DNA from: Rhodospirillaceae bacterium
Lineage (GTDB): Bacteria > Pseudomonadota > Alphaproteobacteria > Bin65
Direction: 5' to 3'
Length of the DNA stretch: 44,299 nucleotides
Assembly (NCBI GenBank): GCA_026709535.1
Contig: JAPOST010000001.1
Coordinates: 1 to 44,299, forward strand
Shown here in pieces: positions 1-44,299 of the stretch. Each line of letters opens with the position of its first letter. Position 1 is the first letter of the stretch. The notes under the pieces were generated by a model. That model was not told the origin of the DNA and made no database searches. It saw only the letters and a program-made list of their open reading frames with translations. Both the position numbers and the translations under genes were made by a program.

Positions 1-2
1 AT

Positions 3-76
3 TGGAGGCCCGGGCCGGAATCGAACCGACGTACAAGGATTTGCAGTCCTCTGCATCACCACTCTGCCACCGGGCC
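3..76 (-). tRNA. tRNA-Cys (anticodon GCA)
   Basis: Reading the minus strand gives a full cloverleaf. The acceptor stem GGCCCGG pairs with CCGGGCC, followed by discriminator T and an encoded CCA. The anticodon arm reads GGACTGCAAATCC with GCA in the loop, and the T arm contains GGTTCGATTCC. The molecule is 74 nt. It lies divergent from the pcm gene and close to the left window edge, so what lies beyond it is not visible. Confidence 0.96.
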
Positions 77-214
77 GCGATCCTTGAATCAGCATCGCCT
101 GTAGACGGCGAAATACAGGAGTGCGAGCAGGTCGGTCAAGAAGGCGAGAGACACAAAATTACCAAACGGATTTTTCGGCTGTTTGCGGCGGATTGGCTCC
201 GGCGGTTTCGGCCG

Positions 215-243
215 TTGTTTGTCGTCAAGCCCCTGCGTATAAA
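215..243 (+). promoter_or_regulatory. candidate promoter for pcm-tolC-popZ
   Basis: TTGTTT at 215-220 and TATAAA at 238-243 are separated by 17 bases, a good sigma-70-type match about 65 bases before the pcm-like start at 309. The interval 77-308 between tRNA-Cys and that gene holds no other convincing feature. This is a sequence-only prediction. Confidence 0.4.
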
Positions 244-308
244 TTTTGACTGACAATAAGGCGCCACGAAAGACGCCGAGCCATCAATAAAACCGATTTC
301 TCGCAGAC

Positions 309-965
309 ATGACAGACTTCGCCGCAGCTCGGGCGAATATGGTGGAAAGCCAGATTCGTCCCAACAAGGTGACCGATCCAGCATTGATACTGGCGTTGGC
401 TACGCTGCCGCGTGAACAATTTGTCCCGATAGAGCGACGGCCTCTGGCTTACGTGGACGAGGACCTTGCCTTGGGCGATGGTCGCTATTTGATGGAGCCC
501 ATGGTACTGGCCCGTCTCATTCAGATTGCAGCGCCTCAGCCAGAAGACATTGCGATGGTCCTGGCATGCGGCACAGGCTATGCTGTCTCCATCCTTGCCC
601 AGCTGTGCGAGACGGTGATCGGAATCGAGTCAAATCCCGATCTGGTGGAGCGTTCATCGTCGACGCTGGTCAATCTGGGCATTGATAACGCCATGATCTT
701 TCAGGGTGCTCCCCAGAACGGTTACCCCAAACAGGCACCATACAACGTAACGCTATTTGATGGCGGCATATCCGCTATCCCGGACACGATCATGTCCCAG
801 TGCGCGGATGGCGGTCGGATCGTCGGTGTCGTGAAATCGAGCGGCCCGATGGGACGAGCCACGCTGGCGACCAGTTTTGGCGGCGTCATCTCGGCGCGTG
901 AGATCTTCGACGCTCAGATCCCCATGCTTCCGGAACTGGTTCGTGAGGAAGCGTTCAGTTTTTGA
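309..965 (+). CDS. pcm: protein-L-isoaspartate O-methyltransferase family protein
   Basis: The 218-residue product is a cytoplasmic SAM-dependent methyltransferase of the PIMT family, whose classical members methylate damaged isoaspartyl residues to start their repair. The opening (MVESQIRPNKVTDPALI) and the SAM-binding motif I around residues 83-93 (MVLACGTGYAV) place it in the family. The usual substrate-binding stretch around S-x-P-H-M is replaced by YLMEPMVLARL near residues 60-70. Loss of that active-site region makes true repair activity uncertain. This divergent form commonly precedes tolC in alphaproteobacteria (family knowledge). The ATG at 309 has only a weak ribosome site. The gene is followed after 61 bases by tolC in the same direction. 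Confidence 0.85.
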   Translation: MTDFAAARANMVESQIRPNKVTDPALILALATLPREQFVPIERRPLAYVDEDLALGDGRYLMEPMVLARLIQIAAPQPEDIAMVLACGTGYAVSILAQLCETVIGIESNPDLVERSSSTLVNLGIDNAMIFQGAPQNGYPKQAPYNVTLFDGGISAIPDTIMSQCADGGRIVGVVKSSGPMGRATLATSFGGVISAREIFDAQIPMLPELVREEAFSF

Positions 966-1026
966 TCCATCAACCGGATCCCAATCAACCCGGCATCAGG
1001 TTCGGGTGGTGACAGAGTGAAAAGGA

Positions 1027-2514
1027 ATGGATGAAAAATTCTCGAGGGAGCCTGTAAAGGCTCGTTTTCTTGCGAATGGTAAGAGTGTCACGCTTTCGGT
1101 CGCCAATCGGATAGCGTGGATCGTTGCGATCGCGACTGGCGCGGTTGCCGGTTCTTTCCTCCTCCCGAATTCCAGGGCCCATGCAGAAACGATGGCGCAG
1201 GCCATGGCCCACGCCTATCACAACAATCCGCAGTTGCGCGCTGCCCGGGCGGCCCTGCGCAGCGTGGACGAGCAGGCGGCGCAGGCCTTCTCTAACTGGC
1301 TCCCCCGGCTTTCGATCTCTGCCGATGCGGGACGGGCCTTCACAAGACAGAAGCGAGAATATCTGACAGAAAGAACTCGGTTTGAAACTGATCACCGGTT
1401 GCCGGCAGGCGCATCGCTCAACCTGAGGCAGAATGCGTTTCGCGGCGGCCGCTACCTCTACCAGTGGCGCCGAGCCAAATACAATATCTTCGCTCAGCGA
1501 GCTCGCCTGGCCCATGTTGAACAGGTGGTCTTGCTGAATGTGGTCCGGGCATATATGGCAGTGTTTCGCGATCGAACAGAACTGCAACTGAACAGAAACA
1601 ACGAAAACGTCCTGGCGCGGCAACTTCAGGCTGCCCGCGATCGGTTCAGCGTCGGCGAGGTAACGCGTACGGATGTATCCCAGGCTCAAGCGCGTCTCGC
1701 ACGGGCGAGGGCAGCAACGATCCAGGCGATGGGCAATCTCCAGGCATCTCAGGCAAGTTACGTCAGCGTGGTGGGGCATTTGCCAAACCAGCTCAACCCG
1801 CCGAAATTGAGTTTCGATCTGCCGGAAGACACTGACGCGATTACTCAGCGAGCCCGACAAGACAACCCGCAAGTGTTGGCCGCGTTGTGGGCAGAGCGAT
1901 CAGCTCGGGAGGCTGTCAGGATGGTTGCTGGCGAACTGCTGCCGACCGTGACGCTCAACGGTCAGGTCCAACGGCGGTTCGATCAATTGAGGAGGAGTAC
2001 AGTCAACGATTCAGCAAGCATCACCGCCAACATGACGATTCCGCTCTATCAGTCAGGGGCTGTGATGTCCCGGATGCGGTCCGCAAAGCAGATCGTGTTT
2101 CAACGTCTCGACGAGTTACGCCAGGCCCAGCGAACGGCTGTCGAGAATGCAACCCGGTCCCATGCTGCGCTGCGCACCGCGCGCTCGAGCGTGCAGGCCT
2201 TCATGGCGCAGCTTCAATCCAGCCGCATTGCCCTCAATGGCGTCCGCGAGGAGGCCGCTGCCGGTCTCAGGACCATACTTGATACACTGAATGCCCAGCA
2301 GGAATTGCTGAACGCACAGGTCAACCTGGTGCGGGCTCGAAGAAACCTGACTGTCGCAACCTATGAACTGCTGACCACGATGGGTCGCATGAATGCAAGA
2401 AAACTGGGGCTGCGTGTCAAACACTATGACCCGGACCAGCACTACCGGGAAGTGCGCCATAAAGCGTTTGGCTTCGGAAAATCACCTCCTCCTTCTTCCG
2501 GAACCGAGAAGTAG
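1027..2514 (+). CDS. tolC: TolC family outer membrane efflux/secretion protein
   Basis: The 495-residue product is an outer-membrane channel of the TolC family, which forms trimers and serves as the exit duct for type I secretion and tripartite efflux systems. A hydrophobic signal segment spans about residues 29-47, with likely cleavage after AHA near residue 53. The n-region before it is unusually long at about 28 residues. Two internally similar halves follow, each with long amphipathic helices, for example NPQLRAARAALRSVDEQAAQ near residue 68 and again SRIALNGVREEAAAGLRT near 400. The ATG at 1027 is preceded by AAGGA at a good distance. No membrane-fusion protein or inner-membrane pump gene lies in the window, so its partners must be encoded elsewhere. 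The next gene is popZ, a conserved alphaproteobacterial pairing. Confidence 0.93.
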   Translation: MDEKFSREPVKARFLANGKSVTLSVANRIAWIVAIATGAVAGSFLLPNSRAHAETMAQAMAHAYHNNPQLRAARAALRSVDEQAAQAFSNWLPRLSISADAGRAFTRQKREYLTERTRFETDHRLPAGASLNLRQNAFRGGRYLYQWRRAKYNIFAQRARLAHVEQVVLLNVVRAYMAVFRDRTELQLNRNNENVLARQLQAARDRFSVGEVTRTDVSQAQARLARARAATIQAMGNLQASQASYVSVVGHLPNQLNPPKLSFDLPEDTDAITQRARQDNPQVLAALWAERSAREAVRMVAGELLPTVTLNGQVQRRFDQLRRSTVNDSASITANMTIPLYQSGAVMSRMRSAKQIVFQRLDELRQAQRTAVENATRSHAALRTARSSVQAFMAQLQSSRIALNGVREEAAAGLRTILDTLNAQQELLNAQVNLVRARRNLTVATYELLTTMGRMNARKLGLRVKHYDPDQHYREVRHKAFGFGKSPPPSSGTEK

Positions 2515-2609
2515 CAAGGCTACCTGTCAACCAGATCTGGCAAAGGCGTCTTGATGATCATATAGTGCATCGACGACAAGGCTCGCGATGCCCGAGGTGA
2601 TGACCGGTA

Positions 2610-3479
2610 ATGACCGAAGCAGCGGAATCGGGAAAACCTGACAAGCGGTCGATGGACGAAATTCTGGCGTCGATCCGTCGAATTGTTTCTGATGAGGAAG
2701 ATAATGCCGATGTCGGCGGTGGCGATGGCGGAGTCCAGGCGCCGGATCGGGCCGTACGGCGAGGCGCTGCGGCAGCAGTAGTGCAAGCCGATGCTGCGGC
2801 TGGCGACGACAGTCGCCTGGACCGCCAAGGGAACGCTTCCGAGACGGTGGTGGCACCCGTCGATCCTGCGCCATCCGCTGCAACGGCCTCGACACCCCTG
2901 TCAGGCGAAGACGATGTTCTTGATCTGATTGACATGGTGGCACCTGACGGTTCCGTAGTGCGCATCGGCCAGGCTTCGGTGCAGCATTTGGCTGGATCGC
3001 AGGAGGCTGCGGCAACACCATTCGCCACGCAGCCGAATTCCGATCTGTCGTTGCCGAAACAGGGGATTGCTCAAGAACCCGCACCATCTGGAATGCACCC
3101 TGCGGCTGAGACGACCACGCCTATTCCTTTGGCAAGAGCGCAATCGGCGAGACAGGTAATCGAGCCGACAGATACCGCAAAAATCGGTCTGACAAACGTC
3201 GTCGGCGCGGCTGGCGTCCGACGCGGCGCCGATATGGAGAACATCACCAGCGCCCTCCAGATCGGGACGCCGCGTTCCGAACATGCAGATCGTACCGTTT
3301 ATCCGGACGGCCAACAGACATCATCCGCCGAACCTTCCATTGAACACCAGGTACTGGAAACCCTGGTTCAGCGGGCCTTGGCACCGGTGTTGAATGAATG
3401 GCTGGATAAAAACATGCCAGCAATCATGGAAAAAATTACCGCACGGGAAATCAGGAAGATCACCGACGCACAGCGTTGA
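2610..3479 (+). CDS. popZ: PopZ-like polar organizing protein (DUF2497)
   Basis: The 289-residue product matches the DUF2497/PopZ family by its two conserved ends. Near residue 15 is the short helix MDEILASIRRIVSDEE. The last 60 residues form the oligomerisation part (VLETLVQRALAPVLNEWLDK, then MPAIMEKITAREIRKI). The roughly 190 residues between are low-complexity, rich in Ala, Pro, Asp and Thr, and expected to be disordered. In Caulobacter PopZ builds a pole-anchoring matrix that tethers the chromosome origin through ParB (established there, inferred here). The central region is longer than in Caulobacter PopZ. In many alphaproteobacteria valS follows. Here the next gene is a convergent CoxG-like gene instead. 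Confidence 0.9.
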   Translation: MTEAAESGKPDKRSMDEILASIRRIVSDEEDNADVGGGDGGVQAPDRAVRRGAAAAVVQADAAAGDDSRLDRQGNASETVVAPVDPAPSAATASTPLSGEDDVLDLIDMVAPDGSVVRIGQASVQHLAGSQEAAATPFATQPNSDLSLPKQGIAQEPAPSGMHPAAETTTPIPLARAQSARQVIEPTDTAKIGLTNVVGAAGVRRGADMENITSALQIGTPRSEHADRTVYPDGQQTSSAEPSIEHQVLETLVQRALAPVLNEWLDKNMPAIMEKITAREIRKITDAQR

Positions 3480-3493
3480 AGATTTCCACGAGT

Positions 3494-3512
3494 GGGCAGG
3501 TTTTGCCTGCCT
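3494..3512. terminator. hairpin between convergent popZ and coxG-like genes
   Basis: GGCAGG at 3495-3500 and CCTGCC at 3506-3511 form a 6-bp stem with a 5-base loop, in the 32-base gap between the two convergent stop codons. There is no clear run of T on either side, so it is at best a weak bidirectional terminator. Confidence 0.3.
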
Positions 3513-3973
3513 TACTCCGAGGGCGCCTCGCGGCTTGGCGCTACATGCTCGGCAAAATTGCTGAAGAACTGATCAGCAAGTTTCCGTGCCGTGCCAGCGA
3601 CAAGGCGAGATCCGATCTGCGCCAGCTTGCCGCCGATCTTGGCGTCTGCATCGTAGGTCAGGATCGTGTCGCCCCCCTGATCGGCAAGCTGGACGTTGGC
3701 ACCCCCCTTGGCAAAGCCGGCGACGCCGCCCTTGCCCTCACCCTGAATTCTGTAGCCCGCCGGAGGGGTGATGTCTTCCAGCTGAACTTCGCCCTTGAAC
3801 GTTGCCGAAACGGGCCCGACTTTCGTTTTGACCGTGGCAGAGAAGCTTGTGTCTGACGTTTGCTCGAGTTCCTGGCACCCGGGAATGCAGGCACGCAGAA
3901 CTTCCGGATCGTTCAGTGCGTTCCAGACCGTCTCCCGATCTGCGGGAATACGATACTCCCCGGACATTTCCAT
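3512..3973 (-). CDS. CoxG-like SRPBCC family protein
   Basis: The 153-residue protein belongs to the CoxG (carbon monoxide dehydrogenase subunit G) branch of the SRPBCC/START-like fold. It opens with MEMSGEYRIPADRETVWNAL and contains the conserved VLRACIPGCQEL near residues 30-41. Further family stretches are VGPVSATFKGEV near residue 52 and a Gly-rich strand (GEGKGGVAGFAKGG). In carboxydotrophs CoxG helps anchor CO dehydrogenase to the membrane. No cox structural genes are nearby, so a CO role cannot be inferred and many family members stand alone. The ORF is single and convergent with popZ. AGGAG lies about 11 bases before the ATG at 3973. Confidence 0.85.
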   Translation of the reverse strand: MEMSGEYRIPADRETVWNALNDPEVLRACIPGCQELEQTSDTSFSATVKTKVGPVSATFKGEVQLEDITPPAGYRIQGEGKGGVAGFAKGGANVQLADQGGDTILTYDADAKIGGKLAQIGSRLVAGTARKLADQFFSNFAEHVAPSREAPSE

Positions 3974-4225
3974 TTGGGGCTCACTCCTGTTCTGGCCAGA
4001 TCGCGAACAATTAGTTTTTTGTTCGGTTCATGGCAAGCGAAGCAATGAAGCGGAGACCGATACCGGATCGGGCGTTGGCAAACGCGAGCAGGTGTGACAT
4101 CACGGGGCCCGAGCGCTCTGGTGGCATGTATTCCATTCGATGTTTCAGTCCTCAGCAGTTGCGACAACGCGGACTGCGAACGATCTGCCGGTTCGCTGAC
4201 AGATGAAAAGTCCCCAAGAGGAAAC

Positions 4226-5464
4226 ATGATGCTCAAATCTCACCAGCATGCGGTGATCATCGCCACGGCCGCAACAGCGGTTGCAATGGCATCGCCGGCT
4301 GCGGCCAAGGTTGAAGGCGATACGATCGTCCTCGGTTCGGCTCTCTCCGAGACCGGCAAGTACTCGACGAATGGCATCCACGCCAAGAACGGCTACAACA
4401 TTGCCGTTGACCTCATCAACAAGAGGGGCGGCGTCAAGGTTGGCGGAAAGTCCTACAAGCTCAAGATCATCTATTATGATGATGAATCAACGCCGGCGCG
4501 TGGCGCCCAGCTTGCCGAACGGCTGATCCGACAGGATGGCGTGAAATACATGCTGGGACCATACAGTTCCGGTCTCACCAAGGCGATTGCGCCGGTAACG
4601 GAAAAATACCGGATCCCGATGGTGGAAGCGGAAGGCGCATCGCGCTCCCTGTTCACCAAGGGATACAGGTATCTCTTCGCCGTGCTGTCAACATCCGAAC
4701 AGTATCTTGCGAGCGCCATCCAGCTGGCCGCCGAAATCGCCGACAGGAATGGCAAGAAACGGTCCGACGTCAAGATCGCCATGGCGTTCGAGAATGATCC
4801 GTTTTCTCTGGATGTCCGCGCCGGTGTTCTGGCCGACATCAGACGACTGGGCATGAGGGTGGTCATCGACGACCGTCTTCCTCGCGATCTCTCCGACATG
4901 TCGGCGACACTCACCAAAGTACGGGCACTGCAACCCGATCTTCTGGTGGTGTCCGGGCACTCGAAAGGGGCTGCTACCGCTGCGCGCCAGGTCAAGGAAC
5001 TGAAGATCGCCACGCCGATGATCGCGATGACCCATTGCGAATCGGCGAAAATAGTTTCCAAGTTCAGCGCTGCGGTGAACGGCTTCCTGTGCCCGACGCA
5101 GTGGGCCGAGACGCTTTCATATACCGGCGAATACTTCGGTAGCGCTGCAGCGTTCGACAACAAATTCAAGGCAACGTTCAGCGGCTACAGGACAGTGCCT
5201 TACCAGTCCGCCCAGGCAGCGGCAGCCGTTCTGGTATGGAAAGACGCGTTCGAGCGGGCCAACGGCTTCGATCCCGAGAAGGTTCGTGATGCGATCGCCG
5301 CTACCGACATGGTTACCTTCTACGGTCCGATCAAATTCTCCGAGGCTGGCAACAACATTGCCAAGCCCATGGTGCTGCGACAGATCCAGGACGGCAGGTA
5401 TGTTGTCGTGGCGCCGTCGAAATGGGCCTCGCACAAGGTCCAATGGCCGCGGAAGGTTCAGTAG
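4226..5464 (+). CDS. branched-chain amino acid-type ABC transporter, substrate-binding protein
   Basis: The 412-residue product is a periplasmic binding protein of the Leu/Ile/Val (Peripla_BP_6) family that delivers substrate to the permease encoded downstream. The reading frame is open further upstream, but ATG 4226 is chosen because AGAGGAAAC precedes it and a signal peptide starts there: hydrophobic AVIIATAATAVAMA, cleavage near PAAA at residue 27. The mature start (VEGDTIVLGSALSETGKYS) and the YYDDESTPARGAQLAERLI stretch are family hallmarks. It is the first gene of livK-H-M-G-F. The substrate cannot be read from sequence, since this family covers amino acids, amides, urea and aromatic acids. 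The 252 bases before it are shared with the divergent coxG-like gene and show no convincing regulatory site. Confidence 0.88.
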   Translation: MMLKSHQHAVIIATAATAVAMASPAAAKVEGDTIVLGSALSETGKYSTNGIHAKNGYNIAVDLINKRGGVKVGGKSYKLKIIYYDDESTPARGAQLAERLIRQDGVKYMLGPYSSGLTKAIAPVTEKYRIPMVEAEGASRSLFTKGYRYLFAVLSTSEQYLASAIQLAAEIADRNGKKRSDVKIAMAFENDPFSLDVRAGVLADIRRLGMRVVIDDRLPRDLSDMSATLTKVRALQPDLLVVSGHSKGAATAARQVKELKIATPMIAMTHCESAKIVSKFSAAVNGFLCPTQWAETLSYTGEYFGSAAAFDNKFKATFSGYRTVPYQSAQAAAAVLVWKDAFERANGFDPEKVRDAIAATDMVTFYGPIKFSEAGNNIAKPMVLRQIQDGRYVVVAPSKWASHKVQWPRKVQ

Positions 5465-5549
5465 AGCCTCCCCAAACGAAAACGGCGGCGGCTCCCGAAG
5501 TTCGGCTTCCGCCTTGCTGAAACGGATCTCCAACTTGAAGAAACGCATC

Positions 5550-6608
5550 ATGGCGCCGTCAGAAACTGCCTCGCAGGCACGTGTCGGTCTCGGTATGCCG
5601 GCTTGGCTGAAATCGTCCAGCGACGGCTGGACACTGTTTTTCATGCTGGCTCTGGTGTGCCTCTGCCTGGTGGCGATCAGCGAGAATGCCCGAAACAACC
5701 TGACTATCCTGGAGGTGGCCTGGCAGCAAAATATCCAGCTTCTGCTGGACGGGCTGTTCATCGGGGCGATCTTCGCGTTTGCCGCCTATGGCCTGGCGCT
5801 CGTCTGGGGTGTGATGAACGTCAAGAACCTGTGCCAGGGCGAGTATGTCATCATGGGTGGTTACATTTCCTATTGCATGTACGCCAATGGCATTCATCCG
5901 TTCTTCGGCTTTCCCGTCGCCATTGTTCTCATGTTCGGCTTCGGCTGGCTGATGTACTTCCTGGTGATCAAGCGAGTGATCGACCGGGATCTGTTCACGT
6001 CTCTGCTGGCGACCTTCGGAATTGCGATCGTGCTCCAGCAGGGTCTGAACCTGATCTTCGGACCCGAAGTTCAGACGGCGCGCTCCGGATTGCCGACAGC
6101 TACGATCACGATTGGCGGCGGATCATTTACTTTCGCCTGGATCAAGCTTGCCGCCTTCCTGATGTGTGGGGCGGACGCGGGTCGGCTGGCGCTGGTCATT
6201 GTTCTGTTCATGAAACGCAGCCGAATGGGGCAGGCGATCCGCGCGACGGCGCAGGACCCGCGCGCCGCTCGGGTCATGGGCATCGATACCGGCAAGGTTT
6301 ACGCGTTTACCTACTCGCTGAATGCCGCCATCTGCGGTGCCGCCGGCGTCCTGATCGCCATGATCTGGGTGATCCAGCCATTTTACGGCATCACGCATTC
6401 GATCCGGTCTTTCGTGGTGGTGACGGCGGCGGGGTTCGGTAACCTGCCAGGCGTGATCACGGCTGGCCTCGGCCTCGGCGTAGCCGAACAGTATAGCGGC
6501 TTTGTGCTCGGTGCGGATTTCCAGCAGGCGACAGTCGTCGGCCTTCTTCTTCTGGTCCTGATCTGGCGCCAGATCGTCGAGAACAAATACCGCCGGGTGG
6601 TCGAGTAG
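5550..6608 (+). CDS. livH: Liv-type ABC transporter permease (LivH)
   Basis: The 352-residue inner-membrane permease is of the LivH family, one half of the channel of the importer. It contains LGLVWG-like GLALVWGVMNVKNLCQGE near residues 88-105 and the coupling-helix region RSRMGQAIRATAQDPRAARV near 225, which contacts the ATPases. The frame is open upstream into the end of the binding-protein gene, but ATG 5550 fits the family start best. The protein carries about 60 extra N-terminal residues with an additional hydrophobic segment (WTLFFMLALVCLCLVAIS) compared with the ~300-residue LivH norm. A gap of 85 bases separates it from the binding-protein gene. Confidence 0.9.
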   Translation: MAPSETASQARVGLGMPAWLKSSSDGWTLFFMLALVCLCLVAISENARNNLTILEVAWQQNIQLLLDGLFIGAIFAFAAYGLALVWGVMNVKNLCQGEYVIMGGYISYCMYANGIHPFFGFPVAIVLMFGFGWLMYFLVIKRVIDRDLFTSLLATFGIAIVLQQGLNLIFGPEVQTARSGLPTATITIGGGSFTFAWIKLAAFLMCGADAGRLALVIVLFMKRSRMGQAIRATAQDPRAARVMGIDTGKVYAFTYSLNAAICGAAGVLIAMIWVIQPFYGITHSIRSFVVVTAAGFGNLPGVITAGLGLGVAEQYSGFVLGADFQQATVVGLLLLVLIWRQIVENKYRRVVE

Positions 6609-6614
6609 GATTTG

Positions 6615-7730
6615 ATGCTCAAAGACAAGATCGAAAGGCCCGGATACCTCCTGATCGCCGTCCTTGGCCTGATTGCACCCATGGTGTTCCCCGCTTACGT
6701 GCAGCAGATCGCCATGCTGTGGATCATGATCGTCTTCGCGCTCACCTGGGATGCGATGGGCGGTCAGATGGGATACAACTCCCTGGGTAATATTTTCTTC
6801 TTCGGGGCCGGCATGTATATGGCCGCCGTCGCCCAGATCTGGCCCTGGTACGATGTCGGGGAATACACCGATCCTGCCGGCGCGTTGAAGACCTCTTTCA
6901 CTATCGGGCAGTATTTCACCGGGCTGGCCCTCGGGATTGTCATGGCTGCTGTAGGGTCGGTGATCCTGGCCGTCCTTTTCGGCCTGATCGTGTTTGGGCT
7001 CCGCGGACCCTATTTCGCGATCGGAACGTTGGGAATTGCAATTGCCGCCGGGGAACTGATCGGCGCCTGGGACTGGGTCGGCGGAGGCGGTGGCATTCGT
7101 CTTCCGGTATTCCCGTCCGGAACCGATGCCGACCCGCTGTTTCGCGTTCCGTTTGGTGCGATCACATCGGCTGACCTGCAGGGCATCTTCTTCTACTGGG
7201 CATGTTTCCTGCTGGCGGCCGCAACTTTCTTCTTCTTCCGATGGCTGTACACGACCCGGTTCGGACTGATGCTGAACGCCATACGGGACGATGAGACGAA
7301 ATCGGAAGCACTGGGCATTCGGACAACGCTGTACAAGACGATCGCCTGGTCGATGTCGGCCTTCTTTCTGGGTATTTCGGGAGCGCTGTTCGGCAACATC
7401 ATCGGCTTCATCGAGCCGCTGGAAGTAGCGTTTCCCACGGTGACCTTCGGGATCTTTATGGTGCTGATGGCGTTGCTCGGCGGCAAGGGAACCCTGTGGG
7501 GGCCGGTGATCGGCGCCACACTGTTTCATGTCATCAAGGAAGTGACGTGGACGCACCTGTTGGGTTGGCAATGGGTTGTTCTGGGTCTGCTCATTGTTCT
7601 GACGGTCGTCTTCTTCCAACAAGGCATCGTCGGCTGGATTCAGGAGAGGCGGCCCGAGTGGTTCGGGATTGGAGTCGACCGCGGAACCGCCGGTCAGCAG
7701 GCTGATGCTGCCGGGAAGATCGCCCGATGA
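6615..7730 (+). CDS. livM: Liv-type ABC transporter permease (LivM)
   Basis: The 371-residue inner-membrane permease is of the LivM family and partners LivH. The opening half contains the conserved WDAMGGQMGYNSLGNIFFFG region near residues 40-60. The C-terminal half contains TTRFGLMLNAIRDDETKSEA near residue 215, the EAA-like loop that docks on the ATPases, followed by ALGIRTTLYKTIAWSMSAFF. ATG 6615 is preferred over the TTG three bases earlier. It lies 6 bases after livH and overlaps livG by ATGA, so translation is coupled. The insert GGGGGIRLPVFPSGTDADPL near residue 157 is a periplasmic loop. Confidence 0.9.
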   Translation: MLKDKIERPGYLLIAVLGLIAPMVFPAYVQQIAMLWIMIVFALTWDAMGGQMGYNSLGNIFFFGAGMYMAAVAQIWPWYDVGEYTDPAGALKTSFTIGQYFTGLALGIVMAAVGSVILAVLFGLIVFGLRGPYFAIGTLGIAIAAGELIGAWDWVGGGGGIRLPVFPSGTDADPLFRVPFGAITSADLQGIFFYWACFLLAAATFFFFRWLYTTRFGLMLNAIRDDETKSEALGIRTTLYKTIAWSMSAFFLGISGALFGNIIGFIEPLEVAFPTVTFGIFMVLMALLGGKGTLWGPVIGATLFHVIKEVTWTHLLGWQWVVLGLLIVLTVVFFQQGIVGWIQERRPEWFGIGVDRGTAGQQADAAGKIAR

Positions 7731-8470
7731 CCCATTTGATCGAAGTCGAGGGCGTGTCCAAGGCGTTCGGGGGCGTTATCGCCAACAACGCAATCACGAT
7801 GTCGGTGGAAAAGGGGAGCATTACCGGCCTCATTGGCCCCAACGGTTCTGGCAAGACGACCCTGTTCAACTCTATCGTCGGTTTCCACCCGATCGACGAC
7901 GGCAGCATCCGGTTCAGGGGTCAGGAAATCTCGCGCCTTCGGGTCCCGCAAATTGCCCGGCTGGGCCTGCTCCGGACTTTTCAGCAAACCCGGATATTCA
8001 AGAAGCTGAACTGCGTCGACAACATGTACGCTGCCCTGTCCCATCGGGAAGGGCATTTCGCTGGAATGTTCGCGAAGAAATCCGGAGAAGCGGAAGAGCG
8101 GGCGGAGCATCTGCTTGATTTCGTCGGGTTGTACCAGAAGCGCAAACTGCGCGCGGGCGATCTCTCGTTCGGGCAGCAGAAGCTGCTTGAATTTGCCATG
8201 GCGGTGATGAACGAGCCGGAAGTGCTGTTGCTCGATGAGCCGACAGCCGGAATCAACCCCACCCTGATCAATGGATTGATCGACCGCTTGCGTCTGGCCA
8301 ACGAACAGTTCGGCCTCACCCTGTTTGTCATCGAGCACAACATGCGCGTGATCATGAATTTGGCGCAGCACATCTATTGTCTGGCGCATGGCGAGTTATT
8401 GGCGGATGGCTCGCCCCGCGAACTGCAAGAAGATCAGCGCGTCATCGACGCTTACCTGGGTGCGCATTGA
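7727..8470 (+). CDS. livG: Liv-type ABC transporter ATP-binding protein (LivG)
   Basis: The 247-residue cytoplasmic ATPase powers the LivHM channel. It has Walker A GPNGSGKTT at residues 37-45, a Q-loop near FQQTRIF (85-91), signature LSFGQ at 146-150, Walker B LLLDEP at 167-172 and the H-loop in FVIEHNM. The signature reads LSFGQ where the consensus is LSGGQ, which is common in LivG. It starts inside the livM stop (ATGA) and ends overlapping the start of livF (TGATG). Confidence 0.93.
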   Translation: MTHLIEVEGVSKAFGGVIANNAITMSVEKGSITGLIGPNGSGKTTLFNSIVGFHPIDDGSIRFRGQEISRLRVPQIARLGLLRTFQQTRIFKKLNCVDNMYAALSHREGHFAGMFAKKSGEAEERAEHLLDFVGLYQKRKLRAGDLSFGQQKLLEFAMAVMNEPEVLLLDEPTAGINPTLINGLIDRLRLANEQFGLTLFVIEHNMRVIMNLAQHIYCLAHGELLADGSPRELQEDQRVIDAYLGAH

Positions 8471-9342
8471 TGACCGCGCCGGACGCGAAAGGCGTTTCCG
8501 GCTATGGAGCCGGGTCAGTCGATACCGTTATTTCGGTCGAGGATGTTGTCCGCGAAGTCCAAAAGATTGCGGAGGATGGGCCGAAAGTCGACGAACTGGC
8601 AACGCTAGCCGACGAGAAGCCCTTTCTGACCATCGACAATCTGTGCGCCGGCTACGGCAAGATGGAAATTCTGCATGATTTCAACTTGCGGGCTGGACAA
8701 GGTCAGTCTCTTTGCCTGATCGGTCCAAACGGCGCGGGCAAGTCGACGGTGCTGCACTCGATCTTCGGGTTTGCAAACATCTTCTCGGGAACAATCACGA
8801 CCGGCGGCGCGGAAAGGCAGGATGTCACCGCTCTCAACTCCAGCGAAAAGCTCAGCAGCGCCGGAATTGCCTACATTCTGCAGGACAAGTCGGTGTTTCC
8901 CGACATGACAGTGGAGGAAAATCTTTGGATGGGCGGTTACCTGATGCCCAGTCCGGCCGACGCCAAGCGCGCGGCGGAAGAAGTGTTTGACAAATATGAC
9001 CGGCTTGCAGCGCGACGGACACATCCGGCAAGGGTCCTGTCCGGAGGCGAGCGGCGGCTTCTGGAAATATCCCGAGCGCTGGTCATGAACCCGGATATCC
9101 TCTTGGTCGACGAACCGTCGATCGGTCTGGAGCCCCGGTTCATCGACATGGTCTTCGAGATTCTGGACGACCTCCAGCACGGTGAAGGCAAGACCATCAT
9201 CATGGTTGAGCAGAATGCCAAGAAGGGGCTGGAATTCGCCGATATCGGTTACGTGTTGGTATCGGGACAACTTGTCATGGCGAGACCGGGCAAGGAATTG
9301 CTCGCAGATCCGGAGGTTGGCAGGCTGTTCCTGGGAGGATAG
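8470..9342 (+). CDS. livF: Liv-type ABC transporter ATP-binding protein (LivF) with N-terminal extension
   Basis: The 290-residue second ATPase of the importer has Walker A GPNGAGKST at 85-93, signature LSGGE at 190-194, Walker B LLVDEP at 211-216 and an H-loop in MVEQNAK. LivF proteins are normally about 235-240 residues. This one carries about 50 extra N-terminal residues (VISVEDVVREVQKIAEDGPK within it), acidic and predicted helical. ATG 8470 overlaps the livG stop by one base, and no ATG or GTG sits closer to the ATPase core, so the extension appears genuine. Its role is unknown. It is the last gene of the operon, convergent with the antiporter operon. Confidence 0.92.
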   Translation: MTAPDAKGVSGYGAGSVDTVISVEDVVREVQKIAEDGPKVDELATLADEKPFLTIDNLCAGYGKMEILHDFNLRAGQGQSLCLIGPNGAGKSTVLHSIFGFANIFSGTITTGGAERQDVTALNSSEKLSSAGIAYILQDKSVFPDMTVEENLWMGGYLMPSPADAKRAAEEVFDKYDRLAARRTHPARVLSGGERRLLEISRALVMNPDILLVDEPSIGLEPRFIDMVFEILDDLQHGEGKTIIMVEQNAKKGLEFADIGYVLVSGQLVMARPGKELLADPEVGRLFLGG

Positions 9343-9367
9343 CCGAGCGGACCGAAGTTTCGGCTAT
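9339..9367. terminator. hairpin between convergent livF and antiporter operon
   Basis: ATAGCCGA at 9339-9346 and TCGGCTAT at 9360-9367 form a perfect 8-bp inverted repeat with a 13-base loop. It contains the stop codons of both converging genes. No T-run follows on either strand, so it may be a bidirectional terminator or RNA-stabilising hairpin. Confidence 0.4.
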
Positions 9368-11055
9368 ACGAACGATACAACCAGATAAAGCGCCATAATG
9401 GTCACGATCAACGCAACCATGCCGGCGGTCTGCCAGGTGCGGGCCAAGGTGCTTTCGGGACCGGTCAGCCGAACCAGCCTGCTGAGGCCCCCCAGGGCAG
9501 TCTTTGTACTGATGATGGTCATTGTCCCACCCAAAGGGCGTGCGGCCCGGTAGAGCATCCTGCCGATGGCGGGAAAACCGCGACGGTATATCCAGTCGAT
9601 GTCCAGGTTGACCGATTTCAGTTCCGGTGGATAGAGCCCTGTTCGCATCAGAACCGCGAACGCCAACGCCGAGAACATCAGCAATTGCAACTGAGTGATC
9701 ACATGCGCGGTCGTGTAAGGCGTGTAATTCACTTCGTAGGGCAGCAAGGCGTAGAGTGGCGATGACCAGACGCCGACGCCAATGCACAGGATTGCCGTCG
9801 CGCCCATGGCCAGCAGCATTGGCAGCGGCGCTTCCTTGCACCGTTTGCCGGAATCATGAGCAAAAAAGGCGAAGTAGGGGATCTTGATCCCCGAATGATG
9901 GAATACGCCAGCAGACGCGAACAGCAGTACGAGCCAGATAATCACCCAGCCTTCGCCGGCCGCCGAGCTCATGATCAGCGATTTGGAGACAAAGCCGCTG
10001 AACAGAGGGAAAGCGGAGATGGAAGCCGCGCCAACGATACAGAAGGCGGTTGTCCAGGGCATCGATTTGTAGAGTCCGCCCAGTTCCGATCCCTTCACGG
10101 TGCCGACCCGGTACAGTACTGCGCCCATCGACATGAACAATAGCGACTTGTAGAGAATGTGGGTGAAGGCGTGAGCAACCGTACCGTTCAGCGACAGTTC
10201 CGTACCGATGCCGACCCCGACCACCATGAAACCGAGCTGGTTGTTCAGGCTGTAGGCGAGTACGCGGCGCAGGTCATTCTCAATGACCGCATAGAAGATC
10301 GGAAATGCCGTCATCAGGGCGCCGATCCAGATCAGAATCTCCTCGCCGGCATAACCACGGGCAAGGCCATAGATGGCCAGCTTGGTCGTGAACGCGCTGA
10401 GGAAAACCGTGCCTGTCGGTGACGCTTCGGGATAGGCGTCCTGTAACCAGTTATGCAGGAACGGAAAGGCGCATTTGATCCCGAAGGCGAAGAAGATCAG
10501 GATCCCGGCAACACTATCGAGACCGGACGCACCAAAAGCGATGGAGCCGGTTTCGGCCACCTGGATCAGGGCGCCGCTGAGGAGCAGAACGCCAGAGGTC
10601 ACCTGAATCACCAGATAGCGCATGCCGGCGCGGTAAGCAGCTTCACTCCTGCCCGACCAGATGATGAAGGCGGAAGCGACGGCCGTAACTTCCCAATACA
10701 AGAAGAGGGTGATCAGATCGCCGGCGAACAGGGCGCCGACGGCGCTGCCCATGTAGATCAGCGCTGCAATCTGCTCCGAGGTCTCATTGATGGTGACCGC
10801 GTAAAGAATTCCGAGAAACGCCGCGATGTAGAAGATGTAGCCGAAGGCGAGGCTGAGCTTGTCCACTCGCAGCGGCTGGAGATGATAGTCGAAGAGGCTG
10901 ATCGAGAGGTGAATACCGTGTTCCAGGCCGATCAGGTCGACGAAGCCCAGCACCGGCAGTGCGAGCATCCATGCCCAGCGCAGCCAGCCGCGCAGGAACG
11001 GGACGACCAGCGCGCCACCGATCAACAACAGTCCGGGAGGCAGGCTAGTGATCAT
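9364..11055 (-). CDS. proton-antiporter subunit D-like protein (third NuoL/M/N-type subunit)
   Basis: The 563-residue polytopic membrane protein belongs to the NuoL/M/N-MrpA/D superfamily. The two key charged sites are visible: a Glu in LYWEVTAV (TM5 equivalent) and a Lys in FGIKCAFPFLHNWLQDAYPE (TM7 equivalent). The line TTKLAIYGLARG supplies a second channel Lys. It exceeds the 490-residue MrpD norm by an extra C-terminal ~90 residues beginning LDIDWIYRRGFPAIGRMLYR and ending in a final hydrophobic helix, which recalls the lateral-helix tails of NuoL and MrpA (inference). It is the last gene of the Mrp-like operon and overlaps the preceding small ORF by 11 bases. It is one of three antiporter-type subunits in this cluster. 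Confidence 0.88.
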   Translation of the reverse strand: MITSLPPGLLLIGGALVVPFLRGWLRWAWMLALPVLGFVDLIGLEHGIHLSISLFDYHLQPLRVDKLSLAFGYIFYIAAFLGILYAVTINETSEQIAALIYMGSAVGALFAGDLITLFLYWEVTAVASAFIIWSGRSEAAYRAGMRYLVIQVTSGVLLLSGALIQVAETGSIAFGASGLDSVAGILIFFAFGIKCAFPFLHNWLQDAYPEASPTGTVFLSAFTTKLAIYGLARGYAGEEILIWIGALMTAFPIFYAVIENDLRRVLAYSLNNQLGFMVVGVGIGTELSLNGTVAHAFTHILYKSLLFMSMGAVLYRVGTVKGSELGGLYKSMPWTTAFCIVGAASISAFPLFSGFVSKSLIMSSAAGEGWVIIWLVLLFASAGVFHHSGIKIPYFAFFAHDSGKRCKEAPLPMLLAMGATAILCIGVGVWSSPLYALLPYEVNYTPYTTAHVITQLQLLMFSALAFAVLMRTGLYPPELKSVNLDIDWIYRRGFPAIGRMLYRAARPLGGTMTIISTKTALGGLSRLVRLTGPESTLARTWQTAGMVALIVTIMALYLVVSFV

Positions 11056-11320
11056 GGTAGTCTTCAGGCCGCATCAGCAGCCTGCGCAACTGCTTGGCCG
11101 CCAGAACGAGGAACACGCATCCGAAAAAGCCATAGAACCCGTAAAAGCCAAACCAGTCCTCCGCCGTGTATTTGGCGTGCTTGTCATAAAACAGGTCCGC
11201 CAACATCAGGCCGCCGCATACGACAAGCAGCGCGCGGTAGATCTTGTCGACATTTTTCCTGTCGTCGAGCCAGCGGCGGCGTTCCGGAGCGGATTCCTGC
11301 GTCTTGTCCTGATCGATCAT
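11045..11320 (-). CDS. small membrane protein of unknown function in the Mrp-like operon
   Basis: I do not recognise this 91-residue protein. The N-terminal 25 residues are charged (QDKTQESAPERRRWLDDRKN). Two hydrophobic segments follow, ALLVVCGGLMLADLF (about 30-44) and an aromatic-rich FYGFYGFFGCVFLVLAA (about 58-74), then a basic tail ending PEDYHDH. It starts with ATGA overlap on the upstream antiporter gene and overlaps the downstream one by 11 bases. Translation is therefore tightly coupled, and it is likely a small accessory subunit of the complex. The frame is kept between two genes with no slack, which argues that it is real. Confidence 0.8.
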   Translation of the reverse strand: MIDQDKTQESAPERRRWLDDRKNVDKIYRALLVVCGGLMLADLFYDKHAKYTAEDWFGFYGFYGFFGCVFLVLAAKQLRRLLMRPEDYHDH

Positions 11321-12828
11321 TGCGACAGACCTTTCTCTGCGAGGCCGTCGAGCATGGGGGCGAGGAACGTCTGGACGTCACCGGCGAGCACGAAAAGCGC
11401 AAGACAGCCAACGGCCGTCAGGCATATCGGGATCAGACAGAAGAGCGGGGCTTCCCTGAGCTTCTTGTCCTCGACCGGCGCCGTCATCGCGCCAACGGAT
11501 TTCGCCGCCATTGGCACAAACCAGGCGTTCGCCACAATCGGCATGAAATAGGCGATATTCAGTAACGTGCTGAGCATCAGGGCGACGACGACGATCCAAT
11601 GCCTGGTTTCGGCGGCGGCGAGCGCAATGTACCACTTGCTCCATGTGCCCCCGCCGGGAGGTAGTCCAGCCACGCTGAGGGCACCTATCAGGAAGGCAAG
11701 CATGGTGAACGGCATCACTCTGCCGATTCCCTTCATATCGCTGATTTCAGTTTTGTGAAGGGATGTGTAAATCGCACCTGCACAGAAGAAAAGTGTAATC
11801 TTTCCAAAGGCATGCATGGCGATATGCATGCTGCCGCCGAGGATGCTCCATTGCGTTGCCAGCGACCCTGCCAAGACGGCATATGCGAGTTGCCCAACGG
11901 TCGAATACGCCAGCCGGGCTTTCAGATTGTCTTTTGTCAAGGCCACGATCGACGCCATGACCAGGGTGAAGGTGGCAATCCACATCAGCCATTCGCCGGC
12001 GCCGCTGGCGTTCAGCACATCAATCCCGAAGATGTATACGATGACCTTCAGCACCACGAAGACACCGGTCTTCACCACGGCGACAGCGTGCAGCAACGCC
12101 GATACCGGCGTTGGCGCAACCATGGCAGCGGGCAACCAGCGATGGATCGGCATCAGTGCTGCCTTTCCGATGCCGAACATGTAAAGGCCGAGGAACAAGA
12201 GGATCATCCCGTCGGACGCCTTGTCCGTCAGGATGCCGCCGGGCCGAAAGTCCAGCGTGCCAGCGAGGAACCAGGTAATGATGATCGCCGTCAGCAACAA
12301 TCCGATGGATGTCCCCAGCAGAATTCCCAGATAGGTTCGTCCGGCGCGCATCGACTTGGCGTCGCCATGATGCGTCACCAGGGGATAGGTACTCAGCGTC
12401 AGGACCTCGTAGCCGATGAACATCGTCAGCAGGTTGCCGGAATAGGCAACGGCCATGGTGGCGCTGATGGCAATCGCGAAGCAGGCGTAAAAACGGGTCT
12501 GATGTTTCTCGTCGTTTGCTCGCATGTAACCGATTGCGTAGAACGATGTGACGATCCACAGGAATGATGCGATCAGCCCGAACAACATGCCCAGCGGTTC
12601 AATGGTGAACGCCACCGGGATCCCCTCAATCGGCTCAAGGACCTCGAGGATCAGCGTTTCGCCGTTGAACAGCTTGACTGCCAGCAGAACGTTCACTGCA
12701 AACAGCAGAATCGCCGTAATGATCGTGACTGTTTCCCGCTGGTTGGGTTTCCTGGCCGACAGGGAAATCAGACCGGCGCCTGCGAGCGGGATCAGGATTG
12801 ACAGCGCGATCAGCAAGGAGCCGCTCAT
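11317..12828 (-). CDS. MrpA N-terminal-type (NuoL-like) antiporter subunit
   Basis: The 503-residue membrane protein is of the proton-conducting NuoL/MrpA type. The channel Glu is in FIGYEVLTLSTYPLV (near residue 135) and the channel Lys in GIGKAALMPIHRWLPAAM (near 222). The stretch APTPVSALLHAVAVVKTGVF is closer to MrpA and NuoL than to MrpD. It ends where the antiporter half of MrpA ends and lacks the DUF4040/MbhE half, which is encoded separately at 15136-15747. I therefore read it as the stand-alone N-terminal half of a split MrpA (inference). It overlaps both neighbours by ATGA-type junctions. Confidence 0.87.
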   Translation of the reverse strand: MSGSLLIALSILIPLAGAGLISLSARKPNQRETVTIITAILLFAVNVLLAVKLFNGETLILEVLEPIEGIPVAFTIEPLGMLFGLIASFLWIVTSFYAIGYMRANDEKHQTRFYACFAIAISATMAVAYSGNLLTMFIGYEVLTLSTYPLVTHHGDAKSMRAGRTYLGILLGTSIGLLLTAIIITWFLAGTLDFRPGGILTDKASDGMILLFLGLYMFGIGKAALMPIHRWLPAAMVAPTPVSALLHAVAVVKTGVFVVLKVIVYIFGIDVLNASGAGEWLMWIATFTLVMASIVALTKDNLKARLAYSTVGQLAYAVLAGSLATQWSILGGSMHIAMHAFGKITLFFCAGAIYTSLHKTEISDMKGIGRVMPFTMLAFLIGALSVAGLPPGGGTWSKWYIALAAAETRHWIVVVALMLSTLLNIAYFMPIVANAWFVPMAAKSVGAMTAPVEDKKLREAPLFCLIPICLTAVGCLALFVLAGDVQTFLAPMLDGLAEKGLSQ

Positions 12829-14306
12829 CGAACGGTCCCTACCAGGGCCTTGGCGGCAGCGGCGGCGACATCGACGCTGCCGCTGGTCTCGAATCCGAAC
12901 CAGATGTTGGCACCGACGACGATCCAGAGCGGTACCAACATCAAGAACGGCGCCTCACTGACGGCTTTCACCGCGTCGGACGGCTCATGGAACCAGGCGA
13001 CCTCCACGACTTTCCAGATGTAGATCACCGCCAGCAGCGACGTCAGAACGATCAGCAAGGCGACCGGCCACCAGCCCTTTTCGAAAGCCGACAGTACCAG
13101 ATACCACTTGCTGACGAAGCCGGCGGTGGTCGGGACGCCGATCAGGCTCAACCCGCAGATCGTGAAGCCCGCCATCGTCCATGGCATCTGCCGGCCGATG
13201 CCCGACAGGTCTTCCAGCCGACAACTGCCTATTCGCAGGAACACGCAACCCATGGCCAGGAATAGCCCGGTCTTCATGATGGCGTGATTGAAGATGTGGA
13301 GCAGGCTGGCCTGTACGCCGATCACGGTGGCAAAGGACAGGCCGAGCAGCATATAGCCAATCTGGGCGACCGAAGACCAGGCCAGCAGGCGTTTCACGTC
13401 AATCTGGAAAATTGCTACCAGTGAACAGGTGATGATTCCGCTGATTGCGAGGATCAGCAGAGCCAGACCAAGAGGTTGACCGATGAAGCTGAATTCGAAA
13501 CCGAACACCGTGAAGATGAATCGCAGGACGACGTAAAGCGAAACCTTGGTCGCTGTCCCTGCCAGAAAGACACTGACTACAGAAGGAGCGTATGCGTAAG
13601 CGTTCGGCAACCACAGATGCAACGGAAAGACCGCCAGCTTCAGGCCCATCCCGACCACGATGAACCCGAAAGCCGCAAGGACGATTCGCGAATCGGACAA
13701 TGGTTTCAGCAGCGAAGCCAGGTCCTTCATGTTGAGTGTGCCCGTCATCATGTAGAGCAGGCCGACGCCGATCAGGAAGAAGGTCGCGCCGATTGTTCCA
13801 GTGATCAGATACTGATAGGAGGCGTGCAGCGCCTTGCGATGCCGACCCAAGCTGATCAGCGCGTAGGAGGAGAGCGAGGATATCTCCAGAAACACGAAGA
13901 CGTTGAACGCGTCGCCGGTAATCGTGATCCCCAGCAAGCCGGACAGGCATAGCAGGAACATCGTGTAAAACAAGCTGATCTGCCGGTCCGGCAATTCACC
14001 CGATACACTGCGCATCGCATAAGGCATGACGACGGCGCCAATACCGGAAACGATGACCAGGATGAAGGCGTTCAACTCGTCGACGACATACTCGATCCCC
14101 CACGGCGCCACCCAGTTTCCCAATGCGTAGGTAATCACTCCGGCGTCAAGAACCTGCAACAGCAAGAGAACGGCAATTGCGAAGGTCAGCCAGCTGACAA
14201 GCGTCGCCAACAGCCAGTTCGCAAACGGGTTTCGCACCAACAGGCACAACGGCGCCGCAATCAGCGGGAAGATCACCTGAAGAACCGGCAGATGCACACT
14301 CATCAA
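12825..14306 (-). CDS. mrpD: MrpD-type cation/proton antiporter subunit
   Basis: The 493-residue polytopic membrane protein has the length and motifs of MrpD/MbhH. These include a Glu in FVFLEISSLSSYALIS (near residue 137), a Lys in GLKLAVFPLHLWLPNAYAYA (near 219) and TATKVSLYVVLR with a further channel Lys. MrpD is one of the two large proton-translocating subunits of the Mrp Na+(or K+)/H+ antiporter. It lies directly after mrpC with an ATGA overlap, as in canonical mrp operons. Confidence 0.9.
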   Translation of the reverse strand: MMSVHLPVLQVIFPLIAAPLCLLVRNPFANWLLATLVSWLTFAIAVLLLLQVLDAGVITYALGNWVAPWGIEYVVDELNAFILVIVSGIGAVVMPYAMRSVSGELPDRQISLFYTMFLLCLSGLLGITITGDAFNVFVFLEISSLSSYALISLGRHRKALHASYQYLITGTIGATFFLIGVGLLYMMTGTLNMKDLASLLKPLSDSRIVLAAFGFIVVGMGLKLAVFPLHLWLPNAYAYAPSVVSVFLAGTATKVSLYVVLRFIFTVFGFEFSFIGQPLGLALLILAISGIITCSLVAIFQIDVKRLLAWSSVAQIGYMLLGLSFATVIGVQASLLHIFNHAIMKTGLFLAMGCVFLRIGSCRLEDLSGIGRQMPWTMAGFTICGLSLIGVPTTAGFVSKWYLVLSAFEKGWWPVALLIVLTSLLAVIYIWKVVEVAWFHEPSDAVKAVSEAPFLMLVPLWIVVGANIWFGFETSGSVDVAAAAAKALVGTVR

Positions 14307-14662
14307 TCGGCGGCATCCATGTCGTTGATCTCGTCTTCTTCGATCGTGCCGTAGGCTTCCTTGAGACGCACGACCAGTGCCAGACCAAGCGACGTTGTTG
14401 CCACGCCAACCACAATGGCGGTCAGGATCAGAACATGCGGTAACGGATTGGAATAGCGGGATATATCCTGAGTGATAATCGGCGCCGTGCCATCGCTTAC
14501 CTTGCCGACGCTGATGTAGAACAGGAAGACGGACGTCTGAAAGATATTCAGTCCGATCAACTTTTTCACCAGATTATGGCGTGACATCACGATGTAAAAT
14601 CCGATCATCATCAGGAAGATGACGATCCAGTAATTGTAATGGCTCAGGAAAAGGTCCCACAT
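14303..14662 (-). CDS. mrpC: Mrp antiporter subunit C (NuoK-like)
   Basis: The 119-residue protein has three hydrophobic segments and matches the NuoK/MrpC family. It contains NLVKKLIGLNIFQTSVFLFY near residue 30 and the strongly conserved NPLPHVLILTAIVVGVA near residue 72, where NPLPQALVLTAIVIG is typical. The C-terminal tail is acidic (EEDEINDMDAAD). It sits between mrpB (9-base gap) and mrpD (ATGA overlap), the standard B-C-D order. Confidence 0.92.
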   Translation of the reverse strand: MWDLFLSHYNYWIVIFLMMIGFYIVMSRHNLVKKLIGLNIFQTSVFLFYISVGKVSDGTAPIITQDISRYSNPLPHVLILTAIVVGVATTSLGLALVVRLKEAYGTIEEDEINDMDAAD

Positions 14663-14671
14663 GACAATGGG

Positions 14672-15139
14672 TTACCCGTCCATCTTCTCTTCGGTCGGCA
14701 CCACATCCTCGCGTTCTTCGAGAACGCCACGGCGGCCGGCAAATGCAAAAAAGACGGTAATCATGACCGCCGATACCGTTACGCCCACGCCGAACTCGAC
14801 GATCAGGATGCCATAATGCTGGCCATCGCCTGCATTGGCGGAAAGCACAGAGTAATCCAGGAACGTGCCGCCAAGCAGCATGGTCACGACGCCGGTGCCG
14901 GCGTAGATCAGCACGCCAAGCGCAACACCGATCTGGGCAGCGACGGGCGGGGCGGCCTCGCGGGCGTTCTCAAGGCCGTAGATGAGGGCATACAGAATGA
15001 ATGCGGTTGCAAAGATGACACCGGCCTGAAAACCGCCACCGGGACCGAAATCCCCGTGAAACTGCACATAGAAAGCGAACAGCAGGATAAACGGCGCCAG
15101 AAGCTTGGCGATGATCCGCAAAACGACATGTTGTATCAT
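14672..15139 (-). CDS. mrpB: Mrp antiporter subunit B
   Basis: The 155-residue membrane protein is of the MnhB/MrpB family. The diagnostic FHGDFGPGGGFQAGVIFATA lies near residues 29-48, with four hydrophobic segments and a charged tail (EEREDVVPTEEKMDG). MrpB is required for assembly and function of the Mrp complex in studied bacteria. It starts within the stop of the upstream DUF4040 gene (ATGA). Confidence 0.92.
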   Translation of the reverse strand: MIQHVVLRIIAKLLAPFILLFAFYVQFHGDFGPGGGFQAGVIFATAFILYALIYGLENAREAAPPVAAQIGVALGVLIYAGTGVVTMLLGGTFLDYSVLSANAGDGQHYGILIVEFGVGVTVSAVMITVFFAFAGRRGVLEEREDVVPTEEKMDG

Positions 15140-15747
15140 CCGTCAGCCTTGCCAGCTTCGCTTGCCTTCCCACGACGGCGACGTTGCCGGTAGGTCCCGC
15201 CGCCCAGAAGGATCATGACCGCAACGCCTGCAGTGAAGATGACCACAACCTCACCAAGCGTGTCGAAACCACGATAACTGGCCAAGGTTGTGGTGACGAC
15301 ATTTGGAATATGAACCGGCGTCGGCTTGCTCCGGCCAACCTGACGTACCGTGTCGCGCAAGTACTCTGGAGCGACCCGCGTGTGGGCTGGCGCCTGCGCG
15401 CCACCGAATTTCGGCATGCGTGGGTCCAGGGTCGCGTAGATCAGCGCGCTGCCCATCAGGATGACGAGCAGCAACGGGCCATAATGCGCAAATCGGTGCT
15501 TGCGCGGCCGGGCCTCGCTGTTGGACAGCAACAATGCGCCCAGCAACAGAACGGTTGTAATCCCTGCACCGACCGCGGCTTCGGTAAAGGCGACATCGAC
15601 AGCGTCCAGCAGGACGAAGACCGTGGCGCTGAGCAGGCTATAGATCCCAGACAGCATGGTCACGACAAACAGGTTGCGCATGCGGGCGATCGCGCAGGCT
15701 GTGATCACAAGGAAGGCAAGCAGTGCCAGGTTCGTAGCGACAATCAT
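15136..15747 (-). CDS. DUF4040/MbhE protein, stand-alone C-terminal part of MrpA
   Basis: The 203-residue membrane protein corresponds to the C-terminal half of MrpA (MbhD plus MbhE in archaeal hydrogenases). DUF4040 is marked by AFTEAAVGAGITTVLLLGAL near residues 53-72. The MbhE-like part is marked by YRGFDTLGEVVVIFTAGVAV near 160-180. Between them is a ~50-residue non-membrane stretch (APAHTRVAPEYLRDTVRQVG within it). A basic tail follows (RQRRRRGK). In canonical Mrp operons this is fused behind the NuoL-like half. Here that half is a separate gene three genes downstream. Confidence 0.88.
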   Translation of the reverse strand: MIVATNLALLAFLVITACAIARMRNLFVVTMLSGIYSLLSATVFVLLDAVDVAFTEAAVGAGITTVLLLGALLLSNSEARPRKHRFAHYGPLLLVILMGSALIYATLDPRMPKFGGAQAPAHTRVAPEYLRDTVRQVGRSKPTPVHIPNVVTTTLASYRGFDTLGEVVVIFTAGVAVMILLGGGTYRQRRRRGKASEAGKADG

Positions 15748-16079
15748 GACGCGACGCCATTATCCTTGTCAGGACTATCGCGAACGATCGGATTCTGTCC
15801 GCCAAAGAGCGCGCCTTTTACCAGAGCATGTGTCGACGTGGGCGTCGTGAAAAACAGCAGAAGACCGATGAAAAACAGCTTGACCGTGATCAGCGTGAAA
15901 CCCGCTTGGGCCGCGAGGCCCAGCAAGATCATGAAAGCCCCGCCAGTATCGATGACGCCAGCGGCATGGCTGCGGGTATAGACGTCGGGGAAACGGACCA
16001 TGCCGATTCCACCTGCCACGCACAGCAACGCACCGCCCATCAGGCATAACCAACTGACCATCTCGACAATCATCGCCAC
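15744..16079 (-). CDS. mrpG: Mrp antiporter subunit G
   Basis: The 111-residue protein has three hydrophobic segments and the MnhG/MrpG signature GIGMVRFPDVYTRSHAAGVI near residues 24-43, where RFPDxYTRLHAxT is typical. The further stretch TLITVKLFFIGLLLFFTTPT near 62-81 also fits the family. It overlaps the DUF4040 gene by ATGA and follows mrpF by 2 bases. Confidence 0.93.
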   Translation of the reverse strand: MAMIVEMVSWLCLMGGALLCVAGGIGMVRFPDVYTRSHAAGVIDTGGAFMILLGLAAQAGFTLITVKLFFIGLLLFFTTPTSTHALVKGALFGGQNPIVRDSPDKDNGVAS

Positions 16080-16081
16080 GT

Positions 16082-16372
16082 CTAGCGCTTGCTGCCGTCA
16101 GCATCCGGACTCGAGGCGCTGAGATCGCCATAGCGCAAGTACTTCAGGATCGCGATCGTTCCGACAAAATTGATCAGTGCATATAACAGCGCGATATCGA
16201 GGAAATCCGGCCGCCCCATGAGGAAACCGAGGATGGCGATGGCCAGAACGGTGATGGTCCCAAAGGTATTCAGGGCGAGTATTCGATCATATACCGTTGG
16301 ACCCAACAGACCGCGCAACAATGCCAGGACCATGGCGACCAGGATTCCCGCCATCGTAGCCGCAAACATCAT
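16082..16372 (-). CDS. mrpF: Mrp antiporter subunit F
   Basis: The 96-residue protein has three hydrophobic segments and the MrpF/MnhF core LLGPTVYDRILALNTFGTIT near residue 20 and PDFLDIALLYALINFVGTIA near residue 55. The ATG at 16372 is chosen because it overlaps the mrpE stop as ATGA, like the other junctions in this operon. A longer frame starting at 16399 would need nine extra residues with no support. The tail is hydrophilic (SASSPDADGSKR). Confidence 0.92.
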   Translation of the reverse strand: MMFAATMAGILVAMVLALLRGLLGPTVYDRILALNTFGTITVLAIAILGFLMGRPDFLDIALLYALINFVGTIAILKYLRYGDLSASSPDADGSKR

Positions 16373-16848
16373 TTTCGGCGCTCCACACGTGTCACCCACG
16401 CATCCATGTTGCCGGCCAAAACATCGTCAGCACCGGACCGGGTCAAGGCGTGCACCTCAATCTCATGATCCCAGGTCGTCATGGATACTGTGCCAGGCGT
16501 GAGCGTGATGGAATTGGCGTATGCAGCAATGCCGACACTGGTTTTCTGCGATGTCGGGGCACGGAAGACGATCGGGTCGATACGTTTGCCCGGCAATACG
16601 CACCGCAAGGCAACATCTAGATTGGACTTCACGATCTGCCACAGCAGCCACAGCCAATAGACGACGATGGCCGAGTTCAGGTGCAGGGGTTGGCCTTCAT
16701 GGTCCACGATCTTCATGCGCCGGGTCAGGTAGACGCAAGCGATGCAGGAGATGACTCCGAAGCTGATAGTCAGCGCATCGTAGTGCCCGGACATCAAGAG
16801 CCACGTTGCAAACAGGATGCTGGTAAGGCTGACAAGCCGCACGGTCAC
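16369..16848 (-). CDS. mrpE: Mrp antiporter subunit E
   Basis: The 159-residue MrpE/MnhE family protein has N-terminal hydrophobic helices (LVSLTSILFATWLLMSG) followed by a cytoplasmic domain. That domain contains YWLWLLWQIVKSNLDVALRC near residue 64 and the conserved ANSITLTPGTVSMTTWDHEI near residue 112. The GTG at 16848 is chosen as start because AGGGA lies just ahead of it and the family begins here. The upstream open frame to 17127 lies antisense-free inside thiY and is not coding. This is the first gene of the antiporter operon. Only 74 bases separate it from thiY, with no recognisable terminator and only a weak possible promoter. Confidence 0.9.
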   Translation of the reverse strand: MTVRLVSLTSILFATWLLMSGHYDALTISFGVISCIACVYLTRRMKIVDHEGQPLHLNSAIVVYWLWLLWQIVKSNLDVALRCVLPGKRIDPIVFRAPTSQKTSVGIAAYANSITLTPGTVSMTTWDHEIEVHALTRSGADDVLAGNMDAWVTRVERRK

Positions 16849-16922
16849 GAGTTCCCTTTCTTGCACGCTGATTTCGGCGGACCCTAGAGCGCGCGCGCAG
16901 TCCTGACAAGATATCCGATAGG

Positions 16923-17906
16923 CTACTTCAGTTCCGTTGCATAGTGAGAAACCGGTTTGACCGTCTTGATGATTCCCTGCTTCTTCAGGAAGGTGGCAAA
17001 CACCTCGTAGCGGCGGGTATCCAGCGCTGCGGGCCGGAGGGCGAACCGGGGCAGGGTGTCGCGCCATGCCCGACGGTTCAGTTCGGTATCCAGCTTCTTC
17101 TCGCGACCCTTGATGAACAGTTTCCAACTTCTGGCGGGATAGTTCACCAGATACTGCACACCGCGTTCAACCGCTTCAAGGAACCGGCGCATTTTCGGAT
17201 CCCTGACCCGATCCTTGTGCGCGACATAGATCAGTTCATCATAGGCAGGGACGCCTTCCTCCTCCACGAAGAAGGCGCGACCTGGTCTTTTCTTCAGATC
17301 CATCTGGTTCAGTTCGAAATTGCGGTACGCCCCGATGACAGCGCCGACCTTTCCGGACATCAGGCTTGCCGATAGGGCAAAGTTCACATTGACGAGTTCG
17401 ATATCCTTGAGAGCAAGGCCGTGTTTTTCCAGCATGGCCCTCAGCAGGGCGGTTTCGAATCCTCCAACGGAGTAGCCGACCTTCTTGCCCCTGAGATCCG
17501 CAATCTGCCTGATCGGGCCGTCATCAAGAACAACCAGCGAGTTCAAGGGAGTCGCGACCAGGGTGCCGATGCGCATCAGCGGCAGGTTCTTGCTGGCCTG
17601 AATGTGAAGCTGCGGCTGATAGGAAATCGCAACATCTCCCTTCCTGGCCGCCACAAGGCGGGGCGGATCATTGGGGTCGGACGGGGCAATCAGGGTCACG
17701 TCCAGATCGACTGCCGTGAAGTAACCGCGTTCCTGCGCGACAAAGAGCGGACCGTGGTCGGGATTGACGAACCAGTCGAGGAGGACGGTGAACTTGTCCG
17801 CTGCGCCGACAGGGCCGGCTGCTGACAGGAAGATGGCGACCAGGGTGCCCAGTGTGGAAATTTTTCTGCTCAATGTGGTTCTCCTTGGGATTTGGGAGAG
17901 ATTCAT
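16923..17906 (-). CDS. thiY: thiamine-precursor ABC transporter, substrate-binding protein (ThiY/NMT1-like)
   Basis: The 327-residue periplasmic protein of the NMT1/THI5-like family probably binds hydroxymethylpyrimidine (HMP) precursors for thiamine salvage. After a signal peptide (LGTLVAIFLSAAGPVGA, cleavage before ADKF) it shows the hallmark LDWFVNPDHGPLFVAQERGY. The GGFETALLRAMLEKHG stretch is also typical. The TPP riboswitch upstream supports the thiamine role. Start choice is open. ATG 17906 overlaps the thiX stop (TGATG) but lacks a Shine-Dalgarno. TTG 17873 has a perfect AAGGAG seven bases ahead and would give 316 residues with a more compact signal peptide. Confidence 0.87.
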   Translation of the reverse strand: MNLSQIPRRTTLSRKISTLGTLVAIFLSAAGPVGAADKFTVLLDWFVNPDHGPLFVAQERGYFTAVDLDVTLIAPSDPNDPPRLVAARKGDVAISYQPQLHIQASKNLPLMRIGTLVATPLNSLVVLDDGPIRQIADLRGKKVGYSVGGFETALLRAMLEKHGLALKDIELVNVNFALSASLMSGKVGAVIGAYRNFELNQMDLKKRPGRAFFVEEEGVPAYDELIYVAHKDRVRDPKMRRFLEAVERGVQYLVNYPARSWKLFIKGREKKLDTELNRRAWRDTLPRFALRPAALDTRRYEVFATFLKKQGIIKTVKPVSHYATELK

Positions 17907-18733
17907 CAGGTACTATTGGCGCGCCAGGGGATTGCCCAGGACAGGAAGCGATCCACAGCAAAAAAGAGACCCACCGCAATGACGGCGATCAACACCAGAG
18001 CGGCAAACATGCGCGGCTCTTCGGCCTGGGCCTTCGACAGGTTCATCACGTGGGCCAATCCCGCGCTGGCACCGACCCATTCACCGACAATAGCGCCGAT
18101 CGGGGCGGTGGCTGCCGCGATTCGGATGCCAGACGCCAAGGCAGGCAGGGCCGCCGGCAACCGGACGTAGCGAAGAATATCCGATCCCGATGCGCCCATG
18201 GCACGCGCCAGATCGATCCATTGACGATCTGTGTTTCGCAAGCCGTCGAAAAAAGCCGCCGTAACCGGGAAGTAGATGATCAGCGTGGCCATCACGACCT
18301 TTGGCCAGATCCCGAAGCCAAACCACAGGACCAGCACCGGAGCCAGCGCATAGACCGGAACGGCCTGGCTGGCAACCAGGACGGGGAGCATCCAGCGTCG
18401 GACAGAGGCGCTGTAGGTCATCCAGAGGGCGGTCAGGCAGCCGATACTGATTCCGAAGACCATTCCCAGCAGGATCTCGCTGATGGTGGTCAGCGCGTTG
18501 TCGGCCAGCAAGCCAGCATCATTGATCAGGGACTCGAATACCGCATCTGGCGGTGGCAGGATAAATGACGGGGTGCCGGTAACCGCGATGACCGCATACC
18601 AGAAGGCAACGATCCCAACGAGGAGTACGACAAGACGCAGGAACCTTCCAAGCCGCCCGGCTTCGTCGTCCGCCAGAGCGGCAAGATCCTGATTGTCGTA
18701 CTGGGGGCGGGGGCGGTTTGGCCGAAGGATCAT
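17906..18733 (-). CDS. thiX: thiamine-precursor ABC transporter permease (ThiX-like)
   Basis: The 275-residue inner-membrane permease is of the binding-protein-dependent family. The N-terminal 30 residues are cytoplasmic, followed by about six membrane helices. The EAA-type coupling loop is ARAMGASGSDILRYVRLPAA near residues 175-194. It starts directly after a TPP riboswitch and overlaps thiY by one base. An ATPase partner (ThiZ) is missing from the operon, since thiY is followed by mrpE. The transporter therefore needs an ATPase encoded elsewhere or shared with another system (inference). Confidence 0.87.
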   Translation of the reverse strand: MILRPNRPRPQYDNQDLAALADDEAGRLGRFLRLVVLLVGIVAFWYAVIAVTGTPSFILPPPDAVFESLINDAGLLADNALTTISEILLGMVFGISIGCLTALWMTYSASVRRWMLPVLVASQAVPVYALAPVLVLWFGFGIWPKVVMATLIIYFPVTAAFFDGLRNTDRQWIDLARAMGASGSDILRYVRLPAALPALASGIRIAAATAPIGAIVGEWVGASAGLAHVMNLSKAQAEEPRMFAALVLIAVIAVGLFFAVDRFLSWAIPWRANST

Positions 18734-18735
18734 GT

Positions 18736-18850
18736 CACTATTCCCTACGCCGGTACGAACCGGATCAGGTTCCAGAGGTCGTTCGCCACGATCCTGTTTC
18801 CAACAGAATCGTAAAGAACCTCTCAGCCGTCACGACGGCTCCCTCAAGTG
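18736..18850 (-). ncRNA. TPP riboswitch (THI element)
   Basis: Read on the minus strand, the aptamer shows the conserved THI-box blocks. GGGAGCC and GGCTGAGAGG lie on the 5' side (about 18845-18818). CCTGATCCGGTTCGTACC and GGCGTAGGGAA lie on the 3' side (about 18768-18741). The closing stem P1 is CACT (18850-18847) with AGTG (18739-18736). The thiX ATG at 18733 begins two bases after P1. The AGGGA that would serve as its Shine-Dalgarno is part of the conserved 3' block. TPP binding should therefore hide the ribosome site directly, which suggests translational control without a separate expression platform (inference). Confidence 0.93.
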
Positions 18851-19215
18851 AAGCGACAAGATTATGGCGATGCGGGACGGAATGCAAGCCCTGGTTCTGG
18901 GCCCTGGTTCTGGTCGGCGGTGCGCCGCACTTTCTGATTGCGAACACGGTGTTGACGTTCTCCGCAGCGCTGGCAATGACGCAATGAGCCGCTTGAAGAT
19001 TGGTTTTGGCGATGTTCAGAATCTTGCTGGAGGCCTGGGCGACGCGCTGCCTCAAGCTTGATCGGTGAGTGATAAGGCATCACCATTTTCCTTGCCCGGC
19101 CGGTGACGCTCGTCAAGGGTCGTCAGCGATGGCTCGGACGGTGTTGGCCAATCTGTTGAATGCCAATCAGGTCCAAACTGGATTGTCTGGACCTTTACGG
19201 TATGTATGGGCGACC
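18851..19215. other. intergenic region between the TPP riboswitch and the HDAC-family gene
   Basis: This 365-base divergent region has no convincing intact gene. It contains the riboswitch promoter, a perfect 13-bp tandem duplication GCCCTGGTTCTGG (18888-18900 and 18901-18913) and a 6-bp inverted repeat GGTCCA/TGGACC near 19170-19193. A minus-strand frame from about 19055 to 18914 contains ASSKILNIAKTNLQAA and ASAAENVNTVFAIR. This vaguely recalls the C-terminal helices of phasins, but no complete gene is present. The open frame that extends the HDAC gene upstream to 19069 is not supported by a start signal. Confidence 0.5.
18861..18888 (-). promoter_or_regulatory. candidate promoter of the TPP riboswitch operon
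   Basis: On the minus strand CTTGCA (18888-18883) and CATAAT (18866-18861) are 16 bases apart. Transcription would start about 7 bases further on, just before the P1 stem of the riboswitch, which is the expected geometry. Prediction only. Confidence 0.4.
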
Positions 19216-20262
19216 ATGGAGAAGCCCGTATTCATCGGCAGCGATATCTACAGGACGTCGCGTTTTGGCGGCAAACACCCGCTGGCCATTCCCCGAGTGT
19301 CGCTCACCTTCGACTTGTGCCGCGCGATGGGATGGCTACCGGCTGACCAGTATATCGACAGTCCGGTAGCGACGGTCGATCAACTCGCCCGATTTCATGA
19401 TCGGGATTACATCGCCGCGGTCAAGGAATGCGAAGAGACTCAGTACGCCAAACCGGAGCAGCGCGCGCGCTACGGCTTGGGCGTCGGGGGTAATCCGGTA
19501 TTCGGTGAGATCTTCCGCCGACCTGCGACGGCTGTGGGCGCGACCTTGCGCGGGATCGATCTTCTTCGGGAGGGCGGAATCGTCTATGCGCCCGCTGGCG
19601 GCACCCACCATGGCCTGAAAGACCGTGCAAGCGGCTTCTGTTTCTTCAACGATGCAGTGCTCGGCATTTTGTCGGCTCTGGACCACGGCGCGACCCGAGT
19701 CGCCTATCTGGACATCGACGCTCATCATTGCGACGGTGTGGAACTGGCCGTGGGTAACGATCCTCGCGTTTTCCTCGCGTCGGTCCACGAACGAGATCGT
19801 TGGCCCAGGACCGGTCACGCCAGTCGGCCGTCAGCCAACATCCACAATTTCCCTGTCGCACAAGGTTTTGACGACAAGGCCTTTGAAGCATTGATGCATG
19901 ATGAGATCATTCCGGCGGTTTCGGCCTTTGCACCGCAACTTGTCATCGTACAGTGCGGGGCTGACGCGCTGGACGCGGATCCTCTGAGCAGGCTTTCCTT
20001 GAGCAATGCAAGCCATGCCCGCTTTGTCGAATCGATCATGCAACTGGCCCCGCGTCTGCTGGTGACGGGCGGCGGCGGCTACAATCCCTGGACGACGGCG
20101 CGCTGCTGGACCAGAATCTGGGCTGTTTTGTGCAGGAAGGCGATTCCCGATCGGATCCCGCATTTGGCCGAAAAGATCATGCGAAGCGTGAGATGGAATC
20201 ATTCACGGGGCCGGACTCCACCGGAAACCTGGTTCACCACAATCGCCGATGAAAAGAGCTAG
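19216..20262 (+). CDS. histone deacetylase family protein (AcuC-like)
   Basis: The 348-residue zinc-dependent deacetylase is of the arginase/HDAC fold. Key residues are visible: the His pair in GGTHHGLKD (131-132), the metal ligands in DIDAHHCDG (Asp168 and His170), the third ligand Asp in QCGADALDADPL, and the catalytic Tyr in GGGGYNPW. In bacteria this family removes acetyl groups from small molecules or from proteins such as acetyl-CoA synthetase (family knowledge). The substrate here is unknown. ATG 19216 (MEKPVFIGSDIYRTSRFGGK) matches the family start, though the ribosome site is weak. The stop overlaps the stop of the convergent O-methyltransferase gene in a shared CTAG. Confidence 0.9.
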   Translation: MEKPVFIGSDIYRTSRFGGKHPLAIPRVSLTFDLCRAMGWLPADQYIDSPVATVDQLARFHDRDYIAAVKECEETQYAKPEQRARYGLGVGGNPVFGEIFRRPATAVGATLRGIDLLREGGIVYAPAGGTHHGLKDRASGFCFFNDAVLGILSALDHGATRVAYLDIDAHHCDGVELAVGNDPRVFLASVHERDRWPRTGHASRPSANIHNFPVAQGFDDKAFEALMHDEIIPAVSAFAPQLVIVQCGADALDADPLSRLSLSNASHARFVESIMQLAPRLLVTGGGGYNPWTTARCWTRIWAVLCRKAIPDRIPHLAEKIMRSVRWNHSRGRTPPETWFTTIADEKS

Positions 20263-20927
20263 GGCAGACGGCGGGCCAGCAACAAGCCGTCACCGATCGG
20301 TACGATCGACACCTCAAAATCAGGGTGCTCGGAGGCCTTCCGGGTGACATCGCGGATTCCTTCCGTAGATTTCCGTGTGTCGGACGGGTCTGCTACCTTT
20401 CCGCCCCAGAATACATTGTCGATCATGATGACGCCGTTTGGACGGACAAGACGGGCGCAAAAGTCGAAATAGACTGGATAATCCTTCTTGTTGGCGTCGA
20501 TAAACGCCATATCGAAGCTTTCGGCACCCATCTCCATAAGCAGTTCAGCCAGCGTTTCCAGGGCAGGACCGACCCGAAGATCAATTCTGTCTTCCATTCC
20601 GGCGTTCCGCCAATGGGCCCGACCGACTTTTTCGACAAATTCGTTCGTGACGTCGCTGGCCACGACGAGACCGTCAGAAGGCAGCGCCATGGCCATGCGC
20701 AGCGTGCAGTATCCGGTAAATGTCCCTATCTCGAGAAACCGCCGCGCGCCCATCAGGCCGGCCAGCACAGACAAGAACTGAACCTGTTCCGGCGAGCTTT
20801 GCCAGCCATCTTCAGCCAGCCCGTGCGTGTCCTCTCGCAGGGCGCGCACGGGTTTCGGTTCATCCACGCCCCAGCGCAGCATGTAGGCGTGCAGTTTGTC
20901 AGACAGGTGATCTGTTGTTCGAGACAT
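20259..20927 (-). CDS. class I SAM-dependent O-methyltransferase (family 3)
   Basis: The 222-residue enzyme is of the caffeoyl-CoA/catechol O-methyltransferase-like family (Methyltransf_3). It contains the SAM-binding ARRFLEIGTFTGYCTLRMA near residue 62 and the metal-binding MAFIDANKKDYPVYFD near residue 140. NGVIMIDNVFWGGKVADPSD near 165 completes the acidic metal site, and the SDVTNEF acidic residue binds the SAM ribose. These enzymes need a divalent metal and methylate catechol-like hydroxyls. The physiological substrate cannot be read from sequence. The gene is single and convergent with the HDAC-family gene. Confidence 0.9.
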   Translation of the reverse strand: MSRTTDHLSDKLHAYMLRWGVDEPKPVRALREDTHGLAEDGWQSSPEQVQFLSVLAGLMGARRFLEIGTFTGYCTLRMAMALPSDGLVVASDVTNEFVEKVGRAHWRNAGMEDRIDLRVGPALETLAELLMEMGAESFDMAFIDANKKDYPVYFDFCARLVRPNGVIMIDNVFWGGKVADPSDTRKSTEGIRDVTRKASEHPDFEVSIVPIGDGLLLARRLP

Positions 20928-21079
20928 GTCGGATATCGTGCTGATGTGGCGGCGGGACAGAATGATGCGTGCGGCACTACAATGAATGGTCAGTTGCGCT
21001 GTTGTATACCATATGTGGATCAGCGGGACTCAAGCGCTGCGCCGGCGCGGCTGCCAGTTATTGACCGAGTCGCGCAAAG

Positions 21080-21156
21080 CGGGGCGTAGCTCAGCCAGGT
21101 AGAGCACCTGCTTTGGGAGCAGGAAGCCGGCGGTTCGAATCCGTCCGCCCCGACCA
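21080..21156 (+). tRNA. tRNA-Pro (anticodon TGG)
   Basis: The acceptor stem CGGGGCG pairs with CGCCCCG, followed by discriminator A and encoded CCA. The D arm is TAGCTCAGCCAGGTAGAGCA. The anticodon stem-loop CCTGC-TTTGGGA-GCAGG has TGG at positions 34-36, and the T arm has GGTTCGAATCC. The molecule is 77 nt. Confidence 0.97.
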
Positions 21157-21187
21157 GTTTGAGGCGACAGTTTGCGAGATCGGGGAC

Positions 21188-21484
21188 GTGCGGGCGCGCA
21201 TTTACCTTCCAGCCAAGACGGCCACGCAATCCGGTCGTGGCAACACGACGAAATGGATTGTCGAGTACGAGCCACGGGCGGCCAGAACCCACGATTCATT
21301 AATGGGCTGGACGAGTTCGTCAGATACCGGACAACAGGTCAGACTCCGTTTTGAGACCAAGGAAGAAGCGATCGCTTACTGTCGGCGGGCGGATATCGAC
21401 TATATCGTTTGCGAACCCAGGAAAAGGCCGATACGTCCCAAGAACTATGCCGACAACTTTCGCACGGATCGGGTAACGGGATAG
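21188..21484 (+). CDS. NADH dehydrogenase accessory subunit NDUFS4-like (ETC complex I subunit)
   Basis: The 98-residue protein is of the ETC_C1_NDUFA4/NDUFS4 family, an accessory subunit of respiratory complex I in alphaproteobacteria and mitochondria. It begins [20 protein letters not shown] and carries the family-typical WIVEYEP and [12 protein letters not shown]. The stretch [13 protein letters not shown] and a basic end ([14 protein letters not shown]) also fit. GTG 21188 is chosen because homologues begin at this M-x-ARIYxPAKTAMQSG motif and GGGG precedes it. Longer frames would run into tRNA-Pro. It lies 31 bases after tRNA-Pro, a typical neighbourhood for this gene. Confidence 0.88.
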
Positions 21485-21558
21485 GAATCGGCCCCTTGTT
21501 TGCCATGCGCATCAGAAGAGGCCTTGAACCCCTGACGCGAAGAACTCATCTGCTGATC

Positions 21559-22527
21559 ATGGCACGTCCCGAGACCGCAATCGTACCGGACCGCAGCAAG
21601 AAATTGCGGCATCCTGAAAAGGCGCATCGCGCTGACAGTCCGGTTCGGCGGAAGCCGGAGTGGATTCGGGTCAAGGCACCGGTCAGCGCGGCGTACAACG
21701 CGACCCGACAGATAGTCCGCGAGCATGGCTTGGTCACAGTGTGTGAAGAGGCTGGATGTCCGAACATCGGTGATTGCTGGGCCAAGAAACACGCTACTTT
21801 CATGATTCTTGGCAGCGTGTGTACACGAGCGTGCGCCTTCTGCAATGTGGAAACCGGCATGCCAGATCGTCTCGACCCACACGAACCGGAGTCGGTCGGG
21901 CGGGCGACGGCCAAGCTGGGTCTGGAGCATGCCGTCGTTACCTCCGTCGACCGGGATGATCTGACGGACGGTGGCGCCAGTCACTTTGCCAAGACAATAG
22001 CGGCCATCCGGTCGCAGGCGCCGAAGACGACCGTGGAGGTCCTGACACCGGATTTTCTGCACAAGGCTGGCGCCGCGGAAACGGTATTCAGGGCGAAGCC
22101 GGATATTTTCAACCACAATCTTGAGACGGTTCCACGGCTGTATCCGTCGATCCGTCCTGGTGCCAGGTACTTCCATTCGCTGCGACTGTTGCAGCAGGTC
22201 AAAGAAATCGACCGATCAATCTTCACCAAGTCAGGCCTGATGGTCGGCCTCGGCGAAAGCAAGGGCGAGGTCTATCAGGTCATGGACGACCTGCGGTCGG
22301 CAGACGTCGATTTCCTCACCATTGGCCAATACCTGCAGCCGACCCGCAAGCATGCAGATATTGATCGTTTCGTTCATCCCGACGAATTCAGGGCATATGA
22401 GAAGATGGCATACGGCAAGGGTTTCCTGATGGTATCAGCCTCTCCCCTGACACGCAGTTCATATCTCGCCGGCGATGATTTTGCGCGCCTGAAGGCAGCA
22501 CACGACACAAAGTTGGCCCAAGGCTGA
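21559..22527 (+). CDS. lipA: lipoyl synthase
   Basis: The 322-residue radical-SAM enzyme inserts two sulfurs into protein-bound octanoate to form lipoate, the cofactor of 2-oxoacid dehydrogenases. The auxiliary cluster cysteines are Cys62, Cys67 and Cys73 ([14 protein letters not shown]). The radical-SAM CxxxCxxC is Cys88, Cys92 and Cys95 (VCTRACAFC). The C-terminal RSSY motif that supplies the serine ligand of the auxiliary cluster is present (LTRSSYLAG). ATG 21559 gives the normal length. The coq10-like gene follows after 4 bases, so the two are probably co-transcribed. Confidence 0.97.
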
Positions 22528-22531
22528 CGCG

Positions 22532-23014
22532 ATGCCGAAACATCAGGAAACGAAGATCTTGCCTTACACGCCGGAACAGATGTTTGATCTGGTCGCGGAC
22601 GTCAAGCGGTATCCGGGGTTCTTGCCCTGGGTGACCGGTGCTCGGATCCGCCAGCAATCCGATACATTGATCGTTGCGGACCTGCTGGTCGGCTTCAAGA
22701 TGATTCGGGAGCGGTTTACGTCGCAGGTCACCCTGTCGAAGCCGGACCGGATTGATGTTGCATACACCAAAGGACCATTCCGACATCTGGAGAACCACTG
22801 GATCTTCCGACCACACCCGAAGGGCTGCGAGATCGAGTTCTATCTGGATTTCGAATTCAATTCGCGCCTGCTGCAGAAGCTCATCGGTGCCTTGTTCAAC
22901 GAGGCGGTGCGCAAGATGGTGTCGGCATTCGAGAGTCGGGCGCGAAAGTTGTATGGCGATTCGACTGCAAAGGCCGATCCCGCGCCCGGATCACCGACCG
23001 AATATCTCGCTTGA
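22532..23014 (+). CDS. COQ10/RatA-like ubiquinone-binding START-domain protein
   Basis: The 160-residue protein is of the polyketide-cyclase/START family, related to mitochondrial COQ10 and Escherichia coli RatA. It has EQMFDLVADVKRYPGFLPWV near residue 15 and GARIRQQ after it. It also has the IDVAYTKGPFRHLENHWIF stretch near 74 and CEIEFYLDFEFNSRLLQKL near 98. COQ10 binds ubiquinone and supports electron transport. RatA was described as a ribosome-association toxin, a function that need not apply here. It directly follows lipA, a pairing that is common in alphaproteobacteria. Confidence 0.9.
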   Translation: MPKHQETKILPYTPEQMFDLVADVKRYPGFLPWVTGARIRQQSDTLIVADLLVGFKMIRERFTSQVTLSKPDRIDVAYTKGPFRHLENHWIFRPHPKGCEIEFYLDFEFNSRLLQKLIGALFNEAVRKMVSAFESRARKLYGDSTAKADPAPGSPTEYLA

Positions 23015-23038
23015 GCGGAGAACCGTCTTTCTTCGATC

Positions 23039-23773
23039 TCAGCCGGACAGTCCGGCGCCCGCCGGCTTCATTGCCGTGATAACGTAAAGAAAGACCAGCT
23101 GTGTTGTATTGAACGTCTGATGCAGCAGGATGCACGGCAGAACAGAGCGCGAGCGTTCATAAAGCCAAGCTAGGACGCAGCCGATGAGGAACGCGAAAAT
23201 CATGATCTCTGCCCGCAAATGCAGGATCGCGAATGCCCCGGCGCTGATCGGAATGGCGCTTGCGGCTGGAAGTCGGTTTCGCAACCAGGAGAAGAGCAAG
23301 CCACGAAAGAACAACTCTTCGAAGATCGGCACCAACAAGCCAGCATAGAGAATGATAGTGGCCGCCGCCAACCACGAAAACCCGGCTGGCGCCAAGGGGT
23401 TGTCCCTCGGCGAGCTGATATTGAACATCTCCCGCAGCACAATCGACGCCACCAGCACGATCGGAACCGCAGCAAGCCCTAATCCGAAGGCCAGGCGCAT
23501 CCAGTAGTCGGACACCGGTCGGACGCCCAGGTCGGCCCATGAATACCCCCCGAAGCGCCCCCGGACCGCCGTAATTGCCAAGCCCAGGGCGGCGACGTTG
23601 ATCGCAAGAAAGAAGATCAGCAGGACCTGTTGGCGCGCGCCGTCCATGACGGCCGAGCGAAGCAGCGGGAGAAACTGGGTTGCGAAGGCGTACACCAGAA
23701 CGGCGACGCCGATAGCGATCAGCAGGTTTCGACCCGCGATCGGTTTGATTGGCGAGTTTGGGGTTGCCGTCAT
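23039..23773 (-). CDS. CPBP family intramembrane glutamic endopeptidase
   Basis: The 244-residue membrane protein has about eight hydrophobic segments and the CPBP (CAAX protease and bacteriocin-processing, Abi) motifs. Motif 1 is FEELFFRGLLFSWLR (the EExxxR pair) near residue 166. Motif 2 contains AFAILHLRAEI, and motif 3 is LLHQTFNTTQ near 222. Family members cleave membrane-associated substrates or act in peptide self-immunity. The role here is unknown. The start at 23773 overlaps the stop of the cinA-like gene by one base, so translation is coupled. It lies convergent with the coq10-like gene. Confidence 0.9.
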   Translation of the reverse strand: MTATPNSPIKPIAGRNLLIAIGVAVLVYAFATQFLPLLRSAVMDGARQQVLLIFFLAINVAALGLAITAVRGRFGGYSWADLGVRPVSDYWMRLAFGLGLAAVPIVLVASIVLREMFNISSPRDNPLAPAGFSWLAAATIILYAGLLVPIFEELFFRGLLFSWLRNRLPAASAIPISAGAFAILHLRAEIMIFAFLIGCVLAWLYERSRSVLPCILLHQTFNTTQLVFLYVITAMKPAGAGLSG

Positions 23774-24276
23774 CAGCGCTGATCGGCAATGGAGCGCGCG
23801 AGCATGACCAGAGCATGTTGCGCTGCCTGGGTGCGAACCACAGCGCGGTCTCCAGCGAAAACCCGGTGTTCGGCCGCCATGTGCTGCCCAACACGGGCGA
23901 TAGCGAAATGCACGAGACCGACAGGCTTTTCAGTCGAACCTCCGCCCGGTCCGGCAATACCGGTAATCGATACTGCGATGTCCGCCCCAGAGTATCTGAC
24001 AGCGCCTTCGGCCATGGCGCGGGCGACGGGTTCGCTGACGGCGCCAGGGCCACCCGGGCCGGTGAGCGCCGGGTCAATCCCCAGCATTTCGGCCTTTGCC
24101 TCGTTTGAATAAGCTACGAAGCCGCACTCAAAGACATCAGAAGAGCCGGCGACGTCGGTAAGCGCCGCCGCGACCATGCCGCCCGTACAGGATTCGGCTG
24201 TCGCGATTTTGAGGCCAGCGTCACGCGCGGCCTGCAAAACCGACGCCGGATCGTCCAAAGGCGCCGTGTCATTCAT
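23773..24276 (-). CDS. pncC: CinA family nicotinamide-nucleotide amidohydrolase
   Basis: The 167-residue stand-alone CinA C-terminal domain deamidates NMN to nicotinic acid mononucleotide in the pyridine nucleotide cycle (family knowledge). It has [20 protein letters not shown] near residue 27, with the catalytic Ser in [22 protein letters not shown] near 56 and [20 protein letters not shown] near 106 follow. It lacks the N-terminal MoaB-like domain of full CinA, as is usual in proteobacteria. ATG 24276 is chosen for its ATGA overlap with the pgpA stop rather than the ATG 15 bases upstream. Confidence 0.92.
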
Positions 24277-24758
24277 CCGAAGATTTCCCAATCAATGACG
24301 AACCATGTCAGTCCGCCCGCCAGAATACCCGCCATCACATCGTCCAGCATTACGCTCCATGCGCCGGTATTCCGGTCGATCCATCGGATCGGCCAAGGCT
24401 TCAAGACATCAAGGACCCTGAACAACCAGAACGCCAGCAAATAGTGCCACCAGACGCTCCAGGCAATCGGGATCATCGCGAGCCATTGGCCGACCACTTC
24501 GTCGACCACGATGGCGGAAGAATCGTGCTGCCCGCCAGCACGCTCGTAACCGGCAGCAGCCCAGACGCCGACTGGCAGCAATGCCACGGACGCTACCGCA
24601 AGCCAAATCCAGCCTGTGGGGCTGGCAACCCACAGGATCAGGCCGCCAAGCGGCAAGGCGGCGAGAGACCCCATCGTCCCCGGTGCGACTGGCGACAACC
24701 CCGCGCCGAACCAGACCGCAATCCAGCTGCCGAAGTCCTTCGGCAAGCGAGATGCCAT
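24273..24758 (-). CDS. pgpA: phosphatidylglycerophosphatase A
   Basis: The 161-residue inner-membrane enzyme dephosphorylates phosphatidylglycerol phosphate to make phosphatidylglycerol. It shows [20 protein letters not shown] near residue 17 and the conserved [13 protein letters not shown] near 85. The terminal [19 protein letters not shown] near 133 contains the family DDxxAG motif. ATG 24758 is used because it lies two bases before the ispDF stop and starts the family-length protein. The longer frame would read antisense-free through ispDF. It is part of the ispDF-pgpA-cinA run. Confidence 0.93.
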
Positions 24759-24759
24759 A

Positions 24760-25923
24760 TCAATACTCGTCCGGAACGGAAAGCGAGACGACGGCCTGAA
24801 CTGCGATTCCTTCTCCACGACCGGTGAAGCCAAGTTTTTCTGTCGTGGTTGCTTTCAGGCCAATTCTGCGTGTCGTCAATCCGGTGAGCGCTGCGAGGTT
24901 GCGGATCATTGCATCTCGATGTACCTGAAGGCGGGGACGTTCGCAGATGAGCGTCAGATCGAGATTGATCAGGCGGCCCTTGCGTTCTGCTACAAGATCC
25001 AACGCGCGCTGCAGGAAAACATCCGAGGCAACGCCGCGCCATTGCGGATCGGAATCCGGAAAGTGCTGGCCAATGTCTCCTGCGGCCAGCGCGCCCAGAA
25101 TGGCATCAGTCAGGGCGTGCAGCGCAACATCGGCGTCCGAATGCCCCTTCAACGCATGCGAGTGCGCAATGCGCTCGCCGCACAACGTGACATGATCGCC
25201 ATCCTCGAAGGCGTGGACATCAAATCCCGAACCGATCAGCGTCACCGTACTGGAGATGTCGCGTATCGCAAGCTGGTTGGCGCGCTGAAGGTCGTCTGCC
25301 GTCGTGATCTTGAAATTTTCTTCGGAACCCTCCGTCATGACGACAGGAAGGCCGGCCGCCTCGGCAACAGCGGCGTCGTCGGTCAATGCCTTCGTCCGCG
25401 CCGCCTGGTGTGCTCCCAGAATAAGACTGTAACGGAAGGCTTGGGGCGTTTGGGCACGCCAGAGACGTTCCCGCGGAACTGTTTCGAGCACTTGGAAAGC
25501 GGCGTCTGTCGCCTTGATCGTATCGACTATCGGAATACCGGCAACCGCTGCGCCATGCCGATTGGCGCCGTCAATGGCTGCATCAATGATGGCATGGGAC
25601 AAGAAGGGCCGCGCCGCATCATGGATGAGAACAATGTCTGGCGCGGCTTTCTCCATTGCCTTCAATCCGTTGAAGGATGATTCTTGACGCGTAGGACCAC
25701 CGCGAACCAAGTGACATCCGAAGCCGTCGGTTGCTTCTTCAGCATCTCGCTGATCATCCGAATGGATCACCACGGAGATGGTGTCGACCCGGGGATGACT
25801 AGCGAAGGTGCGCACCGTTCGGCGCAGCACCGGTTCGCCACCAACGCTGGCATACTGTTTCGGAATATCGCCCCCGGCCCGACGACCGCGACCTGCCGCG
25901 ACGATGACGGCAGCGCAGGACAT
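24760..25923 (-). CDS. ispDF: bifunctional MEP pathway enzyme IspDF
   Basis: The 387-residue fusion catalyses two steps of the non-mevalonate isoprenoid pathway. The N-terminal IspD domain (about 1-225, cytidylyltransferase) has AAVIVAAGRGRRAGGDIPKQ and HDAARPFLS. The C-terminal IspF domain (about 230-387, cyclodiphosphate synthase) has GSGFDVHAFEDGDHV and GHSDADVALHALTDAILGAL. HFPDSDPQWRG and LKATTTEKLGFTGRGEGIA also mark IspF. The fusion is typical of alphaproteobacteria. ATG 25923 puts the start right at the nucleotide-binding strand. In-frame ATGs at 25962 and 25974 are also possible, and none has a strong ribosome site. Confidence 0.93.
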   Translation of the reverse strand: MSCAAVIVAAGRGRRAGGDIPKQYASVGGEPVLRRTVRTFASHPRVDTISVVIHSDDQRDAEEATDGFGCHLVRGGPTRQESSFNGLKAMEKAAPDIVLIHDAARPFLSHAIIDAAIDGANRHGAAVAGIPIVDTIKATDAAFQVLETVPRERLWRAQTPQAFRYSLILGAHQAARTKALTDDAAVAEAAGLPVVMTEGSEENFKITTADDLQRANQLAIRDISSTVTLIGSGFDVHAFEDGDHVTLCGERIAHSHALKGHSDADVALHALTDAILGALAAGDIGQHFPDSDPQWRGVASDVFLQRALDLVAERKGRLINLDLTLICERPRLQVHRDAMIRNLAALTGLTTRRIGLKATTTEKLGFTGRGEGIAVQAVVSLSVPDEY

Positions 25924-26093
25924 GGTTGACCGGAGTGCATGCTCGGATAGGGTAGCGCGCATGACGTGGCTCATAACATCAAAACCGTCGGGTGGGCATC
26001 CCGCGCCTTCCGCCGCATGATGACACGCGTCCGTTGTCGACGCTGAAACAATGGCATATTTTTCGAGCTGGTGCACAAAAATTGGGCGATGCT

Positions 26094-26459
26094 GAAATTA
26101 TAGGCATCCTGATAGTCGAATTGACTCTGGAGATGCCGACCTTCCTGACGCCAATGTCCGGCATGGTCGCGCTGTCGTTTCGACGGATCGTCAGCCTGGT
26201 TGGCGGCGGGAGGGCGTTTACGGAAAGAATTCCTGATCAGTCGATATGCCGGAACCACGCCTGATATCCGAAACATACTTGAAAGTCTGCCCGACGACTG
26301 TGGAGTTGGTGGCGGCCGTTCCCGCTGTCATGGCGGATGGCGCGAGCCTTGATCGGGATATCGGTACTGCGGTCAACCGACGGGCCGGTCTGCAGATGGT
26401 CCTCGTGCGGAACGATCAAGATCTCGATGCTCAGGATCAATCGGCGCCGGGAAGAGTGA
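26094..26459 (+). pseudogene. dusB: decayed dusB (tRNA-dihydrouridine synthase) remnant
   Basis: No intact gene lies here, but two frames carry consecutive pieces of DusB. The first (about 26094-26263) reads LTPMSGMVALSFRRIVSLVG, matching the DusB opening APMSGVTDLPFRRLVRRFG, and ends in a stop. The second (about 26282-26459, another frame) reads VPAVMADGASLDRDIG, matching EPEVMAEAARLNEDRG. It then continues with RRAGLQMVLVRNDQDL, matching the later QAGSALMRDD region. The conserved IIDINFGCPxKKV between these two parts is deleted, and the C-terminal two thirds are gone. dusB-ntrB is a classic alphaproteobacterial gene pair, so position supports the call. Comparison is from family memory, not alignment software. 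Confidence 0.75.
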
Positions 26460-26460
26460 C

Positions 26461-27579
26461 ATGACGTTGCCCACCCGCACTCTCGAACCTCTAGCTCCGG
26501 TCGCCGAGAGCGGCAATGAGGCCGGCTGGAGCTATCTGAATGCTCTTTCGGACGCAATCCTGGTAGTTGATTCGCTCCATCGAATCGAGTTCGCGAACCT
26601 GGCGGCAGAACAATTGCTGCAGTCCAGCCGGGCGATGATCTGTCGGCGCGGGCTGGGTGACTACTTCCCGGACGACAGTCCAATCTTTTCCCTGGTCGGT
26701 CAGGCTCGGGTAACGGGAAGTACCATCGCCGAAAGCGATACGGTATTATCTTCGAATCGCGGTGAAATTCCGCATGTGGCGATTCATGCAAGTCCGGTCA
26801 ACGCTGGACGGGGCGATGTCGTCGTAAGTTTTCGCGAACAATCCATCGCTCATCTGATCGACCGGCAGCTAAGTCATCGAAGTGCTGCGCGATCAGTATC
26901 AGCCATGGCTGCACTCATGGCACATGAGGTGCGTAACCCATTGAGCGGTATCAAGGGGGCTGCCCAACTTCTGGAAACCGCGGTCGCCGCTGAGGACCGG
27001 TCTCTCATCAACCTGATTTGCGACGAAGCGGACCGCCTGAACGCCTTGGTCGATCGTTTCGAGATCTTTTCCGACCAACCCGTCATCCAGCGCGAACCTG
27101 TCAATATCCACGAAGTCCTGGGGCGCGTACGCCAAAGCGCCGAAAACGGTTTCGCCAAGGGCAGACGCATGGTCGAAATCTATGACCCTTCATTGCCGCC
27201 CGTCCCGAGCGACAAGGATCGGCTCATTCAGGTTTTCATGAACCTCGTCAAGAATGCAGCCGAGGCGACGCCCGCCGAAGACGGCGAGATCTGCCTGCGC
27301 ACCTCCTATCGCTCCGGAGTCCGGATTGCGGCGCCATCCAACGACAGTTTCATCCGCTTGCCGATTGTGGTCTCGGTGGAAGACAACGGTCCCGGAATTC
27401 CGACAGAGATGCGCCGACATCTTTTTGATCCGTTTGTCACGACGAAAGCCTCGGGGTCGGGGCTCGGTCTGGCCCTGGTCGCCAAGATTGTCGGAGAGCT
27501 GGGCGGCGTCGTCGAGTTTGAACAGGACCAGGACCGGACGGTATTTCGCGTAATGTTGCCCGCGCAGGAGGACGCCTGA
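26461..27579 (+). CDS. ntrB: nitrogen regulation sensor histidine kinase NtrB
   Basis: The 372-residue cytoplasmic kinase/phosphatase partners NtrC in nitrogen control. It has an N-terminal PAS domain (about 25-130, [20 protein letters not shown]). The H-box is [19 protein letters not shown] with phospho-accepting His155. The C-terminal ATPase domain has [13 protein letters not shown] (N-box), VEDNGPGIP (G1), DPFVTTK and GSGLGLALV (G2). The absence of membrane segments is typical of NtrB. ATG 26461 has GGGAAG ahead and directly follows the dusB relic. A gap of 4 bases leads to ntrC. Confidence 0.95.
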
Positions 27580-27583
27580 TACG

Positions 27584-29077
27584 ATGATCGACGCGACCAT
27601 CCTGGTGGCGGATGACGATCAGAGCATCCGCACGGTCGTGAGCCAGGCTCTGGCGCGGGCCGGATACGACGTCAAGGCAACGGACAATGCCGCGACATTG
27701 TGGTCATGGATCCAAGATGGCTACGGTGATCTGGCAATTACCGATGTGGTATTGCCCGATCAGAACGGTCTCGACCTCATTCCGCGCATTCGGAAACTGC
27801 GCCCGACGTTGCGGGTCATTGTCATGAGCGCGCAAAACACGCTGATGACGGCGGTGCGGGCAACAGAGCGTGGTGCGTTCGAATACCTGCCAAAACCTTT
27901 TGATATCAGGGAATTGGTCTCCGTTGTGGGGCGCGGATTGACGGAGTCTTCCGCATCCGCGACGGCCGAAGGTAACGCGAACAACGGGGATGAGAACCTG
28001 CCCCTGATTGGTCGTTCGGCGGCAATGCAGGAAATCTACCGAACGCTGGCACGGCTCATGGCGACGGATCTTTCGGTCGTCGTGACCGGCGAATCCGGAA
28101 CGGGTAAAGAGCTGATTGCCCGCGCCTTGCACGATTACGGCAAGCGCAAGAATCGACCCTTCGTCGCCATCAACATGGCGGCCATCCCGCGCGACCTTAT
28201 CGAGAGCGAGTTGTTCGGTCACGAACGCGGCGCATTCACCGGGGCCGACTCGCGGTCTCCCGGCCGCTTCGAACAGGCCGAAGGCGGGACCTTGTTCTTG
28301 GACGAAATCGGCGACATGCCGATTGAGGCGCAGACCAGACTTCTGCGGGTGCTGCAACAGGGTGAGTATTTGCCCGTAGGGGGCAGGGCTCCGGTGAAGG
28401 CAAACGTCCGCATTGTGGCAGCGACCCATCGCGACCTGCGGGCGCTGATTCGTCAAGGACTGTTCCGGGAAGATCTGTTTTACCGGCTGAATGTCGTGCC
28501 AATCCGGGTGCCGCCGCTGCGAGAACGAACCGAGGATATTCCCGATCTCGTTGTACATTTGCTGGCAAAGGCGGAGAGGGAAGGCCTTCCCCGCAAGTCG
28601 ATCGAAGAGGCGGCGGTTGCCAGACTGGTAGCCGCGCGCTGGCCGGGTAACGTCCGCGAGCTCGAAAACCTCATTCGCCGGCTGGCCGCCCTCTACTCCG
28701 AAGAGACCATTACGGTAGGGATCGTGGAGGCCGAACTTTCCGAACGGTATGAAGATTCGATGGGCCAGTTCGGCGAGTCAGCCGTTGCTGACGAGAGCAT
28801 CGGCGGCTCCGTTGAACGGCATCTGCGTGCTTATTTTGATGCCCATATCGAGAAATTGCCGCCGCCAGGCCTGTATGCGCGCGTGCTTCGGGAAATCGAG
28901 AAGCCGCTGATCGAGCTTTCCCTGACAGCGACCAACGGCAACCAGCTGCGGGCAGCAAAGATGCTGGGCCTGAACCGAAACACCCTCCGCAAAAAGATCA
29001 CGGAACTTGATGTTGGCGTATCCAGGGCTCGCCGGTCGGCGCGTCGGCGCGAGATCCGGAACACCGAGGACGAATGA
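27584..29077 (+). CDS. ntrC: nitrogen regulation response regulator NtrC
   Basis: The 497-residue sigma-54 activator has a receiver domain (1-120) with phospho-accepting Asp54 ([12 protein letters not shown]) and a conserved Lys in YLPKPFD. The AAA+ domain (about 145-380) has Walker A GESGTGKE, the sigma-54 contact GAFTGA at 216-221 and Walker [14 protein letters not shown]. The arginine finger region is [16 protein letters not shown]-terminal Fis-type DNA-binding helix-turn-helix follows ([18 protein letters not shown]). It should activate nitrogen-assimilation genes with RpoN. It overlaps ntrY by ATGA. Confidence 0.96.
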
Positions 29078-31338
29078 TGGATGCGGCAGCGCCCCGTCCG
29101 GCACAGGATCAGCGCTGGTTGCTGCGTATGGCAGCCCTTGTCAACCATGCGGCGTTGTCCCGGCGGCTGGCTATCGGCTTGGCAATTGCCGCTCTCATGT
29201 TCGGTATCCTTACGTATATCATCCTTACCGAATCCCCCTTGGGCGCGAATCCGGGCACAAATCTGACTCTGGTCATCGTCAATCTCGTGATCATACTGCC
29301 GCTTGCGGGATTGATCGCGTTCCGGGTCGTGCGTCTGTGGGCAGCCCGTCGTCAGGGCAAGGCCGGCTCGCAACTTCACGCCAGGTTGGTGCTGTTGTTC
29401 AGCATCATCGCAGTCACGCCGGCGATAATTGTCGCGGTTTTCTCTGCGGTTATGTTTGAATTTGGTATCCAGTCCTGGTTCAACGTCCGTGTAAGCACCG
29501 CCCTGCGCGAATCATTGAATATCACCGAAAAATATATTGATGAACATATTATCGCCATCCGTGAAGATCTGCGGAACCTGGGCTCAGACGTCAACAACTA
29601 CGCGCTGGAACTGATGAATACGCCGCGTCGGTTGCCGGAGTTCGTGAGTCGGCGGGCTCAGGAACGGGGTATCATGGGCGCTTCGGTGTTCGATGATCGC
29701 GGCAGAATCCTGATGTCGGATGCAGGCAACTTCTCTCCCAGCAATGAGAAGCCGGAAAACCTCCGCGCCGCAATGTCCCGCATTCAGAAGGACGGAGATA
29801 TCGTCGTGATCGCTCGTCGCGGCGAGCACAACATCCGGGCGCTGATGCGTCTGAAGATATTCTTCGATTCGAATGTCTATCTGTACATCAGCAGACCCAT
29901 TGAGCCGACCTTGCGGCCTCACATGGTCCGCATGCAGGATGCCGTGGATGAATATCTCAAACTGGAAGGACAGCGATCCAGCTTCCAGATCGGGTTTTTT
30001 CTTCTGTATGCGGTGGTCTCCCTGCTTTTGCTGCTGGCTGCGGTGTGGCTGGGGCTGTACTTCGCCAATCAGCTCGTGAGGCCGATTTCGGAGCTGATTT
30101 CAGCTTCGGAACGAGTTGCCCAAGGCGATCTGAGTGTCCGCCTGCGCAGAAACCGTCACGATGAAATTTCTAATCTATCATTGTATTTCAATAGGATGAC
30201 AAGAGATCTTCAGAAAAATCATGAGAAACTTGTTGAAGCCAACCGCCAGGTCGAGGCGCGCCGCGCGTTCACTGAAAAAGTGTTGGAAGGGGTCACTGCC
30301 GGCGTGATCGGTCTGGATGCCGATCAGCAAATCAATCTGCCGAATCGGTCGGCATCAGAACTCTTGCAGACCGATATGGAGACGCAGCTTGGAAAACCGG
30401 TGGCGGAAGTCATCCCCGAATTCGCCGATATGATCGAAAACATCAAGCGGTACCCTGCGCGGCACCACAGATCAGAAGTCGTGATCAGTCGTGAGGGGAG
30501 GACCCGGACTCTCATCGTCCAATTGGCGGCAGAGCAGATAGGTTCCGAGATTGTCGGATACGTATTTACCTTCGACGATATCACTGATCTCCAGCGGGCC
30601 CAGCGTACTGCGGCCTGGGCCGATGTCGCTCGTCGAATCGCCCATGAGATCAAGAACCCTCTAACGCCAATTCAGCTGTCGGCGGAACGACTTCGTCGAA
30701 AATATCTCAAGCAGATCACCGTAGAGCCGGAAGTTTTCGAGACTTGCACGGCCACGATCATCCGACAAGTCGACGATATTGGTCGTCTGGTCAGCGAGTT
30801 TTCGAGCTTTGCGCGTATGCCAGCCCCACGCATGAAAGAAAACGACCTCAGGGAGTTGTGCCGTCAAAACATGTTCCTGCAGAAATCCGCTCATCCGGCC
30901 ATCACTTACGAGTTTGATGGCGGTGCAGCGCCCCTGAACGTTCGATGCGACGAACATCAGGTTGGACAGGCGCTGACGAACCTGTTGCAAAACGCGGCCA
31001 ACGCGATTGAAGAGGAATCGTGGGATACGGGCGCAGGGACTGTTTCATTGGCCATCCGGGAGACTGACCACAAGATCGTGGTGTCAGTAACCGATACTGG
31101 TTCCGGTCTTCCCAAGGATATGATGCACCGCTTGACCGAGCCCTATATGACCACGCGAGCCAAGGGGACTGGACTGGGCCTCGCCATCGTGCGCAAGATC
31201 ATGGAGGATCACCAAGGCGAGCTTCGACTGCAAAACAACGCAGGCGGCGATGAACCCAGAGGCGCAACAGTTAGCATGGTGTTTCCGGCCTCCATTCGTG
31301 TCAACGAGCACGAGCAAGCCGCCGTTTCCGGCGCTTGA
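29074..31338 (+). CDS. ntrY: membrane sensor histidine kinase NtrY
   Basis: The 754-residue kinase is the sensor of the NtrYX system. Its N-terminal membrane part has helices near residues 30-50, 62-85 and 100-130. An extracytoplasmic region and a further helix pair near 305-335 follow. It continues with a HAMP domain ([20 protein letters not shown]), a PAS domain (about 395-500) and a kinase core with His524 in [20 protein letters not shown]. The ATP-binding boxes are [22 protein letters not shown] and [13 protein letters not shown]. NtrYX affects nitrogen use, respiration and envelope functions in alphaproteobacteria (established knowledge). It overlaps ntrC and is followed after 30 bases by ntrX. 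Confidence 0.95.
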
Positions 31339-31368
31339 ATCTCCGGATTTCCTTGAACTGACTAGTTG

Positions 31369-32772
31369 ATGGCGGCCGAAATACTGATAGTCGACGACGA
31401 GGCCGATATCCGCAGCCTGATCTCCGGTGTTCTCATGGACGAAGGCTACCAGACCCGCACGGCCGGCGGCGCCGACGAGGCACTGAACGCGATCCGCGCG
31501 CGAAGACCATCCCTGATACTGCTGGACATCTGGTTGGAAGGCAGCCGTATGGATGGAATGGAAATTCTGGAAACCGTCAAGGAGGATCATTCAAACCTGC
31601 CGGTGATCATGATCACTGGCCACGGTACGGTCGAAATGGCTGTCAGTGCTGTCAAGATGGGCGCGTATGATTTCATCGAGAAGCCGTTCAAGAGCGACCG
31701 ACTGTTGCTGCTGATCGAGCGCGCCATCGAAACCGAACGGTTGAAGCGTGAAAATGAAGATCTCTTGCAGCGCGCGGGTGGCGAACTCGAGCTTGTCGGC
31801 TCTTCCAGGATAACCACCCAAATAAGCCAAGCCATCGAGAAAGTTGCGCGGACCAGCAGCCGTGTGCTGGTCACCGGCGCTGCCGGCGTCGGCAAGGAAG
31901 TCGTCGCTCGTGTGATCCACGAACGCAGCGCGCGGGGTGACGGACCATTCGTGGTGGTAAACTGTGCGACGATGCATCCAGATCGAATGGAACAGGAACT
32001 CTTCGGTGAGGAAGGAGCAAAAGGCACCAAGATCGGCATTCTGGAGCAGTGCCATGGCGGCACTCTACTGCTCGACGAAGTGGCTGACATGCCATTGGAA
32101 ACCCAAGGGAAATTTGTTCAGGTTCTGCAAGGTCAAGGATTTCAGCGGATCGGCGGTGCCGCCACGGTCGAAGTCGATATTCGGATCATCGCTTCAACCA
32201 GTCGTCAGCTGGAGAGCGAAATTGCCGAGCGCCGTTTTCGGGAAGATCTCTATTATCGGCTGAAAGTAGTACCGATTTGGGTACCACCGTTGCGTGAACG
32301 GCGGCCGGACATTCCTGACCTCGCGCGCCATTTCATGGAGACAGCAGCCGCGCGGGCAGGCCTGCCGTCGCGTCAGCTATCGGATGATGCGATGGCGGCG
32401 CTACAAGCCTATGACTGGCCAGGCAATGTGCGCGAACTGGGGAACGTGATCGAACGGCTACTGATCATGGCTCCCGCCAGCCCGAATGAAGCGTTGACGG
32501 CCAAGATGCTGCCGCCGGAGATATTGGGCCAAGAGACCATGCTGCCGTATTTTGAGAAGGGGAGCGAAATCATGGCACTGTCGTTACCTGAAGCGCGCAA
32601 GATGTTTGAACGGGAGTATCTGACTGCCCAGATCAATCGATTCGGCGGTAACGTGTCCCGAACAGCCGAGTTCGTCGGCATGGAACGATCGGCGCTGCAT
32701 CGCAAGCTGAAGCAGCTGGGGTTGACCGGCGCGAACAAGACGGCTGAAGAGAATACCGATGCAGCGGGATAG
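31369..32772 (+). CDS. ntrX: response regulator NtrX
   Basis: The 467-residue partner of NtrY has a receiver domain with Asp53 (LILLDIWLEGS), an AAA+ domain and a C-terminal Fis-type helix-turn-helix (GNVSRTAEFVGMERSALHRK). The AAA+ domain has Walker A GAAGVGKE and Walker B GGTLLLDEVADMP. The sigma-54-contacting GAFTGA loop is absent: after ELFGEE the sequence runs GAKGTKIGILEQCHGG. Loss of this loop is typical of alphaproteobacterial NtrX and means it is unlikely to activate sigma-54 promoters directly. ATG 31369 is preferred to the TTG three bases earlier. Confidence 0.95.
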   Translation: MAAEILIVDDEADIRSLISGVLMDEGYQTRTAGGADEALNAIRARRPSLILLDIWLEGSRMDGMEILETVKEDHSNLPVIMITGHGTVEMAVSAVKMGAYDFIEKPFKSDRLLLLIERAIETERLKRENEDLLQRAGGELELVGSSRITTQISQAIEKVARTSSRVLVTGAAGVGKEVVARVIHERSARGDGPFVVVNCATMHPDRMEQELFGEEGAKGTKIGILEQCHGGTLLLDEVADMPLETQGKFVQVLQGQGFQRIGGAATVEVDIRIIASTSRQLESEIAERRFREDLYYRLKVVPIWVPPLRERRPDIPDLARHFMETAAARAGLPSRQLSDDAMAALQAYDWPGNVRELGNVIERLLIMAPASPNEALTAKMLPPEILGQETMLPYFEKGSEIMALSLPEARKMFEREYLTAQINRFGGNVSRTAEFVGMERSALHRKLKQLGLTGANKTAEENTDAAG

Positions 32773-32808
32773 GGGTTGGCCGACAGCGTTTCGAGGCCAG
32801 GGGATTTC

Positions 32809-34185
32809 ATGCAAGTAATCGTCTGCGGCGCCGGGCAAGTTGGCCTGAATATTGCGCGTCATCTGGCGACGGAGAACAACGAAGTCACCGTTGTCGACCG
32901 CTCCGAGGCGCTGGTCCGCAAGATCAGCGATGCACTGGACGTTCGAGGGATTGTCGGCCATGCGTCGCATCCTGACGTGCTGGAGCGCGCCGGCGCGCGT
33001 GATTGCGAAATGATCATCGCGGTCACCCAAGTCGATGAAGTTAACATGGTCGCTTGCCAGGTGGCGCATTCCCTGTTCAGGGTGCCGATCAAGATCGCCC
33101 GGGTGCGCGCGCAATCCTACCTGCAGCGGGACTGGGCAGGCATGTTCAGTGCCGACCACATGCCAATCGACTTCCGAATCTCGCCTGAAATCGAAGTGGC
33201 GCGTGCCGTTCGCAGACGGATGCATGTGCCGGGCGCGTTTGATGTAATTTCGCTGGGGCAGGGGCAGGTTCAGGTAATCGGAACACGCCTTGGCAATAAC
33301 TGCCCGATCCTTGATACCCCGTTGCGCCAGCTTTCTGCGCTGTTCCCGGATCTGGCGACGGTCATTGTCAGTATCATTCGCGACGGCAAAACCATCGTGC
33401 CCAAGCCGGATGATCAGCTATTGGTCGGGGACGAGATATATTTCGTGGCAGATGTCGATCACGTTTCGCGAGCGATGGCCGCTTTTGGACACGAGGAACC
33501 GGAGGCGCACAGGGTTATCATTGTCGGAGGCGGCAATATCGGCCTATTCCTTGCTCAGGAGATCGAGGAGCAGGATGAAGACGTTACCGTCAAGCTGATC
33601 GAAATAGACGAAAACAGGGCAAAAGTCGTCGCCACTTCACTGGCGCATACCATGGTCGTGCACGGGGATGTGCTTGAAAGCGAAATCCTTGACGAACTGA
33701 ACCTCGCTCATACGGACATGATGATCACTGTTACCAACGACGACGAGGTCAATGTTCTGGCAGCACTTATGGCCAAGCGCTTGGGCTGCGAGCGGACAGT
33801 CGCTCTGGTAAACACCATCCATTATCAGCCGCTGGTGACCTCCTTGGGAGTGGACGTGGCGGTTTCACCCAGGGCTATTACGGTCTCGACCATCCTTCAG
33901 CATCTTAGGCGCGGACGGATTCGGGCGGTTCATTCGCTGCGCGACGGGGTTGGAGAAATCATCGAAGCGAAGGCGATGGACACATCCAGCATCGTCGGCA
34001 AGCCGCTGAGTTTGATGAAACTGGATAAGGGTATCATGATCGGGGCGATCATCCGCGATGAGACAGTACACATGCCGCGTGGCGATACGGTAATCGAAGC
34101 CGGCGACCGAGTCATACTGTATGCCCTGCCGAGCGTTGTCCGCAAGGTGGACAAACTGTTTTCTGTGAGTCTTGAGTTTTTCTAG
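32809..34185 (+). CDS. trkA: Trk system potassium uptake protein TrkA
   Basis: The 458-residue cytoplasmic NAD(H)-binding regulator gates the TrkH/TrkG potassium channel. It has two tandem RCK units, each with an N (Rossmann) and a C part. The first opens MQVIVCGAGQVGLNIARHLA. The second opens HRVIIVGGGNIGLFLAQEIE near residue 235. Each is followed by an RCK_C domain, the last containing DKGIMIGAIIRDETVHMPRG. ATG 32809 matches the family start, with GGGG ahead. The frame is open 33 bases further upstream without support. The ntrX-trkA-hfq-hflX order is conserved in alphaproteobacteria. No trkH lies in the window. Confidence 0.95.
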   Translation: MQVIVCGAGQVGLNIARHLATENNEVTVVDRSEALVRKISDALDVRGIVGHASHPDVLERAGARDCEMIIAVTQVDEVNMVACQVAHSLFRVPIKIARVRAQSYLQRDWAGMFSADHMPIDFRISPEIEVARAVRRRMHVPGAFDVISLGQGQVQVIGTRLGNNCPILDTPLRQLSALFPDLATVIVSIIRDGKTIVPKPDDQLLVGDEIYFVADVDHVSRAMAAFGHEEPEAHRVIIVGGGNIGLFLAQEIEEQDEDVTVKLIEIDENRAKVVATSLAHTMVVHGDVLESEILDELNLAHTDMMITVTNDDEVNVLAALMAKRLGCERTVALVNTIHYQPLVTSLGVDVAVSPRAITVSTILQHLRRGRIRAVHSLRDGVGEIIEAKAMDTSSIVGKPLSLMKLDKGIMIGAIIRDETVHMPRGDTVIEAGDRVILYALPSVVRKVDKLFSVSLEFF

Positions 34186-34254
34186 ACGTGATGGTGTCGG
34201 CGCTCTTCCGGTCGGTCGGCTTGAGACGACAACCTCCAAGATGACGGGGAGAGT

Positions 34255-34923
34255 ATGAATGACTTGACCGCCCCTAAGGCGATCCTGTTCGATTGGGACA
34301 ACACTCTTGTCGATAATTGGGCGTCGATCGCTGGTGCCCTGAATGCCACCCTGGCTAAATTTGATCGGCCCAAGTTTACGGAAAGGGAGGTGCGAGGAAT
34401 GGTGCGCCATTCGATGCGGAACAGTTTTCCTCGCATGTTCGGCGACCGTTGGGGCGAGGCGCGGGATATCTTTTATGCGAACTTTCGCGCCGATCATCTG
34501 GCGATGCTGAAGCCCTTGTCAGGGGTGTCTGACCTGTTGAAGAAACTGGCCGGAATGGAGGTAATTCTGGGCGTGGTAAGCAACAAGGGTGGAGAATACC
34601 TCCGCCGGGAAATCAGTCATCTCGATTGGGCAGATTATTTCCACCGCGCAGTTGGCGCTGGCGATGCTGTCACTGACAAGCCGGAGGTCGGGCCTGTCGA
34701 CTTGGTCCTTAAGGACTCGGGAATCGAACGTTCCAAGGCCGTGTGGTTTATCGGCGATGCCGCAGTGGACTTGGAATGTGGTATCCGAGCAGGGTGCACG
34801 CCCATACTTCGAATCTCGAGCGATGAGCCGGCCGAGGCTCACAAGGACTGGCCGCCTGCCGCCGTGGTCAATTCGTCAGAGGACATCTTGAGACTTGTCG
34901 TTGAGTCTCGGCAAACCATATGA
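34255..34923 (+). CDS. HAD family hydrolase (phosphoglycolate phosphatase-like)
   Basis: The 222-residue HAD-superfamily phosphatase has motif I DWDNTLVDNW with nucleophile Asp13 and acid/base Asp15. Motif II is LGVVSNKGGEYLRRE near residue 103, and motif III Lys is in DKPEVGPVDLVL. Motif IV is WFIGDAAVDLECGI near 164. A helical cap follows motif I (about 20-90), as in phosphoglycolate phosphatases. The substrate is not determined. The ATG is preceded by GGGGAGAG. It lies between trkA and hfq, where other alphaproteobacteria often have different genes or none. Confidence 0.88.
   Translation: MNDLTAPKAILFDWDNTLVDNWASIAGALNATLAKFDRPKFTEREVRGMVRHSMRNSFPRMFGDRWGEARDIFYANFRADHLAMLKPLSGVSDLLKKLAGMEVILGVVSNKGGEYLRREISHLDWADYFHRAVGAGDAVTDKPEVGPVDLVLKDSGIERSKAVWFIGDAAVDLECGIRAGCTPILRISSDEPAEAHKDWPPAAVVNSSEDILRLVVESRQTI
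34895..34922 (+). promoter_or_regulatory. candidate hfq promoter
   Basis: TTGTCG (34895-34900) and CATATG (34917-34922) are 16 bases apart, about 70 bases before the hfq start and overlapping the end of the HAD gene. A dedicated hfq promoter at such a site is common. Prediction only. Confidence 0.25.
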
Positions 34924-34992
34924 CGCTGCGGGATAGAAACAAACGCAAGTGTATCAACCCCAGGTGCAGCTAGAAAACAAAAGGAAAAAAGC

Positions 34993-35247
34993 ATGTCCTC
35001 AGAAAAACAAAACCTGCAGGACGTATTCCTTAACAATATCCGCAAGAACAAGACACCGGTTACGGTCTTCCTGGTTAATGGCGTCAAGCTTCAGGGTATT
35101 GTGACCTGGTTTGATAATTTCTGTGTCCTGCTGCGCCGCGATCACCATTCTCAACTGGTTTACAAACACGCGATTTCGACGATTATGCCTGCGCAACCGG
35201 TGCAGTTGTTTGATCCGGAAGCGGCAGGAAGCGCCGAAAACGCCTGA
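34993..35247 (+). CDS. hfq: RNA-binding chaperone Hfq
   Basis: The 84-residue Sm-like protein forms hexamers and helps small RNAs pair with mRNAs. The Sm1 motif covers [20 protein letters not shown] to [19 protein letters not shown], and the Sm2 motif includes [10 protein letters not shown] with the KH pair. The short C-terminal tail (ending GSAENA) is typical of alphaproteobacteria. AAGGA lies about 8 bases before the ATG. Its TGA stop is in the same frame as the open frame of hflX, which begins directly after it. Confidence 0.98.
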
Positions 35248-35277
35248 ACCCGGGCCGGCGAGATTCCTACCGATACC

Positions 35278-36663
35278 CTGAACCTGGCTTCAGAACCGAT
35301 CGCTGACCATGCGGGCAATTGCACGCGCTGCCTCGTCATTCATCCTTACCCGAAGGGTGACACCCGGGCTGAAGATCGCTGCAGGAATCGTCTTGATGAA
35401 GCAGTCGGCCTCGCACAGGCCATAGCGCTTGACATCGCGGATGCGCGACTGGCCCCGTGCAGACGCATTGCGCCGGCAACCTGGATTGGCAAAGGGGCGG
35501 TTGAGAGAATCGCCCATGAGGTTGCCGAAGCGCATCTGGAATTGGTTGTCATGGATTGTACACTCAGTCCCGGACAACAACGCAACCTGGAGCGCCGCTG
35601 GCAATGCAAGGTGATTGATCGCACAGCCCTTATCCTGGAAATTTTTGGTGCACGCGCCCAGACCAGTGAAGGCCGACTGCAAGTTGAGTTTGCTCACTTG
35701 ATTTGGCAACGCAGTCGGCTAGTACGAAGTTGGACTCATTTGGAGCGTCAGCGCGGCGGCTTTGGTTTCACAGGCGGTCCTGGCGAGGCGCAAATTGAAC
35801 TCGATCGACGCCTGATCGACGAACGTATTGCCAAGCTCAAGCGCCAATTGGAAAAGGTGCGACAGCGCAGGGTGCTGCAACGCAAGGCGCGAGAGAAAAC
35901 GCCTTATCCCGTCGCGGTGCTGGTTGGGTACACCAACGCCGGAAAATCCTCCCTGTTCAATCGTCTTGCATCTGCAACGGTCCGAGCAGAAGACATGCTC
36001 TTCGCGACATTGGATCCGACAATGCGCAAGATATCCCTGCCGCGCGGCCGTGAAATGATCCTGTCCGATACCGTGGGCTTCATATCGGACCTGCCGACTG
36101 AACTCGTCGCGGCCTTCCGGGCCACACTCGAGGAAGTCACTCGCGCTGACGTGGTCCTGCACGTTCGTGATGTCGCTCGCTCAGATTCCAAAAGCCAGGC
36201 GGAGAGTGTCCAGGATATACTGTCAGATCTCTTGTCGAATGAAGACCTGGAAGAACGGGTGATCGAAATCTGGAACAAGACAGACCTTCTGGATCGGGCA
36301 GACAGGGAACGGCTGAATAATCAGGCAGTACGGTCTGATGCGCGGGTCGTTCCGGTTTCTGCGATGACAGGGGAGGGCATCAAGGCTCTGGTCGCCAAGG
36401 TGGAGAGCTTGGTCGGCAAGGATCGGAAACGCTTGTCAGTCACCATTGCCTACGATCAGGGCGCGGCCCTCAATTGGCTGTATGAGCGGGGAGCGATAGT
36501 CGCGCGGCACGATGCGGCGGAGAGTATTGAACTGATTGTCGAGGTTGAGCAGCGTGATGTGCAAACGCTTCGAAGACGATTTGATCTCGAAATTGCTCCC
36601 AGTATCGCATCAACCATGAATGTGCCTAATTTCGACAACAGGAATGGAAATTGGGCGTCATGA
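35278..36663 (+). CDS. hflX: ribosome-associated GTPase HflX (non-standard start)
   Basis: The full product is about 461 residues. HflX is a GTPase that splits stalled ribosomes. The G domain has G1 GYTNAGKSSLFN, G2/G3 region MILSDTVGFISDLP and G4 WNKTDLL. The N-terminal HflX domain is clearly encoded upstream of the first ATG (35542), with VIHPYPKGDTRAEDR, NRLDEAVGLAQAI, WIGKGAVERIA and then LSPGQQRNLERRWQ. No ATG, GTG or TTG lies in frame between the hfq stop (35247) and that domain. Candidates are CTG 35278 or 35284 or ATT 35263. The start given here is therefore provisional. It ends 3 bases from the convergent livF. Confidence 0.85.
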   Translation: MNLASEPIADHAGNCTRCLVIHPYPKGDTRAEDRCRNRLDEAVGLAQAIALDIADARLAPCRRIAPATWIGKGAVERIAHEVAEAHLELVVMDCTLSPGQQRNLERRWQCKVIDRTALILEIFGARAQTSEGRLQVEFAHLIWQRSRLVRSWTHLERQRGGFGFTGGPGEAQIELDRRLIDERIAKLKRQLEKVRQRRVLQRKAREKTPYPVAVLVGYTNAGKSSLFNRLASATVRAEDMLFATLDPTMRKISLPRGREMILSDTVGFISDLPTELVAAFRATLEEVTRADVVLHVRDVARSDSKSQAESVQDILSDLLSNEDLEERVIEIWNKTDLLDRADRERLNNQAVRSDARVVPVSAMTGEGIKALVAKVESLVGKDRKRLSVTIAYDQGAALNWLYERGAIVARHDAAESIELIVEVEQRDVQTLRRRFDLEIAPSIASTMNVPNFDNRNGNWAS

Positions 36664-36666
36664 TAC

Positions 36667-37347
36667 TCATGCTGCTTCCATTCCATCTGCAAGGGAACCC
36701 TCGCAGACCTCGCCGCGCTCGATAACCAGCGCCCGGTTCGCCAACGACCGTAGAAAAGCGGGGTTCGATTCAGTGATCAACAGTGTCACTTCGCGGTCCC
36801 TGTCGCGTAGAGCGCCCAAGGCATCTGCGTACCGCCGCGCAAGCGCCGGGGCGAGCCCCTGAAACGGCTCATCCAGCATGATGAGATGGGAGCCAATCAT
36901 CAACGCTCGTCCCAAAGCGACCATCTTGCCCTGGCCACCGGATACTGTTCCTGCCGGCCGGTTAGCCAAATCCTTCAGTTCGGGCAGAATTTCATAGACG
37001 CGATCCAATCGCTCCTTCATGTGGGGACCGGAGAAGCGGGCAACTTGCCCGGGCATCACGATGTTTTCCTCGACAGTGAAGGCCGAGAACAGGCGGCGGT
37101 CCTCTGGAGCGTAGCCGATACCCAATCCAGCCCGCCCGGCCGGTGCGGTCTTGGTCAAGTCATGTCCGGAAAAGCGAATCACGCCTGACACTTGGGTAAA
37201 ACCCATGATGGAACGCAAGGTGGTCGTCTTTCCGGCGCCGTTACGGCCAATCAGTGCGACTGTCTCAGCAGGATTGACGGTGAAAGTGACATTACGCAGG
37301 ATCTGGACGTTGGCGATGGACACGTCGACGTTTTCGAAGTGAAGCAT
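36667..37347 (-). CDS. livF: Liv-type ABC transporter ATP-binding protein (LivF), second operon
   Basis: The 226-residue ATPase has Walker A GRNGAGKTT at residues 34-42, signature VSGGQ in GTVSGGQGKMVALGRAL, Walker B LIMLDEP and a D-loop FQGLAP. The usual switch His in the H-loop region appears as LLITESNPAF, so the H-loop histidine seems replaced by Ser or Asn. This is noted for LivF-like proteins and is otherwise unexplained. ATG 37347 overlaps the livG stop by one base. The TTG three bases upstream is less likely. It is the last gene of the second Liv operon. Confidence 0.9.
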   Translation of the reverse strand: MLHFENVDVSIANVQILRNVTFTVNPAETVALIGRNGAGKTTTLRSIMGFTQVSGVIRFSGHDLTKTAPAGRAGLGIGYAPEDRRLFSAFTVEENIVMPGQVARFSGPHMKERLDRVYEILPELKDLANRPAGTVSGGQGKMVALGRALMIGSHLIMLDEPFQGLAPALARRYADALGALRDRDREVTLLITESNPAFLRSLANRALVIERGEVCEGSLADGMEAA

Positions 37348-38099
37348 CAAACTTCCTCTCCGATCACATCGCGAATGACGTCTGGGTGCTCAAGAATTTC
37401 CGCTGGCGGGCCGCGAAACTGAACCGCGCCCGAGGCCCAAACTGCCACCTCATCGGCATACTTCTCGACAATCCCCATATCATGTTCGACGAAGACGCTT
37501 GTCACGTTGGCTTCGTTCAGAGCGGCAGTCAGTATGTCCATGACTCCAAACTTCTCTGAGGACGCGACGCCGGAGGTCGGCTCGTCCATCAGCAAGAGCT
37601 GCGGCTTCAAGGCCAGCGCCACGGCGATATCGATCAACTTTCGCTGTCCCTCGGGAAGTTTGTTGACTGAACGCTCGGCGATGGCTGCACAATTCACCAA
37701 TTCAAGCAAGTGCATCATTTCGTTCCGTTCCGGTATCTCCTCGAGCCGGGCAAACGACAGCCAGCGTTTTTCCCGGGCTGCGGCAGCGATCAGCATGTTC
37801 TGAATCACAGTGTGCTCGGAAAAGAGTTGCGGAATCTGAAACGCGCGCGCCACACCCATCCGGGTGATCTGCCGAGGCGATTTTTCGGTGATGTCGCGCC
37901 TACGAAAATATACCTTGCCGGCGTCCGGCTTGAGATATCCGGTGCAGATATTCAAGAATGTCGTTTTGCCTGCACCGTTCGGGCCTATGATTGCCAGGTT
38001 GCGACCTTTGTGGATTTGCATGTCGACATTTTCAGCCGCGATTACGCCGCCGAAATGAATGCTTATATTCTTGGCCTCCAGCAGCACATCTGCAGTCAT
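37347..38099 (-). CDS. livG: Liv-type ABC transporter ATP-binding protein (LivG), second operon
   Basis: The 250-residue ATPase has Walker A GPNGAGKTT at residues 39-47, signature LPEGQ in NKLPEGQRKLIDIAVALALK, Walker B LLLMDEP and H-loop FVEHDMG. The signature departs from LSGGQ, as is common in LivG. It pairs with LivF to drive the permease encoded upstream. It is joined to livM by an ATGA overlap and to livF by TGATG, so the three are translationally coupled. Confidence 0.92.
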   Translation of the reverse strand: MTADVLLEAKNISIHFGGVIAAENVDMQIHKGRNLAIIGPNGAGKTTFLNICTGYLKPDAGKVYFRRRDITEKSPRQITRMGVARAFQIPQLFSEHTVIQNMLIAAAAREKRWLSFARLEEIPERNEMMHLLELVNCAAIAERSVNKLPEGQRKLIDIAVALALKPQLLLMDEPTSGVASSEKFGVMDILTAALNEANVTSVFVEHDMGIVEKYADEVAVWASGAVQFRGPPAEILEHPDVIRDVIGEEV

Positions 38100-39076
38100 T
38101 TCAAGGCCTCTCTGGGCTGTGCGTCGGCGCTCGCGCCTCTGCCCTGAAGCCGATCCATCAGGTCAGTGTATAGCCCAACCAGACCCCGCGAAGCATAGAG
38201 GATGATCGCGAGTAGGAAGATGCCAAGCACCATCTGCCAAACGTCGGCGGCGAAAGCCGCGGCATACGTGCGCACGACCTCGTAGATCAGCGCTCCCACA
38301 AATGCCCCGGCGACCGACCCGGCCCCGCCCAGGATGGCGATGAACACCAGTTCTCCCGAGCGGATCCACCAAGCATAATCTGGCGTTACAATGCCTTGCG
38401 CCACCGCCATCAGGACTCCGCCAAGTCCACACAGTCCGGCCGAGATCAAATACCCGACAAGCAAGGTCGTACGGGCCGAGACTCCCAGGTACTCGAGCCG
38501 GGTCTCGTTGGTCTTGATGGTCTGCATCATGTGGCCGATGGGCGAAGAAAGATAGCGTTGCACACACCAGGCGATCACGATGCAGATAACCAAGGTGGCG
38601 TAGAACAGCAGGATTTCGAAACCTTCCCGTTCCAGCATGATGCCCAGGACCGATGGCCGCGCAACCTGCATGCCGTCCGAGCCGCCCGTCAGATGATAGA
38701 ACTTTTCGAGCACTGAAAAGAGAATCATGGAAAAGGCGAGATTCAGCATTCCGAAGAAGATGTAGCGGTAGCGAACCACGAACAGGCCGACTATCAACCC
38801 GACGGCCAACGACGCGCTGACGCCGAAGAAGATCATGGATACAAGTTCGCCGCCTGCGAACGCCTTGCCCAAGAACGCAGCAGCGTAAGCGGCCACAGCG
38901 AAGAAGAGCGCATGCCCGAAGGACACCTGGCCAGCTCGTAGAAGCACCACGATACCGAGGACAGCAAGTCCCTTCGCCATCGCCAAGCTGAGAACGACTT
39001 TGGCCCACGGCACGCCAAGCGGCAGCAGAGCGATCACGGCCAACAAGATCAATGGAAGGACGAAACGCAAGGGCAT
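38096..39076 (-). CDS. livM: Liv-type ABC transporter permease (LivM), second operon
   Basis: The 326-residue inner-membrane permease has about nine hydrophobic segments. It shows the LivM opening LGIVVLLRAGQVSFGHALFF near residue 40. The ATPase-contact loop is SPIGHMMQTIKTNETRLEYL near 180, then GVSARTTLLVGYLISAGLCG. GAGSVAGAFVGALIYEVVRT near 245 is also typical. A GAGGAGG-like ribosome site precedes ATG 39076. It follows livH after 10 bases. Confidence 0.92.
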   Translation of the reverse strand: MPLRFVLPLILLAVIALLPLGVPWAKVVLSLAMAKGLAVLGIVVLLRAGQVSFGHALFFAVAAYAAAFLGKAFAGGELVSMIFFGVSASLAVGLIVGLFVVRYRYIFFGMLNLAFSMILFSVLEKFYHLTGGSDGMQVARPSVLGIMLEREGFEILLFYATLVICIVIAWCVQRYLSSPIGHMMQTIKTNETRLEYLGVSARTTLLVGYLISAGLCGLGGVLMAVAQGIVTPDYAWWIRSGELVFIAILGGAGSVAGAFVGALIYEVVRTYAAAFAADVWQMVLGIFLLAIILYASRGLVGLYTDLMDRLQGRGASADAQPREALK

Positions 39077-39086
39077 GTCAACCTCC

Positions 39087-39992
39087 TCAGATCTTGCGGG
39101 TTTTGATCACGCCAAACAGACCTTCGGGCCTCACCAACAGGACGATCAGCATGATGAGGTAGGGAACCAGTACCTCTATCTCCGGTACCAGATAGACGGC
39201 GAAACTGCGGCCCAGTCCAATCAGGAGGGCCGCCAGCGCCGCGCCCTCGATCTGGCCGAGCCCGGCGGTCGCCGCGACTGCGAAGGACAGTACGATCATG
39301 TCCGCGCCCATGCCCGGCACCACCGAGGTGGTGGCCGAGGCCAGAGTGCCGCCGAAAGCCGCCAAGGATGCGCCTACCACGAATGTCAGCAGATAGACCC
39401 TGTCGGCGTCGACACCGATCGCGGTCGCGGCTTCTCGGTCTTCGGTAACGGCGAGGATAAGCTTGCCGGAGAGGGTGCGGCGGAGAAACAGCCGCAGACC
39501 GAATAAAACCACCAGCGCCACCATCGGCAGCAGGATAAGCTGGTAGCTGGTGTAATTGACACCGAGTACTTCGACGTTGCCAAGCTGCCGCAAGGCAGTT
39601 GATTCGAAATAGGGCTGGACACCCCAAACCAGACGCTGCACGTCTTCAAGTATCATGAAGACTGCGAACGTGACCAGAAGCTGCAGCGCTTCTTCCTTTA
39701 CGTAAATGCGGCGCAGCAGGAATCGCTCAATGGGCGCCCCAAGGACGATCCCGACGAGGCCCGCTGCAATGAACAGAAGCGGATAGGCCAGCCAAGGCGA
39801 AAAGCCCGCCGCGAAGATCGCTCCACCCACGGACGCAGCAATGTAGGCGCCGATCGCATAAAACGATCCGTGTGCGACGTTCAGTATCCGAAGCACGCCA
39901 AAGATCAGGGTCAGGCCTACCGCAACCATGAATACCAACGCCGCGTAAGCGACGCCGTCGAACATTGCCAGAGCAAACAGTTGCGTGTTCAT
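39087..39992 (-). CDS. livH: Liv-type ABC transporter permease (LivH), second operon
   Basis: The 301-residue inner-membrane permease of LivH length has FGVLRILNVAHGSFYAIGAY near residues 30-49, the family hallmark. The coupling loop TLSGKLILAVTEDREAATAI near 170 and GVDADRVYLLTFVVGASLAA following it match the ATPase-docking region. It shares little with the livH at 5550 beyond family motifs, so the two operons are not a recent duplication. It is separated from the binding-protein gene by 83 bases that contain a strong hairpin. Confidence 0.93.
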   Translation of the reverse strand: MNTQLFALAMFDGVAYAALVFMVAVGLTLIFGVLRILNVAHGSFYAIGAYIAASVGGAIFAAGFSPWLAYPLLFIAAGLVGIVLGAPIERFLLRRIYVKEEALQLLVTFAVFMILEDVQRLVWGVQPYFESTALRQLGNVEVLGVNYTSYQLILLPMVALVVLFGLRLFLRRTLSGKLILAVTEDREAATAIGVDADRVYLLTFVVGASLAAFGGTLASATTSVVPGMGADMIVLSFAVAATAGLGQIEGAALAALLIGLGRSFAVYLVPEIEVLVPYLIMLIVLLVRPEGLFGVIKTRKI

Positions 39993-40033
39993 GACGCCCG
40001 ACTTCTATCTTGCATATCGGCTGCAAGAGGAAA

Positions 40034-40067
40034 TGGAGCGGTCGCGTTTTGCGCCGTGACCGCTCCA
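40034..40067 (-). terminator. intra-operon hairpin between livK and livH
   Basis: TGGAGCGGTC (40034-40043) and GACCGCTCCA (40058-40067) form a perfect 10-bp stem with a 14-base loop. In the minus-strand RNA a pyrimidine-rich TTTCCTCTT follows. It lies 9 bases after the binding-protein stop. Such hairpins commonly give partial termination or protect the upstream message, so that binding protein exceeds permease. Confidence 0.55.
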
Positions 40068-40075
40068 ATGGCCGC

Positions 40076-41380
40076 TCATGGACTGTGACTGAAGGTTTCA
40101 ACCTTTACTTTCCTGAGGAAACCCCGAGTCAGGGAACTCAACCACTTGATCGACTTCATGCCGACCGGAGTCGTGATCTGGTCGCCGTCAAACATCATCA
40201 TGTCATCGAGCAGAGCGAAATTATAACCGTCAACATGTATTGTTGTGCCAAGAAGCTGGTCCTCGACCCCTTGGCCGTCCTTGCGGATGCGCACTTCGCG
40301 GCCCAGGCCGGCAAAGGTCAGTCCTGCCATGGCATCAACCACCTGCTCGCGGTTCGGCCATCTGCCGTCGTTCGCTGCAATCGCCTTCTCATATGCTGCC
40401 TTCAAAGCATTCAGCGCTTGGCTGATGTGGAAAACAGGGTAGATGGGATAGGCGCCGGTTTTTTTCTTGAATGCGTTCATGAACGCCGCAAATTTCGGAT
40501 CTTTCTTCTTCTCCGGGTGCAGGAAGTAATGGTCGCCGCGCGCACCGACGATGTGCCCGGCTGGCAGGTCCTTGCCCAACCGCTGCAGCGAGCTCTCGGC
40601 CAGTGGTAGAACCAGAGTCGACGTCCGGGTCAGACCACGCTGCGAGGCCTGACGCACGAAGGTGTCCAGGTCACCGCCCCACGAGGTCGAGAAGACGATG
40701 TCCGGGCGCAGCGCCTGCAGGCGCGATATCTCGGTCGAATAGTCGGGTGAGCCAAATTTCGGGAAGAACTCCGCTACGACCTTGACGTCAGGCTTCATGG
40801 CCTTGAGCGCAGTCGAGAAGATGGCCCAACTGTCGCGGCCCCAGGCGTAGTCCTGATTGACGACCGCGATCGTCTTGAAATCCGGCTTCTTTTTCAGGAG
40901 GTAAAGTACGGTCGACAACATCTCAGGCGTGGCGTTGGCTTGAGTGCGGAAAACGTAGCGGTACCTGTTCTCCTCAAAAATCCGCTGGGTGCCGCAATCC
41001 CACATGAAGTTAAGGACCTTGAGGTCCTCGGCCAAAGGCGCGATCTTGTTGCAGTTTCCCGACGAGATTGATGCGAACATGGCGTCGACGCGTACGTTTT
41101 GAACCAGGCGGCGATATTCGGCTAGCAGAGCCTCGCCGCCGGCACCTTCATCAACGAAATAGGCCTTGACCGGCACACCACCGATGCCGCCCGACCTGTT
41201 CATCGACTCGATCATCATCTCCGCAGCAGCCTTCGCAGGCTCGCCAAACACGGAGGCCGGGCCCGAGAGGAATGCTGTGATCCCGATCTGTAACTCCGCC
41301 GGTTTTTCAGCAGCCACCGCAAAGGATGACAGTGTCAGGGAAATAGCCCCCGCCATGCTTCCTAGAAACGTCCTTTTCAT
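40076..41380 (-). CDS. Liv-type ABC transporter substrate-binding protein, second operon
   Basis: The 434-residue periplasmic binding protein is of the Peripla_BP_6 family. The signal peptide (MAGAISLTLSSFAVAA) is cut near AVA-AEKP. The mature part opens LQIGITAFLSGPASVFGEPA and has NRSGGIGGVPVKAYFVDEGA near 60. VVNQDYAWGRDSWAIFSTAL near 170 is also family-typical. A strong GGAGAGGAG precedes the ATG. It is the first gene of the minus-strand livK-H-M-G-F operon. The substrate is unknown. An unusual duplicated ribosome-entry sequence lies just upstream. Confidence 0.9.
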   Translation of the reverse strand: MKRTFLGSMAGAISLTLSSFAVAAEKPAELQIGITAFLSGPASVFGEPAKAAAEMMIESMNRSGGIGGVPVKAYFVDEGAGGEALLAEYRRLVQNVRVDAMFASISSGNCNKIAPLAEDLKVLNFMWDCGTQRIFEENRYRYVFRTQANATPEMLSTVLYLLKKKPDFKTIAVVNQDYAWGRDSWAIFSTALKAMKPDVKVVAEFFPKFGSPDYSTEISRLQALRPDIVFSTSWGGDLDTFVRQASQRGLTRTSTLVLPLAESSLQRLGKDLPAGHIVGARGDHYFLHPEKKKDPKFAAFMNAFKKKTGAYPIYPVFHISQALNALKAAYEKAIAANDGRWPNREQVVDAMAGLTFAGLGREVRIRKDGQGVEDQLLGTTIHVDGYNFALLDDMMMFDGDQITTPVGMKSIKWLSSLTRGFLRKVKVETFSHSP

Positions 41381-41421
41381 GTTTTTCTCCTCTCCTTATG
41401 CATCGTTTTTCTCCTTTTCAT
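41377..41421 (-). other. possible leader mini-ORF with duplicated ribosome-entry site before livK
   Basis: The 11-bp sequence AGGAGAAAAAC occurs twice (minus strand, 41415-41405 and 41391-41381), each followed at once by a start codon. The upstream copy would start an 8-codon peptide (MHKERRKT) at 41403 with AAAAGGAG seven bases ahead. Its TGA stop overlaps the livK ATG as ATGA. A further in-frame ATG at 41421 would lengthen it to 14 codons but has no ribosome site. It could be a coupling leader or only a duplication scar. Confidence 0.35.
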
Positions 41422-41983
41422 TGTTTCGAGCGCGCAATCGCGCAGAGCCTCTGCAATAAGGCAGCAGCGGACAGCAAACCGTCTTCCGCTAGCGGAACCG
41501 CTTGATGTCCAAGACGTTGCCTCCCATGCCACGCTAAAGATGGAAGCTATCGCCCGTCAAGTAATGTCTTGTTGGCTGAATCGCTTTTGCGCAAAAGTCT
41601 CGTCTGTTTCGTAGTGCGGAAAAGGCACGCACGGATCGATTTTATCCCGAATACCGGCTCAGGGCGACCGGATCGTCTCCCGGGCGCAGCCCTGCTGATG
41701 GAGAATATATCGAAGTAGGTCTACCTTGCCTTTCTGGAATGACGACAAACGTGCTAGACTCCAACTCCAACTTGGAAAGAATTCCCATTATGGATGGTGC
41801 TTTCGTGCTGGACAGATGCCTGACCTGCCAGCCCGGTTATCTATCTGGAAATATGGCTGGCGAGGGCACTGCGAACGTGGGACGGCGAAGCCTGTAGCTG
41901 ATATCCGTTCGGGACAGCTTTCTGGAACTGAATATATGGCAAGTCCGGTGCCAGGAGCCGGCTTGATTGGACGGATCGGATGC
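41404..41983. other. divergent intergenic region livK / prfB with two palindromes
   Basis: About 580 bases without a supported gene. Two perfect 14-bp palindromes lie exactly 100 bases apart: TTCCGCTAGCGGAA at 41484-41497 and CTTTTGCGCAAAAG at 41584-41597. Both could be operators for the divergent livK operon or prfB (inference). A frame running into prfB from 41726 is open, but its composition does not resemble a known protein. No clear -10/-35 pair was found. mrcA, which often precedes prfB in alphaproteobacteria, is absent. Confidence 0.5.
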
Positions 41984-43097
41984 ATGAAAGCAGAAACTGA
42001 AGCGATTGCCTTGGAGATCAAGCAGTGCATTGAACTGCTGAGGAGGCATCTTTGACCCGGAACGGTTGGAAGAACTGCTCCTTGCACTGAACAAACAGGC
42101 CGAAGACCCCGACCTGTGGAACGATACCAGCCGGGCCCAGTCGATCATGCGCGCGCGCACCGTTGCGGAGAGGAAGCTGGCGGAATTCAAAGCACTTGAG
42201 CAGGAATATGAAGACAATCTTGAACTCGTTGCGCTCGCTGAGGAGGAGGATGATCCGGATACCCTGGTGGAAAGCGAGAGGGCCCTGGCATCGCTCCGGA
42301 TCGTCGTTGCCAAGAAACAGCTGGAAAGCCTTCTGTCGGGCGAGGCGGACGGCAACGACTGTTTCATGGAAATTCATGCTGGTGCCGGCGGAACAGAAAG
42401 CCAGGATTGGGCCCAGATGCTTGTTCGCATGTACACGCGCTGGGCCGATATGCACGACTATAAGGTCGAGTGGCTGGAAGAGAGTCCGGGTGAAGAAGCC
42501 GGGATCAAGTCCACCACCCTGCGCATCAACGGCGAAAACGCCTATGGCTGGTTGAAGACCGAAAGCGGCGTACATCGTTTGGTCCGAATTTCACCCTACG
42601 ATTCCAGCGCCCGGCGACACACCAGTTTCGCGTCTGCCTGGATATACCCGGTTATTCATGACGATATCGAGATTGAAATCGATGAATCCAAGGTCCGGAT
42701 AGACACGTATCGGGCCTCCGGCGCAGGAGGCCAACATGTCAACAAGACGGATAGCGCCGTGCGACTGACTCATGAGCCGACCGGCATCGTGGTACAATGT
42801 CAGAATGATCGCTCCCAGCATCGCAATCGTGCCGAAGCTTGGAAAATGTTGCGTGCGCGCTTGTATGAAGTTGAACTCCAGCGACGGGAAGAAGAGGCGC
42901 AGGAGGCACATGAAGCGAAGAGCGAGATTGGTTGGGGCCATCAGATTCGCTCCTATGTCCTGCATCCATATCAGATGGTGAAAGATCTTCGGACCGGTGT
43001 GGAAAAAGGCAATGCACAGGGCGTTCTGGACGGGGATATCGACGAATTCCTGGAAGCATCCTTGGCGGCGAAAGTTGGCGCAAAGCGGGAGAAATAA
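41984..43097 (+). CDS. prfB: peptide chain release factor 2 (programmed +1 frameshift)
   Basis: RF2 ends translation at UGA and UAA. The coding region is joined: 41984-42052 (23 codons, [20 protein letters not shown] and on), then 42054-43097 after a +1 shift, giving 370 residues. The catalytic GGQ is at 248-250 ([14 protein letters not shown]). The stop-recognition tripeptide is SPY at 203-205 instead of the Escherichia coli SPF, a variant I recall as common in alphaproteobacteria. The conserved RRHTSFAS follows. Without the shift the peptide would end at 42055. ATG 41984 is the only plausible start. The SDR gene follows after 8 bases. Confidence 0.95.
42041..42056 (+). promoter_or_regulatory. 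prfB programmed +1 frameshift site
   Basis: AGGAGG-CAT-CTT-TGA-C is the RF2 autoregulatory site: an internal Shine-Dalgarno AGGAGG three bases before the slippery CTT, then the in-frame stop TGA followed by C. The Escherichia coli site has the same spacing. Low RF2 leaves the stop unread and the ribosome shifts +1 to continue. Confidence 0.96.
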
Positions 43098-43105
43098 GAC
43101 AAGCT

Positions 43106-43807
43106 ATGACAAGACGACAAGAATCGGTCCTGATCGTCGGTGCCGGGCCAGGGCTCAGCGCTTCCTTCGCCCGTCTGTGTGCTGCCGACGGTATGGCCGT
43201 TACCGTGGCGGCCCGTCAGGCGGATAAGCTTTCCGATATGGCTGGCGAGATTGGTGCGACAGCGCGCCAGTGTGATGCCAGCAATCCGGCTTCAGTCGAC
43301 GCTCTATTCGAAGCGGCCATTGCCGAACATGGGGTTCCCGACCTGGTTTTGTACAATCCCAGCTATCGCGCGCGGGGAGCCATCACCGAAATCAATCGGG
43401 AAGAAGTCCTGAAAGCCCTGATGATTTCTTGCTATGGCGGATTCCTGGTCGGGCAGAAGGCGGCCCAGGTCATGCTGTCGAGAGGATCCGGCTCAATCCA
43501 GTTCACCGGGGCGTCGGCCAGCGTCAAGGGCTATCCTCAGTCAGCCAGCTTCGCGATGGGCAAATTCGGCCTGCGCGGCCTGGCCCAAAGCATGGCGCGC
43601 GAACTTCATCCGAAGGGCATTCATATTGCCCACTTCGTCATCGACGGCGGCATCAGCAAGGGCGCCGATGATCCGCGCAACGACCGCGGCGAAAATGGAT
43701 TGTTGAATCCTGACGCGATCGCCGAGACTTATCTTCAAGTCCACAAACAGCATCGAAGCACTTGGGCCTGGGAAGTGGAATTACGGCCTTGGGTGGAGAA
43801 GTTCTAG
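43106..43807 (+). CDS. atypical short-chain dehydrogenase/reductase (SDR_c10-like)
   Basis: The 233-residue Rossmann-fold protein resembles classical SDRs. The nucleotide-binding motif is GAGPGLSASFARL near residue 13, an incomplete TGxxxGxG, and the NAG-like region reads LVLYNPSYRARGAI. The Ser-bearing strand is GSIQFTGASASVKG. The catalytic Tyr-x-x-x-Lys reads FAMGK, so the usual Tyr is Phe while the Lys remains. This matches the SDR_c10 subgroup described with Phe in place of Tyr (family knowledge). Standard oxidoreductase activity is therefore doubtful. ATG 43106 lies 8 bases after prfB, so it may be co-transcribed. Confidence 0.88.
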   Translation: MTRRQESVLIVGAGPGLSASFARLCAADGMAVTVAARQADKLSDMAGEIGATARQCDASNPASVDALFEAAIAEHGVPDLVLYNPSYRARGAITEINREEVLKALMISCYGGFLVGQKAAQVMLSRGSGSIQFTGASASVKGYPQSASFAMGKFGLRGLAQSMARELHPKGIHIAHFVIDGGISKGADDPRNDRGENGLLNPDAIAETYLQVHKQHRSTWAWEVELRPWVEKF

Positions 43808-43869
43808 CTGGATATTTCATGAATTGGCCGCTACGTTGCACAGGCTCGCTCAGGCATTTGATTCGCGAT

Positions 43870-44190
43870 AGGCCCTTCCAACCTTCGTTGCGAATCCCGA
43901 CGATTCGAGATCGTCCCGGATGGAAGCCGCAGATCGTAGTGAGCATGCTCTTGTCTCCCCGACCAGCGCCACACGGTCGATGCCGAAGCAGGTGCGGGGC
44001 CTTGTTCACCTGCGCCACCGCCATGGACGGGTCCGAGACGTTCCCGGGCAATACCTTCACTGCGACCGTGCCGAAGCTTCCCTCAAGGAAGCTTGAGGAA
44101 ACATCGTAGAGTATTAGCGCGCCGTTCTTCAGGTTGCGGTTGGCCAGAATCCTCTCGGTCCTAGACCGGTGTGCCGGCATCCAGTCGCGT
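43870..44190 (-). pseudogene. transposase remnant, IS1634-like (DDE family)
   Basis: The minus strand carries a broken piece of a DDE transposase. RTERILANRNLKNGALILYD and VSSSFLEGS match the typical ALARRHLKDGxLVLYDVSSSYFEGR. FGTVAVKVLPGNVSDPSMAV follows, matching PVAVEVFEGNTxDP. About 30 residues expected between these two parts are missing. Further on, FGIDRVALVGE and KSMLTT lie in different frames, showing frameshifts. At the deletion point lies a hairpin, AAGCTTCC-CTCAA-GGAAGCTT (44074-44094). No ends, terminal repeats or target duplication were found. The family assignment is from motif memory. Confidence 0.7.
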
Positions 44191-44299
44191 CTGCCGAGCA
44201 TAGGAACCTGAGCAGCAGAAAAAGAACTCTACCTCAATGAGGTCGCCCATGCCGTCTTGAGCATCGCCTGGAAACCTTCGACGATCTTGGGCGAGAGCC
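44191..44299. other. right window end, no supported gene
   Basis: This short stretch beyond the transposase remnant has a brief minus-strand frame (SPKIVEGFQAMLKTAWATSL). It could be the end of a neighbouring gene or of the transposase, but it cannot be assigned. Confidence 0.3.

Follow-up and report, generated by a model that had tools for sequence, protein, structure and literature searches.

Organization of the hfq-hflX locus

The window is a 44,299-nucleotide stretch of DNA from a Rhodospirillaceae bacterium (GenBank assembly GCA_026709535.1, contig JAPOST010000001.1, positions 1 to 44,299, forward strand). It carries hfq and, close behind it on the same strand, hflX. The features of the junction and of hflX are as follows:

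34993-35247, + strand: hfq, with an ATG start and a TGA stop, in frame with hflX (TIGR02383, PF17209)
35242-35255, + strand: GCCTG..CGGGC complementarity across the hfq stop, with paired bases identical in seven of seven genomes of the genus
35263-35265, + strand: ATT, the codon proposed as non-canonical hflX start, lying 18 nt past the T of the hfq TGA (the six sister genomes have ATC here)
35263-36663, + strand: hflX as proposed, 466 aa (TIGR03156, 423.5 bits; Pfam domains)
35263-35328, + strand: N-terminal linker, weakly conserved and varying in length across the genus, with no in-frame ATG, GTG or TTG (genus comparison)
35332-35646, + strand: conserved HflX sequence from LVIHP, and N-terminal domain (PF13167 match at 35386-35646)
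35542-35544, + strand: TTG, first in-frame ordinary start codon, inside the N-terminal domain and judged not to be the start (PF13167 match)

From the hfq stop codon (TGA, 35245-35247) the frame of hflX, which in the window is also that of hfq, is open for 98 codons (35248-35541) that include not one in-frame ATG, GTG or TTG; the TTG at 35542 is the first ordinary start codon. This bears out the original prediction that hflX lacks an ordinary start and is open up to the hfq TGA. The other two forward frames of the same stretch contain 11 and 2 such codons. The probability of finding none in 98 codons is 1.5e-3 at the frequency of 6.4% observed in the rest of hflX, and 414 of 20000 base shuffles of the stretch were free of them. 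A start-free linker of 17-42 codons was rejected as evidence on its own, the shuffle probability being 0.42-0.80 per genome. The weight of the missing start comes from an intact, conserved gene that is without a canonical start in all seven genomes of the genus.

The HflX protein of the window scores 423.5 bits against TIGR03156, above the curated cut-off of 216.75, and its N-terminal, middle, GTPase and C-terminal domains (PF13167, PF16360, PF01926 and PF19275) all exceed their gathering scores. The solved relatives 5ady and 7yla match it from residue 30-31. A pseudogene was ruled out, HflX being intact and above the family cut-off. Counted from 35248, the PF13167 match comprises residues 47-133, so that the N-terminal domain does lie in frame upstream of the first ordinary start, as had been claimed, and the conserved sequence LVIHP starts at 35332. 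A start at 35542 (residue 99) would therefore cost residues 47-98 of the domain match. It is very improbable that HflX begins at this TTG without most of its N-terminal domain: the codon is the first ordinary one in frame, but the residues it would drop are conserved in ten aligned relatives, and the N-terminal domain is described as displacing helix H69 in ribosome splitting (PMC9067457).

Conservation of the junction in the genus and family

The sample comprised 11 genomes of the order to which the window belongs, seven of them, the window's own included, from its genus. The hfq stop is GCC TGA and in frame with hflX in all seven, no further in-frame stop lies between the two genes, and no ATG, GTG or TTG is found from the hfq stop to the domain, 17-42 codons on. 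A base error hiding an ordinary start, which had been raised as a possibility, is refuted since seven of seven genomes show the same missing start. A start after the hfq stop in another frame, combined with a frameshift, was also rejected; the genus loci L007 and L008 offer no ATG, GTG or TTG in any forward frame for 140 nt past that stop. The recommended comparison of the hfq-hflX junction in close relatives did reveal a conserved candidate. At codon 6 past the hfq stop, the six sister genomes have ATC and the window has ATT, and this is the only linker position with an AUH (AUU, AUC or AUA) or CTG codon common to all seven.

The linker of the window also contains CTG at 35278 and 35284, and CTG is a near-cognate start codon. 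A start at one of these, or at near-cognate codons specific to each species, is unlikely. CTG is missing from the linker in four of the seven genus genomes, and where six of them have a CTG at the beginning of LVVHP the window has CTC. Three other loci from elsewhere in the class (L144, L147 and L194) lend this alternative some support, as they lack a canonical candidate and have a CTG at the hfq stop or only a few bases away from it. Three members of other genera of the window's family in which hflX is present (L009, L010 and L011) have a canonical TTG or GTG and not the conserved AUH.

Across the six sister genomes, pN was 0.237 and pS 0.109 for codons 1-5 past the hfq stop (few changes), and pN 0.052 and pS 0.171 for codons 7-11 (small numbers). 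This shift runs in the direction that would be expected if translation begins at codon 6. When the window's genome is included, codons 7-11 give pN 0.168 and pS 0.182 and the signal of constraint after the codon is gone, because the linker in the window has diverged. Readthrough of the hfq TGA to yield an Hfq-HflX fusion that supplies HflX is compatible with the shared frame and the lack of another stop between the genes in seven of seven genomes, but the codons from the TGA to the ATC are unconstrained in the six sister genomes on the few changes just given. Together with the frames found in other families (see below), this makes the fusion quite improbable.

Start codons of hflX in Rhizobiaceae, Hoeflea and Hyphomicrobium

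Among 80 named loci, scanned by counting every in-frame canonical codon including those within hfq, three were without a canonical start ahead of the domain: L032 (a record of the window's genus), L048 (Hoeflea olei) and L108 (Martelella lutilitoris). ATT, ATC or ATA soon after the hfq stop was found in these three, and Sinorhizobium, Ensifer, Rhizobium sp. C4 and Hyphomicrobium showed it as well. All 16 loci of the genus Hoeflea carry an AUH (ATC or ATA) at +15 or +16, counting from the T of the hfq stop codon; in 11 of the 16, the region between a point 10 nt ahead of that stop codon and the domain contains no canonical start. The AUH is likewise present in each of ten named Rhizobiaceae loci. 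In a set of 29 other Rhizobiaceae loci, which omits L255 as a repeat of L048, the AUH is located at +12 to +21 in 21 loci, one of which (L243) has ATG as the very next codon. The remaining eight comprise five with hflX apart from hfq, two with GTG, and L247 with an ATA further on. Hyphomicrobium has ATA or ATC at +17 to +20 in all six loci examined. Two of the ten named loci, S. saheli L059 and S. meliloti L106 (strain 4H41), have a GTG in frame three codons upstream of the conserved ATT; this GTG may be the hflX start there, a canonical start perhaps having been gained. A further 40 Rhizobiaceae regions were mostly of the TTG type, with the hfq stop followed immediately by TTG in 20, and three others (L268, L269 and L283) resemble AUH starts.

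In all three groups the AUH sits in the hflX frame whether or not hfq shares it. The frame of hfq differs from that of hflX in 15 of 16 Hoeflea loci, in 12 of the 21 other Rhizobiaceae AUH loci (hfq frame offset 0, 1 and 2 in 9, 7 and 5, respectively) and in five of the six Hyphomicrobium loci. Because the AUH keeps to the hflX frame regardless of the hfq frame, simple readthrough is excluded as a general explanation, and the fusion suggested in the original prediction is not supported, either on this ground or by the unconstrained codons between TGA and ATC.

Many rhizobia carry a downstream ATG after the AUH, in the sequence 'RDDMRA'. This ATG could be the true start, with the preceding stretch a regulatory leader and the AUH a mere isoleucine codon, and 26 of the 45 loci with ATG as sole canonical start in the census described below are of this type. 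In these 26 loci an AUH lies closer to the hfq stop, and the ATG is probably not the start. The stretch before the ATG is constrained as protein in the hflX frame (see the next section); a canonical start before the domain is absent from L048, L108, L235 and L251, as it is from the 11 Hoeflea loci mentioned above and from most of those of Hyphomicrobium. The ATG is accordingly an improbable start in these rhizobia.

Coding constraint and codon choice at the AUH

In Hoeflea, pN/pS was 1.78 (0.42-infinity) upstream of the AUH and 0.30 (0.12-0.63) downstream of it; in Rhizobium/Sinorhizobium the corresponding values were 0.94 (0.73-1.65) and 0.45 (0.28-0.65), all ranges being from bootstraps over codons. 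When the same stretch is read in the other two frames, pN exceeds pS. The coding constraint of hflX in Rhizobiaceae starts at the AUH codon. The Rhizobium/Sinorhizobium set consists of 19 hand-picked loci with an AUH that were apparently alignable without gaps (six named and 13 of 30 other Rhizobiaceae). The Hoeflea set leaves out L224, which has a different linker, and includes L093, a repeat of L216; merging of identical sequences left 15 distinct sequences in the codon tally and 14 (four with ATA) in the bootstrap, which covers a shorter stretch.

The codon at the site is ATA in 5 of 15 distinct Hoeflea sequences vs 4 of 395 isoleucine codons in the gene bodies, and ATT in 16 of 18 Rhizobium/Sinorhizobium sequences vs 94 of 557, tallies that carry no p-value because related sequences are not independent. 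By these counts the third base of the AUH site departs from isoleucine codon usage. Both the pairwise counts and the codon tallies ignore descent. Of the two non-canonical starts first suggested, a CTG and an ATT, the ATT at 35263 is favored, as it occupies the only AUH/CTG position shared by seven of seven genus genomes and corresponds to the limit of constraint in Rhizobiaceae; the CTG is less likely, being unconserved in the genus.

Start-codon census in alphaproteobacteria

The census covered 273 hflX loci; 23 were skipped because hfq, the domain motif or the GTPase motif was not matched by pattern, and L210, L255, L032 and L307 were left out as repeats. The count of starts began 10 nt ahead of the hfq stop, so that starts within hfq fall among the 46 loci scored as having none; these include L174, L207 and the Thalassospira loci L076, L081, L089 and L092, which have an in-frame canonical codon further up. 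The domain pattern misplaced at least L139 and perhaps others. At +15 to +20, the in-frame start-like codons of the 273 loci are AUH in 66, GTG in 6, TTG in 5, ATG in 4 and CTG in 1. Exactly one canonical candidate was found in 172 loci (104 TTG, 23 GTG and 45 ATG), and TTG is the usual candidate for the hflX start after hfq in this class (104 of 172).

Another 80 regions drawn from the class included six without a canonical hflX start. Two of these have an AUH near the hfq stop (ATC in L208 and ATA in L173) and three have CTG, which overlaps the stop as CTGA in L144 (G309) and L194 (G108) and lies just after it in L147 (G301), as if the common TTGA overlap had turned into CTGA. In the sixth, L185 (G291), the open hflX frame past the hfq stop contains neither an AUH nor a CTG, and no ATG, GTG or TTG precedes the domain.

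Initiation signals and comparison with infC

The gene for initiation factor IF3, infC, uses an AUU, AUC or AUA start and is autoregulated by IF3. As a positive control it was located in 23 genomes. In all seven genomes of the genus (L265, L258, L260-L262, L264 and L266) infC starts with ATA after an AAAGGA Shine-Dalgarno sequence. No canonical in-frame codon precedes the ATA in six of them; the window's genome has three such codons 14-20 codons above it, before the Shine-Dalgarno sequence. The infC start, read from the Shine-Dalgarno sequence and with no nearer upstream canonical start, is ATT in eight of eight Rhizobiaceae genomes and, by the same criteria, ATC in three of three Hyphomicrobium genomes, an assignment that is less certain because of an in-frame ATG four codons further on. 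AUH starts thus seem to be in use in most of these bacteria. In genome G137, hflX (L208) likely starts at ATC but infC has ATG (L317), which suggests that a common start type is not obligatory for the two genes.

Four infC start sites were scored for Shine-Dalgarno pairing, with duplex energies of -5.9 to -9.2. For hflX, the mean in the genus was -3.17 vs -3.18 for shuffled sequences (no signal), and the values were -3.98 vs -3.60 in Hoeflea and -4.85 vs -4.32 in Rhizobium/Sinorhizobium. By duplex energy, no strong Shine-Dalgarno sequence was found before the hflX AUH in any of these three sets. Such a sequence is a property of the known IF3-type examples and not a defining criterion.

The GCCTG..CGGGC complementarity spans the hfq stop in seven of seven genus genomes and lies 7 nt before the proposed start; it has no covariation because the paired bases are identical throughout. 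The junction RNA of the window folds better than its shuffles (z -2.3), with the AUU within a helix. The six sister genomes yield z values between -2.2 and +0.7 and dissimilar MFE folds, so a conserved structure of the junction RNA is not claimed.

Proposed initiation of hflX and relation to known systems

The best explanation of these data is that hflX is translated from a non-canonical AUH start, AUU at 35263 in the window and AUC in its sisters, 18 nt past the T of the hfq stop; we assign this reading a probability of about 0.75 on the sequence comparisons above. Ribosomes finishing hfq would re-initiate at the hflX AUH, on which the initiator tRNA would be placed. Re-initiation is proposed because the hflX site has no strong Shine-Dalgarno sequence, and the short and near-constant distance to the hfq stop suggests that ribosomes terminating on hfq supply initiation of hflX. 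The earlier suggestion of re-initiation at the hfq stop would thus fit as the probable supply of ribosomes, given the spacing of 15-20 nt and the lack of a strong Shine-Dalgarno sequence. IF3 discriminates against AUH start codons. By rejecting them it would hold HflX output low relative to Hfq, and output would rise when IF3 is scarce relative to ribosomes. We infer AUH initiation, coupling to hfq and IF3 control, the last of these by analogy only.

The hflX gene would resemble infC in having an AUH start without a usable canonical start nearby and in encoding a factor of ribosome subunits. It differs in that infC has a strong Shine-Dalgarno sequence, whereas hflX, which follows hfq at 15-20 nt, is without one in the genus (-3.2). 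To our knowledge, few bacterial genes with AUH starts have been demonstrated by experiment. The sigR gene of Streptomyces has a GTC start repressed by IF3 (PMC5472188). It is like hflX in being a conserved non-canonical start outside infC, and its start was missed by annotation; it differs in its codons (GTC/GTT, not AUH), in its extensive ribosome-binding site, and in that IF3 control was tested for sigR (PMC5472188) and is proposed by analogy for hflX. In Staphylococcus aureus, start mapping identified conserved AUH starts in cvfC1 (AUU) and ccpN (AUA), whose reporters gave approximately 10% of AUG output in poor medium (PMC13009471). The conserved AUH starts are shared with hflX; the extended Shine-Dalgarno sequences are not, and these are other genes in another phylum (PMC13009471). 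The TTG-start hfq-hflX pairs of other alphaproteobacteria likewise have hflX close behind hfq with a weak start codon, but TTG is canonical and often adjoins (TGA TTG) or overlaps (TTGA) the hfq stop. Genes with conserved non-canonical starts are already known (infC, sigR, cvfC1 and ccpN), and hflX is a proposed addition, which would be peculiar among them in having no strong Shine-Dalgarno sequence and in its placement after hfq.

In S. meliloti, hfq and hflX were described as a likely two-gene operon (PMC2848018). A word search of the main text of a Ribo-seq study of this species did not return hflX, noncanonical or non-canonical (PMC10117765), and no paper on a non-AUG start of hflX was found among the matches listed in open-access PubMed Central.

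Implications

Gene finders assume ATG, GTG or TTG starts, and the N-termini of hflX in rhizobia and their relatives may therefore be misannotated, for example at the 'RDDMRA' ATG. More tentatively, and less probably than not, hflX in several alphaproteobacterial lineages may have an AUH start that is gated by IF3 and fed by hfq, and may form with infC a two-gene start-codon regulon that balances ribosome splitting and anti-association. IF3 keeps split ribosomal subunits apart. If it also controls hflX, a stress ribosome-splitting factor would be tied to the factor that keeps the subunits apart.
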